Source of the DNA: Occallatibacter sp.
GTDB taxonomy: Bacteria > Acidobacteriota > Terriglobia > Terriglobales > Acidobacteriaceae
DNA: 44,131 nucleotides
NCBI GenBank assembly: GCA_031296215.1
Contig: JARLGE010000333.1
Span: 1 to 44,131, forward strand
Reading direction: 5' to 3'
Part shown: positions 1-44,131 of the stretch, one piece after another
Layout: every line of letters starts with the position of its first letter
Numbering within the stretch: position 1 is the first letter of the stretch
Translations under genes and position numbers: made by a program
Notes under the pieces: model-generated
Database searches by the model: none
Seen by the model: the letters and a program-made list of their open reading frames with translations, nothing else
Told to the model about the DNA's origin: nothing

Positions 1-36
1 CAAATGAGAACGTTTCTTGGTTACACTCTGTCATAA

Positions 37-106
37 GAAAGGCCGCCCTTCCTCGGCCATAACCACGTCTCGATAACGCAGTTATGCCATGAAAAGACGG
101 CCTTTC
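37..106. repeat. Imperfect long inverted repeat before truncated gene
   Basis: GAAAGGCCG at 37-45 is a perfect inverted match to CGGCCTTTC at 98-106. Inside it, GGCCATAAC (55-63) pairs with GTTATGCC (81-88) with one bulge, so the 70-nt segment can fold into a nested hairpin. It lies just upstream of the point where recognisable EAL coding sequence begins, so it may be a small inserted repeat or the scar of a rearrangement. There is no T-tract, so I do not call it a terminator. Confidence 0.45.
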
Positions 107-188
107 CAAGCCTTTTCCTATCTACCCTCACCGCAATCAGCTATGCACCCGTGAGAAATGCGGGCTAGCGCAGGTTCTGCCGCCCGGC

Positions 189-1151
189 ATGACCGTTCTG
201 GTAATCCCGGCGCGCGCTGAGCCAACGTCCCGGCTGGTTGATGCATGTCTGGAATTGAAGGCCGGCGGGTTCCAGCTGGCGCTTGACGATTCGGCCTGGC
301 ACGCGCAACTGCGGCCGGTGGCGGAACGGGCCGACTACGTCGCGGTGGATTTCAGCTTCCTTGACAGCGCGGGGCGAGCCAACCTGCGCCAGCAGTTGAG
401 CCGCCTCCCGGTTGCGAAGATTGCGAAGAAGGTCGAGACCCCGGAGGATTATCGGCAGGCCACGGCTGCGGGCTTCACGCTCTTTCAGGGCATCTACTTC
501 TGCCAGCCGGAGTTGGTCAAGAGCCGGAAAGTGCCCGCCAACCGCTTCTTTCATTTCGAGCTTCTGCGCCATCTGAATCGCGAAACCATGGACCTGAAGA
601 AGGTGAGCGAACTTGTGCAGCGCGACGCTTCGCTCACCTACCGGCTGCTTCGCCTGGTGAACTCGCCGCTCTGCGCCATCCGCCGGGAGGTTCGCTCGAT
701 CGAATCGGCGCTGCTCATTGTGGGTGAAGAGACCTTTCGCCGCATCGCCAACCTGGCCATTCTCAGTGAGCTCAACGCCGACCAGCCGCCGGAGATTCTG
801 CAAATGGCCCTGCTACGGGCTCGGTTCTGCGGACTGGCCGCGGAGCTGTGTGCGCTGGACTCCGAGGAACAATACCTGCTAGGCCTTCTCAGCTTGCTGC
901 CCGCCATGCTGGGGTTGCCCATGGAGGCGCTCACGTCATCGCTGCCACTGCGTGCCGAGATCCGCGAGGCTCTCGAGGGAACAGCCAACCACGAGCGCAC
1001 CCTGCTCGTATGGCTGGAGTTCCACGAACGCGGCGATTGGGCCGCCTGCGACGCGATTGTCGCAGCCAATGACCTCAATCTCAAGCGATTGATCCGGTGT
1101 TATGGCGATGCAGTTGACTGGGCCAAGTCCACGCTGGGCGTCGCGGCCTGA
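189..1151 (+). CDS. EAL-HDOD (YuxH-type) signalling protein, N-terminally truncated
   Basis: The protein is 320 aa. Residues 1-115 match the second half of a degenerate EAL domain (LALDD motif, then the KVET and FQG motifs). Residues 125-315 form an HDOD domain (DASLTYRLLRLVNSP, then the helix RSIESALLIVGEE). Family members are usually about 400 aa with a complete EAL half starting RQPIFD. Here the start ATG falls inside the conserved LPP-x-x-TVL strand, and the same frame upstream to about 141 still reads like the family (CTRE...GLAQVLPPG) but has no start codon and hits a stop at 90-92. I see a 5'-truncated or frame-disrupted gene. It may be a pseudogene, or it may make a partial, HDOD-dominated protein. 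No phosphodiesterase activity is expected. Confidence 0.7.
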   Translation: MTVLVIPARAEPTSRLVDACLELKAGGFQLALDDSAWHAQLRPVAERADYVAVDFSFLDSAGRANLRQQLSRLPVAKIAKKVETPEDYRQATAAGFTLFQGIYFCQPELVKSRKVPANRFFHFELLRHLNRETMDLKKVSELVQRDASLTYRLLRLVNSPLCAIRREVRSIESALLIVGEETFRRIANLAILSELNADQPPEILQMALLRARFCGLAAELCALDSEEQYLLGLLSLLPAMLGLPMEALTSSLPLRAEIREALEGTANHERTLLVWLEFHERGDWAACDAIVAANDLNLKRLIRCYGDAVDWAKSTLGVAA

Positions 1152-1153
1152 CC

Positions 1154-1201
1154 GGCCGGCGAGCGACGCAGAGGAACGTTCTTAGCCGGCCCATCTGCTC
1201 G
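1154..1201. terminator. Weak hairpin between convergent genes
   Basis: GGCCGGC (1154-1160) and GCCGGCC (1195-1201) are perfect inverted repeats between two converging genes. The loop is long and there is no T-run, so this is at best a weak bidirectional terminator. Confidence 0.2.
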
Positions 1202-1232
1202 CGGCTCTGCCTGTCGATCGCCCCATTCTTCC

Positions 1233-2771
1233 CTACGCCATCGCCACCTTCAACGCGATGCCAATGTCGGAGATCTTCTCCGCGGGCATCTCCACCCGCA
1301 AGGAAGATTCGTCCTGCTTCCACTTGAGCTCGCCCTTGTAGCCGAGCAGTTCCACGTTGCGAACTCTGCCCGGCGTCTGCGGGCTGCCCGTGCCCAGCGC
1401 GTTGACCACTGCCGCCTTTTCCGGCCAGCCCATGACAAATGCGTATACCCTGCTGTCTTTGACGGTGAAGCGAACGTCCTCGGCCGTCAGGTCCTTCTGT
1501 TTGTCTTCGTTGAAGTTGCCCGGCTCGATCTTGACCTGGGTGGACGGGCCTTCTCCGTAGATCTTCCACGGGCGTGAGCTGTAGATGCCCTCGCTATTCA
1601 CCGCCATCCACGCGGTGATGCCTTCCAGCACCGCCATCTCTTCAAAGTCCAGTTCACCGGAGTTAGGCAGCGGGAAGTTGAGCAGCAGGTTGCCGTTCTT
1701 GCTGACAATATCGGTGAGAAGGTCTATCACCTTCTTGGCTGTCTTGTATTTCTCGCCGCGATTGTAGTGCCATTGGCCGATGCAGGTGTCTGTTTGCCAC
1801 GGATTCTTTGCGATGCCGTCAGAGACTCCGCGCTCGTGGTCCAGCAAGCACGTGCCGATGGCGCAATCCGTGCCGTCCTTGCTTGTGTAAACGGCTTCGT
1901 TCTGTCCGCCGTGCTTTTGTGCGCTCACGTTGTAGAGGTGCGAGACAACCTTGAGGCCGGAATCTTCGAAGGGCAGGTGGCCATCAGTGTAGAGCAGGTC
2001 GGGCTGGTACTTGTCGATCAGGTCGGTCATGCGATCGACGTAATGGCGCTTCCACGCGTCGGGAATGCCGTCGTCGTTCCAGTCGAGCTTATCGATAAAG
2101 CGCGCGCAGTCTGCATCATGATAGAGGTCGGCGTACTGCGGATCGACGCCATCGTAAGAGACGCCGGCCAGCGGCCCTGTCTTATCGGCGCCGTGGCTGG
2201 TGGCCCACCACTTGTAGCTGATCCATAAGTGCTCGCTAACTCCAAAGCGCAAGCCCTGCTTTTGCGCCGCCTTTTGCCAGGTGCCCACGATGTCCCTCTT
2301 CGGGCCCATGTTGACGGCGTTCCAGCGCGTATACTTCGAGTCCCAAAGGTCGAAGTTATCGTGGTGAACACCCATGCTGAAGAAGTATTTTGCGCCGGCT
2401 TTCTTGTACAGGCTCATGAGGTGGTCCGGATCCCACTTTGCGGCCTTCCAGTTATTCACGAGGTCCTTGTAGCCAACCTTGGAGGGGTGCCCGTAAGTTT
2501 CCACATGGTACAAATACTGCGGCGACCCTTCCTGGTACATGGTGCGGGCGTACCAGTCTCCGAATTCGATCGCCGACTGCGGTCCCCAGTGGGACCAGAT
2601 GCCGAACTTCGCGTCGCGGAACCAATCCGGGATGCTATATCCCTCCAGCGACTTTCTGGTGGGAAGATAGACTCCGCCTGGCGCTGTCTGCGCCTTTGCA
2701 AATCTTGAAAGTGCAAGTGCGGAGCATGCGCCGCCCATAAGTTGGAGTAACTCGCGCCTGTTCACTGCCAT
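1233..2771 (-). CDS. Secreted GH29 alpha-L-fucosidase
   Basis: The protein is 512 aa. The N-terminus (NRRELLQLMGG, then a hydrophobic stretch to AKAQ) is a twin-arginine-like signal, so the enzyme should act in the periplasm or outside. The GH29 barrel is clear: FGIWSHWGP (56-64), the HHDNFDLW motif (136-143), and LLYTDG (259-264), in which D263 is the predicted nucleophile. A C-terminal beta domain follows residue 390. An unusual insert near 229-240 (LDWNDDGIPDAW) resembles a calcium-loop motif. I chose the ATG at 2771 because AAAGGAAGGA lies eight bases before it; an ATG nine codons upstream lacks this. It is the last gene of a four-gene minus-strand cluster with sugar mutarotase and dehydrogenase genes, consistent with release of L-fucose. 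Confidence 0.9.
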   Translation of the reverse strand: MAVNRRELLQLMGGACSALALSRFAKAQTAPGGVYLPTRKSLEGYSIPDWFRDAKFGIWSHWGPQSAIEFGDWYARTMYQEGSPQYLYHVETYGHPSKVGYKDLVNNWKAAKWDPDHLMSLYKKAGAKYFFSMGVHHDNFDLWDSKYTRWNAVNMGPKRDIVGTWQKAAQKQGLRFGVSEHLWISYKWWATSHGADKTGPLAGVSYDGVDPQYADLYHDADCARFIDKLDWNDDGIPDAWKRHYVDRMTDLIDKYQPDLLYTDGHLPFEDSGLKVVSHLYNVSAQKHGGQNEAVYTSKDGTDCAIGTCLLDHERGVSDGIAKNPWQTDTCIGQWHYNRGEKYKTAKKVIDLLTDIVSKNGNLLLNFPLPNSGELDFEEMAVLEGITAWMAVNSEGIYSSRPWKIYGEGPSTQVKIEPGNFNEDKQKDLTAEDVRFTVKDSRVYAFVMGWPEKAAVVNALGTGSPQTPGRVRNVELLGYKGELKWKQDESSLRVEMPAEKISDIGIALKVAMA

Positions 2772-2851
2772 TTGGATGTCCTTCCTTTCACAGCGCATAC
2801 TAAGTCAGGGTTCAATTCTTGGGTCTTCGTGGTTTCACGAGGAAACCGGCT

Positions 2852-3352
2852 CTATCTTGTGTTCGCCTCCAGCATTGCCTGGCGGAGGTTTTGTTCTGCT
2901 TCCGCGTTCCAATAACCGCAATCGAGCTCAAAGAAGACAGAAGTATAAGGAATGGTCGACTCGGTCTTGATGATGAGAATGCGGAAAAGCTGCGCAGACT
3001 GGTCGAGTTTATGAATGATCTGCTCGTGTGGAATCCGGCTAAGATGGGCGCCATAAAGAACCTTATTCAACTGCCGGCGGAAGTCGGCGACACCGGGCGC
3101 GTCCTTCTCCGCCACGAATTGAAGTTCCGCATCCACATAAATGTTTGCCCGTGCGTGCCTGGAGGCCGTAATCGCGTCATGAACAATCTGCACAACATCT
3201 ATCTGCTCGGCCTCGGCGACGATAGTTTCGATTCCCGGCCGGGATTGCGCCGGATACGCCGAGTCGGCTACAACAATCCAGTTGCGGTGCCCATAGAGGG
3301 GCAGCAGGACTTTCAACCTGCTTTCCCATTCGCGCGTCGTGACGGCGGTCAT
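2852..3352 (-). CDS. RbsD/FucU-family sugar mutarotase
   Basis: The protein is 166 aa. It resembles the RbsD/FucU fold, whose members interconvert anomers or ring forms of ribose or fucose. The conserved His and Asp of the family are present (GHRNWIVVAD, H22 and D30), as is the C-terminal signature IPYTSVF (Y136), which corresponds to TPYANV in RbsD. The start ATG at 3352 has GAGGAG seven bases upstream; two upstream ATG codons are less well placed. It lies 22 bp after the alcohol dehydrogenase and 80 bp before the fucosidase, so it probably supplies the sugar anomer used by the dehydrogenase. The sequence is divergent from classical RbsD, so the exact substrate is an inference. Confidence 0.7.
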   Translation of the reverse strand: MTAVTTREWESRLKVLLPLYGHRNWIVVADSAYPAQSRPGIETIVAEAEQIDVVQIVHDAITASRHARANIYVDAELQFVAEKDAPGVADFRRQLNKVLYGAHLSRIPHEQIIHKLDQSAQLFRILIIKTESTIPYTSVFFELDCGYWNAEAEQNLRQAMLEANTR

Positions 3353-3374
3353 AACCCAACTCCTCATGGTGGTT

Positions 3375-4439
3375 CTAAATAAACTCTTTGTCCGAGCAGA
3401 CGGCAACCTTGCCGCATTTGCCGGAGGCCATCAGCGCATAAGCTTCGCCGGCGCGCTGCAGCGGAAATCGATGGGTGATAATGTCGGCCGGATGAAGGTT
3501 CCAGCGGACCAGACGCTCCACCAACTCCTCCATCAGCCAGGTCGAAGTGACCCACGATCCGTACACCGTCTTCTGATCGTGAATCATGTCCGGCGATGGA
3601 TTGATTTCCACCTTTCCCCCTTCGCCGAGGAAGACAATCTTTCCCCATTTGCGCGTGGCGCGGATGACGGTTGCGCGCGCCGCGGGGTGCGCCGAGCAGT
3701 CCACCGCGCGCTCCACGCCGAAGCCTCCGGTCAGCGCTTTCACCTCGGCAACGTTCTCCGGTCCCGAGGCCAGCACCACGTCGCAGAGGCCAAGGTCCAG
3801 GGCAATCTTCATCCGCTCGGGAACCACGTCGATGCCAATAATCTTGCTTGCGCCGAGCTTGCGACAAATCGCGCCGGTAGCCAGCCCCACCGGACCCAGA
3901 CCGGTGATGAGCACGGCATGATTGCCGTCGATGCCAATCTTTGTCAGGCCCTCGTAGACGGTTCCAAATCCGCACGCCACCTGCGCGCCATCGGCGAAGG
4001 ATAGCTCATCGGGCAAAGCGATGAGGTCCTTTTCCTCGGCGATCATGAACTCGGCCATGCCGCCGTCGCGCTGCCATCCATAAGCGCGGCGATACGTCTC
4101 GCTGGTGCAGGAGATCATGTAACCGCGGCGGCAGTCGTTGCACACGCCGCAGCCGGAGATGTGGTAGACGATGACGCGGTCGCCGGTCTTGAAGCGGCGG
4201 CAGCCTTCGCCGACAGCGACGACCTGGCCGCACGGCTCGTGGCCGGCAATCACTCCCTGGTAACCCTCGGGCCCTTTGCCGAGATGCTCATGATAGATGC
4301 AGCGGATATCTGAGCCGCAGATGGTGGAAGCCTTTACGCGCAGCAGAACTTCGCCGTGGCCCGCAGAGGGCACCGGCACGGAGCGCAGCTCAACCGTACT
4401 GTCGCCCGGGAGAAATGCCGCAATCATGGTTTCGTTCAT
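3375..4439 (-). CDS. Zinc-dependent MDR-family sugar/alcohol dehydrogenase
   Basis: The protein is 354 aa, a normal length for medium-chain dehydrogenases. Catalytic zinc ligands are C41 and the GHE pair H67-E68. The structural zinc site is C97, C100, C103 and C111. The Rossmann motif GLGPVG is at 180-185. GGGGAG lies seven bases before the ATG. It sits between the aldo/keto reductase and the mutarotase on the same strand. Known relatives oxidise polyols, threonine or sugars with NAD(P). From the neighbourhood I infer oxidation of L-fucose or a related sugar, but the sequence alone does not fix the substrate. Confidence 0.85.
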   Translation of the reverse strand: MNETMIAAFLPGDSTVELRSVPVPSAGHGEVLLRVKASTICGSDIRCIYHEHLGKGPEGYQGVIAGHEPCGQVVAVGEGCRRFKTGDRVIVYHISGCGVCNDCRRGYMISCTSETYRRAYGWQRDGGMAEFMIAEEKDLIALPDELSFADGAQVACGFGTVYEGLTKIGIDGNHAVLITGLGPVGLATGAICRKLGASKIIGIDVVPERMKIALDLGLCDVVLASGPENVAEVKALTGGFGVERAVDCSAHPAARATVIRATRKWGKIVFLGEGGKVEINPSPDMIHDQKTVYGSWVTSTWLMEELVERLVRWNLHPADIITHRFPLQRAGEAYALMASGKCGKVAVCSDKEFI

Positions 4440-4504
4440 CGTTCTGCTCCCCGTGGTCGATCCGATCCGATTTACTTTGCAGGGTCATTCAGCCCCAGGC
4501 AATC

Positions 4505-5533
4505 TCATGGCGGCGTGACCTCTCCGTGAATGTCCCACAGATCTTCCCAGGTCTGGCCGTCCTTCCACAGGAAGACCTGGCCTTTGATCAAGCGGCAGTT
4601 GCGATCGATGCCGGCAATCTGCCGCATCTCCTCGTTGCTGAGCGGATAGCCGGCAGCACCGGCAAGATTGGCGCGGTAGTTGTTGATGGAAAACGGAATC
4701 GGCGTCTGGCCGCGCTGCACCGCCCACTTGATGCACACCACTGCCGGATGAATCCCATGCCGCCGGGCAATCTCCACAATCACCGGATCTTCCGTGGGCG
4801 CGGTGTCTTCCGGGGTGCGGTCGCGCTCTGGGCGGCCCGGCGAGCCGATGGGGCAGTAGCCGACCGGCTGGATGCCGTTGTCGAGCACAAATTTGAAAAG
4901 CTCCGGCTGCTGAAAATGCGGATGCAATTCCATTTCGTTGACCGCGGGCCGGATGCGCGCGTCGCGCAGCAACAGCTTCAATTTGGGGATGGTCATGTTC
5001 GACGTGCCGATGTGCCTGACCAGGCCCAGATCTACAAGCTCTTCCATCCTGCGCCAGGTCTTCATATAGCTCTTGTGGATGTAAGGCCTGGCCGCTGCGC
5101 TGCGCGAGGTCACATCGCATCCCGGGGGATGAAAGTTTGGAAACGGCCAATGGACAAGGTAGAGGTCCAGATAATCGAGGCGCAGGTCGGCAAGGGACCT
5201 GCGGCAGGAAGCGATGACGTCGTCCTCGGCGTGTTTGTCGTTCCACAGCTTGGAGGTGATCCAGATGTGTTCGCGTTTGACGCCGCCGGCGATCACAGCT
5301 TGCAGCGCCGCGCCGACCTCGGGCTCGTTGCCATAGACCGAGGCGCAATCGAAGTGCCGGTAACCGGCTGCGGCGGCGCCGCGCACAGCCTGCGCGACCT
5401 GGTCCGGTGTTACGTGGTCGGAGCCGAAGGTGCCCAGGCCGATGGCGGGCATGGTGGCGCCGGTCGAGAGCGTTCTCTGCGGAATTGCGGCAGGATCGAT
5501 GGAGGCCGATTCGCTTTCGCTTGCCCTGTTCAT
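4505..5533 (-). CDS. Aldo/keto reductase
   Basis: The protein is 342 aa, an NAD(P)H-dependent oxidoreductase with an (alpha/beta)8 barrel. The full catalytic tetrad is visible: D62 (FDCASVYG), Y67, K95 (TSKLWN) and H128 (LVHWP). AAGGAG lies five bases before the ATG, which supports this start. It is first in the four-gene cluster ending with alpha-L-fucosidase, 65 bp before the zinc dehydrogenase. It may reduce or oxidise a sugar aldehyde in the same pathway. No signal peptide is present, so it should be cytoplasmic. Confidence 0.88.
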   Translation of the reverse strand: MNRASESESASIDPAAIPQRTLSTGATMPAIGLGTFGSDHVTPDQVAQAVRGAAAAGYRHFDCASVYGNEPEVGAALQAVIAGGVKREHIWITSKLWNDKHAEDDVIASCRRSLADLRLDYLDLYLVHWPFPNFHPPGCDVTSRSAAARPYIHKSYMKTWRRMEELVDLGLVRHIGTSNMTIPKLKLLLRDARIRPAVNEMELHPHFQQPELFKFVLDNGIQPVGYCPIGSPGRPERDRTPEDTAPTEDPVIVEIARRHGIHPAVVCIKWAVQRGQTPIPFSINNYRANLAGAAGYPLSNEEMRQIAGIDRNCRLIKGQVFLWKDGQTWEDLWDIHGEVTPP

Positions 5534-5608
5534 CCTTGCTCCTTGGCGACTAGAAGGTTATCGCCCGGGGCAGCATTTGCGCAACGTTTTCAGGCCAGAG
5601 CGGATGCC

Positions 5609-6358
5609 TTATTCGCCGGCGCGCACCAGAATGCAGGTTATGTTGTCGCCGCCGCCGGCTTTCTTCGCGGCATCCACCAGGCGCGCGCACAGAGCATCGA
5701 GAGGCAGATCGATGCTGAGCATCGATTCAAGCAGCGCATCGGTCAGCTCCCGGGTCAGCCCGTCGGAGCACAGCAGATACAAGTCCCCTGGCTCGGCTTC
5801 CAGTTCAAAGATATCGGGCGTCACCTTACCCTGTGTGCCGAGCGCGCGGGTGATCACGTTTCTGAGCGGCGAACGCAGGGCCTCGGAACGCGTCATGCGG
5901 CCCATTCGCACCTGCTCTTCCACCAGCGAGTGGTCCTGGGTAATCTGTTCCAGGCGGCGGTAGCGCAGCCGGTAGCAGCGGCTGTCGCCGATGTTGACCA
6001 CCCAGACGCGGCGCTCTTCCACCAGCAGGCCCACCAGCGTCGTGCCCATGCCGTTGAGCTTGTGGTTACGCTGGGAGCGGGAGAAGATGGCCTCGTTGGC
6101 CATGCCGATGGCCTCCGCGGCCAGCATCGGCATCGCCACCGCCTCCCCGTCGTCCGCAGCGCGCCGACCCAGCAGCCGCAGCAGCTCGTCCACCGCCAGC
6201 GAGCTGGCAATCTCCCCGGCAGCAGCGCCTCCCATGCCGTCACAGACCAGGTAGACCCCCTCCTCGACCGAGAAGCCGAAGGCATCCTCGTTGGACGGGC
6301 GCTTGCGGCCGCGGTCGGTGACCGCCGCAGCCGTGTAGTGGAGGACGGCCGTGGACAA
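5609..6358 (-). CDS. PP2C-family Ser/Thr protein phosphatase (Stp-like)
   Basis: The protein is 249 aa, a single minimal PP2C domain with no extra regions. Metal-binding motifs are complete: RPSNED (20-25), D40-G41 in LVCDGMGG, MGTT (104-107), GDSR (124-127), SDG (198-200) and GGDN (236-239). Bacterial relatives remove phosphate from targets of Hanks-type kinases, but no kinase gene is in this window. The start is TTG at 6358 with GGGAG eight bases before it; no in-frame ATG occurs before the DGMGG motif. The next gene upstream on the same strand, 63 bp away, encodes a secreted propeller-like protein and may be co-transcribed. Confidence 0.9.
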   Translation of the reverse strand: MSTAVLHYTAAAVTDRGRKRPSNEDAFGFSVEEGVYLVCDGMGGAAAGEIASSLAVDELLRLLGRRAADDGEAVAMPMLAAEAIGMANEAIFSRSQRNHKLNGMGTTLVGLLVEERRVWVVNIGDSRCYRLRYRRLEQITQDHSLVEEQVRMGRMTRSEALRSPLRNVITRALGTQGKVTPDIFELEAEPGDLYLLCSDGLTRELTDALLESMLSIDLPLDALCARLVDAAKKAGGGDNITCILVRAGE

Positions 6359-6421
6359 GAAAAAATCTCCCGTCGCCCAGTGTACACGGGTCTGTGCCTG
6401 CCGAGCTCGGAACGCTGCCGC

Positions 6422-7771
6422 TCAGTGACCCGCCAGCGATTTGGGGTTGTCTGCCAGCGCCGGAGGCTCGGGCAGGTCGAAGACCTCGATGGCCCCGGCA
6501 TTGATTACGGCCACGCGCTGCGCGGAGGGGGAGATGGCTACATTGCCGCCCGCATCGAGCGCGGGGCTGGCGGATGTCTCCAGCGCCACCTTGCCGCTGG
6601 ACGCGTCGAAGACCCGCACCAGCTGGCCTTTGATGTCCTCGGCGTCCAGGGGCGAATAGGCGTTGATGGCGTGGTTGACGGCCAGCGTTTCCCGCGCCAG
6701 CCGCGAGCCATCCGGCGCCATCACCAGCAGCGGCCAGATCGCCTGAGGCGAGCTGGGGTCCTCCCAGAGCCGGCGCCCATCGGTGGTCATGGCCACCAGT
6801 TTGTGCGCGCCCCCGCCGCCGTCGCAGGCGGTCACCAACAGCTCGCGCTGCGAGATAAAGTCGAAGGTCGGCGAGCAGGTCGAGTTAACCCGCCCCACCA
6901 CAGTGCTGCCGCCACTGAAGTAGTGCAGGTTCAGCAGCCACTGCTCGCCATTTGCGCGCAGGCTTTCCAGGTACCCATCCGCGTTGATGGGCAAATGGAC
7001 AGACAAGCGCACGCGGCTGACCAGCATCACCTCGCCGGATTTCCTGCGCAAGATGCGCACCACCAAATCGGGCACGCCGGGATTCTGTCCGTCCACCGTC
7101 ATGCTGGCCTGGGCGGTGGGCGGGCTGGGCACGTCGCCGGGCTTGGCCTCGGCTGCGGCGGGCTCCTGTGAGTTGGTCACCAGATACTGCTGCGACGGGT
7201 CCATCTCCAACCATTCCACCGGCCCCGGGAAATGCAGAAACGGCTTCAGGCTGAGCGTGGCGTCGCCCTGCTGAAGGCCGTCCTTGTCCCGCAGCAGAAA
7301 GTGGCCGTCCTTGAGCATCCACAGGTAGCGCACCCGGTCGTGCACCGTCCAAAGGGCCTCGGCAGTCACCGTTCCAGCAGGCAGCGCCAGCACCACGGCG
7401 CGAATCTGGCGCGCGTCGTTCCACTCGCTGTCCCCACCCTCGCGGTGTATCAGCCCGGGCACGCGAAACGTGAATAACAGACGGTTTTCGTCGAGAAAAT
7501 CCAGCGAAGCCATGCTGTTCCGCTGCCCCAGGTAAATGGCGCCGGGGGCGGAAAAGCCAAGCGCCTCCACGGGAATCCGGAGCGCCGGAGGCTCCGAGGG
7601 CTTGTCGGGAAGCCGGTCCGGCAACGGGCGCTCCTTGCCTGCGTGAGGCTGATTCTGGGGGAACGAGCTGCTGCCCTGCGCCTGCCCAGGCGGCACAGCG
7701 AATGTGGACAGGCCCGCCAGGACCAGCCAGAGACCCGCTTGTTCCGCCACAGCTCGCAGCCGCTTCATCAT
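6422..7771 (-). CDS. Secreted hypothetical protein, probably beta-propeller
   Basis: The protein is 449 aa. A signal peptide is visible (basic MMKRLR, hydrophobic GLWLVLAGLSTFAV, cleavage near AQG). The mature part has repeated short beta-type segments ending in polar turns, for example LLFTFRVPG, RYLWMLKDGHFLLRD and QYLVTNSQEP near the N-terminal half and LRVFDASSGKVALETS near the end. These resemble WD40/PQQ-like blades, but I cannot define blade number. A proline- and charge-rich linker follows the signal. No catalytic motif is recognised. The Shine-Dalgarno sequence is weak, so the second adjacent Met could be the start. Confidence 0.6.
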   Translation of the reverse strand: MMKRLRAVAEQAGLWLVLAGLSTFAVPPGQAQGSSSFPQNQPHAGKERPLPDRLPDKPSEPPALRIPVEALGFSAPGAIYLGQRNSMASLDFLDENRLLFTFRVPGLIHREGGDSEWNDARQIRAVVLALPAGTVTAEALWTVHDRVRYLWMLKDGHFLLRDKDGLQQGDATLSLKPFLHFPGPVEWLEMDPSQQYLVTNSQEPAAAEAKPGDVPSPPTAQASMTVDGQNPGVPDLVVRILRRKSGEVMLVSRVRLSVHLPINADGYLESLRANGEQWLLNLHYFSGGSTVVGRVNSTCSPTFDFISQRELLVTACDGGGGAHKLVAMTTDGRRLWEDPSSPQAIWPLLVMAPDGSRLARETLAVNHAINAYSPLDAEDIKGQLVRVFDASSGKVALETSASPALDAGGNVAISPSAQRVAVINAGAIEVFDLPEPPALADNPKSLAGH

Positions 7772-7848
7772 GTCACTCTATTTTCGCCGATGCGGCGGGC
7801 GACTGGCAGCGATCCCTTCGGATGGCGCATGTGCGACAGTAAAGACGG

Positions 7849-8841
7849 ATGGCAAACCCTATCAACGTTGGCAGGCACGTAACGATTCTCGGTTACGGCG
7901 CATGCGCCCTGGCCGGCGCCCTGTGGGGCACGGGCTTCTACTGGGGCCGCCTCGCGCTCAATGAGATGAGCGTGGAGCACATGGTGCTCTACCGCTTCCT
8001 TTTCGCCTCGCTGGCCATGCTGCCGCTGGTGCTCGTCCATCGCAACCGCTTTCACCTGACAGCGGCCGAAACGCGCACTCTGCTCATCTCCGCCGCCTTC
8101 GGCATTCCCATCCAATTTCTGCTCCAGTTCCATGGTCTGGCGCTCACCACTGTGAGCCACGCCTCTCTGATGGTGGGGGCCATGCCGGTGCTGCTGGCTG
8201 CCGCTGCGGCCCTGTTTGCCGGCGAGCGGCTGGACTGGATTGGCTGGCTGGCGCTGGCCGGTTCCACGGCTGGTGCGGCACTGATCGTGCTCGGCGGCAG
8301 CCGCGGCCCGGCAGCACACGGCCAGCCCACCCTCGTCGGCGACCTGCTCGTCGTCGCCTCGCTGGTCACCGCCCTGGCCTGGATTTTGCTCAGCAAAAAG
8401 CTGATGGTAACGCACAGTCCGCCGGTAGTGACCTCGTATTCGATCCTGGCTGGCACCGCCATGCTGGCAGTCGTGGTGCTGGACCCCTGGCTGCTGAACC
8501 CGCTTCTGGTTCCCGTTACCCATCGCAGCTTTGCGCCGCCCCCGTTCGCCCATGTGAGCGCAACCGCCTGGGCCGCGCTGGCCATCAGCGGCGTGCTCTG
8601 CACGGCCACCACCACGCTGCTGTGGAACTGGGGCATCCACCACGTGCCCGCCTCGCGCGCCGGGGTCTTCCTCAATATCGAGCCGGCGCTTGGCTCCTGG
8701 CTCGGCGTCCAGTTGCTCGGCGAGCACCTGGGCCCCTACGCCTGGGCGGGAGGGGCGCTGATTCTGGCTGCGGCCATCACGCTCACCACCCGCACTCACC
8801 GGCCGGGATCGGTCACCGAACCGGCCGTCATCCTGGAATAG
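7849..8841 (+). CDS. EamA-family (DMT superfamily) transporter
   Basis: The protein is 330 aa with about ten hydrophobic helices arranged as two EamA repeats (roughly 15-145 and 165-310). Typical features are the N-terminal GALWGTGFYWGR, the helix pair ending AGERLDWIGWLAL, and the second-repeat end NIEPALGSWLGVQLLGE. Members export metabolites or amino acids through the inner membrane; the cargo cannot be read from sequence. It is divergent from the propeller-like gene across a 77-bp gap that must hold both promoters. Confidence 0.88.
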   Translation: MANPINVGRHVTILGYGACALAGALWGTGFYWGRLALNEMSVEHMVLYRFLFASLAMLPLVLVHRNRFHLTAAETRTLLISAAFGIPIQFLLQFHGLALTTVSHASLMVGAMPVLLAAAAALFAGERLDWIGWLALAGSTAGAALIVLGGSRGPAAHGQPTLVGDLLVVASLVTALAWILLSKKLMVTHSPPVVTSYSILAGTAMLAVVVLDPWLLNPLLVPVTHRSFAPPPFAHVSATAWAALAISGVLCTATTTLLWNWGIHHVPASRAGVFLNIEPALGSWLGVQLLGEHLGPYAWAGGALILAAAITLTTRTHRPGSVTEPAVILE

Positions 8842-8897
8842 GAGAGCTGGAATCGGCAAGCTGGAGCAGGCAAACGAATTGCCGTAACATCGGTCTC

Positions 8898-9626
8898 ATG
8901 GCAGAGGCGATCGGGGCAACATCCGGCATCAAGGACCTGGCCGTCGCGCCAGGCAAGCGGCGCGTCCTTCTTGAGCTCGCGATTCCCTATGGGCTGATCC
9001 TGCTTGTCATCTGGACGCCGCGTCCCTGGCAAAAGCTCTTGTGGTGGGTTGCTGCCGCTGCCATCGTTGCCATATTCTGGATCTCCTTCGATCGCATGAT
9101 GGCGCTGGGTCTTCGCACGGCGGGCCTATTTCGTTCGCTTTGGGTAGCCGTGGCGGCGCTGCTCGGGGCCGCGGCCGCCATCCTGGTCGCCTATCAACTG
9201 CACACACTGCATCTTCCAGTCGGCGGCCCCATGGCTTTCATCCAGAACTACTGGGCCTATGCGCTCTGGGCCTGCGTGCAGCAACTTCTGTTGCAGGGGT
9301 TCTTTCTGCCGCGCTGCCTGGGGATTGCGCGAGGTCAAGTCTCCGCAGCGCTATTGGCCGGAGTCCTCTTCTCGCTGGCGCACCTGCCCAACCCCATCCT
9401 CACGCCGATCACACTGATCTGGGGCTTTGCCGCCTGCCTGCTTTTCCTCCGCTATCGCAATCTTTATCCGCTGGCCATGGCCCACGCCATCCTTGGCATC
9501 GCCATCGCCATCGCCATACCGGGACCCGTGGACCACAACATGCGCGTCGGCCTTGGCTACCTGACCTACCACCGGCACGCACGCCTCCCGGCCCCATCGG
9601 CGCAGCCATCGTCAGCGCAGCCATAG
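8898..9626 (+). CDS. CPBP-family membrane protein with altered EE motif
   Basis: The protein is 242 aa with six or more membrane helices. The CPBP/Abi layout is present: motif 1 at 126-139 (CVQQLLLQGFFLPR) and motif 2 with H162 (FSLAHLPNPILTP). In active CPBP glutamic proteases motif 1 reads EExxxR; here both glutamates are glutamines (Q128, Q129), although R139 and the motif-2 His are kept. It may therefore be non-proteolytic. The ATG at 8898 starts just before the first charged stretch. Its last 15 bases overlap the end of a convergent gene that encodes a second CPBP protein. Confidence 0.75.
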   Translation: MAEAIGATSGIKDLAVAPGKRRVLLELAIPYGLILLVIWTPRPWQKLLWWVAAAAIVAIFWISFDRMMALGLRTAGLFRSLWVAVAALLGAAAAILVAYQLHTLHLPVGGPMAFIQNYWAYALWACVQQLLLQGFFLPRCLGIARGQVSAALLAGVLFSLAHLPNPILTPITLIWGFAACLLFLRYRNLYPLAMAHAILGIAIAIAIPGPVDHNMRVGLGYLTYHRHARLPAPSAQPSSAQP

Positions 9627-10577
9627 CGACCAGATCGCATCCACCGAGGCATGGGTGACGGCCGATGCGCCCACGCGCCGCTCTTGCCGCCACGCCCGGC
9701 CATAAAAGATGCCCGCCACGGCACCCAGCAGCACATAGCGCCAGTTGAAAAAGGCCGTCCGCTTGTTGAAGTGCGAGAGCCCGAACAGCGCCGCCGTCAC
9801 CAGCAGCGCCGGGGTGCGGCCTATGCGCCGCTCCAGCAGATTCTGCATCCAGCCGCGAAAGAAAAGCTCTTCCGGAACCGCGATGAAGAGAAAGGTGAAG
9901 ATCCATGCCCAGGCCATGGACCGCCAGCCGGGCCAACCCCGGTGCAGGTGCAGGAAACCCAGGCCCAGGCCAAGCACCAGCGCCACCGGCGTATACCAGG
10001 CCAGCTCCCGGAGGCCGATACCCGCATCGCGCAGTTTCAGCCGCAGGTCGAAGCCGGCGCCCTCCAGTTGCCGCAGCGCGATGAAGCCGTAGATGCCCGC
10101 ATCCAGCACCAGCATCTTGTTGAAGATGGCCAGGTGAGCCGGCCACGCGCCCTCAAACCAGCGCAGATCCACGGCCAGCCCCAGCACAGCCAACACCAGA
10201 AAGTCCCGCCAGCTGCCGTGTTGCCCTCCGGGGTCCCCGGCGACACGGAGTCCCCAACGAGTGATCCTTGCTCGTTGCGGTTGGGGGACGGGTCCTTGTC
10301 GCTGGGGTGGTTGCTCGCCGTCGGCACGCATGGCCTGCCCAAGAAGCATCGCCACCGCCGCGGGAAGCAACGCATACAGCGCGAACCATCCCCACCGGAA
10401 TTGGCCCGCCGAGCACGTCACCAGAACATACGGCGCGCTCAACGCGGCTGGGCACAGAATCTGCGCCCACCAAGGCAGCCTGCGCGCACTTCCTCCCACA
10501 ATCTGCGGGAAGAATCCCGCAGCCACCAGGGGGATCAGCGTGAGCAGCGCAGCAAAGATATTGGCAGGCGTAATCAT
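9612..10577 (-). CDS. CPBP-family intramembrane protease
   Basis: The protein is 321 aa and multi-pass. Motif 1 is intact (PEELFFRGWMQ, E236, E237, R241), as is motif 2 (FGLSHFNK, H269). Such proteins cleave membrane substrates or process peptides, and some act in self-protection. AAGGA lies seven bases before the ATG at 10577. Residues about 86-122 form a hydrophilic, Gln/Pro/Arg-rich loop between predicted helices that corresponds to a GC-rich repeat-like DNA segment. It converges with, and overlaps by 15 bp, the other CPBP gene. Confidence 0.8.
   Translation of the reverse strand: MITPANIFAALLTLIPLVAAGFFPQIVGGSARRLPWWAQILCPAALSAPYVLVTCSAGQFRWGWFALYALLPAAVAMLLGQAMRADGEQPPQRQGPVPQPQRARITRWGLRVAGDPGGQHGSWRDFLVLAVLGLAVDLRWFEGAWPAHLAIFNKMLVLDAGIYGFIALRQLEGAGFDLRLKLRDAGIGLRELAWYTPVALVLGLGLGFLHLHRGWPGWRSMAWAWIFTFLFIAVPEELFFRGWMQNLLERRIGRTPALLVTAALFGLSHFNKRTAFFNWRYVLLGAVAGIFYGRAWRQERRVGASAVTHASVDAIWSLWLR
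10212..10322. repeat. Repeat-like, hairpin-rich insertion inside CPBP gene
   Basis: This in-frame segment encodes the odd loop of the CPBP protein. CCCCAAC (10252-10258) pairs with GTTGGGG (10280-10286), and AACGAG (10256-10261) can instead pair with CTCGTT (10271-10276). Its composition resembles the intergenic palindromes elsewhere in the window rather than membrane-protein coding sequence. I infer a dispersed repeat that entered a permissive loop. Confidence 0.4.
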
Positions 10578-10787
10578 GAGTATTCCTTCATTTTGCGCCT
10601 CCCTCAGGAATATTTCTCGCCGCCTGAGCCTCCGTCCGCCTCTTGGGGCGTCCCCGACCCTTCCCGCGCAAGGCCGCCGTGCCAAACCTTGGTCACTTGA
10701 TCGAGCCAGACAGTCATAACGCACGCGCTCAGACTCACCGATACCGTACACAGTGATTGGAATCCGTTAACGCATATGGAGGCCGAT

Positions 10788-11195
10788 GTGACTTTACTAA
10801 CCTGGAACCACGCCTGCAGGGTACGCGTGCGAGCCATGGATGATCAGCACGGTATCCTCATGGACGCCATGAACGAACTGCGGCTGGCGGTGGTGCACGG
10901 CGGAGGGCGCGAACAGGTCAGCAAACTTCTCGACCAACTCATCGAATTCACCCGCATGCACTTCGCAAGCGAAGAGCACCTCATGGAGCAGTCCGGCTTT
11001 CCCGGTCTGGCCGACCACCGCAGGCTGCACCACAGCATCCTGGCCCAAATTCTTGAGGCGGCCCATCGCCTGCAGTACGGCGAAGGGGTTGAGATGCGAG
11101 CGCTGCTTTGCTCCCTGCGCGATTGGTTCATCGAGCACATTGAAGGCGCCGACCAGGAATACGGCCCGTGGCTCAATGACCGGGGCATCGACTGA
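10788..11195 (+). CDS. Bacteriohemerythrin
   Basis: The protein is 135 aa, a single hemerythrin domain that binds O2 at a di-iron site. All ligands are present: H21, H58, E62, H77, H81, H117 and D122. I chose the GTG at 10788 rather than the ATG at 10776. GGAGG lies five bases before the GTG, and this start gives exactly the same length and ligand numbering as the neighbouring paralogue (xTLLTW versus MALLAW). Likely roles are oxygen storage or sensing, in the cytoplasm. Confidence 0.9.
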   Translation: MTLLTWNHACRVRVRAMDDQHGILMDAMNELRLAVVHGGGREQVSKLLDQLIEFTRMHFASEEHLMEQSGFPGLADHRRLHHSILAQILEAAHRLQYGEGVEMRALLCSLRDWFIEHIEGADQEYGPWLNDRGID

Positions 11196-11314
11196 TGGCC
11201 GATGCCCGCGGCTCCCTTTTACGGCGCCTGTCGGCCCCCTGACAAACTCCCTCAAGTTCTTGCCTTCTCCGTCCGATGAGTGAGTGCAGGCAAATATCCG
11301 GCAGGAGAGGATTC

Positions 11315-11722
11315 ATGGCACTTTTGGCTTGGAGCAGCAGGTACTCGGTGGGCGTCAAGACCATCGATGGTCAGCACAAGGTCTTGTTTGAAATTCTCAA
11401 CGATCTCCACGGCGCGATGCTCAAAGGCCAGGCGCAGGCGATGACCGGCCCGCTCCTGCGCAAGCTGGTGGATTACACGCGTACGCACTTCACGGCGGAA
11501 GAAGCAATGATGGCGGGGGCAAAGTATCCGGGACTCACCGAGCACCGCGCCCTGCACCGCGACCTGATCAAACAAGTGGAAGACTACTCTACCCGCTACG
11601 GGCGCGGCGAGATTACGCTGAATATTCATCTGCTCAACTTCGTTCGCGACTGGCTCACCAATCACATTCAGAAGGTGGACCACGAGTACGGCCCCTGGCT
11701 CAACGATCACGGCGTTCATTAG
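11315..11722 (+). CDS. Bacteriohemerythrin (second copy)
   Basis: The protein is 135 aa. Di-iron ligands H21, H58, E62, H77, H81, H117 and D122 match the upstream paralogue position for position, and both end in EYGPWLND. The sequences have diverged between the ligands, so this is an old duplication. GGAGAGG lies four bases before the ATG. The 119-bp gap to the first copy is large enough for a separate promoter. Confidence 0.92.
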   Translation: MALLAWSSRYSVGVKTIDGQHKVLFEILNDLHGAMLKGQAQAMTGPLLRKLVDYTRTHFTAEEAMMAGAKYPGLTEHRALHRDLIKQVEDYSTRYGRGEITLNIHLLNFVRDWLTNHIQKVDHEYGPWLNDHGVH

Positions 11723-11790
11723 CCGGCCGCCAACGCTGCTCCAACTGCCTGCGCAACTCGGATACACTGTACCCTGAGCCAGGAGGGGAC

Positions 11791-13854
11791 GTGGAAGTTC
11801 GGTTGACGCAGCCGTGTGTTCTCCTTCATGCCACCAGAGTCATCACGCTGTTTGCAGGCCTGGGCTCAATGGGGCTGGGCGCGGCCTGCTCGCAGATCCC
11901 TCTCGACACCACGGCGGGCAATCCGGTCGTCGCCCTGCGTGGGCAATCCGGAGGCACACTCCAGAACAAGCGCATCGAAGCCCGCTGGACAATCACCGAT
12001 GGACGCCTCAGTTCCCTCGCGATCCGAGACTGGGCCGGCGATTCCGGAGTCATGGATGCGACCCTCAACCTCGATGGCCCCTTCTCCATCGAGCTGAGAG
12101 AGATGGGTGTCTTGCACGCCTCGGACCTGCTCATCGCGAGCCCTGCGAAAGTCGAACAGCTCACTCCCAATCCCTCTGCCTCCCGCGCCTCCGATCGGCT
12201 CCCCGGAGTCGCCATCCACTACCAACTCTCCGATCCTGAAGGCAGGTTTGGCGCAGACTGGGCGCTTACGCTGCGCCGGGGCTCGAGCTATATCCGGCAG
12301 ATTCTTACTATCACCGCCGGCCCAAGGCCGCTTCCGCTGAGCGGCGTAACCATGATCGATGTGCGTTCGCCGGGCATCGGCGTTGCCGGAACGGTGAAGG
12401 GGTCTCCTTTGACCGCGGGCGACTTCTTTCTCGGCTTCGAATCTCCTCTCTCCGAGAGCAGCGTGGTCGCCGGTCGTGGCGTGAGCGAGTTGCATAGCGG
12501 CGTGCCCATATCTGCCGGCCAGTCGGCGCAGTTTTCATCGGTCGTCGGCGTTGCGCCCCGCGGACAGATGCGCCGCGCCTTTCTCACTTATCTCGAACGC
12601 GAGCGCGCCCATCCCTACCGCACCTTCCTGCACTACAACAGTTGGTTCGATATCGGTTTCTTCAACCCCTACACGCAACAGGAAGCGCTGGCCCGCATTC
12701 ACGCCTTTGGCGAGGCGCTGAACAAGAAGCGCGGCGTCAAGCTCGACTCTTTCCTCTTCGACGACGGCTGGGACGATACCAACGATCTATGGAAGATTCG
12801 CACCGATTTCAAGGACGGCTTCGACCCGCTCAAGCAAGCCGCCGCGGAGTACGGGACCGCTCCCGGCGTCTGGCTCTCGCCCTGGGGCGGCTATGGGCCC
12901 GCCAAGCAGGCGCGCGTGGCCACCGCAAGAAGAGACGGCTACGAGATTGTCGATGAGGGCCTCGCTCTCTCCGGACCGCGCTATTATGCGCTGTTTCACG
13001 ACGCGGTCACCGGCATGGTCACCAAGTACGGCGTGAACCAATTCAAACTCGACGGCACCGGCAACGCGGACCAGGTGGTGAAAGGAAGCGCCTTCAGCTC
13101 GGACTTCGATGCGGCCATTCACCTGATCGGCGACTTGCGCCAACTGAAGCCCGACCTCTACATCAATCTCACCACTGGAACTTGGCCCTCCCCGTTCTGG
13201 CTCTTCTATGCAGACTCCATCTGGCGCGGCGGCGACGACACGGAGTTCGCCGGCGTAGGCTCGGACCGCGAACGCTGGATCACCTACCGCGACGCCGACA
13301 CCTACGGCGAGATCGTCAAGGCCGGCCGTCTCTTTCCGCTCAACTCCCTCATGCTGCACGGCGTCGTCTTCGCGCAAAAGGCGCCGCACCTCGCCACCGA
13401 TCCAGGCGGAGACTTCGCCAATGAAGTGCGCTCTTATTTTGGCACCGGTACTCAGCTGCAGGAGATGTACATCACTCCCTCGCTGCTGACCGAGGCCGAC
13501 TGGAACGTGCTGGCCGAATCTGCAAAGTGGTCGCGCCGCAATGCAGCCACGCTGGTCGACACGCATTGGGTCGGCGGTGACCCGCGTTGGCTCCAGGTCT
13601 ACGGCTGGGCCGCATGGTCGCCGCAGAAGGCGATCCTTACCCTGCGCAATCCCAGCGCACATGCGCAGGACTCCACTCTCGACGTTGCGCAGGCCTTCGA
13701 GTTGCCTGCCGGAGCAGCAACCAGATTCAGCGCGCACGGCCCCTGGTCAGCCGACGCCGCGCAACCGGCAATTGAGCTTGAAGCAGGCAAACCGCACACC
13801 TTCCACCTCGAGCCCTTCCAGGTACTTACGCTGGAAGCTGTCCCGCAAACGTAG
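11791..13854 (+). CDS. GH36-like (clan GH-D) glycosidase, exported
   Basis: The protein is 687 aa. The N-terminus has a hydrophobic export segment ending LGAACS (C33), a possible but imperfect lipobox. A beta-sandwich region (about 45-270) precedes a TIM barrel (about 275-560) with FLHYNSWFD, SFLFDDGWDD (320-329), VWLSPWGGYG and QFKLDGTGN (417-425). D421 fits the nucleophile position of GH36 enzymes, and the Asp pair in RGGDDTEF (482-483) may hold the acid/base. A C-terminal beta domain follows. The GTG start has AGGAGGG just before it. It lies 46 bp before a GH35 galactosidase, which suggests an alpha-galactosidase or related activity on plant polysaccharides. The exact substrate is uncertain. 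Confidence 0.7.
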   Translation: MEVRLTQPCVLLHATRVITLFAGLGSMGLGAACSQIPLDTTAGNPVVALRGQSGGTLQNKRIEARWTITDGRLSSLAIRDWAGDSGVMDATLNLDGPFSIELREMGVLHASDLLIASPAKVEQLTPNPSASRASDRLPGVAIHYQLSDPEGRFGADWALTLRRGSSYIRQILTITAGPRPLPLSGVTMIDVRSPGIGVAGTVKGSPLTAGDFFLGFESPLSESSVVAGRGVSELHSGVPISAGQSAQFSSVVGVAPRGQMRRAFLTYLERERAHPYRTFLHYNSWFDIGFFNPYTQQEALARIHAFGEALNKKRGVKLDSFLFDDGWDDTNDLWKIRTDFKDGFDPLKQAAAEYGTAPGVWLSPWGGYGPAKQARVATARRDGYEIVDEGLALSGPRYYALFHDAVTGMVTKYGVNQFKLDGTGNADQVVKGSAFSSDFDAAIHLIGDLRQLKPDLYINLTTGTWPSPFWLFYADSIWRGGDDTEFAGVGSDRERWITYRDADTYGEIVKAGRLFPLNSLMLHGVVFAQKAPHLATDPGGDFANEVRSYFGTGTQLQEMYITPSLLTEADWNVLAESAKWSRRNAATLVDTHWVGGDPRWLQVYGWAAWSPQKAILTLRNPSAHAQDSTLDVAQAFELPAGAATRFSAHGPWSADAAQPAIELEAGKPHTFHLEPFQVLTLEAVPQT

Positions 13855-13900
13855 AGCGGAATTCTGCGCCGCTCTCTGTGACCTCAGAAATCAGGTATCG

Positions 13901-15739
13901 ATGAATCCCGTTCGCATTCGAATCGTCATAACAACTCTGCTGACCGTAGGCCTCTTCCTCGCGATGCAGAACCTCAGCGCCCAGGCGCCCGCACCCCATC
14001 AACTGCGCGCCAATGGCGATCACTTCGAGCTCGACGGAAGGCCCTTCCAGATCATCTCCGGAGCAATCCATTATGCGCGTGTGCCGCGCGCTTACTGGCG
14101 CGACCGTCTGCGCAAGGCCCGCGCCATGGGCCTCAACACCGTGGAAACCTACGTCTTCTGGAACCTGCATGAGCCTTCACCGGGGCAATTCGACTTTTCC
14201 GGCCAGAACGACATTGCCGAGTTTATCCGCGAGGCGCAACAGGAAGGGCTGTTTGTAATTCTGCGGCCAGGACCGTATGTCTGCGCGGAGTGGGAGTTTG
14301 GCGGTTACCCGGCATGGCTTTTGCATGAGCCGGACATGGAGGTGCGTACATCGAATCCTGCCTTCATGGCTGCCGCCGGTCGCTGGTTCCACCAGCTGGG
14401 TCATGAACTCGCTCCCCTGCAAAGCGCCAACGGCGGACCCATCATCGCCGTCCAGGTTGAGAACGAATACGGCTCTTTCGGTTCGGACCACAACTACATG
14501 GAGAGAATTCATCATCTGCTGGTCGACTCCGGCTTCGATCGGGCGATGTTATACACCGCCGATGGCGTTGATGAGTTGCCCAATGGATCGCTTCCCGAGC
14601 TGCCCGCCGTCATCAACTTCGGCAGCGGCAGCGCAAAGGCCGAGTTCGCCAAACTGGTGAAGCTCCGCCCCAACGCCCCGCGCATGTGCGGAGAATACTG
14701 GGATGGATGGTTCGATCATTGGGGCGGGAAGCACAACACTTCCGACGGGGCCGCGGAAGCCAAGGAGTTGCAGTGGATGCTGGAGCAGGGCTTCTCGGTC
14801 AACCTGTATATGTTTCACGGGGGCACAAGTTTTGGTTGGATGAATGGCGCGAATATTGACGGCGGTAAGTATGAGCCCGATGTTACCAGTTACGACTACG
14901 ATGTGCCGATAAGTGAAAGCGGTGAGCTCAAACCAAAGTACTTCCTCTTCCGGGACGCTATCAGCAAAGTTACCGGCAGCACGCCCCCCGCGCCGTCTGC
15001 ACCCACGCCCGCCCAGGCGCTGGCTCCGGTTCAATTCGCTCGCTCCACGTCCATCTGGGACAACCTTCCCAAACCCATAACTTCCACGCAGATTCTTTCC
15101 ATGGAAGATGTTGGCCAGAGTTACGGTTATATACTGTACCGCACCAGCATTGCCCGCTCCCAGAGCGGAGACCTGCACATCGACGAGCTGCACAGTTATG
15201 CGCAGATCTATCTGGACGGCGTATTGGTTGGGAAGCTCGATAGACGGGTGGACCAGGCGTCGCTGCCAATTCATGTTGCGCACGACAAAACCCGCCTCGA
15301 TATTCTTGTGGAGAACACCGGTCGCGTGAACTTTGGCCGCCAGTTTCAGCATGAACGCGCCGGCATTACTAATCAAGTGACTCTCGCTGGCAACCAACTT
15401 ACTAGCTGGCAGATCTATCCTTTACCGATGCAGAATGTAAGTACGCTTGCGTATCAGTCAGCGTCCTGCGCCGGCGCCTGTTTCTATCAGGCGACCTTTC
15501 AAGTCGATGCGCCGGCCGACATGTTTGTCGATGCCCGCTCGCTTGGCAAGGGTGAGGTGTTTATCAACGGCCAACCGCTCGGCCGCTTCTGGAAGATCGG
15601 CCCGCAAGGAACGCTCTACCTGCCCGCTCCATGGTTGAAAAAGGGGAACAACGAGATCGTTGTTTTCGATTTGGACGGACAGGGCAACCCCAGTCTGCCG
15701 TTCCTTGCGCACGCCATTCTGGATGCTAACGGGAATTAA
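13901..15739 (+). CDS. Exported GH35 beta-galactosidase
   Basis: The protein is 612 aa. It has a signal peptide (hydrophobic IVITTLLTVGLFLAM, cleavage near SAQAP). The GH35 barrel contains SGAIHYARVPRAYW (53-66), NTVETYVFWNLHEP, LRPGPYVCAEWEFGG, the acid/base E189 in VENEYG and the nucleophile E265 in CGEYWDGWFDHWG. C-terminal beta-sandwich domains, from about 370, resemble jelly-roll sugar-binding modules (YAQIYLDGVLVGKLDR). The enzyme removes terminal beta-galactose. It is likely co-transcribed with the GH36-like gene 46 bp upstream. The Shine-Dalgarno sequence is weak. Confidence 0.93.
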   Translation: MNPVRIRIVITTLLTVGLFLAMQNLSAQAPAPHQLRANGDHFELDGRPFQIISGAIHYARVPRAYWRDRLRKARAMGLNTVETYVFWNLHEPSPGQFDFSGQNDIAEFIREAQQEGLFVILRPGPYVCAEWEFGGYPAWLLHEPDMEVRTSNPAFMAAAGRWFHQLGHELAPLQSANGGPIIAVQVENEYGSFGSDHNYMERIHHLLVDSGFDRAMLYTADGVDELPNGSLPELPAVINFGSGSAKAEFAKLVKLRPNAPRMCGEYWDGWFDHWGGKHNTSDGAAEAKELQWMLEQGFSVNLYMFHGGTSFGWMNGANIDGGKYEPDVTSYDYDVPISESGELKPKYFLFRDAISKVTGSTPPAPSAPTPAQALAPVQFARSTSIWDNLPKPITSTQILSMEDVGQSYGYILYRTSIARSQSGDLHIDELHSYAQIYLDGVLVGKLDRRVDQASLPIHVAHDKTRLDILVENTGRVNFGRQFQHERAGITNQVTLAGNQLTSWQIYPLPMQNVSTLAYQSASCAGACFYQATFQVDAPADMFVDARSLGKGEVFINGQPLGRFWKIGPQGTLYLPAPWLKKGNNEIVVFDLDGQGNPSLPFLAHAILDANGN

Positions 15740-15746
15740 CCCGCCG

Positions 15747-16910
15747 TTACACCTCGAACGAAAGCTGCGCGGCAAACAGTGGCGCCACGGCCTTTGGCTC
15801 GGAGGCCAGCTCATAGACCAGCCGCTCAAGGACGAGCTTCTTATCCGGCGGAGACGAGCGCAACTCCAGATCCGCGCGCGCCACCAGTCTGAGTGCCCGC
15901 GTCAATTCGCGCCGGCTCTTGTAGCGGCGCGCCTGGCGGATCAGGTCGTCGGCGGCAAATGGGGGCATTCGAAAGCCCTGCCACAGCGCCTGCCAGATGG
16001 CGCGCGAGTCGCGCACATTCTTCTCCAGAATCACCAGCATCTGGCGAAAGGTGCGGGCCAGCATGTACAAGTGGCCGATGGCCGCGTCCTCGCCGGCGTC
16101 CGAGCTGTTCAAGAGCCCATGCAGAATCAGCAGCGCACGCGCCCGGTCGCGCGCGCTGATGGCGTCGGTCAGCTCGTAGAGCGTGCGCTGTTTGGCTCCC
16201 AACACCATGGTCTCCACATCGCCCAGCGTGATCCGCCCTCGGCCCAGCGTGTAGAGCAGCAGTTTTTCCATTTCCGAAGCGATCATCATCATGTCCGCGC
16301 CCAGCGCATCCACCAGCTCGCGGGCTGCGTCGGGCTCCATGCGGACGCCCGTCTCTTGCGCCGTCGCAACCGTCCAACGCATGGCGTCTTCGTCGTTCAC
16401 CCGCGCCAGCTCGACCATGCTGCAGTGCTCGCCCAGCGTCTCCCGCAGCCGCTCGAAGCGATTCTTGTCGTCCATCTCCATGCGCCGGATGTCGGAAGGA
16501 ATGCGCAGAAAGTCCGCGACAAAAATCAGCAGCGCCTGCGGGTTCGGGGAACGGAAGTAGCGATCCAGCGCCGCGAATTCGTCCTTCTTGGCGCCGCGCG
16601 TGTAAAGCTGGCGCACATTGCGGACAAAGATCACCTGGAACGGCGCCATCAGCGAAGGGGTCTGGGCACGATCCAGCACTTCGAACAGCGAGGTTCCATT
16701 CAGATCCAGATCGGAGAGGCAGAAATCCTTCAAATCGGGCGGAACAAAGCCCTTGAGCACCGCCGCCCGGCAGCGGTCCAGCAGGAAGGCTTCTTCGCCG
16801 GCCAGTACATAGCCGGGCCGCAGCGGCCCTCGATTCGCCGCGGCAGCCTCAACCTCGGCCACAAAGCGCGCAACGGCGGAAAAACCGGCGCCCCACCGGC
16901 CCGCGCTCAA
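15747..16910 (-). CDS. holA: DNA polymerase III delta subunit
   Basis: The protein is 387 aa from the TTG at 16910. It is the clamp-loader subunit that opens the beta clamp. Family marks include RPGYVLAGEEAFLLDRCRAAVL near the start, FQVIFVRNVRQLY, and the three-helix C-terminal collar region with LRLVARADLELRS. No ATG is near the expected start. TTG codons occur at 16910 (GGAG nine bases upstream) and at 17009; the shorter form fits the usual distance to the GEE motif. It converges with the GH35 gene with only 7 bp between. lptE, its usual neighbour, lies upstream beyond a large secreted-protein gene. Confidence 0.88.
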   Translation of the reverse strand: MSAGRWGAGFSAVARFVAEVEAAAANRGPLRPGYVLAGEEAFLLDRCRAAVLKGFVPPDLKDFCLSDLDLNGTSLFEVLDRAQTPSLMAPFQVIFVRNVRQLYTRGAKKDEFAALDRYFRSPNPQALLIFVADFLRIPSDIRRMEMDDKNRFERLRETLGEHCSMVELARVNDEDAMRWTVATAQETGVRMEPDAARELVDALGADMMMIASEMEKLLLYTLGRGRITLGDVETMVLGAKQRTLYELTDAISARDRARALLILHGLLNSSDAGEDAAIGHLYMLARTFRQMLVILEKNVRDSRAIWQALWQGFRMPPFAADDLIRQARRYKSRRELTRALRLVARADLELRSSPPDKKLVLERLVYELASEPKAVAPLFAAQLSFEV

Positions 16911-17052
16911 CGGACTGCGCTCCGGGGCTCGAATCCCTCGCCTGGAATTGTTTTGGTCATGCGCTACCAGAATACCTTCCCCGGCGCGGCTAGGCCAGTC
17001 CGATGGCAACCCGTCACCAGAGCTGCAACTCCCCGCTGTCCCCGGCTTCCGC

Positions 17053-19656
17053 TCAGTAGAAGAAGCTGGCCGTGCAATTGGCCAGCGTCTCGTTTGCCTG
17101 GGTCGAGTAGAGCAGAACCAGCAGGTCGCCGGCCGAGTAGGCGTAAGAATGCGTGGTGTCCCGAACCACGGTCTTGGCGGTCGTTGTGCCGTAGGTGACC
17201 GTGACGCCCGTAGGCCTGGAAGCGCCGCCGCCGTTGGGGTAGTCGTAGAGGCTGAAAACGCCGCTGGCCGGCTGCGAGCCGCTCGTTCCGCACCGCACCA
17301 CGAGGCCGCTTGCGGTGCCGGTAGCGGGCATCAGTGCGCCGTACAGCGGGTTCAGTGTTGCAGCGCAGGAGGACGAGCTGGTCCCAAACGGATAGACGGC
17401 CAGATTGTTCGCGCTGGAGGCAGCCGTTCCCGTGCATGCGCCGGTGAGAACCCGCTCCGCGCTCGGCGATGTGTGCGCGCCGGGTCCCTCGCCAGCATTG
17501 GGGTTCGCGGTGGTCATCCCCTGACTCGGCTGCGAGCCGAACCCGCTGTCGTTCTCTGTGTAGGAGGCCAGACTTCCCGCCACGAGGAACGGCTCGGAAA
17601 CGATCAAGGTTCCGTTGCCCTTGACGTTTTCCAGTTCGATCACAAAATACGGATCGGTGAACGATGCTGCATTGAACTTTCCCGAGGCGATGCCGGCTCT
17701 CGTTGCACTGCTGTTGACCGAGGCATTCATATAAGTGGGGCCTGAGCAGTTTGCCGCGCTGCAAAGCTTCACATCAACCCTGCCCGCGGTCCCGCCCGTG
17801 AAGTTGATGTGGGCCCCGGCGGTATAAGTCCGGTTGGGTTGAAGATTCGGGATGGGCAGCTTGACGGGGATAAAGAGCAGCTCGCTCGAAGTCCCGGTTC
17901 TCAGGGTGTAAGTGAAGGCATTATCTCCGGAGGCGCCAACGCCGCCTGTGATGCTTACGCCCGAGGGAATCCTCCACCAGGTGCTGCCCTGTTTCAAGTC
18001 GGTATCCGGAAGCAGGTTGGCGCTATTCACGGAGTGCGGCATGCCGCCTTTGCAATAAGTCAGATTCGCGTTTGCCGCGGGGGGAATCACCTCATCCTGA
18101 TCGAGAAGACCGGTGTTCGAAACCCCTCCCAAAACGCACCATCCAAAGGGAGTATCCGATTGAATTGCGTATTTTGTCGCGCCGGATGAGGGCCCGGGAG
18201 CGTAGAAGTTATAGAAGTTGACCTGTCCAGCCGGGTAACCGATATAAGTCTGCGCGGTGGACTTATCTACGGCCGAGTTAGACTCCAGGTAAGCGCCATA
18301 GGTCGAGAGTCCACTGACGTTGCCGGTGATAAGGATGTTCTCGAACCCTGGCCCGGGAGAGTTGGCGACCGGATGATACAGGGAAATCTGAGTTACGGCC
18401 GGAACTGTGGGGTCGGCGATATGCAGCGTGAGGCCCGTGCCGCCTGCGGGCGCCGGGTTGGTGCAGGCGGGGTTCGTGCTGTTGGTTAGAGTTGCCTTCG
18501 CGTTCACCGTAATACTGCTGAGGCTGTTGATGCCCGTAATCGTGACGGTTGCGGAGGGGAAGTTGGTGCTGGCTCCCGCTTTCCCCGCGCGAAGGATGTC
18601 GCCCAGATACTCTGCCGTGAAGTGTGCATACGGCGCGGTGATGATGTTGCTGCCGGCCGTTGTGCACACGTTTTGTATCACGCCTCCTGAACCAACGATG
18701 ATCGGATAGCCCCCTGTATTTCCGTTGTCGGCATGGAGACTGGAAAAGTTCGCGCCGCAACAGGCGCTATCGATGCGCACGCCGTCGTCGTGCGCCCCGG
18801 AGGTTTCGAGCAGGTTGAATTCAGAGTGATCGACTACATTGCGGATCAGGGATGTACCCGCCACGGTCAGAGCGTCAGGTGTGAAGTTCTTCGTCTTCAA
18901 TCCACCTTCCTGCCGTACATAGCCGCTCTCCTCGTCGGTGCAAAACAGCGCCTCCACCACAAAGCCGGAGTTGCCGCTCGACGGAGTGATGCTGAAACTC
19001 GCTGCCCCGGCCCCTACCGAGCCGGTTTGGATCGTTCCGCGCCCATTGAGGCGAATGCCACAATCAGCGGCCTGAAGATTGATGATCAGCCCGGAGCCGG
19101 TACAGGTCCCATTGGTGGTTGTCACATACTTCGAAGTCAGATAACCGCCGCCGCCGGATACGAGGGTCAATCCTTTGACCGCGCCGCTGGACGCTGTCAC
19201 GCTGAACACCGCGCCCCTGGCCTTTGCGGTGTAGGCGAAGCCTTCCTCAACCGGCACGACCGTGCAGCCGCTGGTATAGCCGCTGCCGCCGGCGCTCTGA
19301 TAAACGGTTGCCTTGATCGCCGGGCCGCCAACCATCGTTGTCGTGTAGGAGCCGCTGGTGGGAAAGAGTGCGGTCACGCCAAGGAGTGCCTTGTTCCCCT
19401 CCCGCGTGTTGATCTCGATTTCTTCCGAGCCTGTCGTGTTGCCGGCAAGCAGATTGCGCAGGTCGATGATGCCGCCGCCAGCCGCAATGGCCGCGGCGTT
19501 GCAGGCATTCGCCTTGATCGATACATCCGCGCCCGGGAACTTGTCGCACTGGAAGGCCGCGCCGACCTTCTGCTCGGCCGGGTTTACCTGCTGGGCAGTG
19601 CTTATCGCCGCAAAGGCGCTCAGCAGCAACGCGAGGGAAACGGCATGCAGTCTCAT
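17053..19656 (-). CDS. Large secreted protein, probable beta-helix
   Basis: The protein is 867 aa with a signal peptide (MRLHAVSLALLLSAFAAIS, cleavage near AQQ). The start of the mature protein (DKFPGADVSIKANACNAA, then GGGIIDLR) resembles the opening of pectate-lyase-superfold beta-helix proteins. Residues about 120-195 contain one copy of the Gly-Ser-Gly-Tyr repeat common in phage tail-like and adhesin proteins (GGSGYTSG, VSGGGGYLT). The remainder is rich in Ser, Thr, Gly and Asn with many short strands, and the last about 110 residues may form a separate beta domain. No catalytic residues are recognised. It interrupts the lptE-holA pair. The GGAGGG directly abuts the ATG, so the true start could differ slightly. 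Confidence 0.65.
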   Translation of the reverse strand: MRLHAVSLALLLSAFAAISTAQQVNPAEQKVGAAFQCDKFPGADVSIKANACNAAAIAAGGGIIDLRNLLAGNTTGSEEIEINTREGNKALLGVTALFPTSGSYTTTMVGGPAIKATVYQSAGGSGYTSGCTVVPVEEGFAYTAKARGAVFSVTASSGAVKGLTLVSGGGGYLTSKYVTTTNGTCTGSGLIINLQAADCGIRLNGRGTIQTGSVGAGAASFSITPSSGNSGFVVEALFCTDEESGYVRQEGGLKTKNFTPDALTVAGTSLIRNVVDHSEFNLLETSGAHDDGVRIDSACCGANFSSLHADNGNTGGYPIIVGSGGVIQNVCTTAGSNIITAPYAHFTAEYLGDILRAGKAGASTNFPSATVTITGINSLSSITVNAKATLTNSTNPACTNPAPAGGTGLTLHIADPTVPAVTQISLYHPVANSPGPGFENILITGNVSGLSTYGAYLESNSAVDKSTAQTYIGYPAGQVNFYNFYAPGPSSGATKYAIQSDTPFGWCVLGGVSNTGLLDQDEVIPPAANANLTYCKGGMPHSVNSANLLPDTDLKQGSTWWRIPSGVSITGGVGASGDNAFTYTLRTGTSSELLFIPVKLPIPNLQPNRTYTAGAHINFTGGTAGRVDVKLCSAANCSGPTYMNASVNSSATRAGIASGKFNAASFTDPYFVIELENVKGNGTLIVSEPFLVAGSLASYTENDSGFGSQPSQGMTTANPNAGEGPGAHTSPSAERVLTGACTGTAASSANNLAVYPFGTSSSSCAATLNPLYGALMPATGTASGLVVRCGTSGSQPASGVFSLYDYPNGGGASRPTGVTVTYGTTTAKTVVRDTTHSYAYSAGDLLVLLYSTQANETLANCTASFFY

Positions 19657-19697
19657 CCCTCCATTATGAATTACGAGGCGAGAAGCCCCAGGCCAGG

Positions 19698-20222
19698 CTA
19701 AAAGCCTTCCAGCACATCGGCCACAAGAGCCCGCGCAAAGTCGCGGCTCAGCCGCTCCAGGGCCGCAGGGTTCTCTTGCAGGAAGGTAGCCAGGTCGGTT
19801 GTCGACTGGTACTGCTGGCGGAAGACGTAGTTCTTGTTTTCGTAAAGGACTTTGCCGTCCCGGTCGTTGAGCGTGACGGAAACGACCATGGTGAGCAGAA
19901 AGCTGGAAGACTCCTGGGTCGAGGCGTTGTAGGTCAGCGGCGTCACCGCTTCCTTGAGGATCGTGCCGTGCAGGACCGCGTCGGCCTGCGGGTTGGCGTC
20001 CGGAGTGACCCGCAACCGGGTGCGGGCGGCAAACTCGCGAATCACCGCGCCGGTGATCACCGTCTCAGTGTGATAGGCCTCGGTGCGCGTGGCAAACACC
20101 GGCACGGAAAGCGTGCGCACGCCGGAAGGCAGATGGGTGGCCGCGCCCACAGCGTGGTATCCGCAACCGGAAACAGCGGCCAAGGGAGCAGCGAGCGCCA
20201 GCAATCGAACGAGTTGCTTCAT
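19698..20222 (-). CDS. lptE: LPS-assembly lipoprotein LptE
   Basis: The protein is 174 aa. A lipoprotein signal ends with AAVSGC (C20), followed by the typical CGYHAVG opening. The body has the expected alternating strands (VRTLSVPVFATRTEAYHTE, then ALTNA-like helices near REFAARTRLRV) and the C-terminal helix LERLSRDFARALVADVLEGF. LptE plugs LptD in the outer membrane, which fits a Gram-negative cell. In many bacteria it lies next to holA; here a 2.6-kb gene separates them. Confidence 0.88.
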   Translation of the reverse strand: MKQLVRLLALAAPLAAVSGCGYHAVGAATHLPSGVRTLSVPVFATRTEAYHTETVITGAVIREFAARTRLRVTPDANPQADAVLHGTILKEAVTPLTYNASTQESSSFLLTMVVSVTLNDRDGKVLYENKNYVFRQQYQSTTDLATFLQENPAALERLSRDFARALVADVLEGF

Positions 20223-20259
20223 GCAATACCCATTGTAACCATCGAAGGATTGCCTGAGA

Positions 20260-22095
20260 TCAATGCGACTCCGGGCGCGCGGCGCTGAAATCCCGGAAGC
20301 GCGTGGCCTTCAACGGATCGAGGAAACGCCAGGAGCTCTTGAAATCGGGCGTGAGCGGCTGGTTGGTAAGGATCGCCCGCAGGATCTCGATGGGCATCAA
20401 GTTCTCCTTGAGGATGGCGTCGTGGTACTGGCGGTCGGTCATGCGGCCGGAATCCACCAGCTCATGATGCAGCGCCCGGAACTGCAAGGCTCCGAGCATG
20501 TAAGCGCACTGGTAAAGCGGATCGTAGCTGCCGTTGAAGGAGCGGCGCACCTCGGCGGCGGCGTTGTCGCGCTCGTGGCCCACTTCGTCGACCAGGAAGT
20601 CGATGGCCTGCTGCGGCGTCATCAGGCCGAGATGAAAGCTGAGCGAAAAGATGATGCGCGCGCAGCGGTGCATGCGCCAGAAAAGCGCGCCGATGCGCTG
20701 CTCGGGCGTCGCATGAAAGCCGAGGTCCCAGTAGAGCATCTCCCAGTAGAAGGCGTTCCCTTCGATCCAGAACCCCGTGGAAAAGATCTGTCGGTAGGGC
20801 CGGTAGCGCGCGGTCATGAACTCCTGCAGCCAGTGGCCTGGAATCAGTTCATGAAAAACAGTCGCGTGCGAAAATTCAGGGTTGTTGCCGCGCATGCTCA
20901 TCATGCGCTGGTCGAAGGTCATGGTGTCGGTGGGATAGCTGACCAGGATGGTGTCGCCGCCAAGGAAGAAGGGATTGACCAGTTGCCGCTCGGGCGACAT
21001 CATCTCCATGCGCCACGTCTCTTTCGCAAGATCGGGCACGGTCACCAGGTTGTTTTTGTCGGCGAAGTCCATGCCTTCCACAGCCAGATCGTGGATCAGT
21101 TGCGGCTGGCGGCCCGGCTCCACGTAGGTGTTCTTCACGTGCTCCATGGCCTTGTGCCAGTCGTCTCCGTAGCCGAGTTGGCGGCTGGCTGCGAGCATCT
21201 GCTGCTTGCACCAGGCCATCTGCTCCCTGGCCAGGGCGATCAACTCCTCCGGCGTGTAGGGAATCATCTCGTCGGAGAGCTGGGCTAGTAGTGCTTCGCG
21301 GCCCACGGGCGCGCCGATAATCGTCGTCTTATCGTCGTGGGCGATTCCGGCAACCTTCTCGCGCAAAAAGGTCGAGTAGTCCTTGATGGCGTCGTCGGTC
21401 AGCTTGTAGGGCTGCGCCGCCCACCAGGTGAAACTGGGGTCGTAGCCGTTGTAGAACTCGAACCAGTGATGCAACTGTTCGCGGAGCCCATCCAGGTCAT
21501 CGGCCGCGCGCCAGGCGGCGATGGGCGTGGGGCGGGCGGCCGCGCTGGGAGAGTCTTTGGCCAGCGTGGCCTCGAGTTCCTTGCGCCGCGCGGCTAGTGC
21601 CGCGGTCATGGCGTTGAGCTGGCGGGCAATCTTTTCGCCGTTGGGGAATTCGATGCTGCGCTTGGAGTCTTCGAGGGCGAAGATGGAAGGCGCGATAGGA
21701 AGCAGCGGCTCAACTTCTTTCCACTGCGTTGCGGCCAGCTTCAGGTTGTGCTCTTCGCGGTCGAGGTGGTTAGCCAGCAGCAGATAGTCGGCCTTGCCCT
21801 CTTCGTCGAGGGCGGCAAAATCGACGGTGACCAACTGGCGGCGCGCGTCGGCAAAGAAGCGGGTCATGCGCTCGCGCGTGGCCGGGGCAAGGGGGTCGGT
21901 GTAGACGCTGCCCAGGGTGTCGTGGTCAGCGGAGTAGCGCTCGATGAGCGTCCTCATCGGGCCCGGCCCGGCAGTGGATTCGGCAGCAAGCGACGGGTTT
22001 GGCGCCGCAGCCTGGAGCAAAGGCAACGAGGCGCAGACAAGCGCGCAGCAGAAGAGTCGGGAGTTGAGCAGCGGCACGGGCAGGGTCCTTTGCAT
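20260..22095 (-). CDS. DUF885-family metallopeptidase-like exported protein
   Basis: The protein is 611 aa with an N-terminal hydrophobic export signal ending near LLQAAA. It has the DUF885 hallmark HELIPGH (415-421), a variant zinc HExxH site, followed by IEGNAFYWE, whose E445 is a likely third ligand. Long helical regions surround the site, as in M32-like peptidases. Members act as periplasmic or secreted peptidases of unclear substrate. The Shine-Dalgarno sequence is weak. It is divergent from the hydroxyproline genes at 22.25 kb across 155 bp. Confidence 0.85.
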   Translation of the reverse strand: MQRTLPVPLLNSRLFCCALVCASLPLLQAAAPNPSLAAESTAGPGPMRTLIERYSADHDTLGSVYTDPLAPATRERMTRFFADARRQLVTVDFAALDEEGKADYLLLANHLDREEHNLKLAATQWKEVEPLLPIAPSIFALEDSKRSIEFPNGEKIARQLNAMTAALAARRKELEATLAKDSPSAAARPTPIAAWRAADDLDGLREQLHHWFEFYNGYDPSFTWWAAQPYKLTDDAIKDYSTFLREKVAGIAHDDKTTIIGAPVGREALLAQLSDEMIPYTPEELIALAREQMAWCKQQMLAASRQLGYGDDWHKAMEHVKNTYVEPGRQPQLIHDLAVEGMDFADKNNLVTVPDLAKETWRMEMMSPERQLVNPFFLGGDTILVSYPTDTMTFDQRMMSMRGNNPEFSHATVFHELIPGHWLQEFMTARYRPYRQIFSTGFWIEGNAFYWEMLYWDLGFHATPEQRIGALFWRMHRCARIIFSLSFHLGLMTPQQAIDFLVDEVGHERDNAAAEVRRSFNGSYDPLYQCAYMLGALQFRALHHELVDSGRMTDRQYHDAILKENLMPIEILRAILTNQPLTPDFKSSWRFLDPLKATRFRDFSAARPESH

Positions 22096-22250
22096 TCAGT
22101 ATGAAGGGAATTGGGATTGGGAGGCGAGCTTTCTCCGGGTGGCCTCCATGATATACAAAAATGTGCGCAAGAGCCCGGAATAGATTCGGAACTCGATGCG
22201 AGAATTCGATTTTGCATAGACGCTGCTCTCCGCACGAAGGAGCACGAGCG

Positions 22251-22493
22251 ATGAGCGAAGGCTGCTCCATTACGGTCAACGGCAAGCCGGTGCGCGTTGC
22301 CGCGGGCACGAGTGTGGCCGCGGCGTTGATGAACTGCGGCGAGCCGTGCCGGTTCTCCGTGAGCGGCGGGGCGCGGGGGCCGCTCTGCGGCATGGGCATC
22401 TGCATGGAGTGCCGTGCGATGGTGGACGGAATTCCGCACCGGCGCACCTGTCAACTGATCTGCGCGGCCGGGATGGAAGTGGTGACCGGATGA
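22251..22493 (+). CDS. Small 2Fe-2S subunit of hydroxyproline dehydrogenase
   Basis: The protein is 80 aa with a ferredoxin-like fold. Cysteines C46, C51 and C54 (CGMGICMEC) plus C67 are the expected plant-type [2Fe-2S] ligands. Similar small proteins (HcnA-like) pair with FAD subunits in D-hydroxyproline dehydrogenases and hydrogen-cyanide synthases. GAAGGAG lies eight bases before the ATG. Its stop overlaps the next ATG by four bases (ATGA), so the two genes are translationally coupled. The hydroxyproline role is inferred from the genes immediately downstream and opposite. Confidence 0.85.
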   Translation: MSEGCSITVNGKPVRVAAGTSVAAALMNCGEPCRFSVSGGARGPLCGMGICMECRAMVDGIPHRRTCQLICAAGMEVVTG

Positions 22494-23776
22494 CGGCGAG
22501 CTTCGATGTGGTGGTTGTTGGTGCCGGTCCAGGCGGCATGGCGGCGGCGACTGTGGCCGCGGAAGCTGGCTGCCGGGTTTGCCTGCTCGACGACAATGCC
22601 GGTCCGGGCGGGCAGATCTGGCGGGGATTCTGTACCGAGACGGCGCGGAAGTTTCCGCATGGCAGCAGTTTTGCCCGGTGGGCGCAGCGGCTTGAGCGTA
22701 GCGGCTGCCAGGCCTGGCAGGGATGGCATGCGATCGACCAGCCGGGGGCGGGGTTGCTGCGCCTGGAGCGCGCGGGCGAGCATCGCGACGTCGGCTACGG
22801 AAGCCTGATTGTCGCCACCGGCGCACGTGAGCGGTTTCTGCCTTTTCCAGGCTGGACGCTCCCCGGCGTCATGGGAACGGGGGGATTGCAGGCGCTGGTC
22901 AAGAGCGGGCTCAATGCGCGCGGCAAGCGGGTGGTGGTGGCGGGGAGCGGCCCGTTGCTGCTCGCTGTGGGCGCGGGTCTCGCTTCCGCAGGCGCTCGAG
23001 TTGAGGGAATCTATGAGCAGGCTCCTCTGGCCCGTCTGGCGGGGTTTGGGCTGACGCTGCTGGGCCAACCGGGCAAGCTGCTGGAAGGCGCGCGCTACAG
23101 GCTGAAGACACTGCGCTCCGCCTACCGTACTGGCTCGTGGGTTGTCGGGGCGGAAGGCCGCGGCCATGTAGAGCACGTCACGCTCACCGATGGCAGCAGT
23201 GACTGGACCGTCGAATGCGACTGGCTGGGCTGCGGCTTCCATCTTGTGCCGGATTTGGAGTTGCCGCGGCTGCTAGGCTGCCGGATTGCCGGGGGCTTGG
23301 TTGCCGTGGACGGGATGCAGCAGAGCTCCGTTCCGGGCGTGGCATGCGTGGGCGAACTGACTGGGATCGGCGGCCTCGATAAGGCGCTCGTCGAGGGCCA
23401 GATCGCGGGGTTTGCGGCAGCGGGCCGCCGGGCGGAGGCGTTGGCCCTGGAGCCGCGGCGCAAGCGCCTGCAACAGTTTGCCGAACGCCTGGAGCGCGCT
23501 TTTTCGCTGCGGGAGGAGTTGCGTAAACTGGCCACTGCGGAGACGCTGATCTGCCGCTGCGAAGACGTGGCTTTCGCCGCGCTCGAAGGCTGCGCCGGCT
23601 GGCGCCAGGCCAGGCTGTACACGCGTTGCGGTATGGGCGCCTGCCAGGGCCGGGTGTGCGGCGCGGCAACGGAGTTCTTGTTTGGCTGGGAGAACGCGAC
23701 CGCACGGCCGCCGGTCTTTCCTGCAGCGGTCTCGACGCTGGCTGCAGGCAGCGCTGAGGAAACCATGCACCGCTAA
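22490..23776 (+). CDS. FAD/NAD-binding subunit with C-terminal 2Fe-2S domain
   Basis: The protein is 428 aa. A dinucleotide-binding motif GAGPGG is at 11-16, and a second Rossmann region lies near 147-170 (RVVVAGSGPLLLAVGAG). The C-terminus carries a BFD-like iron-sulfur domain with C355, C357, C385 and C390 (CRCEDV, then CGMGACQGRVC). This is the HcnB/LhpE-like subunit that joins an FAD dehydrogenase to the small 2Fe-2S protein encoded just upstream. The FAD dehydrogenase candidate is in the convergent operon (26377-27552), so the complex seems to be encoded from two transcripts. Confidence 0.85.
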   Translation: MTASFDVVVVGAGPGGMAAATVAAEAGCRVCLLDDNAGPGGQIWRGFCTETARKFPHGSSFARWAQRLERSGCQAWQGWHAIDQPGAGLLRLERAGEHRDVGYGSLIVATGARERFLPFPGWTLPGVMGTGGLQALVKSGLNARGKRVVVAGSGPLLLAVGAGLASAGARVEGIYEQAPLARLAGFGLTLLGQPGKLLEGARYRLKTLRSAYRTGSWVVGAEGRGHVEHVTLTDGSSDWTVECDWLGCGFHLVPDLELPRLLGCRIAGGLVAVDGMQQSSVPGVACVGELTGIGGLDKALVEGQIAGFAAAGRRAEALALEPRRKRLQQFAERLERAFSLREELRKLATAETLICRCEDVAFAALEGCAGWRQARLYTRCGMGACQGRVCGAATEFLFGWENATARPPVFPAAVSTLAAGSAEETMHR

Positions 23777-23844
23777 CGGCACATCCCTGAGCCGGCTACG
23801 CGGGAGGCAATCCCTCTGAAACGCTAACCACTTTTCTTCGGCGG

Positions 23845-25437
23845 TTAGAGAGACACCGGCTCGCGGCTTGGGACGCCGTCGACGAGGCGCAAAATCCCCA
23901 ACGGATTGGCAGCCTGCAACTCCGCCGGGACCAGCGGGTCGGGAAAGTTCTGGAAGCAGACAGGCCTCGCGAAGCGATGAATGGAGCGCGTGCCGACGGA
24001 AGTGAAACGCGCGTCGGCCGTGGCCGGATACGGGCCGCCGTGAACCATGGCGTGCGAGACTTCAACGCCGGTGGGAAAGCCGTTGAAGATCAGCCGCCCG
24101 GCCTTTTCCGCCAGGATCGCAATCAACTCGCGATGCGCGGCAAGGTCCTCTTCCGAGCCCAGCAGCGTAGCGGTCAAATGGCCGTCGAGCGCGTGTGCTG
24201 CGCGCAGGTATTCTGCCGGCGATTCGCACCGAACCAGCAGCGTATCCGGTCCGAAGATCTCTTCAGCAAGCTCCGGCGTGCGCAGAAACTCATCCAGATC
24301 TGTCGCAAAGATCTGCGCGCGGGCCGGGCAGGCGGGCGTGGCATCTCCGGCCGGCGCATGCGCGGCCACCGCGGCCTGTGTGGCGCGACGGCTCGAATCG
24401 CGCGCGTAGTCGCGGGCGATCGCGGGCGTGAGCAGTGTGAAGGGCTGCGCCTGGTCCACCAACTCTGAGAGTTTGGCGAGGAACGCGGCCGTCTCCGGCT
24501 GCTCGGGAATCAACACGATTCCGGGCTTGGTGCAGAACTGCCCCGCGCCCAGAGTGAACGAATTGAACAGGCCCTGCGCCACCGCATCCGTTCCAGATTT
24601 CAGAGCGCCGGGCAGAATGAACACGGGATTGCCGCTGGACATCTCCGTGAAGCAGGGGATGGGCCGCGGACGTGCAGCAGCCATGTCCATCAGCGTGCGG
24701 CCCGCACTGAGCGAGCCAGTAAAGGTGACGGCCTGCACGAGTGGATGGCGAACCAGCGCCCCGCCGGTCTCGACGCCCGAGCCGTAGATCAGCGAAAAAA
24801 CTCCTTCCGGAAGACCCGCATCGGCCACCGCCTGCTGAATCGCGGTCGCCACCAACTCGCTGGTTCCCGGATGCGCGGAGTGGGCCTTGATAATGACCGG
24901 GCAGCCGGCGGCGAGCGCCGAAGCGGTGTCTCCGCCGGCCGCCGAAAACGCCAGAGGAAAATTGCTGGCGCCAAAGACCACCACCGGCCCCAGCGGCCGC
25001 AGCATCGAGCGCAGGCCGGGGCGGGCCAGCGGCTTGCGCTCGGGCAGTGCTGGGTCGATGCGGGCTTCGACCCACGAACCCTCCTCGACCAACGACGCAA
25101 ATAAGCGAAGCTGACCCGTGGTCCGGCTCACTTCTCCCAGCAGGCGCGGAAGGGGGAGAGCGGTTTCAAGGTGCGCGCGCTCGGCCAGTTGCGGCTGGAT
25201 CGCGTCGAGGCCGGCGGCAATGCCGCGCAGAAGCGCACCTTTGGCTTTGCCGCTGGTGGCCGCGTAGACGGGAAAGGCCTGCGCCGCAAGCTGGACCGCG
25301 TGGTCGGCCTCGGCCGCTGAAACCGACGCGTAGACGGGATCGAGCCGCTCGCCTGTGGCGGGGTTGATGGCCTGGATGGGAGCGCCGCCCAGCGCGCCGC
25401 GCTGGCCGCCGAGGAAGGATTGTCCGGTGAGAGCCAT
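23845..25437 (-). CDS. Alpha-ketoglutarate semialdehyde dehydrogenase
   Basis: The protein is 530 aa, an aldehyde dehydrogenase. Key residues are K184, the general base E265 (FTEMSSGNP) and the nucleophile C302 (GAGQFCTKPG), plus the NAD-loop motif FTGSLSAGR. The type with GQFCTKPG and a long C-terminus (GVEVSHAMVHGGPYPAT) matches enzymes that oxidise 2,5-dioxopentanoate to 2-oxoglutarate, the last step of hydroxyproline and pentose oxidation. The ATG at 25437 has GGAG nine bases upstream. It is the last gene of the minus-strand operon, 22 bp after the deaminase. Confidence 0.9.
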   Translation of the reverse strand: MALTGQSFLGGQRGALGGAPIQAINPATGERLDPVYASVSAAEADHAVQLAAQAFPVYAATSGKAKGALLRGIAAGLDAIQPQLAERAHLETALPLPRLLGEVSRTTGQLRLFASLVEEGSWVEARIDPALPERKPLARPGLRSMLRPLGPVVVFGASNFPLAFSAAGGDTASALAAGCPVIIKAHSAHPGTSELVATAIQQAVADAGLPEGVFSLIYGSGVETGGALVRHPLVQAVTFTGSLSAGRTLMDMAAARPRPIPCFTEMSSGNPVFILPGALKSGTDAVAQGLFNSFTLGAGQFCTKPGIVLIPEQPETAAFLAKLSELVDQAQPFTLLTPAIARDYARDSSRRATQAAVAAHAPAGDATPACPARAQIFATDLDEFLRTPELAEEIFGPDTLLVRCESPAEYLRAAHALDGHLTATLLGSEEDLAAHRELIAILAEKAGRLIFNGFPTGVEVSHAMVHGGPYPATADARFTSVGTRSIHRFARPVCFQNFPDPLVPAELQAANPLGILRLVDGVPSREPVSL

Positions 25438-25459
25438 TTCTTTGAACTCCGCAATCAGG

Positions 25460-26380
25460 TTACAGCTTGTAGGGTGTGCTGGCGACGGCCACCGCGGGCC
25501 GGTGGGCTTGCGCGTGCTCGAATGCGGTGCGCGTAGCGGCCAGCTCCTCGCCAACCACTTCCAGCCGCGGAGGACGCACGCGCGCCGAGCCGATGCCCGC
25601 CTCCTGTTGCACCTGCTTGATGAGCTGGATGAACTTGGGCACGGTGTCCATGCGCAGTAGGGGCAGAAACCAGCGGTAAAGCTCGCAGGCCTCCTCGGGT
25701 CGACCCGCGCGCGCCAGGTTGAACAGATCGACGGACTCGCGGGGCAGGGCATTGACCAGGCCAGCCACCCAGCCCACGGCGCCGGCAGCGATGCCCTCGA
25801 CGATGGCGTCATCGACGCCCACACAAACGGCGAGCCGGTCGCCCACGAGCGTGCGAATGGCAGTCACGCGGCGCACGTCGGTGGAAGACTCCTTGACGGC
25901 AGCAAAGTTGGAATACTCGCGCGCCAGCTCCGCGATCTGCTCGGGAAGATAATCCACGCCATAGGCGACGGGGTTGTTATAGAGCATTCCGGGGAGCGGC
26001 GTGGCCTTGAGAATTTCCGCGACGTGCGCCTTGTTCTCGCGCCAATCGCCCTTGTATACGTAAGGCGGCAGAATCATGAGGCCCGCGCAGCCGGTGACGT
26101 GTGCGGCTTGAGCCAGGTCGACCGCCTCCGCAGTCGAGAGCGCGGAGATAGCGGCGACCACCGGCGCCTTGCCGCCAAGAGCCGCGACGACTGTGTTCAG
26201 AATCTCGACCTTCTCGTCGAAGCGCAGCGTGGAAGACTCGCCCAGCGAGCCCAGGCACACAATACCGGTGCAGCCGTTTTCGATGAGCCATTGCGCGTGG
26301 CGCGCAACAAAAGCGTGATCGACGTTGAAATCCTTGTCGAAGCCGGTGGTCATGGCGGGCAGTACGCCGGTGAAGTTCAT
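25460..26380 (-). CDS. DHDPS-family 1-pyrroline-4-hydroxy-2-carboxylate deaminase
   Basis: The protein is 306 aa with a class I aldolase-like barrel. The Schiff-base lysine is K163 (AAVKESS) and the catalytic tyrosine Y134 (LYNNP). GSLGESSTL takes the place of the GTTGE loop of dihydrodipicolinate synthase. In the hydroxyproline pathway this family removes ammonia from pyrroline-hydroxycarboxylate to give 2,5-dioxopentanoate, the substrate of the next gene product. AGGAG is placed ideally before the ATG at 26380, and the gene overlaps the upstream FAD enzyme by 4 bp. Confidence 0.85.
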   Translation of the reverse strand: MNFTGVLPAMTTGFDKDFNVDHAFVARHAQWLIENGCTGIVCLGSLGESSTLRFDEKVEILNTVVAALGGKAPVVAAISALSTAEAVDLAQAAHVTGCAGLMILPPYVYKGDWRENKAHVAEILKATPLPGMLYNNPVAYGVDYLPEQIAELAREYSNFAAVKESSTDVRRVTAIRTLVGDRLAVCVGVDDAIVEGIAAGAVGWVAGLVNALPRESVDLFNLARAGRPEEACELYRWFLPLLRMDTVPKFIQLIKQVQQEAGIGSARVRPPRLEVVGEELAATRTAFEHAQAHRPAVAVASTPYKL

Positions 26381-27552
26381 GGTTTCTCCTGAATGGTTTC
26401 TTCTCGAAGCATCTTCCCCGCGCTGAAAGACGAAGAAAAGCGGGATGGCCAATAAGGTTCCGGCGCAATCGCCGGCGGCCTGGCGGTGAATGCGGCGGCA
26501 AGCAGTTCGGCAGTGGCCAAGGCGGTGGTGATGCCCAGGCCCTCGTGCCCGGTGGCGAGCCACACCGAGTGGTCGCCGGGAAACGGGCCGATCAAGGGCA
26601 GCTTGTCCGGCGTGGCCGCACGGAAGCCGGTCCAGACGCGCAGCACGCTGAGCGATGAGAGGTTGGGCAGATAGAGTTGCGCGCGCTTGAGCATGGCGGC
26701 CAGCATGGCCTGATCGACGGCCGGACTGTCGTTGCCGTACTGACGCGAGGAGCCGATGAGAATTTGTCCTGTCTGGCGCGGCTGCACATTGAAGGCGACT
26801 GAGTCGGCGCTGACTAAGTGTGCGCTCTTCAGGTAGCCTAGCTCAACCAATTGGTGTCTCACAAAGCCTGGGTAACGATCGGTGATGGCCAGGTGCCCTT
26901 TGCGCTTCCTGATGGGAATGCCGGGCGTGCAGCGTGGCGCGTTCGCGCCCAGCGCGTTCACCAGCCGCGATGCCAGCAGCCGCGTTCCATCGTCCAGCGT
27001 GGCTTCACCGTCGGAAAGCTGCGCCACCGAGCGGCCCACGACCAGCGTCGCGCCCAGCGCCTGTGCTTGCCGCGCAAGGTGCAGCGCCACAACCGGAGGG
27101 TAGACGACGGCGTCCTCGACAACCAGCAGTCCGCCGGCAAGGCCGGGGCGCAGGTTGGGCTCCAGCCCAGCCAGTTCAATGCTCGAAAGCAGTCTGCTGG
27201 GCACGCCGCGCTCGGTGAGCCATGCGTGCTTGCGTGTAGCCTCGGCGCGTTCTTCTTCGTCCGCGGCCACCCACAGCGTCCCCGGCGCTTGGTACTCGGC
27301 GGCAGCGGGCAGCGTCGCGCTGAGTCCCTGCCATAACTGTTGCGAACGGCGGGTGAGCGCGAACTGCGCCTCGGAGTCGTCCATGACGACGATGTGGCCC
27401 ATGCCCGCGGCTGTGGCTCCGCCGCCCAGCAGATCACGCTCCACCAGAGCCACTTTGAAGCCCGCCTGCGCGCAAGCCAGTGCGCAGGCCGCGCCCACGA
27501 TCCCACCTCCGGCGATGAGCACGTCAAAGCGCCGGGTCGCTGCCTCGGTCAT
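26377..27552 (-). CDS. FAD-dependent D-hydroxyproline dehydrogenase subunit
   Basis: The protein is 391 aa, a DAO-family flavoprotein. The FAD motif [16 protein letters not shown] lies at the N-terminus, and the second FAD contact at the C-terminus ([33 protein letters not shown]). This family oxidises cis-4-hydroxy-D-proline or related amino acids. The ATG at 27552 overlaps the epimerase stop (ATGA), and the gene's own stop overlaps the next ATG, so three genes are coupled. It probably works with the 2Fe-2S and FAD/NAD subunits encoded at 22.25-23.78 kb. Confidence 0.87.
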
Positions 27553-28526
27553 TCCGGCACACCCAAGCGGAACGGGTCGGCGGGGTCGAAGATCAGCGTG
27601 CACTCTGCCGTCACATAGGCGGAGCCGGTGACGGTGGGGATGATTCTTGGCGCTTCGGTTGGGCTGGGGGAGTCGTAGAAGTGATACTGGCCCTCAAAGA
27701 CGGTGCCCAAAATTCCTTCCTGGCGCAAGGCATGGCCTGGTTGGAGATGGCCGTCCGCGGCCAGGCAGGCCATCTTGGCGCTGGTTCCGGTGCCGCAGGG
27801 CGACCGGTCGTAGGCCTTGCCGGGGCAGAGGACGAAGTTGCGGCTGTGGTTGGTGGGATCGTGGGCCGCCGTGAACAGTTCAATGTGGTCGATCTCCGCA
27901 CCGTTGGCCCCGGTGACGCCGGCGGCGGCCAGCGCCCGCCGAATCTCCCACGTGTAGGCCGTCAGCGGTTCAACCTGGTCGAGCGTCAGCGAGAACGGAT
28001 GCCCGCCGACCAGGAAGAACCAGTTGCCGCCCCAGGCCACGTCGCCGGTGACCGGGGCGTAGCCGGGAACGTCAACGGTGACGCCGGCGCGGTGACGATA
28101 GGCGGGCACGTTGCGAATGCTGACGCGATTGCCGGGGTGCAACACGAAGCCGACGGTTCCCACGGGCGTCTCAAGGGCGTGGATACCGGGCTGGATGCGG
28201 CCGAGATGGGCGAGCGTGACGGCGACCCCGATGGCGCCGTGCCCGCACATTCCCAGGTAGCCGGCATTGTTGAAGAAGATGACGCCGGCGGCGCAGGCCG
28301 GATTGAATGGCTCGACCAGAAACGCGCCCACGAGCACGTCGGAGCCGCGCGGCTCGCAGAGGATGGCGCGGCGGTAGACATCGTGGTGGCTACGCAGGCG
28401 CTCCAGGCGCTCGGCGAGCGGGCCGGAGCCGAGCTCTGGCAATCCGCCAAGGACGCAGCGGGTCGGTTCACCCGCGGTGTGCGAGTCGACCACTTGCAGG
28501 CGAAGGGGAATCCCGGCATCGTTCAT
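27549..28526 (-). CDS. 4-hydroxyproline 2-epimerase (proline racemase family)
   Basis: The protein is 325 aa. Both catalytic cysteines are present: C94 in GMCGHG and C244 in SPCGTGTSA. Two cysteines mark racemases/epimerases rather than the dehydratase branch, which has Thr or Ser at one site. It converts trans-4-hydroxy-L-proline into cis-4-hydroxy-D-proline, the first step of the pathway encoded downstream. The start is placed at the ATG at 28526; a TTG 15 bases upstream, with GGGAG four bases before it, is an alternative. It is first in the minus-strand operon. Confidence 0.9.
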
Positions 28527-29030
28527 GGCTGGCGGCAACACGCTCCCTGCTGAATATACGATGTTGGATACAGTCACTGCCACCCGCCCGCGCATCCATC
28601 GCCGCGGTTTGAAATGATACCGCGGGGCCGGCGGGGCTTTAAGAAGGGTGTGTTTCCGATTTCGACCTCCACGTTGAATTTGATCAGCTACTGCAAGATT
28701 GATTCCGCCGAAGAGGGCGAGACCGAAATGGGGCAAAGACAGCCGCAGGTCCCCTCCGGCTGCGCTCAGGGCGGGCATTCGACTCCCTGCGCTTCGCTCC
28801 GGCCGCTCCGTCGAAAGGCACCCGCGATTCTCATCCTTATGGGTGGGCCGGAGGACCATGGGCCACTCAGGATGACAGATTTGTGGTGGACCATCCTGTC
28901 GGGACAAATCGCTACAGCTTCTTTCTTCGCAAGAGGTTCTTTGTTGCCGATGTTGATTCGGTAATGAACGAGGTACGGTAACCTCAACCACGGTACTTGG
29001 GAAGAGTTTTGGGCGCGGATAATCGGAAGT
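28527..29030. other. Intergenic region with dispersed-repeat remnants
   Basis: This 504-bp stretch must hold the promoters of the divergent hydroxyproline operon and of xerD. I see no gene. Bases about 28735-28890 contain fragments such as GGCTGCGCTCAGGGC and CTCAGGATGACAG that recur near 31545-31600, so they belong to a dispersed repeat family. Short reading frames across it are low-quality translations of this repeat. Confidence 0.55.
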
Positions 29031-30050
29031 GTGGACAGCAAGCGCAATCTTCCGCTCCTCAACGACTACCAGACGTATCTGCGCGTGGAAAAGGGATTGC
29101 GTCCGCTGACCTGCGAGGCCTACGACAGCGATCTGAAGACCTTTGCCGAGTTCATCGAGGGGCGTCACGGCGTACTGTTGACGGTGGCGCAACAGGATGT
29201 GTCGGCTTTTCTCGAACACCTGCGCAACCACGCGATCGACTCGCGCTCGGCGGCGCGCAAGCTGAGCTGCCTGCGCGGCTTTTACAAGTGGCTGCTGCTC
29301 GATCGCCGCATTCATCACGACCCCACCGTCAATATTGAATCGCCCAAGGCGTGGAAGGTTCTGCCCAAGTCGCTGGCCGAGCCGGAGGTGGTGGAAATGC
29401 TGGAGCGGGCCGGCATGGCCGCTTCGCATCCGCAGGCGGAGGGCACGGCGCTGCGCGACCGCGCGATTCTCGAATTGCTCTATGCCGGCGGGCTGCGCGT
29501 CTCCGAGGTAACCGCGCTTTCGACAGGCGACCTGGCCATGGATGCCGGGCGGGTGCATGTGCGCGGCAAGGGGGACAAGGAGCGGATTGTGCCGCTGGGG
29601 CGGACGGCGCTCGAAGCGCTTGAAATCTACATGCGCCAGGGCCGGCCGCACCTGGCGCGCATCAGTTCGGCGCGTAAGTCCAACTTCGCGCGTCAGGACG
29701 CGACGCGGCTGTTTCTCTCCCTGCGCGGCATGCCGCTAACGCGCCAGTGGGTGTGGCACCTGGTGAAGTTGGCCGACGCAACGGCGAGCCCGCATCGGCT
29801 GCGCCACAGCTGCGCGACGCACATGGTGGAGCACGGCGCCGATCTGCGCAGCGTGCAACTGATCCTGGGGCACGCCGACATCTCGACCACGCAGGTCTAT
29901 ACCCACCTGGCGCTGGGCCGGCTGAAGGAGGTGCACCGCATGCACCATCCCCGCGCGACGCGGCCTGCGCCGGAATCGAACCCAACCCAGGAGCGCGCGG
30001 CCGATCCACTGCACCAGGCATTCAACGACATCGCCGGGGAGACGCAATGA
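29031..30050 (+). CDS. xerD: Tyrosine recombinase XerD
   Basis: The protein is 339 aa. An N-terminal SAM-like DNA-binding domain (about 7-95) precedes the catalytic domain with R156, K180, H255, R258, H281 and nucleophile Y290. The HPRA-type ending (HRMHHPRA) is typical of XerD, which resolves chromosome dimers at dif with XerC. The start is GTG at 29031 with a poorly placed GGAAG. The C-terminal tail after about 312 is longer than usual and is Pro/Asn-rich. Its stop overlaps the next ATG by 4 bp. Confidence 0.88.
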
Positions 30051-31093
30051 GCACCGGCGTCGCGCCGCCCCCGGCGGACGCCGCGGAGATCTGCGCGCCA
30101 GCCACGGCGGCCAGCAATGCGCCGCTGCAAGCACTGGTCGACGACTACCTGCGCGTGCTGGCCTACGAGCGCGGCGCCTCGGCGCACACGCTGCGCGCCT
30201 ACCAGCGCGAGCTCGGCGGGTTTGCCGCATTCATGGGTGAGCGCCGCGGCCCGGAAGAGAATCCGGACCAGCGCGTTGACCGGATCGAGCACACCGAGAT
30301 TCGCGCTTACCTGGCCACGCTTTACGGCCGCGGTCTCTCCAAGGCATCGGCGGCGCGGGCGCTGGCGGCCATTCGCAGCTGGTTCAAATGGCTGGCGCGA
30401 GCCGGTTACGTCGAGCAAAACGCCGCCTCGCTCGTCTCCACGCCGCGGCTGCCCAGGCATCTTCCCCGCGTACCGTCGATCGAGATGATGAACCGCGTGG
30501 TCGACTCGGTGGGCGAGGACGCGGCCAGTTGGCCTGCACGGGACCGGGCGATTCTGGAGGTTCTCTATGGATGCGGCATCCGCAACGCAGAGTTGACGGG
30601 GCTGAACCTCGACGACATTCACTGGAGCAATGAAGCGATTCTGGTGCGCGGCAAAGGCCAGAAACAGCGGCTGGTTCCGCTGGGCGACGCCGCGGCGCAG
30701 GCGCTGCGGGCTTATCTTGCCGAGCGCGCGGCGCGGCTGGCGGCGGCCGGCAAGGCCAAGGGAAACGCGACGCCGGCTTTGTTCGTCAATCTGCAACTGC
30801 GCGGGCTGGGCAAGACCGGGGGCGGGATTTCCTCCAGTCAGGCACGGTTGACCACACGCAGCGTGGGCCGCATCGTCAAGCGCATCGCCGTGCTGCGCGG
30901 CCTCTCCGCCGATGTGCACCCGCACACCCTGCGGCACGCCTTCGGGACGCATCTGCTGGAAGAAGGCGCGGACCTGCGCGCCATCCAGGAACTGCTCGGG
31001 CACGAGCGGCTTTCGACCACGCAGCGCTACACGCAACTGACTACCGCGCAGTTGACACAGGTCTACGACCGGACCCACCCGCGGGCGAAGTAG
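30047..31093 (+). CDS. xerC: Tyrosine recombinase XerC
   Basis: The protein is 348 aa. Catalytic residues R179, K203, H293, R296, H319 and nucleophile Y328 are all present. The end YDRTHPRA is XerC-like. An extended N-terminus (about 25 residues, Ala/Pro-rich) and an insert at about 229-265 (Ala/Gly-rich) lengthen it beyond the usual 300 aa. The ATGA overlap with xerD means the two recombinases are translated from one message, which would give balanced amounts. Which of the pair is C or D is based only on the C-terminal motifs. Confidence 0.85.
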
Positions 31094-31642
31094 AGCCAGC
31101 GCCCGGCCAAGGGATTCAAACGCGGTTAGGCGGCGAATCCGGCGGGATTTCGGGGCAAAAATGCAGGTTTTGGCAGCTTGTCCTGTTTTTAAGTGCTTTG
31201 TTTTCTTCGCCGTCGAGGGCGATATTTGGCTAAGTTCCTTGTTATCAACGAAACGGGAGGGGGGGTGGGGTCAAAGCCGGGGGGTACGGACCGTTCAGCC
31301 CTTCGACCTGAGCAGTCGCCGTTGGTGTTGAGGAATCTCATAAAGACCATTGTGCGCCGGGGGAGGATAATTCTACGCAAACCACTTGCGGTTGGGTCCG
31401 CCGCGGCGGAGCGCTGGAGCGCCAGGTTGAGGTTTGTGGTCTCCCACCCTTCGCTGGAAAAAAGCGAAGGATGGGGCACCCGGCGGTTGCTCTGTTTAGA
31501 ACTGGCCGGCTTGCCGTGGGTTTCCCAAATGCAGGCCCCCTTCGACTGCGCTCAGGGCAGGCTTTCGGTTCCGCTGAAATGCGCTCCGCTCAAGGATGAC
31601 AGGCCATTTGTTGATAGGAGCTTTGGAGACAGGACGCTAGAA
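31094..31642. repeat. Intergenic region with several repeat fragments
   Basis: No gene is supported in this stretch. It contains a G-rich run (31256-31284) and an inverted repeat, CCTTCGC with GCGAAGG, around 31447-31471 within a segment ending GATGGGGCACCC. It also has a fragment shared with the region near 28760 (GACTGCGCTCAGGGC, then CTCAAGGATGACAGG). The 153-aa open frame across it shows no domain and simply translates these repeats. Confidence 0.5.
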
Positions 31643-31778
31643 CTGGTTGCATAAATGTTGCTCGACCAGCGACAAACCATCCCGCCGGGGCTAGAGCCCA
31701 GGTTTTATGCGGTTCTGGCGGCACGGCGCCCAGAGGGCCCCCGGCCGTGCCCTTTCAAAACCCCGTTTATGCAACGAG
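31643..31778. repeat. MITE-like element with terminal inverted repeats
   Basis: The ends CTGGTTGCATAAA (31643-31655) and TTTATGCAACGAG (31766-31778) are inverted copies that match at 12 of 13 positions. The interior has its own stem: GGCACGG pairs with CCGTGCC around a GC-rich loop (31720-31752). It encodes nothing, and the total length is 136 bp. It abuts the stop codon of the Wzi-like gene and may also end its transcript. I see no clear target-site duplication. Confidence 0.55.
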
Positions 31779-31780
31779 TT

Positions 31781-33643
31781 TTAGAAGCTGACCTTGTTTT
31801 TCGGGAACCAGGTGAGCTGGATGGTGGTGGTGGTGACGGTCTGGACGGGGGCGGGATACGTGGGCGTGCCGCTATTGTAGATGGGCGCGGTCCAGTGCTC
31901 GAAGGCGAAGTTGCCGTTCAGCTCGATGTCTTTGCCAATGCGTTTGACCAGCTGGAAGTTGATGTCGTTGAGGGTGGCGCCGCCGGGGATGAAGTAGGTG
32001 GTGACCTTCTGATTGCGCGCGCCGACCTGGACCCACTCGTTGCCGCTGATGTGATAGGTGAGCCAGGCCTGACCGCCCTTGGCTTCGCGTCCGATCCAGT
32101 CGCCGAACATCTGTCCCTTGTTCGTATAGCCCTGTCGCTGGATGCTTTCCCAGTACATGAAATGCCCGAATTGGCTGGCCGCGTTGGAATGCGAAGGGTC
32201 AGTGGAAGCGGCTTCGACGCGGAGGTCGAGTTTGGGGACGCCGGGCACGTGGGAGAGATAGATGCCGGGGCGGTAGGAGGCGCGGCGGGGTGCGTCGATG
32301 GGGGAGACGTCGTCGTGCACCTCGGAGTCGGCGTAGAGGGTGAGCCATTTGCGGACGAAGGGCAGGCGGTAAGAGAAGTCGAATGCGCCGAAGCGTGCGC
32401 CGGGGTCGCCCCGGCTGTCTTTGACGTTGCCTTGCGGGGCAGTGAGGCTGAAGAAGCTGCGCAGGAAGGAGTGGAGGTTGACCGGTTCGTGATTCGCTCC
32501 GCCCCAGATGACGGTTCGCTCGAAGCCGAATTCCAGGTCCTGGGTGGGCCGGAAGCTGATCTTCTCGACATGGACCCAGGGATGGTTGGGATAGACGTGT
32601 CCCTTGAGCGATCCGACCAGGAACTCATAGCGGAAGGGGCCAGTCACATAAGAGAGCAGGGGAATGTGGAGCGGCTCAATGCGGTTGATGTGGAAGGCGT
32701 AGACGTCTTCGGCGTCGTTGGAGTAGGCCATGGCGCCGCCCATTCCCGGGCCCAGCCACTCGTCCTGCTTGCCGATGGATATTTCGTGGTTGAGATAGTG
32801 GGCCGAGGCGTAGGCCTCCACGATGCGGCCGTAGGTCGCGGTGGGAATGGGTCCCGCGGGAATGGTGGACAACTGGTTCAAGGGGACAGGCACACAGTTG
32901 GCCGGGGTGACTGTCTTCCAGCAGGTTGCGTTGAAGAAGTAGTTGGTGCCGTCGATCGTCGCCAGTGCATTGGCCAGGGCGGCGGAGTAGCCTGCGCCGG
33001 AGGGCGCGCCCTGGAACTCGCCGCGGGCGTAGATGAGGAAGCGGCCGGCGGAGGCGAAGCCGCTCAAGCCGGAGTAGTCGTTGAAGCCGCTCTGGTAGGG
33101 CCGGCCGTAGTCGTTGATGACGGTGGAGCCGAGGTGGAAGCTGTCGCGCAGGGGGGCGCCGCTGATGGCGCGCTCGACGGAATAGACGGACTCGATGCGG
33201 GTGTGGCCCTGATGGGCCAAGCAGGGTCCCTGGAGATCGGAATGCAGCTCGTGCGAGAGGGAGTCGTAGATGCCTTCGGCTTCATCGGTGGCGGGGCCGG
33301 GGTCGGCATCTTCGATGCGTGCGCCGGCTTCTTCCAGCATGTGATCGAGGCTGGAGCGTGTGTAGGGACGCATGCCGAGGTAGACGGTATCGACGAAGCC
33401 GAGGGAGTAGAGCCGCCAAACGGCCTGGTACATCCAGCTATCCACCGGGACGTAGGGCGAATCGAGCAGGGAAGGCTCGCAGACGGACACGGGGCGGCCA
33501 GCGTCAGTGATCTTGGAAGCCGGCTCTGGCGTGCCGCCGGCCTGCTGAGCCCGCAGCGGACTGGCGGAAACCAGGAGAAGGGCTGCCAGCAGGGCTGAGG
33601 TGTGAAGGACAGAACTCCGGGCCAAACGTCTGGTCACGTTCAT
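31781..33643 (-). CDS. Wzi-type capsule assembly outer-membrane protein
   Basis: The protein is 620 aa with a signal peptide (hydrophobic LLAALLLVSASPLRAQQ). The chain consists of alternating strands with aromatic residues and ends in phenylalanine (KNKVSF), typical of outer-membrane barrels. Segments such as EISIGKQDEWLGPGMGGAM, INRIEPLHIPLLSYVTGPFRYEFLVG and LEFGFERTVIWGG match the Wzi family, which binds capsule polysaccharide at the surface. No capsule genes are nearby. GAGGG lies two bases before the ATG but seven before a GTG at codon 3, so the start may be two codons later. Confidence 0.82.
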   Translation of the reverse strand: MNVTRRLARSSVLHTSALLAALLLVSASPLRAQQAGGTPEPASKITDAGRPVSVCEPSLLDSPYVPVDSWMYQAVWRLYSLGFVDTVYLGMRPYTRSSLDHMLEEAGARIEDADPGPATDEAEGIYDSLSHELHSDLQGPCLAHQGHTRIESVYSVERAISGAPLRDSFHLGSTVINDYGRPYQSGFNDYSGLSGFASAGRFLIYARGEFQGAPSGAGYSAALANALATIDGTNYFFNATCWKTVTPANCVPVPLNQLSTIPAGPIPTATYGRIVEAYASAHYLNHEISIGKQDEWLGPGMGGAMAYSNDAEDVYAFHINRIEPLHIPLLSYVTGPFRYEFLVGSLKGHVYPNHPWVHVEKISFRPTQDLEFGFERTVIWGGANHEPVNLHSFLRSFFSLTAPQGNVKDSRGDPGARFGAFDFSYRLPFVRKWLTLYADSEVHDDVSPIDAPRRASYRPGIYLSHVPGVPKLDLRVEAASTDPSHSNAASQFGHFMYWESIQRQGYTNKGQMFGDWIGREAKGGQAWLTYHISGNEWVQVGARNQKVTTYFIPGGATLNDINFQLVKRIGKDIELNGNFAFEHWTAPIYNSGTPTYPAPVQTVTTTTIQLTWFPKNKVSF

Positions 33644-33842
33644 TCCCTCACTTTATCATTGGCGGAACCGTGTGCCAGGGAGAAAAGTTGCGGTTTTGGG
33701 GCCGGGTGGGGCGATCTTCCGGATGGACTTTGCGTCTGAAAATGAACGACTTGTCATTCTGAACGAAGAGGGAGGCTGACGGCGGCGGGGGGCACGGCGC
33801 CTGCCGGCTGCCTGGGCCCGCAGCAGGGAGCGGCGATGGCGC

Positions 33843-34553
33843 TTATGCGGAGAATTCCGCCGGATCTAATCCCTTTTCGATCAGATACTTCTGCATGTTC
33901 TGAAGGGGATCGGCGGGGATGGAGAGCCGGCAGTCGATGAGGGCGGGACCGTTGCCTCTGCGGGCGTGGGCGATGGCTTCGGAGGCGACGCGGTAGACGG
34001 CCACCACGTCGTTGCCATCCACGCTGATGAGGGGCAGATCATAGCCTTTTCTGTTGAGCGGGATCGCTTCACCGGGGGCGGGCAATGCGAGGTTCGGAGC
34101 GCCGTTGAGGAGAACGAACAGGATGGGCAGATTGTGCTCGGCGGCGAGGACGAGGGCCTTCATCCAGGAGGCATGCGCGCGGCGATGCCCGCCGGAAAAA
34201 AACAGCGAAGTCTTGTGGCTGGGCTTTTCGGCGAGTGCCTGGCGCGCGGCGGCAATAAAGCCGGTGGCGGCGGCGGCGACGGGATTGACGGCCCGGAGCG
34301 CGGCCGGGGGCCAGAGCGCGGGCGCGACGGTGTCGTGGGGGAGCAAGTCGATGGCCGCGCCGACGACGGCGGCCTCGTGGCCGAGCAGAGACTCAGCCGC
34401 GGCCGGGCGGCGCCAGCCGTTGGTCTGGCCGCGGGACTGCTCGGCGAGCCGGCGGCAAGCCACCATGGCGGAGTAGAGGGCAAGCAGCTTGCTGTTGGAG
34501 ATGAGCGAGAAGCCCTGGTCGACGGAGGCGAATTCCTGCATGCTTGCGGTCAT
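33843..34553 (-). CDS. Degenerate E1-alpha-like (TPP dehydrogenase) protein
   Basis: The protein is 236 aa, shorter than the 320-360 aa of pyruvate/branched-chain dehydrogenase E1 alpha. The N-terminal helix (LLALYSAMVACRRLAEQ), the GHEAAVVGAA segment and the C-terminal strand (DLPLISVDGNDVVAVYRVASEAIAHARRGNGPALIDCR) align with that family. The thiamine diphosphate signature GDGxxNxG is missing; the matching place reads FFSGGHRRAHASWMKAL. Catalysis is therefore unlikely, and a structural or regulatory role is possible. No E1-beta or E2 gene is nearby. No clear Shine-Dalgarno sequence is seen. Confidence 0.6.
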   Translation of the reverse strand: MTASMQEFASVDQGFSLISNSKLLALYSAMVACRRLAEQSRGQTNGWRRPAAAESLLGHEAAVVGAAIDLLPHDTVAPALWPPAALRAVNPVAAAATGFIAAARQALAEKPSHKTSLFFSGGHRRAHASWMKALVLAAEHNLPILFVLLNGAPNLALPAPGEAIPLNRKGYDLPLISVDGNDVVAVYRVASEAIAHARRGNGPALIDCRLSIPADPLQNMQKYLIEKGLDPAEFSA

Positions 34554-34676
34554 GGTTGGCTGGGGGTCACTGGTGATGCGATTGTAAACGGAGGCGATGC
34601 GGCGATGGGGGTGGTGAACGAAGGAGCCAGGATTTAGCTGCGCGCCCGAGCGCGACTCTGCTATGCTGCGCCCACC

Positions 34677-36080
34677 ATGGCATCCCATCCGGCGCTCAAG
34701 CGAGGCATACGGTTTCGCGACCTGGTGCTGTTCTACGTGGTGGTCGTTCTCAGCGTGCGGTGGACGGCGATGGCCGCGACCGCCGGGCCCAGCATTCTGG
34801 TCGTCTGGGTGGCCGCGCTGTTCTGTTTCTTCATTCCACTGGCCGCCAGCGTGATGGAACTGTCGTCGCGGCATCCGGAAGAAGGCGGCATCTATGTGTG
34901 GACACGCGAGGCCTTCGGCGATTTCTCGGGCTTCCTATGCGCCTTCATCTACTGGATGAGCAATCTGCCCTTCTTCGCCGGAGTGCTTTACTTCGGCGCG
35001 GCATCGGCCTTGTTTGCCTTCGGGCCGCAGGCACAGGCGCTCAGTGCGAGTCCGCTCTACTACATGGCCTTTTCGGTTTTCTGGCTGGCGGTGATTACCG
35101 CGCTCAACGTGCTGGGCGTGGACGCGGGCAAGTGGCTGAACAACATTGGCGCGCTGGGGAGTCTGCTGCCGCTGACGGTGCTGATCCTGCTGGGCGTGGC
35201 CTCGTACTGGCGCTTTGGGCCGGCGACGCCGGTAACGGCGGCCAGCCTGGTTCCGCACTGGTCGCTGAACAACGCGGTCTTCTGGTCCAGCGTGTTCTTC
35301 GCGTTCAGCGCCATCGAGGCCGCCTCGGCCATGGGCGACGAGATTCAGAATCCCCGGCGGAATGTTCCTTTGGCGCTGCTGGTGGGCGGCTGCATTCTGG
35401 CCATCGGCTACATCGGCGGCACCGCTGCGCTGCTGTTCACCTTGCCCGCACAGGCCGTTGCCGGGCCGGACGGCTTTGTCAACGGGATAGCTCTGCTGGC
35501 CAGCCGTCTGGGGTTCGGCTGGATGCTGGTGCCGATGGCGCTGCTGGTGGCGCTGAACGCAGTGGGCGGAGCGGCAGCGAATCTGTCTTCCACGGCGCGG
35601 TTGCCGTTTGTGGTCGGTGTCGACCGCTATTTGCCGCCCGCGTTTGGCTGGATTCATCCGCGCTTTCGCACGCCGTGGATCGCCATTGCTTCCTACGGCG
35701 CCGCGGGGATGATCGTGGTGCTGCTGGGGCAGGCGGGAGCGTCGGTGCGCAGCGCCTACGAATGGCTTGTCAGCATGTCGGTGATTTCACTTTTTCTGCC
35801 CTATCTTTTTCTTTTTTCCGCGATGATCCGGCTGCAAGGGCGGGCGGCGGGGCCGGAGGTGCGGCGCGTTCCGGGCGGCAAGCCGGTGGCCATCGGGCTT
35901 GCTTCGATGGGGCTGGCCAGCACAGTCATCACCATTGTTCTCTCCGTCATTCCCGCGGGCGACGAGGCGAACAAGCCGCTGGCGGTGGCCAAGGTTCTGT
36001 CTGCGACGGCGGTGCTGGTGGGGCTGGGGGTGGGGATGTTTGTGGTGGGACGGGTCAAAGGGAGGAAGCAGCGGAGTTAG
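34677..36080 (+). CDS. APC-family amino acid permease
   Basis: The protein is 467 aa with about 12 hydrophobic helices. Conserved features are the start FRDLVLFYVVVVLSVRWTAMAA, the EEGGIYVWTREAFG loop after the second helix, the FFAFSAIEAASAMGDEIQNPRRNVPLALLVGG segment, and the periplasmic YLPPAFGWIHPRFRTPW motif. It imports amino acids or amines through the inner membrane; the substrate is unknown. It is divergent from the E1-alpha-like gene across 123 bp, which suggests shared control. Confidence 0.88.
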   Translation: MASHPALKRGIRFRDLVLFYVVVVLSVRWTAMAATAGPSILVVWVAALFCFFIPLAASVMELSSRHPEEGGIYVWTREAFGDFSGFLCAFIYWMSNLPFFAGVLYFGAASALFAFGPQAQALSASPLYYMAFSVFWLAVITALNVLGVDAGKWLNNIGALGSLLPLTVLILLGVASYWRFGPATPVTAASLVPHWSLNNAVFWSSVFFAFSAIEAASAMGDEIQNPRRNVPLALLVGGCILAIGYIGGTAALLFTLPAQAVAGPDGFVNGIALLASRLGFGWMLVPMALLVALNAVGGAAANLSSTARLPFVVGVDRYLPPAFGWIHPRFRTPWIAIASYGAAGMIVVLLGQAGASVRSAYEWLVSMSVISLFLPYLFLFSAMIRLQGRAAGPEVRRVPGGKPVAIGLASMGLASTVITIVLSVIPAGDEANKPLAVAKVLSATAVLVGLGVGMFVVGRVKGRKQRS

Positions 36081-36133
36081 CCGGTGGGTTGGTGGACCGA
36101 TCGTGATGGCTGGCGAGTTGGGGTCTGTGCTTT

Positions 36134-36159
36134 CCCAGGTCTCAAAATCGGGACCTGGG
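36134..36159. repeat. Dispersed palindrome (copy 1)
   Basis: CCCAGGTC (36134-36141) and GACCTGGG (36152-36159) form an 8-bp stem, followed by the shared tail GGCACCCG. The same unit, with flanking GTGCTTTC, recurs three times at 43.4-43.87 kb. Here it lies between convergent genes and may help end transcription. Confidence 0.65.
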
Positions 36160-36194
36160 GCACCCGCAAGTTAGCGAAAGGCGCCTTGGTGCGC

Positions 36195-37421
36195 TTAGGT
36201 CGAATAGTCGGCGTTGATGTGGATGTACTCGACGGTGAGGTCGGTGGTCCAGAAGACGCAACTTCCTTCGCCCTGGTTGAGTTGAATGCCGATGGAGAAT
36301 TCGGGCTGGGAGACGTAGGCGTGGGCGGCGGCTTCATCGAACGCGGCGGCGCGTCCGCCGTCGCGGCAGATTTCGAAATCGCCAAAGCGGATGTCGATGC
36401 GATTGGGGTTGATATCGGCGCCGGAGTAGCCGATGGCGGCCATCAGGCGGCCCCAGTTGGGATCGTTGCCGGCCCAGGCGGTTTTTACCAACGGAGAATG
36501 CGCGATGGCCTTGGCGATCTTCAAGGCGTCGGCGTCTGAGGCCGCGCCTTCAATGTGCAACTCCACCACGTGCGTGATGCCTTCGCCATCGGCCACAACC
36601 TGGCGGGCCAGAGAGGTGCAGACGTGCGCGAGCGCATGGGTGAATGCGCGGCTGCCTGGGCCGATGGCGACGCCGCTCGCTGCCGAGGCCAGCAGCAGCA
36701 CGGTGTCGTTGGTGGAGGTGTCGCCGTCGACCGAGATGCGGTTGAAGCTGAGCTCGATGGCCTGGTTCAAATAAGCCTGGAGATCGGAGGGCTCGACGGC
36801 CGCGTCGGTGAGGATGTAGACCAGCATGGTGGCGTGGGGCACGAGCTGGGGGTGGATCATGCCGGAGCCCTTGCCGAATGCGGCGATGCGAATCTCACGA
36901 GTTGCGCCGTCCGCGTCTTCGACGTCGAAGCGCGCGAAGGCGGTCTTCTCCACGGTGTCGGTGGTGAGGATGGCCTGGGCGGCTTGCTGGAAGTGGTCGA
37001 GTTCCGCGCCCAGCGCGGTGGCCAGGGCAGGCAGCACGGCGATGAGCTTTTCGGCCTGGAGCGGGACGCCAATGATGCCGGTGGAGGAGGGGAAGACTTC
37101 TTCGGGCTCGCAGCCGAAGACTTCCGCAGCGGCCTCGCAGGTGGCGCGGGCGGCGGCCAGTCCGGCCTCGCCCGCGGCGCAGTTGGCGTTGCCGGCGTTG
37201 ATGGCGACGACGCGTACAAAACCGCCGGTAGCGCGCAGGTTCTGCTTGTCCACAATCAGCGGCGCGGCGGTGACGCGATTGGCGGTAAAGGCCGCGGCGG
37301 CGCTGGCCGGCTCATCGGCGACGATGAGCGCAAAGTCGGGGCGGCCGCTCTTTTTGAGACCGGCTGTGGCGGCGCCGAATTGGAAGCCCTCGGGGAGCAG
37401 GATTTGGGCTATGTCTGCCAT
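36195..37421 (-). CDS. argJ: Bifunctional glutamate N-acetyltransferase ArgJ
   Basis: The protein is 408 aa. It moves the acetyl group from N-acetylornithine to glutamate, and may also use acetyl-CoA, in arginine synthesis. The precursor self-cleaves before T198 (PHATMLVY), the catalytic nucleophile. The oxyanion pair is STG (113-115), and the GKGSGM loop (183-188) is intact. The usual NMAT cleavage context is replaced by PHAT. The C-terminus VEYIHINADYST is normal. The Shine-Dalgarno sequence is weak. No other arg gene is in the window. Confidence 0.93.
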   Translation of the reverse strand: MADIAQILLPEGFQFGAATAGLKKSGRPDFALIVADEPASAAAAFTANRVTAAPLIVDKQNLRATGGFVRVVAINAGNANCAAGEAGLAAARATCEAAAEVFGCEPEEVFPSSTGIIGVPLQAEKLIAVLPALATALGAELDHFQQAAQAILTTDTVEKTAFARFDVEDADGATREIRIAAFGKGSGMIHPQLVPHATMLVYILTDAAVEPSDLQAYLNQAIELSFNRISVDGDTSTNDTVLLLASAASGVAIGPGSRAFTHALAHVCTSLARQVVADGEGITHVVELHIEGAASDADALKIAKAIAHSPLVKTAWAGNDPNWGRLMAAIGYSGADINPNRIDIRFGDFEICRDGGRAAAFDEAAAHAYVSQPEFSIGIQLNQGEGSCVFWTTDLTVEYIHINADYST

Positions 37422-37626
37422 GGCGGTTAATCCATTTAATCTAACAGGTGAGTTGGGCGGGAATTGAGATCGACCAGGAAAAACCGGCTGTCGCGGGCGC
37501 CGGTCATCGCCGGAGCAGAAGGTCCGGAATGAGAGAACGAGCGGCCGCGCGGCATTTCATGCTTGCATCCGCACGTTGGATGCAGCAACCAGCGGGCATT
37601 AGAATCATCGAATCGAGGGGTGGCTC

Positions 37627-38562
37627 ATGACGCCTGAAGATGAGAAGAAGACAGCCTTACCAACGGACCCGGCTTTCTACAAGGATCTGCTGGATCACAT
37701 GAGCGACGGCGTGTACTTCGTCGACCGGGACAGGCGGATTCTCTACTGGAACGAAGGCGCCCAGCGGCTGACGGGCTACAAGGCCGAAGAGATGATGGGC
37801 CGGCAATGTCAGGACGACCTGCTTTGCCACGTTGATGGGGCAGGCAGACGGCTGTGCCAGGAGGGCTGTCCCTTATCAGCAAGCGTTGAGGATGGGGCTC
37901 CGCACGAGGCGAGTGTCTTTCTACGCCACAAGCTGGGGCGGCGCGTGCCGGTGAATGTGCGCGTGCAGCCGATGCGGGACGCCAAGGGCGATATCATCGG
38001 GGCCATCGAGATATTCAATGACGACTCAGCGCAGCACGCTGTGCGCAGAAGGGCCGAGGCGCTGCAGCGGATTGCCTTCCTTGACCATCTAACCCAACTG
38101 CCGAACCGGCGCTTTCTGGAGATGACCGTCCGCACCGTTTTGAGTGAATTCGAGGTTCACAAAGATGCATCTGGCGTGCTTTTGATCGATCTGGACGGGT
38201 TCAAGAACATCAACGACTCCTATGGCCACGCTTGCGGCGACCTGGCTTTGCAGGAAGTGGCCAAGACGCTGACGGGGGTATTGCGCCCCACGGACATCTT
38301 GGGGCGGTGGGGCGGCGACGAATTCATGGCGATCGTTCGCAGCGTGAATTTCGAGAATTTGAGGGCGCTGGCGCAAAGATGCGTGGCCATCGTGGCGGCA
38401 ACCTCAATTCCCCGCAGCGATGGGAGCCGCATTGGATTATCGATCTCCGTCGGCGCCGCGCTGCTGCGGATGGGCGAGAGCGCGGAAGAGATTATCAGCC
38501 GGGCCGATCTGCTCATGTACCGCAGCAAGACAAACGGCCGGGGTTGCGCCACCATGGAATAG
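37627..38562 (+). CDS. PAS-GGDEF diguanylate cyclase
   Basis: The protein is 311 aa. A PAS domain (about 15-130) is followed by a short helix and a GGDEF domain. The active-site motif is intact (GGDEF 229-233) and the product-binding I-site RxxD (R220-D223) sits five residues before it, so the enzyme should make c-di-GMP and be feedback inhibited. The PAS domain contains four cysteines, C61, C67, C77 and C81, spaced so that they could bind a metal or Fe-S cluster. AGGGG lies about eight bases before the ATG. The next gene continues in the same reading frame after the TAG. Confidence 0.9.
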   Translation: MTPEDEKKTALPTDPAFYKDLLDHMSDGVYFVDRDRRILYWNEGAQRLTGYKAEEMMGRQCQDDLLCHVDGAGRRLCQEGCPLSASVEDGAPHEASVFLRHKLGRRVPVNVRVQPMRDAKGDIIGAIEIFNDDSAQHAVRRRAEALQRIAFLDHLTQLPNRRFLEMTVRTVLSEFEVHKDASGVLLIDLDGFKNINDSYGHACGDLALQEVAKTLTGVLRPTDILGRWGGDEFMAIVRSVNFENLRALAQRCVAIVAATSIPRSDGSRIGLSISVGAALLRMGESAEEIISRADLLMYRSKTNGRGCATME

Positions 38563-38597
38563 GGCATCGGCATCGCAGGCTGGAGATATCCCCACCT

Positions 38598-38610
38598 GGA
38601 GGAAGAAATC
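38598..38610 (+). promoter_or_regulatory. Strong RBS before a non-standard ATC codon
   Basis: GGAGG (38598-38602) lies five bases before ATC (38608-38610), which is in frame with the ABC ATPase. From here the protein would begin with residues leading into EFLELRSVNVARG, the normal first strand of an ABC domain. No ATG, GTG or TTG exists in this frame between the preceding stop (38560-38562) and the GTG at 38653. Start at ATC is an inference. Confidence 0.4.
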
Positions 38611-38652
38611 GAAAACGGCGAAGCGGAGTTTCTGGAGCTGCGCAGCGTCAAT

Positions 38653-39396
38653 GTGGCGCGGGGCGAGCGGGTGGTGCTGCACGATGTGAACCTGACCATC
38701 CGCACCGGCGAGCACGTGGCCATCATGGGGCCGAACGGCTGCGGGAAATCGACGCTGATCATGGCCATGAGCTGCCAGGTCTATCCCATGGTGAAGCCGG
38801 GGATGGTGGTGCGGATCTTTGGGCGCGAGCGCTGGGACCTGACGCGGCTCAGGCTGCACTTCGGCGTGGTGGGCGCGGAGCTTCCCGGCGAGCGGACGGC
38901 GGTGACCAACGGGCTGGACGCGGTGACGGCGGGGTTTTTCTCGGCGTCCACGCTGTGGCCCAACCTGCACGTGACGCCGGAGATGCGGGAGCGCTCGTGG
39001 GAGGCGCTGGAGCGGATGGAGGCCAAGCACCTGGCCGGGCAGTTGGTGGGCGAAATGTCGGCCGGAGAAAAGCGGCGCATTATGATTGCGCGGGCGCTGG
39101 TGCACAGGCCCAAGCAGTTGCTGCTGGACGAGCCGTCGAACGCGCTGGACCTGGCGGCACAGCGCGAGTTGCGCGAGACGCTGCGGCGGCTGGCGCAGGA
39201 GGGCACGGGACTCGTTTTGGTCACGCATCACCTGGGAGACATTCTGCCGGAGATTGAGCGCGTGATTCTGATGCGCGGCGGGCGGATTGTGGGCGATGGG
39301 CCGCGCGCGGATCTGCTGACCGAACTGAGGCTGAGCGAACTGTTCGGCGCGCCGGTGCGAATGGGGCGCGATGAAGAGTGGCTGCATAGTTGGTGA
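38653..39396 (+). CDS. ABC transporter ATP-binding protein
   Basis: The protein is 247 aa from the first standard start, GTG at 38653. It has Walker A GPNGCGKST, signature MSAGEKRR, Walker B LLLDEP and the switch H in LVTHH. It resembles stand-alone ATPases of the ModF/YlmA type; no permease gene is adjacent. The GTG start removes the first beta strand (FLELRSVNV) that ABC domains normally have, while the frame stays open upstream to 38563. A start near 38608 would restore it. The gene may be co-transcribed with the diguanylate cyclase. Confidence 0.82.
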   Translation: MARGERVVLHDVNLTIRTGEHVAIMGPNGCGKSTLIMAMSCQVYPMVKPGMVVRIFGRERWDLTRLRLHFGVVGAELPGERTAVTNGLDAVTAGFFSASTLWPNLHVTPEMRERSWEALERMEAKHLAGQLVGEMSAGEKRRIMIARALVHRPKQLLLDEPSNALDLAAQRELRETLRRLAQEGTGLVLVTHHLGDILPEIERVILMRGGRIVGDGPRADLLTELRLSELFGAPVRMGRDEEWLHSW

Positions 39397-39402
39397 CGAA
39401 AG

Positions 39403-39430
39403 ACAGTTCACAGTTCACAGTTTTCAGTTG
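39403..39430. repeat. Short CAGTT-type tandem repeats
   Basis: ACAGTTC occurs twice in succession, followed by ACAGTTTTCAGTTG, in the gap between the ABC ATPase and the convergent radical SAM gene. No other signal is seen there. Confidence 0.4.
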
Positions 39431-39506
39431 GGTGTGGAGCCCGATTCAGGCAGCGCATCCTCAGAGCGACTGTTCGAAGCCCCATCCGCCGGCTTCTTGA
39501 AAGACA

Positions 39507-41210
39507 TTACGCCGCGCCCACCCCCGCCGCCTCGCGGTCCCCTTCGTAAAAGGTCCAGGATTTGTCGAAACCGCCGACGGGCCCCGGCAGGGGGCTGTCA
39601 TCCTGATGGACCCAGTGGTAGTACTGTCCAAGCTCGTTGGTGATCTGCGTTTCTTCACGCTTCTCGTGGGCTGTAAGTCTTTCCAAGTAGCCCCGTTCGC
39701 GTTGCAGCGTGGCCAGGGGGGTTGCTTCGAGATAGTCGACCGCGCAACGAAGCGTGTAGCAAGCAACCTTGTTGCACACCGACGTGAGGTAGCGCAGGTA
39801 AGCCCGCTGCGCTTCCGACACGCGGTTGCGCCGTGGCAGCCGCAAGCCGGCCTCGAAGTTCAACCCCCTGAACATATGGCAAAGTCCCTGGTTGGTGAAA
39901 TTTCTTTCGTAGAAGGTCGCAATCATCCACTCGTAGAAGATATCCAGCTTCGGGTCGAGGAACTTGTAGTCCGGTTCGAACGCGGTTCCCAGCATGCGGC
40001 CCTCCGCCTCGAGCCTGCGCTTGATCGGAGTGCCGGCGTAGGGGAGCATGCGGCAGAAGGGCGCCACCGTCCAGCCGTCGCCGATGAACTCTTCAAGGAA
40101 CGCGATGTTGTTGCGAATCCGGCTGAAGGTCGAATAGGGCTCGACCATCATGAATCCGAAGTCAAACGAGAGGCCGAGTTTTTTCAAGATCCGGCCGGCG
40201 CGCAAGTGGGCCTCGGGCTTCATGCGCTTGTGCATGTCGGCCAGGCCATCTTCATCGCCCGACTCGACGCCCATGTAGACGTGGGTCAGGCCTCCGGCCA
40301 TGAGCCGGCGCAGGATATCCTCGTCAATCTCGTCCGAGCGGCAACTGATTTTGAAGGCCAGCTCTCCGGCGAAGCCCGCGGCCGCAATGTGATCGGCGAT
40401 CTCCATGGCCCAGAGCTTGGCATTTTTTCCGCCGGCAAGGAAATCGTCATCCTGAAACAAGAAGATGGGGACCTTGCGGTTGACGTGCAGGTCGAGCATC
40501 TCGTCGGCTACCGCGCGCGGGCTGCGCAAGCGGCGCAACGGCCCTCCCTGGCTCTCGTAGAAGGGCCGGATGCTACAGAAGGAGCAATCCCACGGACATC
40601 CGCGGCTGCCCAGGACCGAGGCAGTGGGCATGGGGTGGCTCTCGTAGTCGATCGAGCGCCGATCGGGCGGGGGCAGGATGTCCAGGTCTTCCACCACCTT
40701 TGCCAGCGGCGCAACCACGATCTGTCCCTCGTCTGAACGAAACGCGATGCCGGGCAGCGTGCGCCAGTCCGCCCCCGCGCTGAGGCAATGGAGTATTTTA
40801 ACGAGCGTCATCTCGCCATCGAAGCGCACCACGGAATCAAGGCCTGGGGTAGAGCCAAGGATCTCGGCCGGCTCAAAGCTTGCATAATGGCCGCCCATGG
40901 TAAAGTGGCCGGTCACACCTCCATCGCGGAGCGCCTTGATGACGCGCCCGAAGTCCGGCGCCATGTATTGAAAGATCAGCGAGAAGCCAACCACATCCGG
41001 TTTCTCGTGGCGGATGCGGCGGAGAATAATCTCCGGGTCGGCGCCGTAGGTCATGATGGAGGCCTCATGCCCGGATGCGTTCACCGCCGACATAAGATAA
41101 CGCAAGCCGAGGTTGTCCTGGTCTTGAAAACCAAGGAGAAGCACCTTCTGCGGCCGGTCGTTCCCGCCGATGACCGGTATTGCAATGGGATCGTTTGAGA
41201 GGATCTGCAT
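39507..41210 (-). CDS. B12-binding radical SAM enzyme, candidate RiPP maturase
   Basis: The protein is 567 aa. Residues about 21-150 form a cobalamin-binding-like Rossmann domain (KVLLLGFQDQDNLGLRYL, VVGFSLIFQYMAP). The radical SAM core starts at about 195, with the cluster motif C205-x3-C209-x2-C212 (GCPWDCSFC) that binds the [4Fe-4S]/SAM pair. Residues about 430-567 form an uncharacterised C-terminal region with several cysteines (SVCNKVACYTLRC). Enzymes of this type add methyl groups to unreactive carbons or make rings, some on peptides. GGAAGG lies 11 bases before the ATG. A repetitive small protein is encoded 178 bp upstream on the same strand. No PqqD-type leader-binding domain is evident. 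Confidence 0.85.
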   Translation of the reverse strand: MQILSNDPIAIPVIGGNDRPQKVLLLGFQDQDNLGLRYLMSAVNASGHEASIMTYGADPEIILRRIRHEKPDVVGFSLIFQYMAPDFGRVIKALRDGGVTGHFTMGGHYASFEPAEILGSTPGLDSVVRFDGEMTLVKILHCLSAGADWRTLPGIAFRSDEGQIVVAPLAKVVEDLDILPPPDRRSIDYESHPMPTASVLGSRGCPWDCSFCSIRPFYESQGGPLRRLRSPRAVADEMLDLHVNRKVPIFLFQDDDFLAGGKNAKLWAMEIADHIAAAGFAGELAFKISCRSDEIDEDILRRLMAGGLTHVYMGVESGDEDGLADMHKRMKPEAHLRAGRILKKLGLSFDFGFMMVEPYSTFSRIRNNIAFLEEFIGDGWTVAPFCRMLPYAGTPIKRRLEAEGRMLGTAFEPDYKFLDPKLDIFYEWMIATFYERNFTNQGLCHMFRGLNFEAGLRLPRRNRVSEAQRAYLRYLTSVCNKVACYTLRCAVDYLEATPLATLQRERGYLERLTAHEKREETQITNELGQYYHWVHQDDSPLPGPVGGFDKSWTFYEGDREAAGVGAA

Positions 41211-41388
41211 GCGCGCACCATCCTTCCGAGTAGACAGGTTTTCCGTAGGGGCCCCGCGACGTTCGAATGCGCAGAGCCAGGGGAAGCTTGAGCAGTGAAG
41301 TACATGCGCAGCACCGCCGGGCAGCGAAGAGACGACGCGCTGCTATAAGGCCGGCGGCGCAGGTTCTTACAGCGACCTTGCCTATGTG

Positions 41389-41910
41389 CTAACTCTTCTC
41401 GTTCAGCTTTGCCAATTGCGCCGTTACTTGTTCTTCGATGGAAGCAAGACGGGCCTTTTGGGCATTGATCGCATGAAGCGTGCTCTCCAGTTGATCCGCG
41501 GGAAGCCGGGTGTAGTCGATAGGAGCTGGATCGCCAATCGGCCAATGGATTGGGGGCCGATAGCCGCCTCCTCCGTAAATCGGCCACGGCCCGGGATCGG
41601 CATAAATGCGGCTGTAGTCGATGGGGGCCGGATCGCCAATCGGCCCACGAACCGGCGGCCGGTAACCGCCTCCTCCGTAAATCGGCCACGGCCCGGGATC
41701 GGCGTAAATGCGGCTGTAGTCGATGGGGGCTGGGTCGCCTATCGGCCAATGGACTGGGGGCCGATAACCGCCCCATCCGCCACCCCACCACGGTGGCGCC
41801 GGGGGATCGGCATAAACCGGGATGTGGGGGGCAGCCGATGGCTGCGCATGGGCGGCCTCTAAACGAGCAACGCGGGCCTCGAGCGCTTTGACGGCATCAT
41901 TTTCGGTCAT
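41389..41910 (-). CDS. Repetitive Pro/Tyr/Trp protein, candidate multi-core RiPP precursor
   Basis: The protein is 173 aa and matches no family I recognise. Residues 1-22 are a charged helix (heptad-like VKALEARVARLEAAHA) and 139-173 a second helix. Between them lie 34-residue repeats starting at Y49, Y83 and Y117, with consensus YRPPxHWPIGDPAPIDYSR, then IYADPGPWPIYGGGG. A degenerate half-unit precedes them (PVYADPPAPPWWGGG). It has no signal peptide. GGAGGGAGG stands just before the ATG and a TTGACA promoter lies upstream, so it should be well expressed. The B12 radical SAM gene follows on the same strand. The layout of leader-like helix, repeated core-like units and adjacent radical enzyme suggests a peptide substrate. 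Alternatively, it is a structural low-complexity protein. Confidence 0.6.
   Translation of the reverse strand: MTENDAVKALEARVARLEAAHAQPSAAPHIPVYADPPAPPWWGGGWGGYRPPVHWPIGDPAPIDYSRIYADPGPWPIYGGGGYRPPVRGPIGDPAPIDYSRIYADPGPWPIYGGGGYRPPIHWPIGDPAPIDYTRLPADQLESTLHAINAQKARLASIEEQVTAQLAKLNEKS
41506..41766 (-). repeat. 102-bp tandem coding repeats
   Basis: Units at 41766-41665 and 41664-41563, plus a partial unit 41562-41506, encode the 34-residue repeats. Copies are nearly identical at the DNA level, including silent positions, which indicates recent duplication or gene conversion. Confidence 0.85.
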
Positions 41911-41948
41911 ATTTCCTCCCTCCGATTGATTGGAAAAACAGATTTGCC

Positions 41949-41977
41949 ATGTTTTCACTGAACTAACGCAGTGTCAA
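41949..41977 (-). promoter_or_regulatory. Predicted sigma-70 type promoter of the repeat protein gene
   Basis: On the minus strand a perfect -35 box TTGACA (41977-41972) is followed after 17 bases by AAACAT (41954-41949), a weak -10 box that keeps the key A and T. Transcription would begin about 30 bases before the ATG at 41910. Confidence 0.45.
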
Positions 41978-42123
41978 GAGCAAAACTAGAGGCAAGAGGG
42001 GAGAAGGAAAATACAACGGGTAAGCGGTTGAAAAAACTGAAAATGACGATGGTAAGTTGCGTGGAAGCGCTACCCCGCGCAAGCGCATCGGCGGCGCGGC
42101 AAGCTGCCGGCCTGGCGCGCGAG

Positions 42124-42432
42124 TCAGCCTTTTGCGCGGGAGGCGACCAGGCGCATGGGATGGATTTCAAAGCGGTTGAGGCCTTCGATAACGGAGGGGT
42201 CGTTGTCGCCGAAGCGGCGGGCCTCGGCTTCGTTTTCGACTGCGAGGATTCCCAGGCCGAACGCCCCGCTGGGCGCGAGCACTGGGCCGTAGGCGAGGAT
42301 GCGGCCGGCGGCAAAGTGCTCCTCCCAATAGACACTGTGCAGTTGCATCAGGGCAGCTTCCTCGGGCGTGATGTCGGCGGGGAAGGTTGGGCGCGGGGGA
42401 ATCAGCTTGAAGAAGAAGTATTGCTTTTCCAT
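42124..42432 (-). CDS. YciI-family protein
   Basis: The protein is 102 aa with a dimeric ferredoxin-like alpha/beta fold. The family pattern is clear: YFFFKLIPPRP at the start, MQLHSVYWEEHFAAGRILAYGPV in the middle (the conserved His is in LHSVYWEEH), GILAVENEAEARRFGDNDPSV and the final IHPMRL strand. The biochemical role of most members is unknown. It is divergent from the Tat-exported reductase across 73 bp. No clear Shine-Dalgarno sequence is seen. Confidence 0.85.
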   Translation of the reverse strand: MEKQYFFFKLIPPRPTFPADITPEEAALMQLHSVYWEEHFAAGRILAYGPVLAPSGAFGLGILAVENEAEARRFGDNDPSVIEGLNRFEIHPMRLVASRAKG

Positions 42433-42505
42433 GGGTAGATATCTTACATGGTTGTGTTACCATCCGGGCAATTGGCTTCCCCATAGGCCAACGCGGAGGT
42501 AAACC

Positions 42506-43384
42506 ATGAGCGACTATTCAAGGCGCGATTTCCTGAAGACCGGGCTGGCAGCCGGCGCGCTGGCCGGCGCCGGAGGGCTGGCGCTGGCGGAGCGCAAATC
42601 GGCGACCGACTGGGTGACGCTGGGACGGTCGAAGGTAAAGGTGACGCGGCTGGCGTTCGGCACCGGCACCAACAACGGGTATGTGCAGCAGAGCCTGGGG
42701 CAGACGGAGTTTACACGCCTGGTTCGCTATGCCTACGACCGCGGCATTCGCTTCTTTGAGACCTCGGACACCTACGGCGATACGCCGCGCATGCTGGGCG
42801 TGGCGCTGAAAGGGCTGCCGCGGGAGAGCTACCAGATCATGAACAAGGTGACCACGGAGTACGCGGGCGATCCGCACCGGAAGCTGGAAGAGCTGCGCAG
42901 GATTTCGGATACGGAGTACTTCGACGTGATGCTGCTGCACTGGCAGCACACCGGCACCTGGCCGCAGGACACGGGGCGCTGGCAGGACGCGATTCTGGCG
43001 GCGGAGCAGAAGAAGGCCATCGTGAGCCACGGCGCGAGCGTGCATGGGCTGCCGGCGCTGCGGCGCGTTCCCGGCAACACCTGGCTCAATGTGGCCATGA
43101 TTCGCGTCAATCACCGCGGCACGCGCATGGACGCCGAGATTCCCGACACCGACGAGCTGGGCAAGGTGGACGAAGTGGTGACGCACATCCACCAGGTGAA
43201 GCGGGAAGGGATGGGCGTGATCAGCATGAAACTGATCGGGGAAGGCACGTTCAACCGCGAGGACCGGCAGAAGGCGCTGCGGTTTGCGTTTCAGACCGCG
43301 GGCGTGGACTCGGTGACCATCGGCTACAAGAACACGGCGGAGATCGACGAGGCGCTGGAGAACCTGAATTTGGCGCTGGCGTAG
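42506..43384 (+). CDS. Tat-exported aldo/keto reductase-like protein
   Basis: The protein is 292 aa. A twin-arginine signal (SRRDFLKTGLAAGALAGAG) directs it to the periplasm. The barrel has Y90 (DTYG), K114 (IMNKVT) and H145 (LLHWQH) of the catalytic tetrad, but the usual Asp of FDTA is Glu (FFETSDTYG, E85). It lacks the C-terminal iron-sulfur motifs seen in some related exported reductases. GGAGG is well placed before the ATG. The substrate is unknown. Confidence 0.87.
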   Translation: MSDYSRRDFLKTGLAAGALAGAGGLALAERKSATDWVTLGRSKVKVTRLAFGTGTNNGYVQQSLGQTEFTRLVRYAYDRGIRFFETSDTYGDTPRMLGVALKGLPRESYQIMNKVTTEYAGDPHRKLEELRRISDTEYFDVMLLHWQHTGTWPQDTGRWQDAILAAEQKKAIVSHGASVHGLPALRRVPGNTWLNVAMIRVNHRGTRMDAEIPDTDELGKVDEVVTHIHQVKREGMGVISMKLIGEGTFNREDRQKALRFAFQTAGVDSVTIGYKNTAEIDEALENLNLALA

Positions 43385-43410
43385 GGGACTGTCTCCGAAC
43401 TTTGTGCTAT

Positions 43411-43436
43411 CCCAGGTCTCAAAATCGAGACCTGGG
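43411..43436. repeat. Dispersed palindrome (copy 2)
   Basis: CCCAGGTCTC (43411-43420) and GAGACCTGGG (43427-43436) form a perfect 10-bp stem with a six-base loop, followed by GGCACCCGG. It sits 27 bp after the reductase stop and may end its transcript. Confidence 0.7.
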
Positions 43437-43524
43437 GCACCCGGCAAGTCAGCGGGTCAGCGAGTCAGCAGGAGGGCCCGCTTGACGCGGCGGGCACCTT
43501 CCAAGTACTTTGTGCTTACACGGG

Positions 43525-43543
43525 AAAGGAGGTTGATCCAGCC
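43525..43543 (+). promoter_or_regulatory. Near-perfect complement of the 16S rRNA 3' tail
   Basis: AAAGGAGGTTGATCCAGCC equals the reverse complement of the conserved 16S end (GGCTGGATCACCTCCTTT) except for one extra T. The match covers the anti-Shine-Dalgarno sequence and about ten further bases, and it ends one base before an ATG. It is far longer than a normal ribosome-binding site. The flanks do not match 16S rRNA, so it is not a gene fragment. Confidence 0.65.
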
Positions 43544-43544
43544 T

Positions 43545-43595
43545 ATGAAGATTGATTGTTCCAGTTGTATCGTACGTGAGGTGACTGAGGCCTGA
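43545..43595 (+). CDS. 16-aa CxxC mini-ORF
   Basis: The short frame reads MKIDCSSCIVREVTEA, ending in TGA at 43593-43595. It holds a CxxC pair and directly follows the 16S-complementary element. About 110 bases of GC-rich, probably structured sequence separate it from a strong terminator. It could be a leader peptide or a small regulatory peptide. It is not recognised, and translation is unproven. Confidence 0.4.
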   Translation: MKIDCSSCIVREVTEA

Positions 43596-43705
43596 GGCCC
43601 TTGCGCCCCAGCCCCAGGTAAGTCCCGGCGGAGGGTTCTCCGCTCATGGCTCTGGCACTCGCGGCAGCGCGAAGGCCTCCAGTCCAATCCCAACAGATCA
43701 CCGGC

Positions 43706-43734
43706 AGCGGCCTGAGCAGAGTGCTCAGGCCGCT
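43706..43734 (+). terminator. Strong intrinsic terminator hairpin
   Basis: AGCGGCCTGAGCA (43706-43718) pairs perfectly with TGCTCAGGCCGCT (43722-43734) around a GAG loop. GTTGTCTTT follows. It closes a putative transcript of roughly 230 bases that begins near the 16S-complementary element, and it isolates ruvC from it. Confidence 0.75.
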
Positions 43735-43748
43735 GTTGTCTTTGGGGG

Positions 43749-43873
43749 CCATGGCGAGCTGAGGGTTGTGTGTTCCCAGGTCCCCAAAGGCGAGGGACCT
43801 GGGGCACCCGGCCATGGCGAGTTGAGGGTTGTGCTTTCCCAGGTCCCCAAAGGCGAGGGACCTGGGGCACCCG
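43749..43873. repeat. Tandem 63-bp repeat with palindromes (copies 3 and 4)
   Basis: Two near-identical 63-bp units begin CCATGGCGAG at 43749 and 43812. Each holds a stem CCCAGGTCCC/GGGACCTGGG (43775-43784 with 43794-43803, and 43838-43847 with 43857-43866) and ends GGCACCCG. They lie just before ruvC and belong to the same family as the copies at 36134 and 43411. Confidence 0.8.
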
Positions 43874-43921
43874 CTTTTGGGGGCTGCGTGCGGGACTGCG
43901 GTTGCGGTAGACTTGGACCCG

Positions 43922-44131
43922 ATGCGGGTATTTGGGATTGACTGCGGGACGGAGATCACGGGCTTCGGGGTGGTGGAGTCGGAGGACTCGGGCCGGCAGC
44001 CGCGGCTGGTGCTGAAGGCGATGGGAGCGATCCGGCTGAAAAAGACGCTTTCGACGGCCGAACGCCTGGAGCAGGTGTACCGCGAGCTGAGCGGGGAGCT
44101 GGAGCGGTGGACGCCGGACGCGGTGGCGATC
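43922..44131 (+). CDS. ruvC: Holliday junction endonuclease RuvC (partial)
   Basis: Seventy residues are visible before the window ends. The start MRVFGIDCGTEITGFGVVE carries the first catalytic aspartate (D7) and the RuvC beta hairpin; the region LSTAERLEQVYRELSGELERWTPDAVAI leads to the conserved glutamate just outside the window. RuvC cuts four-way junctions made during recombination, usually with RuvAB. The C-terminal half is missing only because of the window edge. Confidence 0.9.
   Translation, partial: MRVFGIDCGTEITGFGVVESEDSGRQPRLVLKAMGAIRLKKTLSTAERLEQVYRELSGELERWTPDAVAI

Follow-up and report, generated by a model that had tools for sequence, protein, structure and literature searches.

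The locus analysed here raises the question of what a small repeat protein does beside a B12-binding radical SAM enzyme. The window, that is, the whole stretch of DNA that was analysed, is an entire contig of 44,131 bases from a draft genome that is 88% complete. Both genes lie on its minus strand, the small-protein gene upstream and separated from the enzyme gene by 178 nt, and the pair is flanked by an ABC ATPase gene and a YCII-domain gene. The original prediction had read it as a RiPP precursor with its maturase. The features are as follows, in the direction of transcription.

41972..41977, minus: TTGACA, -35-like, without a good -10 after it (sequence and promoter scan)
41911..41923, minus: Shine-Dalgarno GGAGGGAGG(AAAT), before the small-protein ATG (sequence)
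41389..41910, minus: proposed substrate, the small repeat protein (ORF, repeats, relatives)
41839..41910, minus: N-terminal coiled-coil-like segment, MTENDAVKALEARVARLEAAHAQP (sequence; similar N-termini in L022-L027)
41493..41798, minus: three repeats of 102 nt (34 aa) each (repeat search)
41725..41736, minus: DPAP motif 1 (sequence)
41689..41700, minus: DPGP motif 2 (sequence)
41623..41634, minus: DPAP motif 3 (sequence)
41587..41598, minus: DPGP motif 4 (sequence)
41521..41532, minus: DPAP motif 5, 47 residues from the C-terminus; D127-P128 is the column common to relatives
41392..41508, minus: C-terminal helix-like tail, proposed docking element (composition and fixed distance)
39507..41210, minus: B12-binding radical SAM enzyme, 567 aa (ORF, domain scan, model)
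40794..41123, minus: B12-binding domain, residues 30-139 (Pfam PF02310)
40575..40598, minus: CPWDCSFC, the CxxxCxxC cluster motif with C205, C209 and C212 (sequence)
40143..40607, minus: radical SAM domain, residues 202-356 (Pfam PF04055)
39606..39953, minus: C-terminal domain, residues 420-535, helical throughout; proposed docking partner (AlphaFold2 model)

The strong Shine-Dalgarno sequence of the original prediction is indeed present before the ATG at 41910, and the small protein lies directly upstream of the enzyme as stated. Of the promoter-like element, the TTGACA was found again; a scan of 39350-42450 gave no sigma-70-like site on either strand, and the case for a promoter upstream of the small protein is weak. 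No terminator-like site passed the scan of the same interval, and a riboswitch was sought in the window without any Rfam match. The YCII neighbour has relatives at 41-50% identity in 11 other genomes out of 79.

The small protein, as predicted, has 173 aa and three 34-residue repeats, encoded by direct repeats at 41493-41594, 41595-41696 and 41697-41798, the second and third being 82% and 76% identical to the first. Between protein units 2 and 3, 8 codon changes are synonymous and 3 non-synonymous; between unit 1 and each of these two, 7 and 5 are synonymous and 14 and 13 non-synonymous, in an ungapped comparison that leaves the N-terminal part of unit 1 out of register; thus only units 2 and 3 are near-identical. 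The two segments flanking the repeats are helix-like, judged from their composition. Five DPxP motifs are intact in the protein, three as GDPAP and two as ADPGP, and one further copy, ADPPAP, is degenerate. A search of 148 other related genomes yielded nothing for the protein at E≤0.001, and its best family scores are below the Pfam/NCBIfam cut-offs (APC_15aa, 16.1 of 19.4 bits; SE1832_fam, 13 of 45 bits).

The enzyme is what the original prediction described, a B12-binding radical SAM protein with an intact cluster motif. Both Pfam matches are above gathering (B12-binding, 2.3e-18; Radical_SAM, 1.2e-18), and C205, C209 and C212 are invariant across 68 aligned enzyme rows. An AlphaFold2 model from these rows has a mean pLDDT of 92.1; in it residues 420-535 form helices throughout, and neither a winged-helix RRE (PqqD-like) nor a further folded part is seen fused to the enzyme. 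The solved structures nearest to the model in Foldseek are OxsB (TM 0.67 by query length), TsrM, CysS, MgmA, TokK and AprD4, and the order of domains, B12-binding before radical SAM, matches the fold of the B12-binding radical SAM superfamily. The nearest NCBIfam families are HpnR, BchE, HpnJ, ApyD and PhpK, all far below cut-offs. The enzyme is not a member of the HpnR hopanoid C-3 methylases (TIGR04367, 121.5 bits, cut-off 650), BchE (TIGR02026, 110.6 bits, cut-off 481.35), ApyD (NF050148, 84.1 bits, cut-off 750) or the RiPP maturation C-methyltransferases of TIGR03975 (43.2 bits, cut-off 281.85), and TIGR04014 gives 48.9 bits against a cut-off of 360. These scans covered seven enzymes of the clade; the six relatives behave like the window enzyme, with 133.5 bits as their best ApyD score. 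The original prediction knew no RiPP class matching the repeat sequence or the enzyme's C-terminal region; neither library searched, Pfam or NCBIfam, covers the pair.

The enzyme is widely but unevenly distributed. In 148 other related genomes three relatives were found at 40-45% identity with E below 1e-108, followed by a gap down to E 1.9e-25. A profile scan of named genomes confirmed 101 relatives; the best 80 show up to 60% identity among the matches listed and, by record label, belong to at least 13 named bacterial and at least 5 named archaeal phyla, with two bacterial records lacking a phylum. Matches at E≤1e-60 occur in 7 of 396 Acidobacteriota genomes, window included, so presence in this phylum appears sporadic; with 3, 15 or 8 first-look candidates scored per genome in the 396-genome searches, absence there is weak evidence. 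Besides the window, three of these matches score above 570 bits and the other three between 225 and 288 bits. In the tree, the window enzyme groups with those of Planctomycetota, Pyrinomonadaceae, alphaproteobacteria and an FCB-group bacterium, rather than with the enzymes of its congeners, which points to horizontal transfer.

For the comparison of loci, the clade set comprised 83 loci, the window and 82 relatives (L022-L101, L104 and L105). They include near relatives (L040/L089; Nitrospira L029-L032) and are not 83 independent events. Four copies (L003, L004, L005 and L103, of L043, L075, L073 and L058) were left out before counting, as was an outgroup at 166-217 bits (L106-L108), which has no DPxP upstream.

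A single rule was applied first, which takes ORFs of 45 aa or more whose end lies no further than 400 nt ahead of the conserved start of the enzyme. Under it, DPxP was found upstream of the enzyme in 52/83 loci, against 8/334 other genes of the same loci and 2.8% of 1660 base shuffles. These 334 control genes come from a greedy script-based call, and false genes are among them. Plain DP is a weak criterion: it occurs upstream in 79/83 loci but also in 98/334 control genes. With frames read by eye, a same-strand protein just upstream was assigned in 80/83 loci, and an Asp-Pro-bearing candidate in 73/83; the DP counted in L033, L044, L049 and L101 is probably not the motif itself. Upstream ORFs of L104, L055 and L072 were assigned by reading frames. 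Among the 83 loci, no candidate was found in L035 and L093 and no clear one in L081, which was left out of the motif table. The Asp-Pro motif is not universal, since seven loci, L080 and six Bacteroidota, have a short upstream protein without DP. Some of these DP-less proteins have Pro-rich stretches, e.g. RPVPRPFP.

A motif-blind choice of the nearest upstream ORF, meant to lessen circularity, gave DP in 26 and DPxP in 21 of the 36 loci with upstream GC below 52%. In an alignment of 62 upstream proteins, many of them chosen by the DP motif, only D and P exceed 90%. Synonymous changes outnumber non-synonymous ones in 8 of 11 close pairs (three of which have L029 in common), and most upstream ORFs thus look like real coding genes; the exceptions are L056/L075, L067/L082 and L048/L070. 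No Pfam or NCBIfam family fits the 62 upstream proteins scanned (five families matched one member each, at E 0.001-0.04), and a PDB profile search with GPVADPAP-type substrates gave a best E of 0.17.

The upstream proteins present three layouts. The window type, with seven members, has an N-terminal coiled-coil-like stretch, 2-6 DPxP motifs and a C-terminal tail; a further member with five motifs (L129, in genome G317) lies at a contig edge, and its enzyme would lie off the contig. The second layout comprises short proteins, most of them 66-110 aa long, whose single motif reads for example WWWDPVPWW or WDPIGPP, and includes the GPVADPAP type with 1-3 motifs; in the single-motif set the invariant columns are D, P and the start Met only. 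In the third, found in one enzyme clade, a protein of 283-410 aa carries one motif, GDPSPED or a variant, in its C-terminal part; the model of the large protein of the L028 group has a pLDDT of 37.3. Across layouts, one to six DPxP copies per protein accompany one enzyme gene. Relatives of the window protein have only DPxP in common, and the view of the original prediction that the 34-aa repeat is the core is not supported; judged from the sequences compared, it is a local elaboration of a motif common to many phyla.

In 64 small proteins the D of the last motif lies 50.0 ± 5.3 residues from the C-terminus, and the distance is 40-60 residues in 58 of them, against a mean of 21% and a maximum of 50% in residue shuffles. 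In those 58 proteins, Pro and Gly make up 4.0% of the tail versus 21.4% around the motif, and 48 tails have no Pro. Their helical moment is mildly above that of shuffles (mean z 0.40; 13/58 above 1), and from composition the tail is likely helical.

Enzyme and upstream protein also travel together. On the enzyme tree of 68 rows, the substrate layout requires 23 changes versus 40.8 in shuffles, with 0/200 as low, and the big-protein layout requires 2. The seven window-type rows group together with an SH-aLRT of 91, under the starred level of this quick method. In carrier genomes, substrate profiles matched at the enzyme in 8/8, 19/19 and 8/9 cases, 35/36 in all, with coordinates compared with the loci by hand; homologues of the repeat protein found mostly without the enzyme, which would have spoken against the original prediction, were not seen. 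There was one extra match in the 8-genome search (E 0.065, with stops inside) and one in the 19-genome search (E 0.003, in a 507-aa frame), and the 396 phylum genomes gave eight weak matches at E 0.002-0.009 and two at E 0.004-0.006. We read such matches away from the enzyme as chance, because most lie in long frames. Apart from the contig-edge L129, no clear orphan substrate was found in the 396 phylum genomes, with few candidates scored in each. On the archaeal contig L076, a second copy lies near an enzyme.

No third gene family is common to the clade. When neighbours of at least 80 aa were compared with each other across the 83 loci, a comparison that single protease or exporter cases could escape, the largest cluster besides the upstream gene covered 9/83 loci, and no protease or exporter family recurred at a constant position. 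Related ABC-type proteins, one of which we take to have a C39-like N-terminus, cluster in 5/83 loci at changing positions; an ABC exporter as a partner was rejected and its occurrence taken as chance.

Similar gene pairs recur across many bacteria and in some archaea, and this recurrence points to an enzyme and a substrate, as yet undescribed as a pair, for the chemical modification of proteins or peptides. By position and conservation, the upstream gene would qualify as a dedicated ribosomal precursor-like gene beside its modifying enzyme. With adjacency, the motif, its fixed spacing, co-inheritance and intact enzyme motifs evident at the level of sequence, we consider the following mechanism probable. 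The two genes would form a self-contained, horizontally mobile cassette, in which the small protein is the substrate of the adjoining enzyme, as suggested by the way one motif varies in number while the enzyme gene beside it stays single. The helix-like tail, the last ~40 residues, would dock on the enzyme, probably at its all-helical C-terminal domain; the fixed motif-to-tail distance favours a docking element at the C-terminus over an N-terminal leader. Docking would put the Asp-Pro-x-Pro motif into the B12/radical SAM active site, where a carbon at or beside the motif would be modified, most likely by C-methylation (+14 Da per motif), and in the window protein five intact motifs would be treated in turn. 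Methylation is favoured because the peptide-acting B12 radical SAM enzymes ApyD and PoyC methylate unactivated carbons. Among the neighbours compared with each other no third family runs through the clade, and this, together with the ~300-aa version of the substrate, speaks against cutting and export being required.

Cutting and export are what a classical RiPP pathway would require, with DPxP units as cores that are modified, released by a protease encoded at a distance and then exported as small peptides. The multi-core layout of the window clade (2-6 motifs), the dedicated radical SAM enzyme alongside and the ABC-type proteins in five loci would suit such a pathway. However, neighbour comparison found no protease or exporter family at a constant position, one enzyme clade pairs with a 283-410 aa protein bearing one motif, and D and P are invariant in the single-motif set, unlike a fast-changing antibiotic core; we regard this pathway as possible but unlikely.

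A different chemistry on the same substrate is likewise doubtful: the Asp or Pro of the motif could be cross-linked to a nearby Trp or Tyr, or otherwise rearranged. Trp is frequent near the last motif (22% at -3, 21% at -1 and 21% at +5, among 74 sites), and the available text of PMC12257519 describes a C-C cross-link made by PbsB, also a B12 radical SAM enzyme, so the reaction is not readable from sequence. Yet aromatic residues have no fixed place, some motifs have none nearby (L027), and the peptide examples, PoyC on Val (PMC5682303, available text) and ApyD on Tyr, methylate.

If the small protein were instead an accessory or regulatory subunit and the enzyme acted on another molecule, which seems quite unlikely, its fixed C-terminal tail and mostly single copy per genome would also be accounted for, and an accessory protein is required by some radical SAM peptide enzymes (available text of PMC5682303). 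One to six copies of a single motif would be unexpected in a subunit, as would its replacement by a ~300-aa protein that has this motif and a tail. That the enzyme serves lipids or hopanoids and its small neighbour is unrelated is highly improbable, and this reading was rejected: HpnR and BchE are the top NCBIfam matches, but at the scores given above, far under their cut-offs, while the upstream gene recurs in 80/83 loci and no other gene family recurs in most loci among the neighbours compared; the tie to lipids that would have opposed the original prediction was not seen.

Three further readings were also rejected. For a defence system, PADLOC gave nothing for three small proteins and one weak match for the enzyme (26.7 bits, PDC-M51A). 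For phage cargo, none of 41 pattern stretches in viral contigs encodes a relative, and the best BFVD matches are to radical SAM folds in general. For plasmid cargo, the one match at E≤1e-40, in Sinorhizobium at 29% identity, has no small gene upstream and falls outside the clade; another large gene alongside it is presumably radical-SAM-like.

The proposed enzyme-substrate pair can be placed beside known systems. The PoyC-type RiPP C-methylases of TIGR03975 (rSAM_ocin_1) share peptide C-methylation by a B12 radical SAM enzyme, the window enzyme scoring 43.2 bits against 281.85; they act on precursors with N-terminal leaders. In bottromycin biosynthesis, recognition is by a C-terminal follower rather than an N-terminal leader, a likeness to the proposed tail; the system differs from a two-gene cassette in its many further enzymes, and we know of no DPxP motif in it. 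Its RiPP methylation has a B12 radical SAM role, like the reaction proposed here (PMC5682303, available text). MgmA and Mmp10, the McrA C-methylases, are B12-dependent radical SAM enzymes acting on a protein rather than a cut peptide, as described for Mmp10 in the available text of PMC8828468. MgmA is among the solved folds nearest to the window enzyme; their substrate is a large enzyme, whereas that of the window would be a small dedicated protein, and TIGR04014 scores 48.9 bits against 360.

ApyD, of the aminopyruvatide system, is also a B12 radical SAM enzyme acting on a ribosomal peptide, with recognisable similarity (84.1 bits). According to the available text of PMC11117315, it C-methylates Tyr to beta-methyltyrosine in a ribosomal peptide, and the motif of its peptide, GYLYD, has Asp as its last residue; ApyD contains an RRE and is found together with an MNIO, a P450 and a methyltransferase, in contrast to the two genes of the window and the lack of a winged helix in its model. 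PbsB (biphenomycin-type) shares the action of a B12 radical SAM enzyme on a ribosomal peptide; in the accessible part of PMC12257519, ortho-Tyr is cross-linked after MNIO action within a larger gene cluster, unlike the two-gene pair.

The original prediction is partly supported. It named the right kind of system, a substrate-like protein dedicated to a B12 radical SAM enzyme of its own, and the system is wider than it had stated; a RiPP with a peptide cut out and exported is unproven. No description of the gene pair was found in the open literature searched, which leaves most subscription papers outside and is weak evidence of novelty, or in the available part of a 2025 review of cobalamin-binding domains (PMC13331322); its absence from NCBIfam of June 2026 adds to this evidence. 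We tentatively see in the pair a widespread unnamed post-translational modification system of bacteria and archaea, Asgard-type included, which may introduce a new carbon-centred modification at Asp-Pro motifs whose distance to a C-terminal recognition helix is fixed, its product being a lasting modified protein and not a cut antibiotic. As a minimal pair of two genes, it could be decided by one co-expression and a mass spectrum. For the C-H modification of peptides, an enzyme clade accepting one to six motifs in otherwise dissimilar proteins would also be of practical use as a tool. If right, the proposal would give a substrate motif and a docking element to an unassigned clade of B12 radical SAM enzymes present in many phyla.

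In the window, an interspersed palindromic element, TCCCAGGTC..GACCTGGGGCACCC, which we take to be REP-like, is present in four copies:

36126-36166, palindromic element
43403-43443, palindromic element
43747-43809, palindromic element
43810-43872, palindromic element

Among the loci of enzyme relatives in other genomes, L093 (Methanoperedens) has no candidate upstream protein, and an ORF of 126 aa lies on the opposite strand:

L093 6392-6772, (-), 126-aa ORF with the C-terminal end FTNIWADPGPVFGRGFE

This ORF is possibly a displaced substrate, or a chance occurrence. In L076, a Heimdallarchaeota contig, a second protein with DPPPD (2404-2799) is found close to the enzyme, and continues in frame into a stretch that is presumably metallo-beta-lactamase-like.

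Seven Bacteroidota loci (L086, L087, L088, L091, L094, L098 and L100) carry large, mutually related proteins directly upstream of the pair, assumed here to be TIR-like or membrane/TPR-like; in most of these loci the short protein has no DP (Asp-Pro). Directly downstream of the enzyme, L054 (2879-4519) and L081 (7292-8266) have similar genes, presumably sulfotransferase-like.

In L097 (Sulfitobacter sediminilitoris), the enzyme and the upstream protein both look frame-broken (about 5545-7111), the enzyme having a frame of 303 aa; the flanking genes are, we assume, pyrH-like upstream and frr-like downstream. In this genome, the cassette is perhaps decaying as one unit.
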